Source: an uncultured Bacilli bacterium (GTDB lineage Bacteria > Bacillota_I > Bacilli_A > RF39 > UBA660). Taken from it: a stretch of DNA of 38,460 bases. The notes under the pieces are model-generated. The model had not been told where the DNA came from and made no database searches. It saw only the letters and a program-made list of their open reading frames with translations. The DNA lies in assembly GCA_944363735.1 (NCBI GenBank), contig CALVVB010000006.1, positions 1-38,460 on the forward strand. The letters are read 5' to 3'. Below, one piece after another: positions 1 through 38,460 of this stretch (positions are counted from its first letter, which is position 1; the number at the start of each line of letters is the position of its first letter). The position numbers and the translations under genes are program-made.

Positions 1-1
1 A

Positions 2-88
2 TTAAATGGCTTTATGAAGATGGTAGCTTTACCAAAAGATTATGAAAGTGTACTTGATAATATTTTAGATAAAGTAATGAGGAGGTGA
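2..88 (+). CDS. sufD: Fe-S cluster assembly protein SufD, C-terminal end (partial)
   Basis: An open frame runs from the window edge to a TGA at 86-88 and encodes about 28 residues that look like the hydrophobic/acidic tail of a SUF scaffold subunit (a GF...LP stretch, then a short helix). The call rests mainly on position: it lies directly before sufS, sufU and sufB, and the usual Gram-positive order is sufC-sufD-sufS-sufU-sufB. SufD partners SufB and SufC in the scaffold complex that builds [4Fe-4S] clusters in the cytoplasm. Its last codons contain the SD site of sufS, so the two genes are translationally coupled. Only the tail is visible, so the identity is an inference. Confidence 0.6.
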   Translation, partial: LNGFMKMVALPKDYESVLDNILDKVMRR

Positions 89-89
89 T
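80..89 (+). promoter_or_regulatory. Perfect Shine-Dalgarno site that decides the sufS start
   Basis: AGGAGGTGAT is a ten-base match to the anti-SD complement. It covers the GTG at 85-87, so that GTG cannot easily serve as its own start codon. The GGAGG core at 81-85 leaves 8 nt before the ATT at 94-96, which is optimal spacing. Confidence 0.75.
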
Positions 90-1290
90 TATTATTAATC
101 GTGAAGATTTTCCTATTTTAAATAATGATATAATATATTTTGATAATGGGGCGACTACCCTAAAACCAAAATGTGTTGTTGAAGCGATGAATGATTACTA
201 CTATAATTATGGAGCGAATATTCATAGAGGGGATTATAAAATATCTTTAAAAGCAAGTGAAGAATATGAGAAGGTTAGAGATAAAGTAAAAGACTTTATA
301 AATGCTAAAAGTAGTAAAGAAATAGTTTTTACTAGTGGTGCAACAGATTCTCTTAATAAGATTGTCTTTGGATTTATGAAAGATTATTTAAATGAAGGTG
401 ATGAAGTTTTACTTACAAAAAGTGAACATGCATCAAATGTCTTACCATGGTTAGAATTATCTGTTTTGAAAAATATAAAGATAAACTATATTCCTTTAAA
501 TAATAATCATGAAGTAACTATAGAAGCTTTAACTAATACTATAAATGAAAATACTAAAGTAATTTCTATCGCTCATATTACTAATGTAGTAGGTGATGTA
601 AGAGATATTAATTTAATAAGTAAAATCGCTCATAAAAACAATATAATATTAATAGTAGATGGAGCCCAAAGTGTTCCTCATATGAAAACAGATGTTATTA
701 AAGATGATATAGACTTTTTGGTTTTTTCAGGACACAAAATGTTAGGGCCAACAGGAATAGGAGTGCTTTATGCTAAAGAAGAGTATTTAGAAAAAATGAA
801 ACCTATAGAATATGGTGGTGGAATGAATCAATATTTTGAAGTAACAGGGGAAGTAGAATATAAAAGTATTCCTACAAGATTTGAAGCAGGAACTCCCCCT
901 ATCGCTGAAGTAATAGGATTGGGGGCTGCTATTGATTATCTACAAAATATTGGTATGGATAAAATTTATGAACATGAAAAAGAATTAAAGAAGTATCTTG
1001 TTTCTAAACTAGAAAATAATCCTAAAGTAATTTTATATAATAAAAATAGTGATAGTGGTATTCTAGCTTTCAACCTAGAAGGAATATTTAGTCAAGATAC
1101 TGCTATCTATTTAGACCACTATAATATTTGTGTAAGAGCAGGTAATCACTGTGCCAAAATCTTAAAGGATGAAATAAATATTAAAAATACTTGTCGTATC
1201 AGCCTATATTTTTATAATACTAAGGAAGAAATAGATAAACTTGTTGAAGCTTTAGAAAAGTCTGATGATTTATTTAAAGTAATATTATAG
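85..1290 (+). CDS. sufS: Cysteine desulfurase SufS
   Basis: PLP-dependent enzyme that removes sulfur from cysteine as an enzyme-bound persulfide and hands it to SufU for Fe-S cluster assembly. About 400 residues, full length for the family. The PLP lysine is in SGHKMLGPTG (K218, counting from the GTG at 85) and the catalytic cysteine is in RAGNHCAKIL (C356). The earlier SEHASN and DGAQSVPH blocks are also typical. The start is uncertain. The GTG at 85 lies inside a perfect SD (AGGAGGTGAT, 80-89). An in-frame ATT at 94-96 is correctly spaced and would give MNREDFPIL, the usual N-terminus of the family. It overlaps sufD and sits 9 nt before sufU. Confidence 0.95.
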   Translation: MIIINREDFPILNNDIIYFDNGATTLKPKCVVEAMNDYYYNYGANIHRGDYKISLKASEEYEKVRDKVKDFINAKSSKEIVFTSGATDSLNKIVFGFMKDYLNEGDEVLLTKSEHASNVLPWLELSVLKNIKINYIPLNNNHEVTIEALTNTINENTKVISIAHITNVVGDVRDINLISKIAHKNNIILIVDGAQSVPHMKTDVIKDDIDFLVFSGHKMLGPTGIGVLYAKEEYLEKMKPIEYGGGMNQYFEVTGEVEYKSIPTRFEAGTPPIAEVIGLGAAIDYLQNIGMDKIYEHEKELKKYLVSKLENNPKVILYNKNSDSGILAFNLEGIFSQDTAIYLDHYNICVRAGNHCAKILKDEINIKNTCRISLYFYNTKEEIDKLVEALEKSDDLFKVIL

Positions 1291-1299
1291 GAGGTATTT

Positions 1300-1731
1300 A
1301 TGGATGTAGAACTAAAAAGAGAAATAATACTAGATAATTATAATAATCCTTATCATAAAGGCTTAAAAAATGAAATTGGTTATAAAAAAGCTAATACCAA
1401 TAATGAATCTTGTATTGATAATATTGATATAGAATTAAAAGTAGAAGATGGTAAGGTAGTAGATGCTAATTTTGATGGTGAAGCATGTGCTATTTCAACT
1501 TCTGCTACCTCAATTTTCTTAAGAAAGATAATAGGGAAGAGTGTAGATGAAGTTAAAGATTTAATAGAAAACTATGAAAATTTAATAAATGAAGGAGACT
1601 ATAATATAGATAAATTAGGTGAACTAATGGCCTATGATACTATCTATATGCAACCTAATAGAAAACACTGTGCCCTTCTTCCTGTTGATACAATAAATAA
1701 GATTCTAAAGGAGGTAGAAAGTGGAGATTAA
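1300..1731 (+). CDS. sufU: SufU sulfur-transfer/zinc protein
   Basis: IscU-like fold protein that accepts sulfur from SufS in Gram-positive bacteria and passes it to the SufBCD scaffold. The 143 residues match the family length. Three conserved cysteines are visible: C38 in NESCIDNID (with D40), C63 in GEACAIS and C124 in NRKHCALLP. Together with the Asp these form the zinc site of known SufU proteins. A clear SD (AGGAGG, 1290-1295) precedes the ATG. The 3' end overlaps the start of sufB by 11 nt, which indicates one operon with translational coupling. Confidence 0.95.
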   Translation: MDVELKREIILDNYNNPYHKGLKNEIGYKKANTNNESCIDNIDIELKVEDGKVVDANFDGEACAISTSATSIFLRKIIGKSVDEVKDLIENYENLINEGDYNIDKLGELMAYDTIYMQPNRKHCALLPVDTINKILKEVESGD

Positions 1732-3031
1732 AGGATTAAATAAAGATAATATAATAAAAATATCAAATCATAAAAAAGAAGAAGACTGGGTCAAAGATTA
1801 TCGATTAAAATCATATGAATATTTTGATAAAATGAAAAAAGATTTACCATTTGGACCTAAATTTAAAATTAATTTTGACGATATTATTTATTATAAGAGT
1901 GCTACTGATGCGTTAACTGATGATTGGTCTAAAGTTATGAAACCAATTAAAAGTGAACTTGATAATTTAGGGGTGCTTGAAAGTGAACAATATATGGATG
2001 GTATGGGTGTTCAATATGAGAGTGAAGTAATTTATCATAACATGATTAAAGAACTTGAAGATAAAAAAGTAATATTTACATCGATTGATAATGCTATTAA
2101 AGAATATCCAGATCTTGTTAAAAAATATTTTGGTAAGATAGTAAAAAATACTGATAATTTATATGCTGCTTTGAATGGTTCTGTTTTTTCAGGAGGAAGT
2201 TTTATTTATATACCACCACATACTAAATTAAATAGACCATTACAAAGTTATTTTAGGATTAATAGTAAAGGTATGGGACAATTTGAAAGAACTTTAATAA
2301 TAGTTGATGATGATAGTGAATTGCATTACATAGAAGGATGTACTGCTCCTACTTATGCCACTTCTTCACTTCATGCTGCTGTCGTAGAAATATATGTAGG
2401 AAAAAATAGTAAGTGTCGTTATACTACTATTCAAAATTGGGCTCCTAATGTTTATAATTTAGTTACAAAAAGAGCTTTAGTAGAAGAAAATGGTACTATG
2501 GAATGGATTGATGGTAATATTGGAAGTAAATTAACTATGAAATATCCTTGTTGTATCTTAAAAGGTGATAATTCTACTGGTACATGTATTAGTATTGCTG
2601 TTGCTTCTAATAAACAAATACAAGATACAGGGGCAAGAATGATTCATCTTGGAAAAAATACAAGTAGTAAAATAGTTTCTAAAAGTATTTCTAGAAGTGG
2701 TGGTAATGCTACTTATAGAGGAGATGTAAAGATTAAAGAAAATTCAACTAATGCTTACTCTATGATAAAATGTGACACTTTAATACTAGATAAAGATAGT
2801 ATTAGTGATACTATACCTACAAATATAGTGTCTAATAATAATAGTACTATCGAACATGAAGCGACTGTTTCTAAGATAAATGATTCTAATATATTTTATT
2901 TGGAAAGTAAAGGAATATCCAAAGAAAAATGTGAAGAATTAATTATATTAGGATTTCTAGAAGAATTTAGAAAAGAATTGCCAATGGAGTATGCTGTTGA
3001 ATTAAATCAAATTTTGAAAAGAAACTTGTAA
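1721..3031 (+). CDS. sufB: Fe-S cluster assembly scaffold SufB
   Basis: Core scaffold subunit of SufBC(2)D on which Fe-S clusters are built. The 436 residues include the SufB/SufD beta-helix core, with family-like segments such as GSFIYIPPHTKLNRPLQSYF and a C-terminal block containing IEHEATVSKI. The length is slightly below the roughly 465 residues usual for Bacillus SufB. It starts with GTG behind a strong SD (AAGGAGGT) that lies inside the end of sufU. It closes the SUF operon and is followed by an intrinsic terminator at about 3092-3134. Confidence 0.95.
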   Translation: MEIKGLNKDNIIKISNHKKEEDWVKDYRLKSYEYFDKMKKDLPFGPKFKINFDDIIYYKSATDALTDDWSKVMKPIKSELDNLGVLESEQYMDGMGVQYESEVIYHNMIKELEDKKVIFTSIDNAIKEYPDLVKKYFGKIVKNTDNLYAALNGSVFSGGSFIYIPPHTKLNRPLQSYFRINSKGMGQFERTLIIVDDDSELHYIEGCTAPTYATSSLHAAVVEIYVGKNSKCRYTTIQNWAPNVYNLVTKRALVEENGTMEWIDGNIGSKLTMKYPCCILKGDNSTGTCISIAVASNKQIQDTGARMIHLGKNTSSKIVSKSISRSGGNATYRGDVKIKENSTNAYSMIKCDTLILDKDSISDTIPTNIVSNNNSTIEHEATVSKINDSNIFYLESKGISKEKCEELIILGFLEEFRKELPMEYAVELNQILKRNL

Positions 3032-3091
3032 TTTTGAAAATTCTAAAGAAAAAGAATATGAAATTTTTTAAAGTATAGTATAGATTTTAAA

Positions 3092-3134
3092 AAACTGGCT
3101 ATAAATAATAATAAAATGCCAGTTTCTTTCTTTT
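3092..3134 (+). terminator. Intrinsic terminator of the suf operon
   Basis: An 8-bp perfect inverted repeat (AAACTGGC at 3092-3099, GCCAGTTT at 3118-3125) with an 18-nt AT-rich loop, followed by a T-rich tract to 3134. Confidence 0.75.
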
Positions 3135-3182
3135 GCAACTAATCTTATTATATGTTACTTTAGGTGCGAAAGGAGAGATAAA

Positions 3183-3530
3183 ATGTTGAATAGTTTAATT
3201 TTAGTTGGTCGTTTAACTAAAGAAATTGACATTAAAGAAACAGAAACTGGTAAGAAAGTAGGAACACTTTCTCTAGCAATACCAAGAAGTTTTAAGAATA
3301 TGAATGGAGTTTATGAGACTGATTTTATAAACTGCACTCTTTGGGAAGAAAAGGCTAAAATTGCTAAAGAATACTGTAAAATAGGAGATATTGTTGGAAT
3401 TAGAGGTAGACTTCAAAGTAATATCGTTAAAACAGATGAAGGTACAAAATACTACTTAGAAGTAGTAGCAGATAAAGTGTCTTTTTTGTCAAATAAGAAG
3501 AAAGATGATGTCAAAGATATTGATAGTTAG
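3183..3530 (+). CDS. ssb: Single-stranded DNA-binding protein (short form)
   Basis: OB-fold protein that coats single-stranded DNA. It starts MLNSLILVGRLTKE and keeps the SSB pattern: a first beta strand with VGRL, a YETDFINCTLWEEKA block and a GDIVGIRGRLQS block. At 115 residues it is only the DNA-binding domain plus a short charged tail ending DDVKDIDS. The long linker and the DDDIPF-type tip that recruits partner proteins in housekeeping SSB are absent. It is monocistronic, behind the suf terminator. It may be an accessory SSB, with the main ssb elsewhere in the genome (for example with rpsF/rpsR). SD AAAGGAGAG precedes the ATG. Confidence 0.85.
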   Translation: MLNSLILVGRLTKEIDIKETETGKKVGTLSLAIPRSFKNMNGVYETDFINCTLWEEKAKIAKEYCKIGDIVGIRGRLQSNIVKTDEGTKYYLEVVADKVSFLSNKKKDDVKDIDS

Positions 3531-3570
3531 TTATTTTTTTATTTATTTTTCAATATTTTAAAAATAACAG

Positions 3571-3600
3571 TTGACTTTTGCTAGAGAAAAGATTTATATT
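3571..3600 (+). promoter_or_regulatory. Sigma-A-type promoter of the XRE regulator gene
   Basis: TTGACT (-35) at 3571-3576 and TATATT (-10) at 3595-3600 with an 18-bp spacer, 32 bp before the ATG at 3632. Confidence 0.65.
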
Positions 3601-3631
3601 TTAATAAATAATTAGTTAAGGAGAGACAAAT

Positions 3632-3988
3632 ATGCTTTTAAGTAAACGTTTAAAAGAGTTGCGTATATCTAATGGTTTAACGCAGCGAGAGTTGGGCGAA
3701 CGTGTAAATGTTACAAAAGTAAGTATTTGTTGTTACGAAAATGGCACGAGGACCCCAACTTTGGACACATTAACAAAACTAGGAAAGGTTTTGGATGTAG
3801 ATGTAGACTACCTATTGGGGTACGATGGCCCTGTAAAAGAAAAAGGCAAAAGTAAAAAAGTTATTAATATGGCTAAAGAAGAAATAGAGTTTATTACTGA
3901 AATACGTAAACTTGAAAATATTCATCAAGCTGTTATTGAAAACCCAAAAAGAGTAGTTGAATTAATAAGCAAAGAATTAGATTATTAA
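3632..3988 (+). CDS. XRE-family transcriptional regulator
   Basis: A 118-residue cytoplasmic DNA-binding protein. Residues about 7-62 form a Cro/C1-type helix-turn-helix (KRLKELRISNGLTQRELGER, then VSICCYENGTRTPTLDTLTK), ending with the common DVDYLLGYD cap. Residues about 75-118 are a charged helical tail of unknown role, perhaps for oligomerisation. It has its own promoter and terminator and no partner gene. The HTH-coding part uses CGN, GCG and GGC codons and G-rich stretches (for example around 3681-3745) that are rare in neighbouring genes, which suggests transfer. Its target is unknown; self-regulation would be normal for the family. Confidence 0.85.
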   Translation: MLLSKRLKELRISNGLTQRELGERVNVTKVSICCYENGTRTPTLDTLTKLGKVLDVDVDYLLGYDGPVKEKGKSKKVINMAKEEIEFITEIRKLENIHQAVIENPKRVVELISKELDY

Positions 3989-4013
3989 TTCAAGCTTGTA
4001 TTGTAAAAAAACG

Positions 4014-4046
4014 TTAAGAGTCTTGTAATTTAAGACTCTTTTAATT
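4014..4046 (+). terminator. Intrinsic terminator after the XRE regulator
   Basis: AAGAGTCTT (4016-4024) pairs with AAGACTCTT (4032-4040) across a 7-nt loop and runs into a short T-rich stretch. Confidence 0.7.
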
Positions 4047-4069
4047 ATTATTAGATTAGGTGATTAACT

Positions 4070-5293
4070 ATGATATTAGATATAATTAATAAGAAAGCAA
4101 ATAACTACGAACTAACAAAAGAAGAATTAGAAACTATATTTGTAGGATATTTAAAAGATGAAGTAAAAGACTATCAAATGAGTGCTTTTTTAATGGCTAT
4201 ATGTATTAATGATATGAGTGATAGTGAAATATTTGCATTAACTGATATCTTTATTAGAAGTGGAGAAGTTTTAGATTTAAGTTTTATAGATGGTATTAAA
4301 GTTGATAAACATTCAACAGGTGGTGTAGGGGATAAAACAACCTTAATAGTTACCCCAATAGTAGCAAGTTGTAATGTTCCCGTCATAAAAATGAGTGGAA
4401 GAGGATTAGGATATACAGGTGGTACTATTGATAAGTTAGAATCAATACCTGGTTTTATTGTTGATTTAACAAAAGAAGAAATAAAAAGACAAGCGAAAGG
4501 AATTGGTATTGTTATAACAAGTCAAACTAAAGATTTAGCACCTCTTGATAAAAAAGTATATGCTCTTCGTGATGTTACCGCTACAACAAATTCTATTCCA
4601 CTAATCGCTAGTAGTATCATGAGTAAGAAAATAGCAGGGGGTGCAGATAAGATAGTAATAGATATCAAAGTAGGTAATGGTGCTTTAATTAAAACAGAAC
4701 AAGAAGCAGAAAGACTATCTAGTCTACTTATTAAAATAGGATCTTATTATCAAAAAGAAGTAAGAACAGTTATATCTAATATGGATACACCTCTAGGACA
4801 TAATATAGGAAATAAATTAGAAGTATTAGAATCAATAGATGTATTAAAAAATAAAGAGAAAGGGCCTTTGTTAGAACTTTCTATAGATCTTGCTACTAAA
4901 ATGGTTTCTATGGGCAAGGAAATAAGTGAAATTGATGCTAAAAAAGAAGTGTTAGAAAATCTAGAAAATGGTAATGCTTTAAATAAATTTATAGAGTTTG
5001 TTAAATATCAAGGTGGAGATTTAGAAGAACTGACTATAGAATCTAAAGTTTATAATATAAAAGCTAATAAGAGTGGTGTTTTAAAAGATATAAATGCCTT
5101 ATCTATAGCAAAATTAAGTGAGAGCTTAGGAGCAGGACGTAAGAGTATAGAAGATAAGATAGATTATAATGCTGGAGTAGTAATAAAAAAAGAGATAGGA
5201 GAAGAAATAAAAGAAGGAGATGTACTTGCTAATCTTTATACAAATATTGATAATCCTAAATTTAATTTAGAAAAAATATTTGAAATTTTATAG
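4070..5293 (+). CDS. pdp: Pyrimidine-nucleoside phosphorylase
   Basis: Reversible phosphorolysis of uridine/thymidine/deoxyuridine to the free base and (deoxy)ribose-1-phosphate: nucleoside salvage in the cytoplasm. The phosphate-binding block KHSTGGVGDKTT (80-91) and the family signature SGRGLGYTGGTIDKLE (109-124) are intact. An N-terminal helical lid and a C-terminal PYNP-type domain are also present. At 407 residues it is about 25 shorter than Bacillus Pdp, mostly at the C-terminus. It follows the terminator of the regulator gene at close range and has its own downstream terminator. Exact pyrimidine preference (Pdp versus DeoA) cannot be read from the sequence. Confidence 0.93.
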   Translation: MILDIINKKANNYELTKEELETIFVGYLKDEVKDYQMSAFLMAICINDMSDSEIFALTDIFIRSGEVLDLSFIDGIKVDKHSTGGVGDKTTLIVTPIVASCNVPVIKMSGRGLGYTGGTIDKLESIPGFIVDLTKEEIKRQAKGIGIVITSQTKDLAPLDKKVYALRDVTATTNSIPLIASSIMSKKIAGGADKIVIDIKVGNGALIKTEQEAERLSSLLIKIGSYYQKEVRTVISNMDTPLGHNIGNKLEVLESIDVLKNKEKGPLLELSIDLATKMVSMGKEISEIDAKKEVLENLENGNALNKFIEFVKYQGGDLEELTIESKVYNIKANKSGVLKDINALSIAKLSESLGAGRKSIEDKIDYNAGVVIKKEIGEEIKEGDVLANLYTNIDNPKFNLEKIFEIL

Positions 5294-5314
5294 TATTAGA
5301 AATATATATTATAT

Positions 5315-5349
5315 AATTGTCTTTATAGGTAAGGACAATTTTTTTTGTT
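5315..5349 (+). terminator. Intrinsic terminator after pdp
   Basis: AATTGTC (5315-5321) pairs with GACAATT (5334-5340) and is followed by an eight-T run starting within the stem's 3' end. Confidence 0.8.
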
Positions 5350-5419
5350 TATAGATTAATTTTAAATGTAATAAATATCACGAATTTACATTTACTTGTA
5401 AGTTATTATGTAAAATTTC

Positions 5420-5448
5420 TTGAAAAATATATTATCTTTTGTTATACT
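5420..5448 (+). promoter_or_regulatory. Strong promoter of the surface-protein operon
   Basis: TTGAAA (5420-5425), a 17-bp spacer and TATACT (5443-5448) preceded by TGT, giving an extended -10. Just upstream lies an inverted repeat, TTTACAT (5385-5391) and ATGTAAA (5408-5414), that could be an operator; that part is speculative. Confidence 0.75.
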
Positions 5449-5470
5449 TTCTATAAGGTAAGGTGATTAT

Positions 5471-6769
5471 ATGAGTTCTAAAAAATTGAATCAAAGAAGT
5501 CAAATCAAAAGAGGAAAGATAAAAAGAAGTGAAGATAAAATGGATAAAGCAATGTATGATATAAAGAAAATTGGTATTGTATCTTGTTTTTTGGTAGCTG
5601 TATTAATAGTAGTTGGGCTTTTTGTTAATCCAAAAGCAAGTTATGCAGCAGGTTTTTTACAACAACTTCCAGATAGTTTTTATTCAGGTATGACTACAGA
5701 AAATCAAGCTTTAATAAATGGTATTTCATTACCAAAAGAATTTTATGGAACTAATGGTAATGATAGATTGAGTTATATATATTGTATGGATCATCGTTTA
5801 GGTATGATGGGTGCTACACCTGAAAGACCAGATCTTGCTCATTTATATGAAAAAGGAAGTTCTGTTAAAGAAACATATTCTTTAGATTCTAGTGGACGTA
5901 GTGCTACATACAATGGTTTAATCTATATTTTACAGAATGATTCTATTACTGGTGATGGTGCTAAAGATTATTATTTAACACAATTAGCAGTATGGTGGTA
6001 TTTAGATAGAGCTAATGGATTTAGTGATGATTATAATTATACTTCATATGATTTAGGTTCTGCTACTCAAAGTGAAGACGGTAAATATGATACTTATGGT
6101 AATTATGCGTTATACAATAACTTATCAGCTGCTGATAAAGATGCTATTCTGGCAGATTCTACTTATGGTAGATATGTAGTTAATCTAGTAGAAGGAGCTG
6201 TTGCTAATCAAAATAACTATAATACATCTCTTGGTAGTCAAGATATTTCTATAGATACAAGTAATATCACATATACATTAAATAATGATTATCTTGAGAC
6301 AAATGTAATCAGACCGACAAGTTCAAATACAAGTCTTGAAAGTTATTCAATCCAAATAAACAGTTCTGTTGGTAAGGTTGAAATACTAGATGAAAATAAC
6401 ATGCCTATAAGTAATAATAATATTAGTGCTACTCAAGGATTTAAATTGAGAGTGCCAATTAGTGAAGTACAAGCTGAAAGTTTTAAAGCTAATATTACAG
6501 TTACAGGTTATTTTGCAAATTTCTATGATGCTTATGTTTATAATCCTAATCCATCTGATCACTCTGGGGTACAGTTACAAAGAGCTTTACTTGGACTTAT
6601 AGAAAGGCCATCAGCTCCTACAACTGTTAATTTAGAAGCACCTTCTATTAATGTTCCAGATACAAACAGTACATCATATATAGTATATGGAGTAGGTGCA
6701 CTTATTATAGTTGCTGGTATTGTCTTAATAGTTATGGCTAAAGGACCAAAAAATGCAAAGAAAAAATAG
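5471..6769 (+). CDS. Thioester-domain surface adhesin with a non-canonical sorting signal
   Basis: A 432-residue exported protein. A basic N-terminus leads into a hydrophobic segment (about 34-53) and an Ala-rich cleavage-like site (NPKASYAA). The body carries the two halves of a Gram-positive thioester domain: YCMD (C105) and TQLAVWW (Q171). In known thioester adhesins Cys and Gln form an internal thioester that bonds covalently to host or surface amines. A beta-rich region (about 255-350) follows. The C-terminus has VPDTN (395-399), a hydrophobic helix (403-423) and a KKK tail, the layout of a cell-wall sorting signal but not LPXTG. The next gene is a sortase, overlapping by 17 nt, and is probably its dedicated anchor enzyme. 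Ligand unknown. Confidence 0.85.
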   Translation: MSSKKLNQRSQIKRGKIKRSEDKMDKAMYDIKKIGIVSCFLVAVLIVVGLFVNPKASYAAGFLQQLPDSFYSGMTTENQALINGISLPKEFYGTNGNDRLSYIYCMDHRLGMMGATPERPDLAHLYEKGSSVKETYSLDSSGRSATYNGLIYILQNDSITGDGAKDYYLTQLAVWWYLDRANGFSDDYNYTSYDLGSATQSEDGKYDTYGNYALYNNLSAADKDAILADSTYGRYVVNLVEGAVANQNNYNTSLGSQDISIDTSNITYTLNNDYLETNVIRPTSSNTSLESYSIQINSSVGKVEILDENNMPISNNNISATQGFKLRVPISEVQAESFKANITVTGYFANFYDAYVYNPNPSDHSGVQLQRALLGLIERPSAPTTVNLEAPSINVPDTNSTSYIVYGVGALIIVAGIVLIVMAKGPKNAKKK

Positions 6770-7403
6770 AAACATAAAAAGCCAACTCTTTAAAGTTGGC
6801 TTTTTCTTCCTTATAGTAGGTATTTTAGTAATAGCTAGTACTCCTTTAAATATATTAAAAGGAGAAGTGTTTGAAGAAATGAGACTTGCTATTTTTCAGT
6901 CTAATATTAATAGTGAAAATACAACTATTAGCGATGTAAATACAGAAAATTTAACTGTAACTACAGAAAATACAGTAGTAGCTAAAGAAAATGATAAGAA
7001 AGCTAACTATTCATATATAGGACAATTATCAATACCAAAAATTAAATTAAAAAGAGGATTTGTATCTAAAGAATCTAAATATAATAATATAGAATATAAT
7101 GTAACTATTGCTAATGAGGCTAATTATCCTGATGTGCCAATGGGAAACTTTATATTGATGGCTCATTCAGGTAATGCTTATATATCTTTTTTTGATAAGT
7201 TATATAAATTAGAAATAGGAGATGAAGCTAGTGTTAGTTATAATGCAGTTACTTATAATTACCGTTTAACTAATATATATAATCAAGCTAAAACAGGTAC
7301 TGTGTCGATATATCGTAATCCAAATGTTAAAACATTAACTCTAATTACTTGTACTCGTAACGATGATTATAATCAAACTATTTACATTTTTGAAGAAATA
7401 TAA
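6753..7403 (+). CDS. Sortase, membrane-bound transpeptidase
   Basis: A 216-residue sortase-fold enzyme. N-terminal membrane helix (about 14-29), a low-complexity N/T-rich stalk (50-85), then the beta-barrel catalytic domain starting IGQLSIPKIKLK. The catalytic His is in LMAHSGNAY (H138) and the catalytic Cys in LTLITCTRND (C200). The usual Arg 8-13 residues after the Cys is not seen; the only nearby Arg is R202. The start at 6753 is required to keep the membrane helix and overlaps the adhesin gene. Its likely substrate is the upstream adhesin with VPDTN. A terminator-like hairpin lies inside its first codons and may keep its level below that of the adhesin. Class assignment is not possible by eye. 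Confidence 0.88.
   Translation: MQRKNRNIKSQLFKVGFFFLIVGILVIASTPLNILKGEVFEEMRLAIFQSNINSENTTISDVNTENLTVTTENTVVAKENDKKANYSYIGQLSIPKIKLKRGFVSKESKYNNIEYNVTIANEANYPDVPMGNFILMAHSGNAYISFFDKLYKLEIGDEASVSYNAVTYNYRLTNIYNQAKTGTVSIYRNPNVKTLTLITCTRNDDYNQTIYIFEEI
6776..6810 (+). terminator. Intragenic terminator/attenuator-like hairpin at the start of the sortase gene
   Basis: A 12-bp perfect stem (6776-6787 with 6794-6805, core AGCCAAC/GTTGGCT) with a 6-nt loop and a T-rich 3' side. It begins 7 nt after the adhesin stop codon and lies within sortase codons 8-20. Confidence 0.65.
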
Positions 7404-7423
7404 GAATAAAAAGGAGAATATAT

Positions 7424-8002
7424 ATGGATTTAAGTATGATAGAACAAATGATAACATTTTTAACTCTACCTTTTCAGTCGTTTTTAACGATTGAAATATT
7501 TTTAATATTTATCATTGTCTATATATTTCTTCTTTATAATGAAAAAAGACAAAATAAGAAAGTTAAAATAATTTTAATTGCACTATTAATTTTTTTCTTT
7601 TCATTATTAGTATTTTACTTTTCAGATGATATTATAAATGTATTAAATGAAATTATTAGAACATTAATGAGATGTTTCTATTTTCCAAATATTGTCTTTT
7701 ATATTTTAACAGTTATAGTTTCTTTAGTTACACTAATATGTGCAGTACTTAAAGAAAGTTTGACTAAATTAAATAAAATAATAACCTATACTTTTACTAT
7801 TATACATCTTTTCTTATTTACTAACTTTATATCATATGCTATTGCAAATAATATATCATTACTAGATAATACTAATATTTATCAGCATGATCAGATGTTT
7901 GTAATAGTTTTATTCAGTCAAATTATCTTTATACTTCTAGTTTTGTATAAGCTAATCTATCATTTTTGTTATATTAGGCATGAAAAATTGAAAAATAGAT
8001 GA
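7424..8002 (+). CDS. Multi-pass membrane protein, function unknown
   Basis: Not recognised. 192 residues, strongly hydrophobic, with about five predicted membrane helices (roughly 21-38, 48-66, 87-109, 119-141 and 158-176) and a short basic tail. It starts behind AAAAGGAG, 20 nt after the sortase, so it belongs to the surface-protein transcript. The stop is TGA followed at once by TAA. No enzymatic motif is visible. The gene neighbourhood (sortase, LtaS-like enzyme) suggests a role in the cell envelope, but this is only context. Confidence 0.7.
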   Translation: MDLSMIEQMITFLTLPFQSFLTIEIFLIFIIVYIFLLYNEKRQNKKVKIILIALLIFFFSLLVFYFSDDIINVLNEIIRTLMRCFYFPNIVFYILTVIVSLVTLICAVLKESLTKLNKIITYTFTIIHLFLFTNFISYAIANNISLLDNTNIYQHDQMFVIVLFSQIIFILLVLYKLIYHFCYIRHEKLKNR

Positions 8003-8016
8003 TAAAATGCTATAAT
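7988..8016 (+). promoter_or_regulatory. Promoter of the LtaS-like gene
   Basis: TTGAAA (7988-7993), a 17-bp spacer and TATAAT (8011-8016) preceded by TGC, an extended -10. It overlaps the end of the preceding membrane-protein gene and lies 20 bp before the ATG at 8037. Confidence 0.75.
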
Positions 8017-8036
8017 GTCTAGGAAGTGAGGTAATT

Positions 8037-10115
8037 ATGAAGAAAAAAATAATTAAACTTAAAGATAAATTTTTAAAAATTTTAAAAAAAATAAAAGATG
8101 AAAAGATTATAAGTAGTTATTTTAAAAATAATCGCTTATTTATTGTCTACCTAGTAGTATGTGTTTTAAATTCTACGTTGCTTAGAATTTTTACTATGCC
8201 AACTATGGAGAATTACTTATCATTTAAACCAATAGTAGCAGATCTTGCTGTTGTTACTATTATAGGTTCTTTTTCGTATTTGTTTAAAGGCAAAAAGAGA
8301 TATATTTATTTGTTAGTGTGGGCAGTTATTTTTACAGCTGTATGCACTATAAATTCAGCTTATTATACATTTTATACATCATTTGCAAGTGTATCTATGT
8401 TATCTCTTACTCAATATATTGGTGAAGTAGGAGATGCAGTTGTTGAAAATGTCTTGCAGTTAAAAGATTTAGTTTATATTATTCCTCTAGTTTTCTTTGT
8501 CTACTATTATCATCGTCTATCTAAAAAAGATAAATATAAATTATATAATAAAGCTAATCGTATTAAAAAATTTAAAAATACAATTATTGCAGGTGGATTT
8601 ATATTATTTCTTTTCATAATTTCTTTATCTAGTCTTGAAGTAAGTAGATTTGTTAAACAATGGAATAGAGAATATATAGTTATGAGATTTGGTATTTATA
8701 TGTATCAGGGTAATGATATAGTTGCAAGTATCCAACCTAAGATATCTGCTATGTTTGGTTATGATGATGCTAAAAAAGTATTTAATGAATATTATAAAGA
8801 TAGAACAAATGAACAAAATTATACTAATGATTATACTAATATATTCGAAGGACGTAATGTTATTGTAATTCATGCTGAATCTATGCAAGATATTGCTTTA
8901 AATAGAACTTTTAATGGTGAAGAAGTAACTCCTAATTTAAATAGATTAATTGAAGAAGGATTATTCTTTACAAATTTCTATTCACAAGTAAGTGTTGGAA
9001 CAAGCAGTGATACAGAACTTACTTTCAATACTAGTTTGATGCCAACCCAAAATGGTACAGCTTTTGTAAGTTATTTTGATAGAACTTATATTGCAACCCC
9101 TTCACTAATGAAAGAAAAGGGATATTATACCTTTAGTATGCATGCTAATAATGCTGACTTTTGGAATAGACGTGCCATGCATGAATCTTTAGGTTATGAT
9201 AAATTCTATAGTAAAGAAACATATGATGTTGATAAAGAAAATGTTATTGGTCTAGGATTATCTGATAAAGAATTCTTTGCTCAATCAGTAGAAAAAATAA
9301 AGAAAATAAGTGAAGAGCATGATAAATATTATGGACTTTTAATAACATTAACTAACCATACACCATTTTCAGATACTGATAAATATGGAGAGTTTGCAGT
9401 TACTATGAAAACAACGATTACAAATGAAGATGGTACTACAGAAGAAGTAGAAGCTCCTTATCTAGAAGGAACTAAATTGGGTAACTACTTTAAATCAGTT
9501 CATTATGCAGATGCAGCATTAGGGGAATTTTTCCAAGCGATGGATGAGGCTGGACTTTTAGATAATACTGTTATAATACTTTATGGAGATCATGATGCTA
9601 GACTTCCAAAAAGTGATTATAATTTAATGAATAATTATGATCCGATTACAGATAGTGTTAAATCTAAAGATGATGAAACTTATGAAGAATATGATAGTTT
9701 TGACTATGAATTAGACCGTAAAGTTCCATTATTAATTTGGACTAAAGATGGTAAAGTAAAAGGTAAAGTTGATTATACAATGGGAATGTATGATGTTATG
9801 CCTACTATTGGTAATATGTTAGGATTTTATAATAAATATGCTCTAGGACATGATATCTTTGAAAATAGAGAAAATAATATTGTTGTATTCCCTAATGGTA
9901 ATTGGGTAACAGATAAGATGTATTATAATAGTCAAAAAGGAGAATATAAACTTCTAAAAGACGAAATAATAGATGAAAATTATATTAGTAATAATAATCA
10001 GTATGCTGAAAAGTTACTGGATGTTTCTAATAAAGCGATTGTATTTGACTTATTTAATCCAAATAGTGAAGAAAAAGTAAGTGAAGTTACTAAACAAGAG
10101 ACGAAAGAGAATTAG
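8037..10115 (+). CDS. LTA synthase (LtaS)-family phosphoglycerol transferase-like protein
   Basis: A 692-residue membrane enzyme of the alkaline-phosphatase/sulfatase superfamily. Five membrane helices in the first 200 residues are followed by an extracellular catalytic domain, the LtaS layout. The metal/nucleophile motifs are IHAESMQD (E281), VGTSSDTE (320-326) and LYGDHD (D518, H519). Family members move glycerol phosphate from phosphatidylglycerol onto lipoteichoic acid or onto glycans. Aligned on the SD pair, S323 falls at the usual Thr nucleophile and T322 is next to it. It has its own strong promoter, and a small anchored protein gene follows 13 nt later. The true acceptor (LTA or another polymer) is unknown. 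Confidence 0.88.
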   Translation: MKKKIIKLKDKFLKILKKIKDEKIISSYFKNNRLFIVYLVVCVLNSTLLRIFTMPTMENYLSFKPIVADLAVVTIIGSFSYLFKGKKRYIYLLVWAVIFTAVCTINSAYYTFYTSFASVSMLSLTQYIGEVGDAVVENVLQLKDLVYIIPLVFFVYYYHRLSKKDKYKLYNKANRIKKFKNTIIAGGFILFLFIISLSSLEVSRFVKQWNREYIVMRFGIYMYQGNDIVASIQPKISAMFGYDDAKKVFNEYYKDRTNEQNYTNDYTNIFEGRNVIVIHAESMQDIALNRTFNGEEVTPNLNRLIEEGLFFTNFYSQVSVGTSSDTELTFNTSLMPTQNGTAFVSYFDRTYIATPSLMKEKGYYTFSMHANNADFWNRRAMHESLGYDKFYSKETYDVDKENVIGLGLSDKEFFAQSVEKIKKISEEHDKYYGLLITLTNHTPFSDTDKYGEFAVTMKTTITNEDGTTEEVEAPYLEGTKLGNYFKSVHYADAALGEFFQAMDEAGLLDNTVIILYGDHDARLPKSDYNLMNNYDPITDSVKSKDDETYEEYDSFDYELDRKVPLLIWTKDGKVKGKVDYTMGMYDVMPTIGNMLGFYNKYALGHDIFENRENNIVVFPNGNWVTDKMYYNSQKGEYKLLKDEIIDENYISNNNQYAEKLLDVSNKAIVFDLFNPNSEEKVSEVTKQETKEN

Positions 10116-10128
10116 AAGGGAGTAAATA

Positions 10129-10746
10129 ATGAAACTAAAGAGGAAAGTAAAAGTAATATTAGTATTAGCAATTATATTAATAATAGCAGGACTAGCATTC
10201 CTTGCTTATGAAAGTTTTAAACCTAAAGAAACAAGAACTGCCACTGTTGAAAATGAAATAGAAGAATATGGATATACTCTAAAATCTACACGAAATAATA
10301 GGTATAAAAAAATGTTCCAAGAACTACAAAATATTTTAAATAAGGATGAAGTTGATGAAGAAGCTTATCTTGAACAAATTAGTAAAATGTTTATAATGGA
10401 TTTCTATACTTTAGATGATAAACTTGCTAATACTGATGTAGGTGGTATAGACTTTGTTCATGCTGATGCTAAAACTAACTTTTTAGAAAAAGCAGAAGAT
10501 ACCGTATATAAGTATGTAGAAAGTGATATTTATGGTAATAGAGATCAAAAATTACCCGAAGTTACTGAAGTAACGGTTGAAAATATAGAAAATATAGAAT
10601 ATACTATAGGAACAGATTTTACGGATGATAATGCTTATCAGGTGGAAGTTTCCTTAAAATATAAAGAAGATATGGACTATCCTACTAAAGCTACACTTAT
10701 CTTTGTGCATGAAGATAATAAACTATCTCTAGTAGAAATGGAATAA
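10129..10746 (+). CDS. Membrane-anchored extracytoplasmic protein, function unknown
   Basis: Not recognised. 205 residues: a basic N-terminus, one membrane helix (about 7-27) and a soluble, acidic extracellular domain predicted as helix-rich then beta-rich (about 45-205). No cysteine lipobox is seen, so it should be a helix-anchored protein, outside the cell. It lies 13 nt after the LtaS-like gene with SD AAGGGAG and is probably co-transcribed, which hints at a partner or accessory role in envelope polymer synthesis. An NTF2-like fold is possible from the final strand pattern but cannot be shown. Confidence 0.7.
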   Translation: MKLKRKVKVILVLAIILIIAGLAFLAYESFKPKETRTATVENEIEEYGYTLKSTRNNRYKKMFQELQNILNKDEVDEEAYLEQISKMFIMDFYTLDDKLANTDVGGIDFVHADAKTNFLEKAEDTVYKYVESDIYGNRDQKLPEVTEVTVENIENIEYTIGTDFTDDNAYQVEVSLKYKEDMDYPTKATLIFVHEDNKLSLVEME

Positions 10747-10780
10747 TATCTTCTTTTTCTTTAAAATGGAGTGATTTTAT

Positions 10781-11893
10781 ATGAAAGTAATATATCCAGA
10801 TTATGAAAAATGCTTAACAAATTTAACTAATTCAATTTTAAAGTATTTTGATATAACACCATATCATAAAACATTAAAAGAATTAGATAGAGTTTTAGAA
10901 GAAAATAATTATGATAACATTGTATTATTAATCTATGATGGAATGGGATCTAATATTTTAAGTAAAAACTTAAATGAAACCTCATTTTTAAGAAACCATA
11001 AAATAGGAGATATTAAAGCAGTATTCCCACCAACTACAACAGCATCGACTACAACTCTTTTATCAGGATTAAATCCATGTGAACATGGTTGGCTAGGATG
11101 GGATTTATATTTTAAAGACTTAGACGAAACAGTTACTATGTTTTTAAATACTAAAAAAGATACTGAAATATTAGTATCTGAAGAAAACATTGCCCATAAA
11201 TTTTTTTCTTATAGTAATATTATTGATTTAATAAATGAAAAATATAAAGCCTATCAACTAATGCCATTTGGAAATAATGCTTATAAGAATTTAGATGATT
11301 TAAATAATAGAATAATAAATTTATGTAAAGATAAAAGTAAGAAGTTTATCTATGCTTATTATGATGAGCCAGATTATACTACTCATATAGAAGGTACTGA
11401 TTCTAATATTACTGTAAAACTATATGAAGAGATTGATAAAAGTACTAAAGAATTATATGAGAAATTAAAAGATACTAATACCCTTGTTATAGTAACAGCA
11501 GACCATGGACATATAAACTCTAAAGATATAACATTAAGTGATTATAAAGATATATTTAGTTTACTAAAACATGATATTTCTATAGAAGGTAGAGCATGTG
11601 CTTTCTTTATAAAAGATGATAAACATAAAGAGTTTGAACAATTATTTAATGAATACTTTAAAGATGATTTTATTTTATATACTAAAGAAGAAGTAATAAA
11701 AAATAAATTGTTTGGGAGAGGTAGAGAAAATAAACATTTTAAAGATTCTTTAGGAGATTACTTAGCAGTCGCTATTTCAAATAAATACTTTAGATATAAT
11801 GAAAACTCTGTGAAGTATACTTCTATGCATGCAGGTTTAACAGAAGATGAAATGTTAGTTCCATTAATTGTAATGGGAGGGGAAATAAAATGA
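10781..11893 (+). CDS. Alkaline-phosphatase-superfamily phosphodiesterase/phosphatase
   Basis: A 370-residue soluble, probably cytoplasmic two-metal hydrolase of the type I phosphodiesterase/nucleotide-pyrophosphatase group. Motifs in order: IYDGMG (D53), a FPPTTTAST block (82-90) with the Thr nucleophile among T85-T87, YYDEPDYTTH (D195, H202), VTADHGH (D241, H242) and a C-terminal MHAGLTEDEMLVPLIV block that supplies the last His ligand. No signal peptide. Its TGA overlaps the next ATG by 4 nt (ATGA), so it is coupled to a HAD phosphatase. The substrate is unknown; PglZ-like or nucleotide/phosphonoacetate-hydrolase-like roles are possible. Confidence 0.85.
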   Translation: MKVIYPDYEKCLTNLTNSILKYFDITPYHKTLKELDRVLEENNYDNIVLLIYDGMGSNILSKNLNETSFLRNHKIGDIKAVFPPTTTASTTTLLSGLNPCEHGWLGWDLYFKDLDETVTMFLNTKKDTEILVSEENIAHKFFSYSNIIDLINEKYKAYQLMPFGNNAYKNLDDLNNRIINLCKDKSKKFIYAYYDEPDYTTHIEGTDSNITVKLYEEIDKSTKELYEKLKDTNTLVIVTADHGHINSKDITLSDYKDIFSLLKHDISIEGRACAFFIKDDKHKEFEQLFNEYFKDDFILYTKEEVIKNKLFGRGRENKHFKDSLGDYLAVAISNKYFRYNENSVKYTSMHAGLTEDEMLVPLIVMGGEIK

Positions 11894-12690
11894 ATTATGA
11901 ATTAATTGCCATGGATTTTGATGGTACTCTTTTAAGAGATGATAAAACTATCTCTCTAAATACTAAAAGTATTTTGAAATTATATAAAGACTTAGGTTAC
12001 TTAATAGTGGGTGTAACTGCAAGAACACTAGAAAGTATAAAGGATGTATTACCATTAGACATTTTTAATTATCTTATTATAAATAATGGAGCATCTATTT
12101 ATAATGTCAATGATAATAGCATGATTTATCAAGGAACTATTGATAAAGAAAGTGTTAAAGATATTACAGATGAAATAGAAGATTACTGTGATCAAATAGA
12201 TTATGTAACTGACAATGTTTATTATACCTATTTACAAAAGAAAGAGAGTAACCTTGAATTTATTAAAGATATTGATAGTGTAGATGAAATAGGTGAACAA
12301 GTGACTAGAATAAATTTATTTTTAAAAGATAAGACTAAAATTACTTATTATTATGAACTAATAAAATCTAGATATAAAAATATTAATTGTTTTATAATGC
12401 AAGATTCTGAAAGTACTGAGAAGTGGCTTGTTTTAAATCCTAAGGGAGTAAATAAAGCAAGTACCTTAAAAGAATTAGGTAAAATAGAAAATATAAGTTT
12501 AGATGAAATGATTTTCTTTGGCGACGGACTAAATGACTTAGAAGTAATGAAGGAAGTAGGCTTAAGTGTAGCAATGGGTAATGCTTTAGAAGAAATTAAA
12601 GAAAATGCTAAAGATATTACTAAATCTAATAATGAAGATGGTATAGTAGATTATTTAGATAAAAAACTAAATAGACAAAAATATAATTAA
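11890..12690 (+). CDS. Cof-type HAD-IIB family phosphatase
   Basis: A 266-residue cytoplasmic haloacid-dehalogenase phosphatase. Motif I is MDFDGTLL (D9, D11). Motif II is the Thr/Ser of VGVTART. Motif IV is FFGDGLNDLEVMK, followed by the AMGNA element typical of Cof proteins. The middle (about 85-185) is the C2-type cap. Members dephosphorylate sugar phosphates, nucleotides or flavin precursors, and the substrate cannot be read from sequence. Translationally coupled to the upstream phosphodiesterase and 20 nt before the pseudouridine synthase gene. Confidence 0.9.
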   Translation: MNYELIAMDFDGTLLRDDKTISLNTKSILKLYKDLGYLIVGVTARTLESIKDVLPLDIFNYLIINNGASIYNVNDNSMIYQGTIDKESVKDITDEIEDYCDQIDYVTDNVYYTYLQKKESNLEFIKDIDSVDEIGEQVTRINLFLKDKTKITYYYELIKSRYKNINCFIMQDSESTEKWLVLNPKGVNKASTLKELGKIENISLDEMIFFGDGLNDLEVMKEVGLSVAMGNALEEIKENAKDITKSNNEDGIVDYLDKKLNRQKYN

Positions 12691-12710
12691 TTCTAAAAGG
12701 TGGTGATATA

Positions 12711-13427
12711 ATGGAAAGATTACAAAAAGTAATAGCAAATGCAGGAATTACATCAAGACGTAAAGCGGAAGACTTAATTAAAGAGGGTAGAGTAACAGTA
12801 AATGGTGTTATAGTAACTGAACTTGGTACTAAAGTAACTAACAAAGATATAATCAAAGTAGATGGTAAAGAAATAGAAAAAGAAAAAAAGGTTTATTATC
12901 TACTTAATAAACCAAGAGGTATTATTACTAGTGTTACTGATGATAAACAAAGGAAGACTGTAGTTGACTTAATACCATGTAATGAAAGAATCTATCCCGT
13001 GGGTAGACTTGATTATGATACAACAGGAGTCTTATTACTTACTAATGATGGAGAGTTTGCAAATATACTTATGCATCCAAGTGATTTGGTAGAGAAAGTA
13101 TATATAGTTAAAGTAAAAGGTATTATTAAAGGAGATGCCATTAATACTATTAAAAAAGGTGTAACAGTAGATGGTGTTTCTTATGAGAAAGCTAAAGTTA
13201 AGTTAAGAAAAACTGATTATAAAACAAATACTTCTATGCTTACAGTAACAATACATGAAGGTCGTAATCATGAAGTTAAGAAAATGTTTGAAGCAGTAGG
13301 CTTTCCAGTCTTAAAATTAAGAAGAGAGCGAGAATTTATCTTTGATTTAAAAGGCCTAAAGAGTGGAGAATATAGAAAACTAACCCCTAAAGAAGTCGCA
13401 ATCGTCTATAGTTTGGCAAAAAAATAA
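12711..13427 (+). CDS. rRNA pseudouridine synthase, RsuA/RluB family
   Basis: Converts a specific uridine in rRNA to pseudouridine. An N-terminal S4 RNA-binding domain (about 1-60: LQKVIANAGITSRRKAEDLI) precedes the catalytic domain, whose Asp sits in GRLDYDTTGVLLLTNDG (D101). The C-terminal block has the family's EGRNHEVKKMFEAVG and LRREREF motifs. 238 residues, the normal length. Gram-positives usually have one or two such proteins; an RluB-type (23S) target is the common case, but RsuA/RluB/RluE cannot be separated by eye. The SD AAAGGTGGTGAT precedes the ATG. The gene ends at a bidirectional terminator. Confidence 0.92.
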   Translation: MERLQKVIANAGITSRRKAEDLIKEGRVTVNGVIVTELGTKVTNKDIIKVDGKEIEKEKKVYYLLNKPRGIITSVTDDKQRKTVVDLIPCNERIYPVGRLDYDTTGVLLLTNDGEFANILMHPSDLVEKVYIVKVKGIIKGDAINTIKKGVTVDGVSYEKAKVKLRKTDYKTNTSMLTVTIHEGRNHEVKKMFEAVGFPVLKLRREREFIFDLKGLKSGEYRKLTPKEVAIVYSLAKK

Positions 13428-13452
13428 GAGCATTGTATTTGCTCTTTTATTA
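13424..13452. terminator. Bidirectional terminator between rluB-like gene and ferredoxin
   Basis: AAGAGCA (13426-13432) pairs with TGCTCTT (13440-13446); a T-rich stretch follows on the + strand and A-rich sequence precedes the stem, giving a T tract on the - strand. The two genes converge here. Confidence 0.75.
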
Positions 13453-13455
13453 TTT

Positions 13456-13695
<240 letters not shown>

Positions 13696-13698
13696 TTA

Positions 13699-13727
13699 AT
13701 TATATCTTATTTTTCTCTTTTTGCCTA
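13699..13727 (-). promoter_or_regulatory. Ferredoxin promoter
   Basis: On the - strand, TAGGCA (13722-13727) is 17 bp from a consensus TATAAT (13699-13704), 18 bp upstream of the ferredoxin ATG. Confidence 0.6.
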
Positions 13728-13764
13728 CTTTAATTTTTTCAAATAGTATGTTATCATTAGAGTA

Positions 13765-13770
13765 TATAAT
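13765..13770 (+). promoter_or_regulatory. -10 element for the tail-anchored protein gene
   Basis: Consensus TATAAT at 13765-13770, 15 bp before the GTG at 13786. No good -35 is visible at 16-18 bp. It is divergent from the ferredoxin promoter. Confidence 0.45.
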
Positions 13771-13785
13771 AAAGTAGGTGATATC

Positions 13786-14646
13786 GTGGGAAGAATGGAT
13801 AGGTATGATAACTCTCATAAACCAGGAGTTAGAAGTAGAACTGAAAAAAATCATGATTTATATACTGATTTAGGTAATTTAGAAAAGTATACTATGCTTA
13901 CAGATGTATCTAAAATAGAAGCAGTTGAACTAGACGCAGCTAAAAAGAACTATCGTACTAGAGAGGGATATCACAGTCTGAAAGATTATGATATAAATAT
14001 AGAAGAAAAGCCTAAAGAAAGAAAGGAATTAGATGAATTTAATTTTTTATATAATAATGAACATAAGACTTATGATATTAATAGAGTATTAGAAGAAGCG
14101 AAAGAGTTAAGAGAAAAAGATAATTTGGAGAGAAAGAGAAAACTTCATAATGAAAAATATAATATATTAGAAAGTAGTGAAGAAGATTTAGAAAAATTTA
14201 AAGAAGAGACTAAATTAAGACATAAACCTATTGAAAATGAAGAGGAATTAGAAGAGTTGATTCATACTATTACTTCTAAAGAATTAAGAGAAGAAATAGA
14301 TAAAAGTGAATCAGATGATAATACTAATACTTTACTTGGGGATTTAATGGCTACAAATGTGAATGAAGAAGTATTAAAGCCAATTGCTACTAAAATAGAA
14401 GATAATAAAGTAGAAGATAATACTAAAAAAATAGATAAAGTTAAAGAAAAGACTATGTCTTTGAAAGATCAGATAGACAAGTCATTTTATACTAAAAGCC
14501 TTGATTTAAGTGAGGAAGACTTTGAAAGTGATGATGAAGTAGTAGTAAAACCATCTAAAATATTAGGATTTTTAAAAGTTATCTTATCATTAATTTTGAT
14601 ATTGGCAGTTGGCTTTGGAGTATATTATGTAATTACTAATTTTTAA
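13786..14646 (+). CDS. Tail-anchored, charged coiled-coil protein, function unknown
   Basis: Not recognised. 286 residues with no signal peptide. The N-terminus is a basic, motif-like segment (MGRMDRYDNSHKPGVRSRTE), then come long Lys/Glu-rich helices likely to form coiled coils (about 90-235), and a single membrane helix (about 262-283) sits at the very C-terminus. The bulk should therefore face the cytoplasm, anchored by its tail. GTG start behind TAGGTGAT. Such a layout fits cell-division or membrane-scaffold proteins, but there is no direct evidence. It is monocistronic between its own -10 and a short hairpin. Confidence 0.7.
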   Translation: MGRMDRYDNSHKPGVRSRTEKNHDLYTDLGNLEKYTMLTDVSKIEAVELDAAKKNYRTREGYHSLKDYDINIEEKPKERKELDEFNFLYNNEHKTYDINRVLEEAKELREKDNLERKRKLHNEKYNILESSEEDLEKFKEETKLRHKPIENEEELEELIHTITSKELREEIDKSESDDNTNTLLGDLMATNVNEEVLKPIATKIEDNKVEDNTKKIDKVKEKTMSLKDQIDKSFYTKSLDLSEEDFESDDEVVVKPSKILGFLKVILSLILILAVGFGVYYVITNF

Positions 14647-14652
14647 AAATAT

Positions 14653-14681
14653 AATAGACTATTTAGTCTTTTTTCTTTTTC
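14653..14681 (+). terminator. Short terminator hairpin
   Basis: AGACT (14656-14660), loop ATTT and AGTCT (14665-14669), followed by a T-rich tract. The stem is only 5 bp but is well placed 10 nt after the stop codon. Confidence 0.55.
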
Positions 14682-14751
14682 ATACTTTTATTATCATTAG
14701 TTTTATGATAAACTTGAAATATAAACAACAATATTGATAGGGGGAATAGAA

Positions 14752-15591
14752 ATGAATTTAAACTTTGTTTTAAATGATTATGCTTTGATTTGGAATTTGT
14801 TATTTAATGCCTCTATTTCTTCTAATGTCCAGGAATTTAAACAGAAGTTGTGGAAAAACTATCGTCACAGTTACAATGCTTTATATAAAGAAGAGGAACA
14901 TATTTTAAAAGATCCAAAAAACTATATACCAGATGATGATACTGTTTTTGATATGGTTAAAAATAGTGAAATGTATCAAGAAATAAGAGAAGAAACTGAA
15001 AAATATCGTTTAGAACTTTTACATACTTGGGATACTTTAAAAAAGGAATTAAATAAGAATTTTAAAGAAATATTAAAATTTGATATTAAATTATATCATG
15101 TTTTAGTTGTTGATAAAAAAATTGATATAATTGGTATGACAATACCAAAGAGTAGAAGAGTTAATACTATTACTTGGGGCAATAGAAGTGATAGTGATGA
15201 TTATATACTTGCTATCATCAATATAATTGAACATATTGTTAGAAAAGAGCTTATTAATTATCAAGAGGAGTATAAAGATATAGTAGATGCTATTATAGAA
15301 CTTGCTATTGATAATGAACTTACTTCAAGAATTTTGAAAAAGAGTGTTTATTTGCGAGGAGATAATTCCCTAAAATTTTTAAAAAGGCAATTATATCCTT
15401 ACTTTCTTATGTATCTAGGATATTCTAAAGAAGAAATTTTAAATAGAATGTTAGCTGATAAGATTGTTTTTGAACTTGATAAATATACTTTTGAAAGACA
15501 ACTTGCAACAGTAGATTTAAAAGCATTTATTGATTTTTGTATTAAAAATCAACGTCATATTTTAAAGATAAATGAACTAGAAATAATTTAA
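14752..15591 (+). CDS. Protein of unknown function upstream of polC
   Basis: Not recognised. 279 residues, soluble, rich in Lys/Glu/Ile, mostly helical, with several aromatic-rich stretches (for example YALIWNLLFN near the start). No catalytic motif is apparent. I chose the ATG at 14752 over the in-frame TTG at 14734 because the SD-like AGGGGG lies at 14739-14744, between the two. The same AGGGGGAATA leader precedes three other genes of unknown or divergent function (20286, 21074, 21461). The gene ends 24 nt before polC, so the two may be co-transcribed. Confidence 0.7.
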   Translation: MNLNFVLNDYALIWNLLFNASISSNVQEFKQKLWKNYRHSYNALYKEEEHILKDPKNYIPDDDTVFDMVKNSEMYQEIREETEKYRLELLHTWDTLKKELNKNFKEILKFDIKLYHVLVVDKKIDIIGMTIPKSRRVNTITWGNRSDSDDYILAIINIIEHIVRKELINYQEEYKDIVDAIIELAIDNELTSRILKKSVYLRGDNSLKFLKRQLYPYFLMYLGYSKEEILNRMLADKIVFELDKYTFERQLATVDLKAFIDFCIKNQRHILKINELEII

Positions 15592-15615
15592 ATATTTAGA
15601 TGGAGGCTAAGGAGT

Positions 15616-18600
15616 ATGGACAGCAAGTTAAATTTGTTTTTAGAAAAAATTAATCTAAATAAAGATTATTTTGATTTTTTTAAAAATTCTACTTTAGATA
15701 AAATAGTTGTTAATAAAAATAGAAAAAGTTTTTTAGTTAAAATAACTATAGATAAGTATTTGCCTAAAGATATATTATCTAACTTAATAGAAAATAAGCA
15801 CTTATTTTCTCCTGATTTAACATATAATTTTACTGTTAGAAATCCTGATAATAAAATACTATTAGATTATTATCCTTATTTTTTAGATATCTTAAAAGAA
15901 AGAGATAAAATAAAATTAATTGATGTTTATAAAGATTCTTTGGTTTATGAAGATGATACATTGAGATTTATCGCCTATAATAAAAAAGAAGAAGATAGAT
16001 TAAAAGAAATAACTAATGATATAAATAACTTCTATCATAATATAGGATTTAATGACTATATACCAATTATTTTGAGAGAAGATAACATAATTGAAGAAAT
16101 AAGTAATGAACTTTCTAATGTTGTTATTCCTGAGCCTATTAAGACGGATGTTATTAAAGAAGAATCTAAACGTTATAATAACAGTGGTACTCCTAGAAGA
16201 AGAAAAAGTACTGATGAAGGATGTATTTTAGGTAAAACTATTGATTGTGAATCTATTAAGATGAGTTTATTATTAGGTGAAGATAATGATGTAACTGTAG
16301 AAGGATATATTTTTGGTACAGATTATTTTGAGTCTAATAAAACTAACTTTAAGATTATTACTTTAAAAATAACAGATGAAACAGATAGTATTGCCTGTAA
16401 AGTGTTTTGTAATGAAGATGAAGAGTATGTTAGACTTTGTAAAACTTTAAAAGTAGGAACATGGCTTAAGATTAGAGGATATACAAAAATAGATTCTTTT
16501 GCTAAAGATGAGTTAGTACTTAATGCTAGGGATATTATGCCTGTAGAACATGTTGAAGAAGAAATTACTGATGATGCTAAAGAAAAAAGAGTAGAACTCC
16601 ATGCTCATACGATGATGAGTCAAATGGATGGAGTAGCAGATGAAGTAAAACTAGTTAAACAGGCGATGAAGTGGGGACACAAAGCTATTGCAATAACAGA
16701 TCATAATGGTGTTCAAGCTTTCCCCCATGTTTACAATCTAGTAAGAGATTATAATAAAGGTAAAGAAGAAAAAGATCAATTTAAAGCAATATATGGAACA
16801 GAACTTGTAATGGTAGATGATAATGTAGATATAGTTATTAGACCTAATGATGGTAAATTACTAGATCAGACTTATGTTGTTTTTGACTTTGAAACTACAG
16901 GATTTAATGCCGGTGGTGCTGACTCTATTATTGAAATTGGTGCAGTTAAGATGAAAGGTGGAGAAATCCTTGAGCGTTATGATGAGTTAATTAATCCAGG
17001 AAGACCTTTACCTGCTAAAATAACAGAGATAACTAATATAACAGACTTAATGTTAGAAGATAAAGACAATGAAGAGAATGCTGTTAAAAGATTTATTGAA
17101 TGGTTTGGTGACTTACCTATGGTTGCCCATAATGCTAAGTTCGATGTTTCTTTCTTAGAGATGGCTTATAAAAAATATAATCTAGGTGAGTTTAAGAATC
17201 CTGTTATCGATACCCTAGAATTATCAAGAACCCTAGATAATAACTATGCTCGTCATGGTCTATCTGCCTTAGTTAAAAGATATAATGTTCCATGGGATGA
17301 AGAGAGTCATCATAGAGGAGATTATGATGCTGAAGGTACTTCTTTAGTCCTATACAAAATGTTAGAGAAACTAGATAGTAGAAATATAGAGACAATGGAA
17401 CAACTTTCAAATATAGTAGATTCTAAAGAGATGTATAAATATGGTAATACTAATCATATTAATATTCTTGCTTTAAATAAAAAAGGACTAAAGAACTTAT
17501 TTAAAATAGTATCTTTTGCCAATACTACATATCTTCATAAAACGCCAAGAATACCAAGAAGTATTATTAATGAATATAGAGATGGTTTACTTATTGGTAG
17601 TGGTTGTTATGAGTCTGAAGTATTTAAACAAGCTAGTAGCAAGAGTGAAGAGGAACTATCTAATATTATTAGATTTTATGATTATGTTGAAGTACAGCCG
17701 CCAGAGTGTTATTCTCATTTAGTAGAAACAGGTGACTTTGCAAATGAGGGTGAAGTAATTAGTAATATTAATAAGATTATTAATACAACTATTGATGCTG
17801 GTAAATTGATTGTTGCAACAGGAGATGTTCATCACCTAACAAGAGAAGATAAAATATATAGAGAAATCATTGTTAATCAAAAAGTACCAGGAGGAGGACG
17901 TCATCCTCTAGCAAGAGGTGGTATTAAAAACATTCCATCAAATCACTTCAGGACAACAACAGAGATGCTAGAAGATTTCTCATTCTTAGATGAAGAAACA
18001 AGAAAACTAATAGTTATAGATAATCCTAAAAAAATCGCTGATATGACAGAAATTATAGAAGTTATTATTGAAACAGGAGGAATACCTTTTTCTCCTAAAA
18101 TTGATAGTAGTGTTGAAACTGTTACAGAGTTAGTCTTTACAAAAGCTAGTGATATGTATGGAGATCCTTTACCATATAATATTGAAGAACGGATTAGTAC
18201 AGAGTTATATGGGGATGGTGTTTATAAAGCTGTAGAAGCTAAATTAAAAAGAGAAGAACCTAATCTAAGTGAAGATGAGTTTAAGAAGAAGTTATTCGCT
18301 AACTTACATAATACTCTTTTAAAAGGCTTTGATGAAGTAAAGAAAGTAATAAAAGAAAATCTTAAAATAACTGACCCTGATATAACCGATGAAGACTTAG
18401 AGAAAACTCTTAAAAAGAATTTAGGTGGTGTCATCGGTGGTGGTTTTGATGTTATTTATCTAATCGCTCAAAAGTTAGTTAAACATTCTAATGATGATGG
18501 TTATATCGTTGGTTCAAGGGGTTCTGTTGGTTCATCTTTTGTGGCTACAATGATGGGGATAACAGAAGTAAATCCTCTTCCTGCTCATTATTTATGTCGT

Positions 18601-20226
18601 AATAAAGAATGTAAGTATTCAGAGTTTAGTAATGAAGATGGCGAAGCTTATGGGAAAGACTATCCATCAGGCTATGACTTGCCAGATAAAAATTGTCCTA
18701 AATGTGGAAAACCTTTAGGTAAAGAGGGACAAGATATGCCATTTGCAACTTTCCTAGGTTTCAATGCTGATAAAGTTCCTGATATCGATCTTAACTTCTC
18801 TGGAGAATATCAATGGAAAGCTCATGAATATACGAAAGTACTATTTGGTGTTGACAATGTATATAGAGCAGGTACCATTGGTACTGTCGCTGAAAAAACG
18901 GCTTATGGTTATGTTAGGGGTTACTTTGAAGAACATGGTATTATAGGAAAAAGAAGTACAGAAATTGAAAGACTTGCAAAAGGATGTACTGGTGTAAAAA
19001 GAACGACTGGACAACATCCTGGTGGTATTGTTGTTATACCAGGTTATATGGATGTCTTTGATTTTACACCGTTCCAGTATCCTGCTGATGATAATACGTC
19101 ACTTTGGAGAACAACTCACTTTGATTACCATGCTATTGATCAAGATGTTTTAAAACTTGACATACTAGGTCACGATGATCCTACCGTTTTAAGGATGTTA
19201 CAAGACCTATCAGGTATTGATATTACAACACTACCAATGGACGATAAAAAAATATTTTCTATTCTATCAAGTCCAGAAGCTTTAGGGGTAAAAGAAGAAG
19301 ATATTCTTTGTCCAACTGGAACCCTTGGATTACCTGAACTTGGAACAAGATTTGTTATTAATATGTTAGTTGAAACTAAACCTTCAACTTTTGCTGAACT
19401 AGTTAAAATATCAGGATTATCGCACGGTACTGATGTTTGGGCAGGTAATGCTAGTGAATTAATTAGAAATAATATTGTTCCTTTTAAAGATGTTATTGGT
19501 TGTCGTGATGATATTATGGTTAACTTAATGAATTGGGGAATGAAACCTATTAGAGCCTTTAAAATAATGGAACATGTTAGAAAAGGTAAAGCTAGTAAAG
19601 ACCCTGAAACATGGAAGGGCATGGTTGAAGAGATGAAAGCTGCTAACGTTCCAGAATGGTATATAGAGTCATGTCATAAAATAAAATACATGTTCCCAAA
19701 AGCCCATGCTTGTGCCTATGTTATGAGTGCTATTAGAATCGCTTGGTTTAAAGTCTATAAACCATTATTCTACTATGCAGCCTTCTTCTCAATTAGAGTA
19801 GATGATTATGATATAGAAACTATGATAAAAGGCTATAATGCTATTAAAACAAGATATGAAGACTTAATGGCTAAAGGCTTTGAAGTTACTAATAAAGAGT
19901 CTAATATCATAGATTCCCTTCATGTTGCCCTAGAAGCGACGGCACGTGGAATTAAATTTGCACCAATTTCTTTAGAGAAAAGTGATGCGACAAGGTTTGT
20001 TGTTGATACTGAACATGAAAATACTTTAATACCACCATTTAAAACTATCGATGGTCTAGGTTTAACAGTTGCAAAGACTATAGTGGAAGCAAGAGAAAAC
20101 GGACCATTCCTAAGCAAAGAAGATTTACAAAAACGTGGTAAAGTATCAAAGACCTTAACAGATAAAATGACTGAGATGGGAATACTTAATGAATTACCTG
20201 ATTCAAATCAGTTAAGCTTGTTTTAA
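15616..20226 (+). CDS. polC: DNA polymerase III alpha subunit PolC (Gram-positive type)
   Basis: The replicative DNA polymerase with built-in proofreading. 1536 residues, slightly longer than Bacillus PolC. Domain order: an N-terminal domain, an OB fold (about 215-310), a PHP domain (HAHTMMSQMDG near 330) split by an inserted DEDD 3'-5' exonuclease (VVFDFETTGFNAGG near 424), then the polymerase core. A zinc finger is seen at about 994-1030 (CRNKEC... CPKC). The catalytic Asp pair is in PDIDLNFSG (D1056, D1058). Helix-hairpin-helix elements follow, and the C-terminus ends LSLF, a clamp-binding-like tail. SD AAGGAG. It is on the same strand as most genes. Confidence 0.98.
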   Translation: MDSKLNLFLEKINLNKDYFDFFKNSTLDKIVVNKNRKSFLVKITIDKYLPKDILSNLIENKHLFSPDLTYNFTVRNPDNKILLDYYPYFLDILKERDKIKLIDVYKDSLVYEDDTLRFIAYNKKEEDRLKEITNDINNFYHNIGFNDYIPIILREDNIIEEISNELSNVVIPEPIKTDVIKEESKRYNNSGTPRRRKSTDEGCILGKTIDCESIKMSLLLGEDNDVTVEGYIFGTDYFESNKTNFKIITLKITDETDSIACKVFCNEDEEYVRLCKTLKVGTWLKIRGYTKIDSFAKDELVLNARDIMPVEHVEEEITDDAKEKRVELHAHTMMSQMDGVADEVKLVKQAMKWGHKAIAITDHNGVQAFPHVYNLVRDYNKGKEEKDQFKAIYGTELVMVDDNVDIVIRPNDGKLLDQTYVVFDFETTGFNAGGADSIIEIGAVKMKGGEILERYDELINPGRPLPAKITEITNITDLMLEDKDNEENAVKRFIEWFGDLPMVAHNAKFDVSFLEMAYKKYNLGEFKNPVIDTLELSRTLDNNYARHGLSALVKRYNVPWDEESHHRGDYDAEGTSLVLYKMLEKLDSRNIETMEQLSNIVDSKEMYKYGNTNHINILALNKKGLKNLFKIVSFANTTYLHKTPRIPRSIINEYRDGLLIGSGCYESEVFKQASSKSEEELSNIIRFYDYVEVQPPECYSHLVETGDFANEGEVISNINKIINTTIDAGKLIVATGDVHHLTREDKIYREIIVNQKVPGGGRHPLARGGIKNIPSNHFRTTTEMLEDFSFLDEETRKLIVIDNPKKIADMTEIIEVIIETGGIPFSPKIDSSVETVTELVFTKASDMYGDPLPYNIEERISTELYGDGVYKAVEAKLKREEPNLSEDEFKKKLFANLHNTLLKGFDEVKKVIKENLKITDPDITDEDLEKTLKKNLGGVIGGGFDVIYLIAQKLVKHSNDDGYIVGSRGSVGSSFVATMMGITEVNPLPAHYLCRNKECKYSEFSNEDGEAYGKDYPSGYDLPDKNCPKCGKPLGKEGQDMPFATFLGFNADKVPDIDLNFSGEYQWKAHEYTKVLFGVDNVYRAGTIGTVAEKTAYGYVRGYFEEHGIIGKRSTEIERLAKGCTGVKRTTGQHPGGIVVIPGYMDVFDFTPFQYPADDNTSLWRTTHFDYHAIDQDVLKLDILGHDDPTVLRMLQDLSGIDITTLPMDDKKIFSILSSPEALGVKEEDILCPTGTLGLPELGTRFVINMLVETKPSTFAELVKISGLSHGTDVWAGNASELIRNNIVPFKDVIGCRDDIMVNLMNWGMKPIRAFKIMEHVRKGKASKDPETWKGMVEEMKAANVPEWYIESCHKIKYMFPKAHACAYVMSAIRIAWFKVYKPLFYYAAFFSIRVDDYDIETMIKGYNAIKTRYEDLMAKGFEVTNKESNIIDSLHVALEATARGIKFAPISLEKSDATRFVVDTEHENTLIPPFKTIDGLGLTVAKTIVEARENGPFLSKEDLQKRGKVSKTLTDKMTEMGILNELPDSNQLSLF

Positions 20227-20255
20227 TTGACAAAGTAAGAAAGAAGTGCTATAAT
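20227..20255 (+). promoter_or_regulatory. Consensus promoter, copy 1 of a duplicated leader
   Basis: Perfect TTGACA (20227-20232), 17-bp spacer and perfect TATAAT (20250-20255) preceded by TGC. It starts 1 bp after the polC stop. The spacer and the 5' leader down to the SD are nearly identical to 21013-21072. Confidence 0.9.
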
Positions 20256-20288
20256 ACAGCTACATTCAATGAAGGGGGAATAATAATG
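20227..20288 (+). repeat. Promoter-leader repeat, copy 1
   Basis: About 55 bp running from the -35 through GCTACATTCAATG and AGGGGGAATAA to just before the start codon of the 20286 gene. It differs from copy 2 (21013-21076) at about five to six positions plus a small change in spacing before the ATG. Confidence 0.85.
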
Positions 20289-20933
20289 GAAAATTTAGAA
20301 TTAAATGAACAAAAATATAATAATGATATGATCACATTATCAAGAATTGGTTTTAGACCAATTTACACTAGTAAAGAGGATGCTTTCACTATTATGTATA
20401 GCGGTTTGACATCTTCAGTATGTTCTGTAGAACTTAATGGAGGTAACGTATCTCTTGATTTAGCTAGTCCATATCTTGAAACAAATAAGAAGACTGATAA
20501 TATTATGGATGTATTTACAGCTATTAAAGATATGGAACAAGCACCTGTTAGAGACCTAACAGTTGAAGATTTACCACTTTTATCTAGTAAAGAAGAAGAA
20601 CAAATAATGCCTGATAAAGATATTGCTACATATTTTAACTTTAAGGAAAATTATGATAGTTTATTAGGTATGGGTGATGAATACTGGACAAAAAGATTAT
20701 TAAGAGAAGCTGAAAATGAATTCGGACATGGTGCTATATTAGAAGGTGCCTTTGAAAGTCCTTCAATGATGGTAGAAGAATATGAGAGTTATGCTTCACA
20801 AAATAAGAAGGAAAAAGAAAGCCTACAAAAAATTAATAGATTAGGACAAATGCCATATGGAGTACAAACTTTAGTAGCTAATTCATTACAAGAAGATAAT
20901 GAAGTGACTGATGAAATTTCAAGAAGAAAATAA
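20286..20933 (+). CDS. Protein of unknown function, strongly promoted
   Basis: Not recognised. 215 residues, soluble, acidic, no signal peptide or membrane helix. The N-terminal half (about 1-80) looks alpha/beta (ITLSRIGFRPIYTSKEDAF, then a VELNGGNVSLDL strand pair). The C-terminal half is helical, with a charged tail ending EISRRK. It has a consensus promoter, an AGGGGGAATAA leader and a strong terminator, so it is a single-gene, probably highly expressed unit. Because the next transcription unit uses a copy of the same promoter and leader, the genes are likely to work under the same control. Confidence 0.75.
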   Translation: MENLELNEQKYNNDMITLSRIGFRPIYTSKEDAFTIMYSGLTSSVCSVELNGGNVSLDLASPYLETNKKTDNIMDVFTAIKDMEQAPVRDLTVEDLPLLSSKEEEQIMPDKDIATYFNFKENYDSLLGMGDEYWTKRLLREAENEFGHGAILEGAFESPSMMVEEYESYASQNKKEKESLQKINRLGQMPYGVQTLVANSLQEDNEVTDEISRRK

Positions 20934-20964
20934 ATCAAGTTCTCTATATTAATCAAAAATAATG

Positions 20965-21001
20965 ATGATATATGTAAAATCAATACATATATCATTTTTG
21001 T
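20965..21001 (+). terminator. Strong intrinsic terminator
   Basis: A 12-bp perfect stem (20965-20976 with 20984-20995), 7-nt loop, then TTTTGTT. It separates the 20286 gene from promoter copy 2. Confidence 0.85.
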
Positions 21002-21012
21002 TAGTATAAAAT

Positions 21013-21041
21013 TTGACAAAGTAACAAAAAAGTGCTATAAT
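21013..21041 (+). promoter_or_regulatory. Consensus promoter, copy 2 of the duplicated leader
   Basis: TTGACA (21013-21018), 17-bp spacer, TATAAT (21036-21041) preceded by TGC; near-identical to the promoter at 20227. Confidence 0.9.
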
Positions 21042-21076
21042 ATGGCTACATTCAATGGAGGGGGAATAAAAGAATG
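21013..21076 (+). repeat. Promoter-leader repeat, copy 2
   Basis: Second copy of the 55-bp promoter plus leader, with the same GGCTACATTCAATG-type transcript start region and a GGAGGGGGAATAA SD region. Confidence 0.85.
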
Positions 21077-21424
21077 GAAAAAGAAATTAGAACAGTGTTA
21101 GAAGGAAGTTATGCTGAATACGAAAAACGTACTGAAGAAAACAGAAAACTTATGGAGAACTATGCACGTGGTGTAGAAGAACTAAAAAAGAAAGGGTTGG
21201 AAGCTTGCGTAACAGAAAAAGTTTTTGAATCACAAGAATCTAAAGAAGAGTATGCCAATTATTTAATGAACATTCTGGATGGAAGTGCTCATGCATTAGC
21301 TGAAACACTTGATCCAGAAGGTTACGCAAACGGAGTATATGACGCTTTTGGCAATTTTCATTATAAAACTAAAGATGGTGGCTCAAATATGATAACACCA
21401 GAAGGTGCCATTTTAGAAAGATAG
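21074..21424 (+). CDS. Small protein of unknown function, strongly promoted
   Basis: Not recognised. 116 residues, soluble, acidic. The first about 75 residues are a charged helical region (RKLMENYARGVEELKKKG). The C-terminal part has a Gly/Asn-rich, strand-like segment (ANGVYDAFGNFHYKTKDGG). No membrane segment. It sits behind promoter copy 2, 37 nt before the laccase-domain gene, which lacks its own promoter but repeats the GGGGGAATAA SD region, so the two are an operon. Confidence 0.75.
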   Translation: MEKEIRTVLEGSYAEYEKRTEENRKLMENYARGVEELKKKGLEACVTEKVFESQESKEEYANYLMNILDGSAHALAETLDPEGYANGVYDAFGNFHYKTKDGGSNMITPEGAILER

Positions 21425-21460
21425 AAAATAATAATATAACTAATTAAGGGGGAATAAAGA

Positions 21461-22315
21461 ATGGAAAATTTAAATTTTAGAGAGAATGTTTTGAGAATAG
21501 GACATTATGATATTTATAAAAAAGGTTCTGCTAGTGTTAAAAATTTACGAATTTTAAATACTGGTAATAAATATGGTATTATGACTACTAAAGCTTGTTT
21601 TTATGAAGATGGAATGTCTTTTGATGATAGAAAGGCAATCTTTTTAGAACGTCGCAAAAAGGCTGCAGCAGATAATAAATATGCTTTTGACCCATATAAA
21701 TTTTATATGCCTATTCAAAATGGTGAAGGTAAAGCAGTAGAACTTACAAGAGAAATGGTAGAAGCCTATGAAGATGGTTGGGACTTAGATATTAAAGCTG
21801 ACATTTTAATTACAACTGATAAAATCCCAGGAGTAGTAGCTGGTTTCCCAGTTGCTGATTGTCCACTTCTTATAGCAAGTGATTTAAAAAATGGTATTAC
21901 TGCAACTGCTCATTGCGGTGCTGCAATGATTAATAATTATTTACCAATTAAAACTGTTGAAGCTCTACAAAGCATGTATAATAGTAAAAAAGAAGATATT
22001 TACATTTATATAGGCGCTCATGCAGGAAAAGACTGGTCTTATGATAGATATCCTGACTTTGCTACTGAAAAATTTTGGGAACAAACTGAAGCAGTTAAGC
22101 AAATAAAAGAAGATGATTTTAGAATTAATATGGATAGTGCATTACTTTATCAACTTTCTCCAGAGGAATATGAAACTTATATTATAAATACTGATAATAC
22201 TAGAACTAATCCAAATTATTATTCTAATAGTATTTATAATCATGGTAAAGGACCAGAAGATAAAAATGGTATGCATTTTGAAGGAGCATATTATCAAAAA
22301 ACAAAAAGACTGTAA
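21461..22315 (+). CDS. Divergent laccase-domain (YfiH/YlmD-like) protein
   Basis: 284 residues. The core (about 110-260) follows the pattern of the PF02578 family, which includes zinc-dependent adenosine/purine nucleoside phosphorylases of the FAMIN/YlmD type: ADILITTDKIPGVVAGFPVA, then DCPLL (C134), then ITATAHCGA (H151), then IGAHAG. Two of the three usual metal ligands, Cys and second His, are kept. The first His (QxHG motif) corresponds to QNGE here, giving N87. HAGW has become HCGA, and the late CT...F-S-R motif is NTDNTRTNPNYYSNS. Activity may be altered or lost. It is second in an operon with the 21074 gene and ends at a terminator. Family call moderate. Confidence 0.6.
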   Translation: MENLNFRENVLRIGHYDIYKKGSASVKNLRILNTGNKYGIMTTKACFYEDGMSFDDRKAIFLERRKKAAADNKYAFDPYKFYMPIQNGEGKAVELTREMVEAYEDGWDLDIKADILITTDKIPGVVAGFPVADCPLLIASDLKNGITATAHCGAAMINNYLPIKTVEALQSMYNSKKEDIYIYIGAHAGKDWSYDRYPDFATEKFWEQTEAVKQIKEDDFRINMDSALLYQLSPEEYETYIINTDNTRTNPNYYSNSIYNHGKGPEDKNGMHFEGAYYQKTKRL

Positions 22316-22350
22316 AAAAGAGTTAAAAATAAAAGACTCTTTTTTCTTTT
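22314..22350 (+). terminator. Intrinsic terminator
   Basis: AAAAAAGAGT (22314-22323) pairs with ACTCTTTTTT (22336-22345) across a 12-nt loop, with a T-rich tail. The first bases overlap the stop codon region of the laccase-domain gene. Confidence 0.8.
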
Positions 22351-22355
22351 TGTGA

Positions 22356-22361
22356 TATACT
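22356..22361 (+). promoter_or_regulatory. Possible extended -10 for the hydrolase-murF-ddl operon
   Basis: TGATATACT (22353-22361) fits an extended -10, 17 bp before the ATG at 22379. No convincing -35 is visible, because the upstream bases belong to the terminator. Confidence 0.4.
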
Positions 22362-22378
22362 TTTAACTAGGAGGAAGT

Positions 22379-23107
22379 ATGGAAAAGATTAACCTAGATA
22401 AAGTAAATTACATACAATATGGTAGTGCTAAAGGTAAAGATATTATTTTACTGCATGGTTGGGGACAAAATATTGAAATGATGGAACCACTTGGTAATCC
22501 GCTATCTTGTAAATATCATATTACAATATTAGATTTTCCTGGTTATGGAAAAAGTGATGAACCTGATGAAGTTTGGACAGTATCTGATTATGCCGAACTA
22601 GTTCATGAGTTAGTGAAAAAGTTAAAGATTAAGAAACCTACATTAATAGGACACTCTTTTGGAGGTAGAGTTGCTATAGTTTATGCTTCAAAGTATGAAG
22701 TAGATAGAGTAGTATTATTTGGAGCTCCTTGTGTTAGAACTAAAAAAGGATTAACTCTAAAAGAGAAAATGTTAAAGAAAGCAAAAACATTACCAGGTAT
22801 GGGTAAAATTGCAGAGATTGCTAAAAACTATATTGGTTCTGAAGATTATAAAAGTGCTACACCTAAAATGCGAGAAATCTTAGTTAAAACAGTTAATGAA
22901 GATTTATCTGATTATGCTAAAAAGATAACTGTTCCAACTCTTCTAGTATGGGGAGAGATGGATGAAGCAGCTCCACTTGAAGAAGCGAAACTCTTAGAAA
23001 ATTTACTTCAAGATGGTGCCTTAATTGTTCTACCAGGAACACATTATGCCTATCTTGAGAATTTGAGTAGGATTATAAATATTATAAATAATTTTATGGA
23101 GGGATAA
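22379..23107 (+). CDS. Alpha/beta hydrolase
   Basis: A 242-residue cytoplasmic serine hydrolase fold. The oxyanion region is LLHGWGQN (24-31), the nucleophile elbow GHSFGG (S93), the acid VWGEMDEAAP (D195) and the His PGTHYAYLEN (H222), so the triad is complete. A small cap lies at about 120-175. Its stop is 1 nt before the start of the murF-like gene, so it is first in an operon with murF and ddl. That context suggests a role tied to cell-wall precursors, but the substrate is unknown; esterase or thioesterase activity on an unrelated compound is equally possible. Confidence 0.9.
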   Translation: MEKINLDKVNYIQYGSAKGKDIILLHGWGQNIEMMEPLGNPLSCKYHITILDFPGYGKSDEPDEVWTVSDYAELVHELVKKLKIKKPTLIGHSFGGRVAIVYASKYEVDRVVLFGAPCVRTKKGLTLKEKMLKKAKTLPGMGKIAEIAKNYIGSEDYKSATPKMREILVKTVNEDLSDYAKKITVPTLLVWGEMDEAAPLEEAKLLENLLQDGALIVLPGTHYAYLENLSRIINIINNFMEG

Positions 23108-23108
23108 T

Positions 23109-24728
23109 ATGATTGAAATACTTTTAATTTTAGTTGCTATCATAGCAATTATCATAAAATCTAAAAAAAGTTTACATATGTTACAACAAAACTTATATAA
23201 TGAAAACAACCGTTATATTAAATGGGTTGTTAATAATAGTTCTAATTTCTTCTCACTAGAACTTTTAGCAGTACTTATAGTAGCAGTCGCTAATGTCTTC
23301 CTAATTAAAGAGGATACTATAAGCTTAATCTTAAATATTATTGCTATACTTTTATATATTATTTATATCTATAAATTTAGAAAAGACTTAAAGAATGAAC
23401 AAGTAAAGAAACCTTTAGTAATAACTGCAAGAGTAAAAAGATTAATTGCAACTACAACAATATTACATTTAATACCAATAGTATTAATTATTATATATAG
23501 AGATAATCTATTAATTAGTCATTTCTTAATCTTTATCTTTATACTTTTTGCCTATTTAAATACTTTTATAATCCTACTAGCAAACTTTATTAACAAATAT
23601 ACTTTAGAAAAATATGTATATCATCATTTCAAGAGTATGGCTGTTAAAAAGTTAAAGAGTATGCCTAACTTAAAAGTTATCGGTGTAACAGGTAGTTATG
23701 GTAAGACAAGTAGTAAGAATATTCTAGCAGACATATTAAATATTAAATATGCAACGCTACCAACACCACGTAACTTAAATACTCCTTATGGTTTAATTAT
23801 TACTATTAATAATCACTTAGATAAATTTACAGAAGTATTTATCGCTGAAATGGGTGCCTATGTTAGAGGAGAAATTAAAGATTTATGTAATTTAGTTCAT
23901 CCTAAATATGGTATCTTAACTCGCATTGGAACTGCTCACTTAGAAAGTTTTGGTAGTGAAGAAAATATAAGAAAGACAAAATTTGAACTTATTGAATCAT
24001 TACCACTTGATGGAGTAGGGGTACTTAATAGAGATGATCCTAAACAAGTAAGTTATGATTTAAAAAATAAATGTAAGATACTTTGGATAGGTATCGATGA
24101 AAAAGATGTAGATGTTCATGCTAGTAATATAAGATGTTCTAGTGTTGGAACTACCTTTGATGTAACATTTAAAGGTGATAAGAAAAAATATGAGTTTGAA
24201 ACTAAACTATTAGGTAAACATAACGTTTATAATATTCTAGCAGGACTTGCTTTAGGACGTGAATTTGGCATATCAATTCCTAAACTACAGCAAGCGGTTA
24301 GAAATGTTAAACAAGTAGAACATAGACTAGAACTTAAGAAGATGGGTTACTTCTATCAAATAGATGATGCTTATAATTCAAATCCAGTAGGTGCTAAGAG
24401 TGCTTTAGAAGTTTTATCTATGATGCCAGGACTAAAAATAGTAGTAACACCAGGTATGATAGAGTTAGGTGATAAAGAAGAAGAACTTAATAAAGAGTTT
24501 GGAAAGCAAATCGCTACTATTTCTAAAGCAGACTATGTAGTTCTAATTGGTGAGAAGAGAACTAAACCTATTAAAGAAGGATTAAAAGAAGCTAAATATA
24601 ATATGGATAATTTAATTGTTTACAATGATGTCAAAGAAGCATATAATTTTATAAGAGGTATAAAAACAAAGAAAGAAATCTATGCCTTATTTGAAAATGA
24701 TTTACCTGATACATATAATGAAAAGTAG
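23109..24728 (+). CDS. murF: MurF-type Mur ligase with an N-terminal membrane domain
   Basis: Adds D-Ala-D-Ala to UDP-MurNAc-tripeptide, using ATP, in peptidoglycan precursor synthesis. Residues about 185-539 are the Mur-ligase ATPase core and C-terminal domain: P-loop GVTGSYGKTS (192-201), AEMGAYVRGEIK (the MurF motif), RIGTAHLESFGS, LNRDDP, and DDAYNSNPVG. Residues about 1-165 hold around five membrane helices (for example 2-16, 50-66, 71-88, 113-130, 137-160). These stand where MurF normally has its soluble substrate-binding domain. At 539 residues it is about 90 longer than usual. Directly upstream of ddl, which makes its dipeptide substrate. An alternative is a relative acting on a lipid-linked substrate. 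Confidence 0.85.
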   Translation: MIEILLILVAIIAIIIKSKKSLHMLQQNLYNENNRYIKWVVNNSSNFFSLELLAVLIVAVANVFLIKEDTISLILNIIAILLYIIYIYKFRKDLKNEQVKKPLVITARVKRLIATTTILHLIPIVLIIIYRDNLLISHFLIFIFILFAYLNTFIILLANFINKYTLEKYVYHHFKSMAVKKLKSMPNLKVIGVTGSYGKTSSKNILADILNIKYATLPTPRNLNTPYGLIITINNHLDKFTEVFIAEMGAYVRGEIKDLCNLVHPKYGILTRIGTAHLESFGSEENIRKTKFELIESLPLDGVGVLNRDDPKQVSYDLKNKCKILWIGIDEKDVDVHASNIRCSSVGTTFDVTFKGDKKKYEFETKLLGKHNVYNILAGLALGREFGISIPKLQQAVRNVKQVEHRLELKKMGYFYQIDDAYNSNPVGAKSALEVLSMMPGLKIVVTPGMIELGDKEEELNKEFGKQIATISKADYVVLIGEKRTKPIKEGLKEAKYNMDNLIVYNDVKEAYNFIRGIKTKKEIYALFENDLPDTYNEK

Positions 24729-24740
24729 GAGGATGAAAAA

Positions 24741-25961
24741 ATGAAAATTAAATTAGGAGTTGTATTCGGTGGTGAATCCGTTGAACATGAAGTAAGTATT
24801 ATTTCAGCAGTTCAAGCCATGAATAAAATAAATCAAGAAAAATATGACATTATCCCTATTTATATAACTAAAGATGGTGAGTGGTATACTGGTAGTATGT
24901 TAATGGATGTTGAAGTATACGGGGATTTAGATTTAATTAAGAAATATGCAAGTAATGTCGTATTATATAAAAAAGATGGAGCCTTTGTATTACAAAGTAA
25001 AGGCTTATTTAAGAAAATTGTTACTGACTTAGATGTAATATTTCCAATTACCCATGGTACTAATGTAGAAGATGGTGTACTACAAGGATATTTCCAAACA
25101 GTAGGTATTCCATATGTTGGACCTAATGTATACTCAGCAGTTGTATCACAAGATAAAGCATATATGAGAGATATCTTTAAAGCTAATGATATCCCAGTTC
25201 CAGTATATACATGGTTCTATGATACAGATTATAAAAATGATTCTGATGAAGTAGTAAAAAAGATAGAGAAAATAAAATATCCAGTTATTGTTAAACCTGC
25301 TACAACTGGTAGTAGTGTAGGAATAGGTGTTGCTAACAATAAAGATGAGTTAGTTAAAGCTATTGAAGAAGCCATTACTTATGATAGTAAAATAGTAGTA
25401 GAAGAAGTAATTAAAAACTTAATGGAAGTAAATATCTCTGTTTTAGGTAATTATGAAAATCAGGAGACAAGTGTTATTGAAGAAGTATTATCTAAGAGTG
25501 CTTTTCTAACATATGATGAAAAATATATTGGTAGTAGTAAAGTTAAAGGAAAACTAGGAGCTAAAATGACACCTCTTAAAGGTTCTAAAGGTATGGCTTC
25601 AGCTGATAGAAAAATACCTGCAGATCTTACAGATAAAATGAGTAAAGAAGTAGAAGAACTTGCTATTAAAGTCTTTAGAGCCCTAGGAAGTAGTGGAGAT
25701 GCTCGTATTGATATGTTAATTGATAGCAAAGCTAAAAAAGTATATGTTAATGAGATTAACTCAATACCAGGTTCATTAGCATTCTATCTATGGGATCCTA
25801 AAGGAAAAGATTATACTGAACTATTAGATGATATGATTAGTATAGCCATTAAAGATTATAAAAAACGTGAAAGTAAAACACATTCCTTTAATACAAACAT
25901 CTTACAAGGCTTTGCCAAAAATGGTCTAAAAGGAATGAAAGGTAAACTACAAAATAAATAA
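24741..25961 (+). CDS. ddl: D-alanine--D-alanine ligase
   Basis: ATP-grasp enzyme that joins two D-alanines for the peptidoglycan stem. Motifs: GGESVEHEVSI near the N-terminus, PITHGTNVEDG (102-112), VKPATTGSSVGIGV (184-197), SSGDARIDM (317-325) and VNEINSIPGS (336-345). The Tyr of TYDEKY (Y262) aligns with the residue that favours D-Ala-D-Ala over D-Ala-D-Lac in known ligases. At 406 residues it is longer than the typical 310-360. The extra length is a longer omega loop (about 263-293) and a basic C-terminal extension after about 370. Last gene of the hydrolase-murF-ddl operon, ended by a strong terminator. Confidence 0.95.
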   Translation: MKIKLGVVFGGESVEHEVSIISAVQAMNKINQEKYDIIPIYITKDGEWYTGSMLMDVEVYGDLDLIKKYASNVVLYKKDGAFVLQSKGLFKKIVTDLDVIFPITHGTNVEDGVLQGYFQTVGIPYVGPNVYSAVVSQDKAYMRDIFKANDIPVPVYTWFYDTDYKNDSDEVVKKIEKIKYPVIVKPATTGSSVGIGVANNKDELVKAIEEAITYDSKIVVEEVIKNLMEVNISVLGNYENQETSVIEEVLSKSAFLTYDEKYIGSSKVKGKLGAKMTPLKGSKGMASADRKIPADLTDKMSKEVEELAIKVFRALGSSGDARIDMLIDSKAKKVYVNEINSIPGSLAFYLWDPKGKDYTELLDDMISIAIKDYKKRESKTHSFNTNILQGFAKNGLKGMKGKLQNK

Positions 25962-25993
25962 AACTGTATTAGTAAAGACTAGTACAGTTTTTA
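25960..25993 (+). terminator. Strong terminator of the murF-ddl operon
   Basis: A 14-bp stem including one G-U pair (25960-25973 with 25978-25991), 4-nt loop AAAG, running into TTTTTA. Confidence 0.85.
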
Positions 25994-26077
25994 CATTTAT
26001 TGACATAATAGTAAGGTTATATAACTAGTATGATTATAAAAATTGTGTTAATCTAAAAATAGAGGAGTGAATGAATT

Positions 26078-26937
26078 ATGGAGAAAAAGAAAAACAAAGG
26101 AGTAATAGTTTTAATAGTCTTATTAATATTATGTATTATAGGTCTAGTATTTTATATACTAGTTGATAAAGATATTATTAAACTAAACAACACTACTGTA
26201 GAAAATGAACAAGTAGAAGAAAATAATCCTAGTGATGATACTGAAGAAAAAATATAGTAGTAGAGCTTGACCCTGAAAGTTCAAACATTAAATACTTATT
26301 TAATAATGCCCATCGTCTATCTATTGGACCAGAAGCCCAAATTTATAGAGATGGTGGTTATAAAGTAAGTGATATGAGCGAAGAAGATAAAATGACTCTA
26401 TTGGGAAGACAATGGTCAAATTTTGTTGAACAAATAGGTCCTAGTAGTTCAGATGGTTATACTTGGACACTTTATTTAAATGAAGATACTTTAAAAGATA
26501 TTTATGAAAGAACTTTTGGACCAAATACTTATCATCAAGTTAATCAAATAACAGATGGCTTATGTACAACTTTAACTTATGACACTGCCAATAAAAGATA
26601 TTCATATGTTGGAAAGTATGGATGTGGAGGTACTACTGTTTTTAGTGTACATGAAAAAATAATAAGTGCTACAAAATATAATGACAGAATAGAAATAGTA
26701 AGTGCTGCTTTCTATTTAGATGCTATGAGTAACCAAATATATAAAGATTATAATAAAACTAAATCACTAGGGGAAAATGTATTTTATAGTAATAACTACA
26801 ATGATGAGGAAAGGGAATCTCTAGAGGATAAATATATAGAAGATAATAAAGATAACTTAGAGCAATATACGTACACTTATACACTTAATGAAGATGGATT
26901 TTATTATTTAACAAGTGTAGAAAGAACTAAAGAATAA
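26078..26937 (+). pseudogene. Membrane-anchored extracellular protein split by a -1 frameshift
   Basis: The ATG at 26078, with SD GAGGAG, opens a 59-codon frame (26078-26257). It has a basic start, a membrane helix (about 8-28) and an acidic linker ending TEEKI. A second frame, open from 26245 to 26937, carries the soluble domain directly onward. One extra A in the A6 run at 26247-26252 would fuse them into a single protein of about 285 residues, and the two frames overlap only at 26245-26257. The 187-residue frame starting at ATG 26374 has no SD and begins mid-domain. The extracellular part is rich in Tyr/Asn/Thr with two Cys and is not recognised. Could be a true pseudogene, slippage-dependent expression, phase variation or a base error. 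Confidence 0.75.
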
Positions 26938-26970
26938 AACTACTGAAAATTTACTCAGTAGTTTCTTTTT
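26937..26970. terminator. Bidirectional terminator
   Basis: AAACTACTGA (26937-26946) pairs perfectly with TCAGTAGTTT (26955-26964) across an 8-nt loop. A T-rich tail follows on the + strand and TTTTA on the - strand; it serves the two converging genes. Confidence 0.8.
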
Positions 26971-28042
26971 ACTTCTCATTAATTATCTTTAAGTTATTAT
27001 TAAGTCTCTCATTATTTGGTTCTATTTTTATTGCTTTCTCTAAGAATACCTTACTAGCTTCTATCTCTCCTTTATTATAGTAAGAAATACTTAATAAATC
27101 ATATGGAGTATAACCAAAACTAAACGTCTCATTTATATAGCTCTTAGTATGACTTTTAATATTCAAAGCAAGATTAACATAATGAATAGTATTATCATAA
27201 TCTTCTAATTCATAATAAAGTAAAGCCATTTCCATATAAGGATCTCTTAAATATGGCGCTTCCTCTATCGCTTTTAGAAGCCACATTTTCGCTTCATCAT
27301 ATCTTTTTAAATTCTTATAACATCTACCAATAAATCTCATAGAAGCACATCTTTCATCTTTCCAAGTAGATTTCTCTAACCCTAAATGTCTAATTAAAGT
27401 ATCAATCGCTTCATTATATTTACCATAATACATGTATTCACGTCCTAAGTAATGCATATTTCTATCATCATTAGGATCTTCTTCAACACTTATTTCTAAA
27501 AGAGGAAGATAACTACTTCTTGATTTAGTTCTATCAGGATAGTGATTTAAAATGATATTGTCAGTAACACTAAATGTTTCTGCACCATCATACTTCAATA
27601 TTTCATGGACAGGATGATACCAAGAATAACCTAATCTTTTATGAATCTTCTCATAATAAAAACTTATTATCGGATTGTTGTTTTCATCTAAATACCAGTT
27701 ATAAATATATCTAAGTCTTGTCGTATTATCACACCAAGCTTTTTCAAGTTCCTCTCGCCATCCAGGTAAGAATACTTCATCTAAATCAGTACAAACACAA
27801 ATATCAGTATCAAGTGGTACTAACTTTAAAGACTCATTTCTTGCTACATCAAATCTCCAAGGTTCTATTTTTTTAATCTCTACATGAACACCTTTTTCCC
27901 TAAGTTTTTCTACCGTATTATCAGTAGAACCAGTATCAAGTACATAAATCTCATCCGCTTCTTTCATAGACTCATACCATCTATCAACAAACTTTTCTTC
28001 ATTTAAACATATTGTATAAACACATACTTTATATTTACTCAT
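26969..28042 (-). CDS. Family 2 glycosyltransferase with C-terminal TPR repeats
   Basis: A 357-residue cytoplasmic protein. Residues about 1-130 are a GT2/GT-A domain: VYTICLNEEKFVDRW, then VLDTGSTDNT (D36, D41), then the DxD-type metal motif CTDLDEVF (86-89). A GYSWYHPVHE segment, common in GT2-TPR proteins, follows. Residues about 190-350 contain TPR-like helical repeats (MHYLGREYMYYGKYNEAIDT, KNLKRYDEAKMWLLKAIEEA, YEDYDNTIHYVNLAL-like). Relatives glycosylate peptides or proteins, or build surface glycans; the acceptor is unknown. Single gene, SD GAGGTG, running opposite to its neighbours. Confidence 0.88.
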   Translation of the reverse strand: MSKYKVCVYTICLNEEKFVDRWYESMKEADEIYVLDTGSTDNTVEKLREKGVHVEIKKIEPWRFDVARNESLKLVPLDTDICVCTDLDEVFLPGWREELEKAWCDNTTRLRYIYNWYLDENNNPIISFYYEKIHKRLGYSWYHPVHEILKYDGAETFSVTDNIILNHYPDRTKSRSSYLPLLEISVEEDPNDDRNMHYLGREYMYYGKYNEAIDTLIRHLGLEKSTWKDERCASMRFIGRCYKNLKRYDEAKMWLLKAIEEAPYLRDPYMEMALLYYELEDYDNTIHYVNLALNIKSHTKSYINETFSFGYTPYDLLSISYYNKGEIEASKVFLEKAIKIEPNNERLNNNLKIINEK

Positions 28043-28118
28043 AAATACACCTCTATATATTGTATGAAAAACTTATAAAAAAGTAATTATTGCATATAAA
28101 TATAATAAGGAGGGCGTT

Positions 28119-28565
28119 ATGTTAAAAAGAATAATTTATAGTTTATTACCTTTAGTAGGGGGTGCGATAGTTGGATTAATTACATCAGGTTATATGAATT
28201 ACGGGGATATGGTAAAGCCTCCACTTAGCCCTCCGTCCTATATATTTCCTATCGTTTGGACAATACTTTATATTTTAATGGGAATATCTTACTTTATTGC
28301 TACCAAAGACAAAGAAAATGATAAAGACTTAAATCAAATCTATTTATTACAACTCTTTGTAAATTTATTTTGGCCTATAATATTCTTTGTTTTAAAAATG
28401 TACTTTACTGCTTTTCTTTGGATAATTCTTTTAATAATATTAGTTATAGTTATGATTAAAGAATTATTAAAGAATAATAAAATAAGTGGTTGTTTACAAA
28501 TCCCTTATCTGATATGGTTATTATTTGCAACTTACCTTAATATTGGTATATTTTTTCTCAATTAG
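28119..28565 (+). CDS. tspO: TspO/MBR family membrane protein
   Basis: 148 residues with five membrane helices. The family motif KPPLSPPSYIFPIVWTILY (about 33-51), following the first helix, is nearly diagnostic, as is the conserved Trp-rich NLFWPIIFF helix. TspO proteins bind tetrapyrroles such as protoporphyrin and are linked to stress and oxygen sensing; in a likely anaerobe the ligand is uncertain. Single gene with SD AAGGAGG and a small hairpin after the stop. Confidence 0.92.
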   Translation: MLKRIIYSLLPLVGGAIVGLITSGYMNYGDMVKPPLSPPSYIFPIVWTILYILMGISYFIATKDKENDKDLNQIYLLQLFVNLFWPIIFFVLKMYFTAFLWIILLIILVIVMIKELLKNNKISGCLQIPYLIWLLFATYLNIGIFFLN

Positions 28566-28590
28566 TACAGCTTAAGCTGTTCTTTTTCTA
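28566..28590 (+). terminator. Small hairpin terminator after tspO
   Basis: A palindrome, ACAGCTTAAGCTGT (28567-28580), i.e. a 5-bp stem with loop TTAA, followed by TCTTTTTC. Confidence 0.5.
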
Positions 28591-28592
28591 TA

Positions 28593-28621
28593 TTGTTAAA
28601 AAAAACAAAATATCTTATAAT
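28593..28621 (+). promoter_or_regulatory. Promoter of the PD-(D/E)XK nuclease gene
   Basis: TTGTTA (28593-28598), 17-bp spacer, TATAAT (28616-28621), 18 bp before the ATG at 28640. Confidence 0.7.
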
Positions 28622-28639
28622 ATTGGCGGAGGTATAGAT

Positions 28640-29929
28640 ATGAATAATAAAGTATTAGAAATATTAGAAAGCAAAGAATGGAAAGACTTTTATAATTACT
28701 ATTTAGATATTGGTATTATAGAACAGATAGGATTGTTTCGTTATGAAGATATTCATACTAACTTTTTGGCATCCCTATTAAAGAAAGATAACATTTATGG
28801 ATATGGTCTTAAATCAATGAAACAATTATTAAAGTTTATAAAAGAAAATCAAAGGCAAGATAAAAAAAATAATGAAGATTATTTTGAAGGTATTAATTTA
28901 TCAGAAGATTATGATATTATTGATTTTTCAGAACCAGATATTAGGAAAAAAATAGGCAAATATATTCCAGATTTATATATTACTTTTGGTATAAAACAAG
29001 GAAATATAAAAAAATATTTTATTATTCTTATAGAAGCGAAACTTGAAAGTCCTGAACATTCTAACCAAACAAAAACATATTATGAAAAATTAGAAGGTAA
29101 TAAAGAATTAAAAAAATATAGAAAAATATACATATATTTAACTCTTGATGGAAAAAAAGGTAAAGACTGTAGTTGTAAGAATACATATGAACTTTATTCA
29201 TATCAAGATTTAATAGATAACTTATATTCAGAACTTTCATCTAAAATTACAAGAAAAGTTCCTCTTAAAATAGAAGATTATCTAATAACTTTTAATATTT
29301 TATATCGTGATGGTATATATAATATTCCAGTTACAAAAGAAAGTGCTAAGTTAACTCGTAATTTATTTAAAAAAATAGAAGATAATTTAAAAGATGATTT
29401 AAATTATTATATACAAGAAATATATAATAGTTCTAGTAATAATGAATGGCATAAAGAAATTATAAGAGTATTTTTTTCTAATATTAAATATTTAAATAGT
29501 AAAAATGATTCGTTTTTTAAGGACAAAGATACAAGTTTTATTAATAATTATGTAAAAAGAGGAAATGAAATAAATAGAATAGATAACAAAAGATACAATA
29601 ATTCTGAATATATTTATCAAGTATTTAAAAAAATAATTAAAGATTACAAGGTTACATATAAAGATTTAGAAAATATAAATAAAGGGAAAAATAATTATCA
29701 GTATATTTATACAGAAGAAGAATTTAATAATATAAAAAATTATAAAGATTGTTATACTATTGATAAATATGGTAACTTGAAAATCGGAGATAAAAAATAC
29801 TATTATTTATATAGGACTAATAGTGAGGAAATAAAGCTTTTAATTGAAAATATTAAAAATGATGATAAATTTATTAAGTATAAACAAGAAAACACTTTTG
29901 AAATACTTGAACAATTAGAAAACAAATAA
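28640..29929 (+). CDS. PD-(D/E)XK nuclease-superfamily protein (PDDEXK_4-like)
   Basis: 429 residues, soluble. The N-terminus has the E...H-x-x-FLASLL element (36-46) typical of this family. The catalytic core is PDLYI (D111), then ILIEAKLE (E132, K134), then NQTKTYY (Q143), then IYLTLDGK (165-171), which matches the PD-(D/E)XK order D...ExK...Q. The C-terminal half (about 215-429) is very Lys/Asn/Tyr-rich with no recognised domain. Family members occur as stand-alone genes next to restriction or defence systems, and the substrate is unknown. It is a single gene with its own promoter. The extreme A-richness compared with neighbours suggests an acquired accessory gene. Confidence 0.78.
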   Translation: MNNKVLEILESKEWKDFYNYYLDIGIIEQIGLFRYEDIHTNFLASLLKKDNIYGYGLKSMKQLLKFIKENQRQDKKNNEDYFEGINLSEDYDIIDFSEPDIRKKIGKYIPDLYITFGIKQGNIKKYFIILIEAKLESPEHSNQTKTYYEKLEGNKELKKYRKIYIYLTLDGKKGKDCSCKNTYELYSYQDLIDNLYSELSSKITRKVPLKIEDYLITFNILYRDGIYNIPVTKESAKLTRNLFKKIEDNLKDDLNYYIQEIYNSSSNNEWHKEIIRVFFSNIKYLNSKNDSFFKDKDTSFINNYVKRGNEINRIDNKRYNNSEYIYQVFKKIIKDYKVTYKDLENINKGKNNYQYIYTEEEFNNIKNYKDCYTIDKYGNLKIGDKKYYYLYRTNSEEIKLLIENIKNDDKFIKYKQENTFEILEQLENK

Positions 29930-29937
29930 TATAGTAA

Positions 29938-30455
<518 letters not shown>

Positions 30456-30525
30456 AGCAATTCTCCTTTCCAGTATAGTTTATTCTTAATAATAAAATAA
30501 GTTATTATTATAGTCTAGGAAATGA

Positions 30526-30531
30526 TATAAT
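30526..30531 (+). promoter_or_regulatory. Extended -10 for the VOC gene
   Basis: TGATATAAT (30523-30531) is an extended -10 with a consensus hexamer, 24 bp before the ATG at 30555. Confidence 0.5.
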
Positions 30532-30554
30532 TGTAACAAAGGAAGGAAATTATT

Positions 30555-30941
30555 ATGAAATTTAACAAATTAATACCAGAATTAAGTGTAACTAATATAG
30601 ATAAAAGTAAAGAGTTTTACCTTAATCTAGGATTTAAAATAATGTATGAAAGAAAAGAAGATAAGTTTGCCTTTCTAGAACTAGAAGGTAATCAATTAAT
30701 GATAGAAGAAATTAATGATAACTGGAATACAGGAGAGTTAGAGTATCCTTTTGGTAGAGGTATCAATATAAGTATGACTGTAAGTGATATAGATAACTAT
30801 TATCAAAATTTAGTTAATAAAAATATAATCTTCTTTAAAGATATAATGATAAATGAATATGATGTTAATGGTAAAACTTATTTAGATAAAGAGTTTTTAA
30901 TTCAAGATCCTGATGGTTATTTATTACGATTTAATAATTAG
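30555..30941 (+). CDS. VOC-family (glyoxalase/bleomycin-resistance-like) protein
   Basis: 128 residues, one VOC domain built of two beta-alpha-beta-beta-beta modules: LIPELSVTNIDKSKEFYLNL at the start, FLELEGNQLMIEE, and the closing block FLIQDPDGYLLRF. Proteins of this size act as dimers; the family covers glyoxalases, drug-binding immunity proteins and dioxygenases. EINDNW and the wide spacing fit the bleomycin-binding-like subgroup better than glyoxalase I, but the substrate cannot be told. Single gene, SD AAAGGAAGG. Confidence 0.85.
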   Translation: MKFNKLIPELSVTNIDKSKEFYLNLGFKIMYERKEDKFAFLELEGNQLMIEEINDNWNTGELEYPFGRGINISMTVSDIDNYYQNLVNKNIIFFKDIMINEYDVNGKTYLDKEFLIQDPDGYLLRFNN

Positions 30942-31061
30942 AAAGAAAAATACAATTAAAATATAAAAAACAAAGACTAGCCAAAATACGAAGTAAAAAT
31001 GAGCCAAAATGTAAAATAAATGCACAAACTATAACATTAATATAATAAGGAGATGAAAATT

Positions 31062-31529
31062 ATGATTATTAGAAAAGCAAATATTAATGATTTTGAAGAC
31101 CTTTTGGATTTACATCTACAAATTGAAGACACTGAAATATCTTTTGATTCTAATTTAAAGCCTCATGCCTTTGATACTGATGAAGGCAAGGAAAAAATAA
31201 AAAAACAAATTAAGGATGAAAACTATATCTTGTTAGTTTGTGAAGAAAATAATAATCAAGTAGTGGGTTTTATTGATGGGGAAGTAATGGAACCTTCCAT
31301 AGTATATTATGATAAAGTTGCTTTTCTTAATCATATTTGTGTTGATAAAAAATATCGCAGAAAAGGTATCGGAGATTTGTTGTTTTTAGCATTTCAAGAT
31401 GAAGTAGCAAAGCAAAATGCTAAATATATTAGAGTATTGGCTTTTCCCAAAAATACACCAGCAGTTTCTTTTTATAATAAGCATAATTTATTAGAATATT
31501 CAGTTTATTATCAAAAGAAAATTATGTAA
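31062..31529 (+). CDS. GNAT-family N-acetyltransferase
   Basis: 155 residues from the ATG at 31062. I prefer this start over the ATG at 31053 because the SD AAGGAG (31047-31052) would touch the earlier ATG. Acetyl-CoA-binding motif A is VDKKYRRKGIGDLLF (the RRKGIG loop), after a HICV strand. The C-terminal FPKNTPAVSFYNKHNL is the usual Tyr-containing motif B. It transfers an acetyl group from acetyl-CoA to an unknown amine. Single gene. Confidence 0.88.
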   Translation: MIIRKANINDFEDLLDLHLQIEDTEISFDSNLKPHAFDTDEGKEKIKKQIKDENYILLVCEENNNQVVGFIDGEVMEPSIVYYDKVAFLNHICVDKKYRRKGIGDLLFLAFQDEVAKQNAKYIRVLAFPKNTPAVSFYNKHNLLEYSVYYQKKIM

Positions 31530-31580
31530 TATCTTTAGGTACATTAAAAAAACAAAATTGTTTTAAATGAATTTTAGCAA

Positions 31581-31609
31581 TTGTATCTCTATAAAAACAT
31601 TGATATAAT
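31581..31609 (+). promoter_or_regulatory. Promoter of the small membrane protein gene
   Basis: TTGTAT (31581-31586), 17-bp spacer and TATAAT (31604-31609) preceded by TGA, an extended -10. Confidence 0.65.
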
Positions 31610-31634
31610 ACTTATAGAATAGAAGGTGTTATTA

Positions 31635-31799
31635 ATGAGAATTGGTATGATAGTTTTATTTGCGATTCTTTATATTGCTTTAATCGCTTTATTTATATTA
31701 GGTTATAAAAAGAAACAAAAGAAAGTATGGGTAACTAGTTTAGTGTTATTTCTAGTCGCTTTAGTTGCAACTATTATCATTACAAGCATCTATGCTTGA
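31635..31799 (+). CDS. Small two-helix membrane protein, function unknown
   Basis: 54 residues, with ATG at 31635 and TGA at 31797-31799, behind SD AAGGTG. Two membrane helices (about 4-23 and 32-52) are joined by a strongly basic loop (YKKKQKKVW), so both ends should face outward by the positive-inside rule. It has a good promoter of its own. No family recognised. Its size suggests a regulatory or stress-related membrane peptide, but that is only a guess. Confidence 0.65.
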   Translation: MRIGMIVLFAILYIALIALFILGYKKKQKKVWVTSLVLFLVALVATIIITSIYA

Positions 31800-31824
31800 T
31801 TTTTTTATGATTTTTTGGTATAAT
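31796..31824 (+). promoter_or_regulatory. Promoter of the HExxH-protein gene
   Basis: TTGATT (31796-31801, overlapping the stop of the small membrane gene), 17-bp spacer, TATAAT (31819-31824) preceded by TGG, an extended -10. Confidence 0.7.
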
Positions 31825-31849
31825 AAGCCTCACCAAAGGGGTGTTAGGA

Positions 31850-32791
31850 GTGGACTTAATAACTGAAGAAATAAAAGAATCTAAAAACTTTCAAATACTA
31901 TCTAAAGTCTTTTCATATCACTATGTAAATAAAGATAATTTAAAGCCTATTATTTCATATGATGAATTTAAAGAAGTATTAACAAATTTTATTGAAGAGA
32001 TTATGAACGACTATTTAATAAAATCTGGTAATATTAACGAAAAAGGAAGCTGTGAAATAGTTAATTTTAACAAAAGAAAAGCTGGGGACTGTATAGATAC
32101 TAAAATTAGATTAGATGAAGATGTGGTAAAAGATATATTTTTAGGAGATTTAATTATGTTTACTCCTTATCATGAACTTACTCATTTTAAGTATAATGTT
32201 GATATTGCAAGTGGTAAAGTATATGGAAATCTTGTTAGATATCTTAAAGAATTGTTAATAAGAAGAGATGGTATGACTTACATAAATGGATATGATGATT
32301 TTTATTATTTTCTTAATTATGATTGTATAAGTATTGAAACACTTGCAAACATGGAAGGAATTTATAACCTAGCAAAAATATTAGATATGATGAGAATAGA
32401 TTTAACAAAAGCAGACCAATTAACTTTAATCTTGTTACTGAAACATAATGTATCTTTATATAATAAACATTTAAGAGATTTAACTCTTAATTTAAAATCT
32501 AATCTTTTTTATCAAAACTTTGAAGATTTTTTTGATTTAATAGTTGAAGATCATCCTGAATGGTTAGACTATAAACAATTACAAATAGAGTATTATCAAG
32601 ATGAAGAAGGAAAAGTTAAAAAAAGAACATCTGAAGAATTACAAAGCCTTTTAGAAATAGAAGAAGATGAAGAAACTAGAAAATATATTGAAAGCCTTTT
32701 AAAACAAAATAAAGATAAAAAAGAAGAAAAGTTCAAACAAAAGAAATATGATTATATTAAGTTTTCTAAAATAACAAATGCTAATAAATAA
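31850..32791 (+). CDS. Putative HExxH zinc-binding protein, function unknown
   Basis: 313 residues from the GTG at 31850. The in-frame GTG at 31841 lies inside the SD-like AAAGGGGTG, so the later GTG is the better start. No signal peptide. YHELTHFKYN (H108, E109, H112) is a candidate zinc-metallopeptidase motif, and SIETLANMEG about 70 residues later could supply a third acidic ligand. The C-terminus (about 245-313) is a Glu/Lys-rich helix with repeats. Not recognised as a known family, so peptidase activity is an inference from one motif. Single gene with its own promoter and terminator. Confidence 0.65.
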   Translation: MDLITEEIKESKNFQILSKVFSYHYVNKDNLKPIISYDEFKEVLTNFIEEIMNDYLIKSGNINEKGSCEIVNFNKRKAGDCIDTKIRLDEDVVKDIFLGDLIMFTPYHELTHFKYNVDIASGKVYGNLVRYLKELLIRRDGMTYINGYDDFYYFLNYDCISIETLANMEGIYNLAKILDMMRIDLTKADQLTLILLLKHNVSLYNKHLRDLTLNLKSNLFYQNFEDFFDLIVEDHPEWLDYKQLQIEYYQDEEGKVKKRTSEELQSLLEIEEDEETRKYIESLLKQNKDKKEEKFKQKKYDYIKFSKITNANK

Positions 32792-32822
32792 AAAATACTG
32801 TCAAGAATAGTATTTTTTTTAA
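32791..32822 (+). terminator. Intrinsic terminator before pflB
   Basis: AAAAATACT (32791-32799) pairs with AGTATTTTT (32809-32817), 9-nt loop, T run to 32820. Confidence 0.8.
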
Positions 32823-32842
32823 TGAAATTATACATTTAATGG

Positions 32843-32848
32843 TATAAT
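32843..32848 (+). promoter_or_regulatory. Extended -10 of pflBA
   Basis: TGGTATAAT (32840-32848), 22 bp before the ATG at 32871. The -35 is weak. Confidence 0.5.
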
Positions 32849-32870
32849 AAGAACGTAGGAGGGATAATTA

Positions 32871-35102
32871 ATGAGAGAAGAATGGAAAGGCTTCAAAGAA
32901 GGAGCCTGGACTAAAGAAATAAATGTTAGTGATTTTATTAAAACTAACTATAATGGATATGATGGAGATGAAAGTTTCCTAGAAGGTACTACAGAGAAAA
33001 CTAATAGAGTTTGGGGAAAGTGTAGTGACCTATTAAAAGAAGAATTAAAAAAACATGTACTTGATATTGATGTTGACCATATGTCAGGTATTAATGCTTT
33101 TGAGCCAGGTTATATCAGTAAAGATGATGATGTAATCGTAGGACTTCAAACAGATGCTCCACTAAAAAGAATAGTTAATCCATATGGTGGAATTAGAATG
33201 GTTTATCAAGAATTAGATGCTTATCATTATAAATTAAATCCTGAAGTTGATAAATATTTTAATGAATACCGTAAAACTCATAATCAAGGTGTTTTTGATG
33301 CTTATACTAATGAAATTAGAAAAGCAAGACATGTAGGTCTATTAACAGGCCTACCTGATGCTTATGGTAGAGGTAGAATAATAGGGGACTATAGACGTGT
33401 TGCCCTTTATGGTATTGACTATCTAATGGAACAAAAAAAGTACGAATGGGATAATAAACTATTAGGACCAATGACTAATGAGTTAATCCAATTAAGAGAA
33501 GATGTTTCTATGCAATATCGTGCCTTAGATGAAATTAAGAAAATGGCTAAAGGATATGGCTTTGATATTTCTAGACCAGCACGTAATGGTAAAGAAGCAG
33601 TACAATGGACATACTTTGGTTATCTAGCATCAGTTAAAGAAAATAATGGCGCTGCTATGAGTTTAGGTAGAGTTGATGCTTTCTTTGATATTTACTTTGA
33701 AAGAGATTTAAATGATGGAACTATAACTGAAAAAGAAATTCAAGAGATTATTGATCAGTTTGTTATTAAATTAAGACTTGTTAGACATTTAAGAACACCT
33801 GATTATGATGAATTATTTTCAGGTGATCCGACTTGGGTAACAGCTTCTATCGGTGGTGTTACTAATGAAGGAGTTAGCATGGTAACTAAGACAAGTTATC
33901 GTATTTTACACACTTTGACTAACTTGGATCCAGCACCTGAACCAAATATGACAGTATTATGGTCAGAGAAATTTCCTGAAAACTTCAAGAAATATTGTGC
34001 TAAGATGAGTATTGAAACAGATGCCATTCAATATGAAAATGATGATGTTATGCGTCCTGTGTATGGTGATGACTATGCTATTGCATGTTGTGTATCTGCC
34101 ATGCGTGAAGGAAAAGACATGCAATTCTTTGGAGCACGTTGTAACCTTGCCAAAGCACTTTTATATGCTATTAACGGTGGTGTAGATGAGGTTAAAGGTG
34201 ATTTAGTTGTTGAAGGGTTCCCTAAAATGACTGATGAAGTTCTTGATTATGATAAAGTAAAAGATACATATTTCAAAATGATAGAAAAAGTTGCTGAAGT
34301 TTATTCTAATGCAATGAATATTATTCATTATATGCATGATAAATATGCTTATGAAGCAGGACAAATGGCTTTACATGATACTAATGTAAATCGTCTAATG
34401 GCTTATGGTGTGGCTGGACTTTCTGTTGCAGCAGACTCACTTTCTGCTATTAAATATGCAAAAGTAAAGCCAATTAGAAATGAAGATGGAATCGCAATAG
34501 ACTTTGAAGTAGAAGGAGAATATCCAAAATATGGTAATGATGATGATAGAGTAGATGATATTGCTAAAGAAATACTTGATAAGATGTATAAAGAATTATC
34601 TAGTCATAAATGTTATCGTGATGCTACGCCAACATTATCAGTATTAACAATCACTTCAAATGTAGTTTATGGTAGTAAGACAGGATCTACTCCAGATGGG
34701 CGTAAAGCAGGAGAACCATTTGCCCCTGGTGCAAATCCAATGCATGGAAGAGATTCAAGTGGGGCAATTGCATCATTAAATTCCGTTGCCAAACTTAATT
34801 ATGCTGAATGTTGTCGTGATGGTATTTCTAATACTTTCTCAATTATTCCATCATCTTTAGGACATAGTAAAGATGAACAAATTGATAATTTAGTAAGTCT
34901 TTTAGATGGCTATTTTACTCAAGGAGCTCATCATTTAAATGTTAATGTTTTACAAAGAGAGATGTTAATAGATGCTATGAATAATCCAGATAAATATCCA
35001 TTATTAACTATTAGAGTATCAGGTTATGCTGTTAGATTTAATCGTCTTACAAGAAAACAACAAGAAGAAGTTATTTCAAGAACTTTCCATGAGAAGATGT
35101 AG
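32871..35102 (+). CDS. pflB: Formate C-acetyltransferase (pyruvate formate-lyase)
   Basis: Glycyl-radical enzyme that cleaves pyruvate with CoA into acetyl-CoA and formate, the main anaerobic pyruvate route. 743 residues, normal length. The catalytic cysteine pair is in IACCVSAM (C406, C407) and the radical glycine in RVSGYAV (G718). The pyruvate-binding regions are typical of true PFL rather than of glycerol or choline lyases. Its activating enzyme is the next gene, with no gap. Such an enzyme is destroyed by oxygen, which supports an anaerobic or microaerobic lifestyle. Confidence 0.97.
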
Positions 35103-35825
35103 ATGAAAGCAAGTGTTGATTCAATTGAAACCTTTGGTCTTGTAGATGGTCCAGGAATTAGAACAGTTATATTTTTAAATGGATGTACTTTAAGATGTAA
35201 ATACTGTCATAATCCAGAAACTTGGAAAATGGGAAAGAATAATTATGATACAGATGAATTAGTAAAGAAAATTCTTCGTAATAAACCATACTTTAAAAGA
35301 AATAATGGTGGTGTAACTTTTTCTGGTGGAGAGCCTTTAATACAAATAGATTTTTTATTAGATATCTGTAAGAAATTAAAAGAAGAAGATATTCATATTA
35401 CTCTAGATACAGCAGGTGTTGGTGTTGGTAAATATAAAGAAATATTAGAATTAATAGATCTTGTTATTTTAGATATTAAACATGTAACTAAAGAAGGTTA
35501 TAGAGAATTAGTTGAAAGAGATATAGAAGAGTCTGAAAAATTTATTGAAGAATTAAATAAAAGTGGTAAACCAGTATGGATTAGGCAAGTAATTGTTCCA
35601 GGTATTATGGATAATGATGAATATTTAGATGGTTTAGTGGATTATCTAAAGAAAATAAATAATATTGAAAAAATAGAATTTCTACCATTCCATCACTTAG
35701 GTTTTGAAAAATATCAGAAACTTAATATTCCTAATCCATTAAAAGATACACCTCCTATGGATGCTAGTAAATGCGATGAACTATATAAAAAGTTTATGAA
35801 AAAATATGAGAAGTCTAGAAAATAG
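35103..35825 (+). CDS. pflA: Pyruvate formate-lyase activating enzyme
   Basis: Radical SAM enzyme that makes the glycyl radical on PflB by abstracting hydrogen with SAM and a [4Fe-4S] cluster. 240 residues. The cluster motif is GCTLRCKYCHN (C28, C32, C35), preceded by the TFGLVDGPGIR-like opening common in PflA, and followed by the GGVTFSGGEPL motif. It starts on the base after the pflB stop, with only a weak SD inside the pflB end, so translation is coupled. A terminator overlaps its last codons. Confidence 0.97.
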   Translation: MKASVDSIETFGLVDGPGIRTVIFLNGCTLRCKYCHNPETWKMGKNNYDTDELVKKILRNKPYFKRNNGGVTFSGGEPLIQIDFLLDICKKLKEEDIHITLDTAGVGVGKYKEILELIDLVILDIKHVTKEGYRELVERDIEESEKFIEELNKSGKPVWIRQVIVPGIMDNDEYLDGLVDYLKKINNIEKIEFLPFHHLGFEKYQKLNIPNPLKDTPPMDASKCDELYKKFMKKYEKSRK

Positions 35826-35836
35826 GCTTCTTTTTA
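35809..35836 (+). terminator. Terminator overlapping the pflA stop codon
   Basis: A 9-bp stem with one G-U pair (35809-35817 with 35823-35831), 5-nt loop GAAAA, then TTTTT. The stop codon of pflA sits in the stem. Confidence 0.8.
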
Positions 35837-35858
35837 TGATAAAATAAACTAAAAGAAA

Positions 35859-36677
35859 GTGATGGTGTTTTCAAAAATGATGATAATGAATGAAGATAAA
35901 TTAAAACAACTAAATAGAATTCCCATTGATGATATATACATACTAACTGACTTTGATGGAACAATAACAAAATCTAACAGTGATAGTTCTTGGGCTAGTA
36001 TTTTTAAAAATCCTAAAGTATCTAAAGAATTTGTAGATGCTTGTATAAAAATATTTAACCATTACCATAAATATGAAATAGATGAAAATATTTCTTTAGA
36101 AGAAAAAATTTCTATTATGAATGAGTGGTATCAAAAAAATATTCAGACATTAAAAGATTTTAAAATTACTGAAGAGATAATAAATTATGCCACTAGTGAA
36201 TGTATGATGACATTTAGAGATGGTGCAAAAGATTTTTTAAAGAGTATGTATGATAAGAAAATACCTATCATTATTATTTCAGCAGGAGTAGGCAATATAA
36301 TAGAACAGTTTTTAATAAGAAATAATTGTTATTATTCTAATATTCTTATTTGTTCCAATTTTTTAGAATATGAAAATGGTGTAGTATGTGGTGTAAAAGA
36401 TAATAATTTAATAAATCCTTTAAATAAGAATGAAATTTATTTATCAAAGACTATAAGTGAAAAGATTAATAATAAAAATAATCTTCTTCTTTTAGGAGAT
36501 AGCATTTCAGATATTAATATGGCTACTAATAGCAGTAAAAAAGCAGTATTTAAAATTGGCTTTTTAGATGAAAACATAGAAAAAAGGCTTTCAACATTTA
36601 AAGAAAATTATGATTTTATTTGTACTAATTCAACTTCTTATAACGAATTAAGAGAAAAAATTAAAGTTTTAAAATAG
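35859..36677 (+). CDS. UMPH-1/cN-III-like pyrimidine 5'-nucleotidase
   Basis: 272 residues, HAD-superfamily phosphatase. The pattern follows the cytosolic 5'-nucleotidase III family, which removes phosphate from UMP/CMP: LTDFDGTIT (D31, D33), EEKISIMNEWY (81-91), IIIISAGVGNIIE (137-149), ICSNFLEYENGVV, PLNKNE (187-192) and LLGDSISDINMA (211-222). This family is best known from animals and plants. Several starts are possible (GTG 35859, ATG 35862, 35877, 35880, 35886) and no strong SD separates them. It is followed 13 nt later by another HAD gene and may belong to nucleotide salvage. Family call is by motif order. Confidence 0.75.
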   Translation: MMVFSKMMIMNEDKLKQLNRIPIDDIYILTDFDGTITKSNSDSSWASIFKNPKVSKEFVDACIKIFNHYHKYEIDENISLEEKISIMNEWYQKNIQTLKDFKITEEIINYATSECMMTFRDGAKDFLKSMYDKKIPIIIISAGVGNIIEQFLIRNNCYYSNILICSNFLEYENGVVCGVKDNNLINPLNKNEIYLSKTISEKINNKNNLLLLGDSISDINMATNSSKKAVFKIGFLDENIEKRLSTFKENYDFICTNSTSYNELREKIKVLK

Positions 36678-36690
36678 TAGGAGGAATCTT

Positions 36691-37161
36691 ATGTTAGAAA
36701 AATTAAAAGATAAATATGTATTTTTTGATGTAGATGGAACTTTATCAGAATATAGATACAATGATAAATTATATGGGGGCAGATGTGATGAACTTGGTTG
36801 CCAAACGTTAGAATATTTATTATTCTCTAATCTTTTCTCTAAAGCAAGACCATTAAAAACTATGCAAAAGATAGTTAGTAATCTAGATTCAAATAGAGTA
36901 TTTGTATTAGGAACAACAGTAACAAATAATGAAATAGAACAAAAAAATACTTGGCTAAAAGAAAATTATCCTAATATTAAACATGAAAATATCTGTTTCA
37001 TCTCATCTACAATGTTAAAGCCAGAAGTAATATTAGAATATTGTAAGCATCTAAATATTAATAAAGAAGATGTAGTTTTTGTAGATGATAGACTAGATGT
37101 CTTAAGAAAAGCAGAAGAGTTAGGAATAACAGCGTATCATCCAAGTTCATTTATGGAGTAA
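36691..37161 (+). CDS. HAD-superfamily hydrolase, small
   Basis: 156 residues, cytoplasmic. Motif I is FFDVDGTLS (D13, D15), motif II VLGTTVTNNE (Thr), motif III MLKPEVI (Lys) and motif IV FVDDRLDVL (the DD pair). A short cap lies after motif I. The set is complete, so phosphatase activity is likely, but the substrate is unknown. It follows the UMPH-1-like gene by 13 nt, with a strong SD (AGGAGGA), in the same transcript. It carries no nucleotide-specific feature that I recognise. Confidence 0.85.
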   Translation: MLEKLKDKYVFFDVDGTLSEYRYNDKLYGGRCDELGCQTLEYLLFSNLFSKARPLKTMQKIVSNLDSNRVFVLGTTVTNNEIEQKNTWLKENYPNIKHENICFISSTMLKPEVILEYCKHLNINKEDVVFVDDRLDVLRKAEELGITAYHPSSFME

Positions 37162-37183
37162 TATTGTAAGGAGAGATTAAAAT

Positions 37184-37678
37184 ATGAAAAAGCAAGAAGC
37201 AGAATCACTTGCTATAGATAAATCAAGAGTAATGATAGAATATCTAGAGCAAATATTAAGTGATGATAATATATCAGGTAATATGATTTTTAGTTCTAAT
37301 AAAGTAGATGGAGAAAAAGAAAAAATGTGTACTGTAGATATCGTGTTAAATAATGGTAAAGAAAGACATTTAAATTTAGGTATTCCAAGTATTCATAGTG
37401 ATGTCTTTACAAAACAGTTCACTAGTGACTTAGTAGATAGGTTTGCCAAAGATGATACAATGGGAGTAAGTCCTTTTTTTGAGATTAAAAGTATGCCTAC
37501 AACTAGTAGAAGAGGAATGGATGCTATAAGTATAAATGAAGAAACAGGAAAGATTAATAATCATATAAAAATAGATTTCTACTCTATTGGACAAGATTTT
37601 TATTCTATTATGAAAGAATATAATGAGAAATTAAAGGAAGCTCAAAAAGAAATAGAAGAAGCAAAGATAAGAAAGTAA
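37184..37678 (+). CDS. Protein of unknown function
   Basis: Not recognised. 164 residues, soluble, with a helical N-terminus (about 1-30), a middle beta-like region (CTVDIVLNNGKERHLNLGIP), and a C-terminal charged helix (about 140-164, EKLKEAQKEIEEAKIRK). No signal peptide or membrane helix. SD AAGGAGAG. It follows the HAD gene by 22 nt and is likely part of the same transcript, but nothing in the sequence ties it to nucleotide metabolism. Confidence 0.7.
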   Translation: MKKQEAESLAIDKSRVMIEYLEQILSDDNISGNMIFSSNKVDGEKEKMCTVDIVLNNGKERHLNLGIPSIHSDVFTKQFTSDLVDRFAKDDTMGVSPFFEIKSMPTTSRRGMDAISINEETGKINNHIKIDFYSIGQDFYSIMKEYNEKLKEAQKEIEEAKIRK

Positions 37679-37717
37679 TACTTATTATAAAGTGTAAAAC
37701 ATGGAAAGGTTAACTTT

Positions 37718-38401
37718 ATGGAAGAGAAGTTTAAAAAACTATATAAGGAATATGATAAACTGCAAAAGGAATATGGTGATAAGACATTAGATTCTATCTA
37801 TAATGGAGGAGAATCTAATAATCCCGATATTCTTTTTGTTTTTATGAATCCAACAGGTAGAAACATTTCAAGTCCTAAAACTTGGAAAGGCTTAAAGGCT
37901 CCCTGGCTTGGTACTAAAAACATCTGGAAGTTATTTACTGCCATTAATCTTTTTGATAAAAGTCTATTAGATGAAATAAATGAAAAGAAGCCTAAAGACT
38001 GGGACTATGACTTTGCGAATAAGGTCTATGACGAGGTTAAAAGAAATAACTACTTCATAACAAATTTAGGTAAGTGTACGCAAATAGATGCAAGACCTCT
38101 AAAAGATGAAGTCTTAAGAAGTTATCTTGGACTTTTAGAACAAGAAATAGATACAGTTAAACCTAAAATAATAATTACTTTTGGTAATCAAGTCTCATCA
38201 ATTATCCTAAATAAGAAAATATCAGTTGGAGAGTGTAGAAAAGAATACTTTGAAAAAGAAATAGGTAGTAATACTTATAAAGTATTTCCAGTCTATTATC
38301 CAGTTGGTAATGGAACATTTAATATAGATAAAGCGATAGAGGACTTAAAATATATTATAGATAATTATGTTAAAGATACTGTTAGGTTCTTTGTCAAATA
38401 G
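37718..38401 (+). CDS. Uracil-DNA-glycosylase-superfamily protein, divergent
   Basis: 227 residues. Several blocks follow the UDG-fold families: ILFVFMNPTGRN near residue 34 (the position of the water-activating motif), APWLGTKN, YFITNLGKCTQIDARPLKDE with YLGLLEQEI, then KPKIIITFGNQVSSIIL. The last motif, normally HPS, corresponds to VYYPVGNGTF, so the His is missing. Cysteines for the Fe-S cluster of family 4/5 enzymes are not seen. A role in uracil or damaged-base removal from DNA is possible, but an altered activity is equally likely. Last full gene of the window. Confidence 0.72.
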   Translation: MEEKFKKLYKEYDKLQKEYGDKTLDSIYNGGESNNPDILFVFMNPTGRNISSPKTWKGLKAPWLGTKNIWKLFTAINLFDKSLLDEINEKKPKDWDYDFANKVYDEVKRNNYFITNLGKCTQIDARPLKDEVLRSYLGLLEQEIDTVKPKIIITFGNQVSSIILNKKISVGECRKEYFEKEIGSNTYKVFPVYYPVGNGTFNIDKAIEDLKYIIDNYVKDTVRFFVK

Positions 38402-38439
38402 TGTTGGTAGACAATAATTTGATACAAGGAATTGATAAT

Positions 38440-38460
38440 ATGAAGGATGGTTTTTATCAT
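38440..38460 (+). CDS. Start of an unidentified gene (partial)
   Basis: An ATG at 38440 with an SD-like AAGGA at 38426-38430 opens a frame that runs off the window after seven codons (MKDGFYH). Nothing more can be said. Confidence 0.35.

Follow-up and report, generated by a model that had tools for sequence, protein, structure and literature searches.

A duplicated promoter leader behind polC as the probable edge of a gene-exchange slot in uncultured Bacilli

We analysed a stretch of 38,460 nucleotides (the window) from the genome of an uncultured Bacilli bacterium, in which two near-identical leaders, each bearing a promoter, follow the DNA polymerase gene polC. The leader is probably a site-bound expression cassette that also forms the recombination edge of a gene-exchange slot. 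Different and mostly unknown genes stand behind the same promoter in sister species, and the leader is thus better understood as the fixed edge of a slot than as a signal for one gene set. The argument starts from what is directly observed: the anatomy of the leader, the behaviour of the slot across species, the positions of its junctions and the concerted change of the two leader copies in one relative, G021.

Anatomy of the duplicated leader

The features of the locus are as follows (SD, Shine-Dalgarno sequence).

15616–20226, plus strand: polC, DNA polymerase III alpha of the PolC type, the fixed upstream flank (Pfam PHP, RNase_T and DNA_pol3_alpha)
20227–20283, plus strand: leader copy a, with TTGACA at 20227–20232, TATAAT at 20250–20255, GCTACATTCAATG at 20259–20271 and the SD GGGGGAATAA ending at 20283
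20286–20933, plus strand: P1, 215 aa, the slot-1 gene, of a genus-restricted family (from its distribution; AlphaFold2 model)
20958–21002, plus strand: AT-rich hairpin and T run, probable terminator of the P1 unit (fold z = -5.4; 19-nt inverted repeat)
21013–21069, plus strand: leader copy b, with TTGACA at 21013–21018, TATAAT at 21036–21041, GCTACATTCAATG at 21045–21057 and the SD GGGGGAATAA ending at 21069
21074–21424, plus strand: P2, a 116-aa orphan between leader b and LAC1 (no relatives; codon statistics; insertion relative to genomes G004 and G021)
21442–21465, plus strand: partial leader copy, SD and start region AATTAAGGGGGAATAAAGAATGG, a direct repeat flanking P2
21461–22315, plus strand: LAC1, a divergent laccase-domain protein of 284 aa (PF02578, YfiH/PgeF fold; Pfam and profile match)
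22322–22354, plus strand: terminator GAGTTAAAAATAAAAGACTCTTTTTTCTTTTTG, end of the P2–LAC1 unit (from its sequence; the same element lies between cargo genes of relatives)
22379–23107, plus strand: alpha/beta-hydrolase (esterase) gene, the fixed downstream flank (Pfam Abhydrolase_1)

A sequence-only reading of this DNA had described near-identical duplicated units of 55 bp with a perfect TTGACA-17-TATAAT promoter, an extended -10 and an SD region. The duplication and the promoter are upheld, the units measuring 57 bp: the copies are direct repeats (20227–20283 and 21013–21069) that are 91% identical at a spacing of 786, and each has a sigma-70 site that scores 12 of 12 (TTGACA, a spacer of 17 and TG before TATAAT) and a start region common to both. 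In a promoter scan of the region they were the top two of 21 promoter-like sites. Copy a begins one base past the polC stop codon (TAA, 20224–20226). The same reading had noted that the SD region is repeated ahead of the laccase-domain gene, and we confirm a partial third copy there, at 21442–21465, consisting of the SD and start.

In the 1.25-Mb genome as a whole, the element GCTACATTCAATG has just two occurrences, both at the polC locus. When a 70-bp leader query was searched against the genome, only copies a and b matched (E = 5e-31 and 3e-17) and all else had E > 0.1; the leader repeat is therefore far beyond chance.

The leader as a possible regulator

The leader could instead act as an operator or RNA switch, placing P1 and the P2–LAC1 operon under joint control as one functional system; we consider this improbable. 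Consistent with regulation, the similarity extends beyond the core promoter into the spacer and start region, leader copies inside one genome are 91–100% alike, and even diverged copies have ACATT at the start site. The RNA points the other way. The leader transcript, which likely starts at about 20261 or 21047, was unfolded when taken to 30–35 nt inside the genes (z = +1.44 and +0.26, respectively), and an Rfam search gave no credible match, its sole match being a sub-threshold miRNA within LAC1. On these two results we rejected a riboswitch or attenuator, and the leader reads as an open initiation region with a 5' UTR of about 27 nt and a strong SD. No regulon-type element was found before other loci of the genome, which holds just the two copies at polC, and we rejected a regulon as well. 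Against co-regulation of one system there is also the distribution of the genes, of which P2 is unique to the window genome and which are not kept together. The earlier suggestion of a regulatory leader is thus not supported, given the unfolded RNA, the lack of a credible Rfam match and the lack of a regulon. The leader does not stand before many housekeeping genes, an outcome that the sequence-only reading had named as refuting; its copies in the genome are only those at the polC locus.

Across the genus, the polC-type leader is nearly confined to the polC locus. An off-site copy was observed in one genome (G008:C60:13623-14501; L172/L056), where it precedes an orphan 280-aa protein between mutM and pyk. 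This protein has an RNA-polymerase-alpha-CTD-like domain (PF03118, E = 5e-9), and upstream of it are a small hydrophobic peptide ORF, MSKKDFLVSTLLFIIILLIVLLFVV, and inverted repeats, an arrangement that resembles a type I toxin-antitoxin locus.

The strong hairpin with its T run at 20958–21002, which a G+C-based terminator scan did not call, indicates that P1 is a separate transcription unit and that P2 and LAC1 form a second. A stereotyped terminator, GAGT...GACTCTTTTTTCTTTTTG, is found 3' of cargo genes, at 22322–22354 and at many loci in the genus, and also 3' of mfd. We considered whether these elements are parts of a cassette and rejected this, because the similar terminators behind mfd make them more likely the usual terminator of the genus.

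Gene turnover between polC and the esterase gene

The polC flank is kept in 32 of 35 genus genomes and the esterase flank in 29 of the loci examined. Between them, the interval ranges from 125 bp (in G005) to 4.2 kb and is filled by recurring families that are reshuffled from genome to genome: P1, 'MNS', LAC2, 'CHD', LAC1 and 'MRRV', besides a number of singletons. The most frequent arrangement is leader, P1 or MNS, leader, LAC2, CHD, LAC1, MRRV. The leader consensus, for which the sequence-only reading had proposed a search of relatives, was found directly after the polC stop at 15 of 31 loci, a few of these copies being much decayed, and the first genes behind it differ by species, comprising P1, MNS, a 224-aa orphan and laccase-domain proteins. 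On a tree of flanking genes for 30 genomes the slot-1 gene requires 19 changes, about as many as shuffled labels, which average 20.1; the flank sequences may themselves recombine, so that this tree is just a guide. We found no integrase or transposase among P1, P2, LAC1 and the main cargo families, a search that left aside the rare genes of G028 and G020.

The leader is not always kept: in three genomes (G011, G013 and G001) its drift has reached that of synonymous sites in polC. The genomes are draft metagenome assemblies in which repeats invite assembly errors; independent assemblies agree. Directly upstream of polC, the window has two more proteins without a Pfam match (14734–15591 and 13786–14646), the first of them with a similar SD, AGGGGGAATAGAAATG.

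Junctions fall on the leader or on shared starts

Comparison of relatives locates the breakpoints. The loci of G009 and G019 align through leader a, then have nothing in common across MNS and P1, and can be aligned again from base 1 of leader b (3.8 kb, 95.8%). G030 differs from G021 exactly by the lack of P1 and one leader. G004 is without LAC2 and CHD, and the join lies inside a start sequence, ATGGAAAATTTA, that is common to LAC1 and LAC2. In the window, P2 is inserted relative to G004 and G021 and is flanked by two SD/start copies of ~27 bp. In G012, and in decaying form in G015 and G006, TTGACA is joined straight to the last LAC2 codons (DIKVYSYGSARRR), a joint that we read as a deletion scar.

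Shared sequence continues into the coding regions. P1, the orphan of G024, LAC1 and LAC2, some of which are unrelated, have 10–12 of the first 12 nt after the ATG in common, whereas the maximum among 325 pairs of ordinary window genes was 9 of 12. P2 is an exception: it agrees with the other families at only 6–8 of these 12 positions. Selection for efficient initiation could account for part of this sharing of early codons.

In G021, leaders a and b are 100% identical over the compared columns and both carry the variant TTCGATG, which is missing from the leaders of the window genome (G000), G004 and G019. Copy a of G021 also resembles the b copies found elsewhere more closely than it does the a copies. 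Such a pattern is what gene conversion leaves, and the G021 pair would reflect it. The sequence-only reading was right that the similarity exceeds what a promoter needs; local duplication, gene conversion and the swapping of genes at the leader account for the excess better than a regulatory leader would.

These observations also bear on a plainer account, in which the promoter was copied once with P1 by tandem duplication and selection on the promoter and on initiation keeps the copies alike, with no role in exchange. It would explain why the invariant leader columns are chiefly the -35, the -10, the start region and the SD, and AT-rich early codons help initiation. We nevertheless think it unlikely. 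The junctions of swap, loss and insertion lie on the leader or start, both G021 copies have identical private variants, unrelated genes have their first 12 coding bases in common, and the same design is found at mfd.

A second slot behind mfd

The gene mfd is followed by a different leader, TTTACA...TATAATATGTGGCAAATGAAGGGAGAGAGGTTTT (the mfd slot of the window genome is G000:C13:23446-24003, loci L135 and L175; the mfd loci of the genus are L142-L171). The genes behind it again vary by species, being P1 relatives or members of one of two unrelated families, of ~160 aa (VRENTFDVPAYKFF) and ~140 aa (VSNV...), and some genomes have none. In G004, G012 and G019 the units stand in tandem and the 3' end of mfd is duplicated, the duplicated piece measuring about 270–365 bp at ~90% identity. 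In the window genome, the terminal sequences of contigs C28 and C13 overlap inside the 3' end of mfd, as expected were the repeat present. P1 relatives have the polC leader when they are at polC and the mfd leader when they are at mfd. Thus, the leader belongs to the site and not to the genes.

Duplication of the mfd 3' end beside extra units is also seen with elements that integrate at gene ends, and the boundary at the polC stop is sharp. Both would suit site-specific mobile cassettes, with the leader as an integrase attachment site and single genes inserted behind polC and mfd, in the manner of an integron cassette or a gene-end att site. We regard this as very unlikely: the cargo families tested have no recombinase or transposase, the repeats precede the genes and are unfolded, and the polC and mfd leaders differ in sequence. 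The size and divergence of the mfd piece (270–365 bp, ~90%) and the drifting 57-bp leaders are more like homologous recombination.

The genes in the slot

Neither P1 nor P2 matches a known family in Pfam or in further profile searches, in agreement with the earlier claim that the strong duplicated promoter and leader would stand ahead of proteins without a known family. The in-frame codon statistics of P1, P2 and the laccase-domain gene resemble those of other window genes. P1 is 97% identical in G004, G019 and G021 and about 55% identical in G034 and G024. Distant paralogues elsewhere in the genus aside, these are just 5 further genus members, and none of the 394 other genomes sampled from the class gave a match. 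AlphaFold2 predicts an alpha-beta5-alpha domain for residues 1–100 (pLDDT 89.8); the helical tail is poorly predicted in the full model, and the fold gives no function. The N-terminal domain model matched nothing in the PDB with E below 0.5. Weak fold matches of the same residues (model me200ad2b932b; E = 0.006–0.08, TM about 0.5) were to small uncharacterised phage proteins, and several of the phages (My1, PR1, phiR2-01 and AAS21) are ones that we take to be T5-like.

P2 looks like a real gene by its codon statistics, despite its occurrence in a single genome; it has no relatives in any other genome searched, and its only matches were to an engineered protein and by chance. We rejected a defence system, on the lack of a PADLOC match, and a phage origin, PHROGs giving nothing above chance and viral contigs no relatives. 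Of the undescribed system that had been proposed here, the locus is indeed undescribed in the literature as far as we found. The three genes do not form a system that stays together, the second outcome that the sequence-only reading had named as refuting: P2 is in no other genome, P1 is in 5 other genus members and the laccase-domain gene is mostly found without P1.

LAC1 passes the gathering cutoff of Pfam PF02578 (Cu-oxidase_4; E = 4e-11, 43.1 bits, cutoff 22.9), falls far below that of the PgeF equivalog TIGR00726 (29.4 bits, cutoff 141.15) and has a profile match to the YfiH structure 6dzd. In YfiH, the catalytic triad is Asp89, Cys107 and His124, and UDP-MurNAc is contacted by His71, Trp127 and Arg128 (PMC8844914). 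Cys134 and His151 of LAC1 are invariant in the family alignment and align to the YfiH motifs; Asp114 is also invariant, its equivalence being placed by motif with a differing loop length. The IQNGEG region of LAC1 is without His, and AHCGAAM replaces the AHAGWRG of YfiH. LAC1 shares the fold and keeps the Cys, the His and likely the Asp of the triad, whereas it is without the YfiH substrate residues, and we rejected a canonical PgeF on both score and residues. Because the residues that hold UDP-MurNAc are missing, the substrate of LAC1 is likely to differ from that of YfiH/PgeF.

Other cargo is represented in relatives. LAC2 (L107:1265-2143) shares the laccase fold with LAC1 (hhalign probability 98). 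Other residues stand at its catalytic Cys and His positions, and it is likely a pseudo-enzyme or has a new function. CHD (L107:2215-3135 and relatives; 306 aa), absent from the polC locus of the window genome, has a conserved C (NGLCELGQAL), H (PFNHVFG) and D (YLIDSTYRQFF), a pattern like that of a Cys-His-Asp hydrolase or transglutaminase-like fold; it had no above-chance match in Pfam or the PDB. In G001 (L116:524-1288), a P1-type N-terminus of 39 aa is fused to a truncated LAC2, and this fusion apparently arose by deletion between adjoining slot genes.

Proposed mechanism

We propose that the cassette comprises a strong and probably constitutive promoter, an open 5' UTR of ~27 nt, a strong SD, and the start codon with about four further codons. 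Fixed directly after the polC stop, it would mark the edges of a slot of gene turnover, which genes would enter and leave by recombination within 60–75 bp of shared sequence and also at the shared starts. Any gene landing in the slot would be expressed at once, by the cassette of the site. In the window, P1 would occupy slot 1 and leader b would drive LAC1 and the later-inserted P2. We infer an exchange by ordinary homologous or short-homology recombination, an active and constitutive promoter, and a useful cargo.

A bolder version, to which we give only a small chance, is that the leader is a dedicated and selectively kept recombination-and-expression module throughout this genus of genome-reduced gut Bacilli. 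Promoter-first docks behind polC, mfd and perhaps other genes would then allow small genes, for example for anti-phage, competition or host-interaction functions, to be switched at a high rate through the leader copies, even within a population.

Comparison with known systems

Hotspots of gene turnover without mobile genetic elements are common, and the expression of incoming genes and the positions of breakpoints are rarely visible in them. Here, breakpoint and expression signal can be read together, at two independent core-gene sites in one genus. Together with the shared start, the leader also offers a means of gathering the fast-evolving orphan genes that uncultured gut Bacilli carry, and of asking what they are selected for.

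In integron arrays, a fixed promoter at the entry point expresses interchangeable promoterless genes. The polC slot also has a fixed promoter and interchangeable genes, whereas its repeats precede the genes and include the promoter, and the cargo tested includes no integrase. Nor is there a folded attC site 3' of the genes; the repeat is 5' and unfolded, and the common 3' elements are intrinsic terminators. In horizontal regulatory transfer, or regulatory switching, it is the regulatory regions that vary upstream of a given gene. The likeness is that regulatory sequence and downstream gene recombine independently; the difference is that at polC the regulatory region stays put and the genes are exchanged.

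Our literature search for a named system of such a kind found only papers on hotspots and regulatory switching (including PMC5890482 and PMC9944727). For horizontal-transfer hotspots without mobile elements, housekeeping homologous recombination has been proposed (Oliveira et al. 2017, PMC5635113). The polC slot resembles these hotspots (PMC5635113) in its rapid gene turnover between two fixed core genes with no recognisable mobile element. It differs in that their homology lies in the flanking core genes, whereas here the observed junctions lie on a short promoter/SD/start cassette that is repeated within the slot and would also supply expression. The locus is best read within the known frame of a hotspot free of mobile elements; what is new is a breakpoint region formed by a short promoter/SD/start cassette, by which expression would be secured as well.
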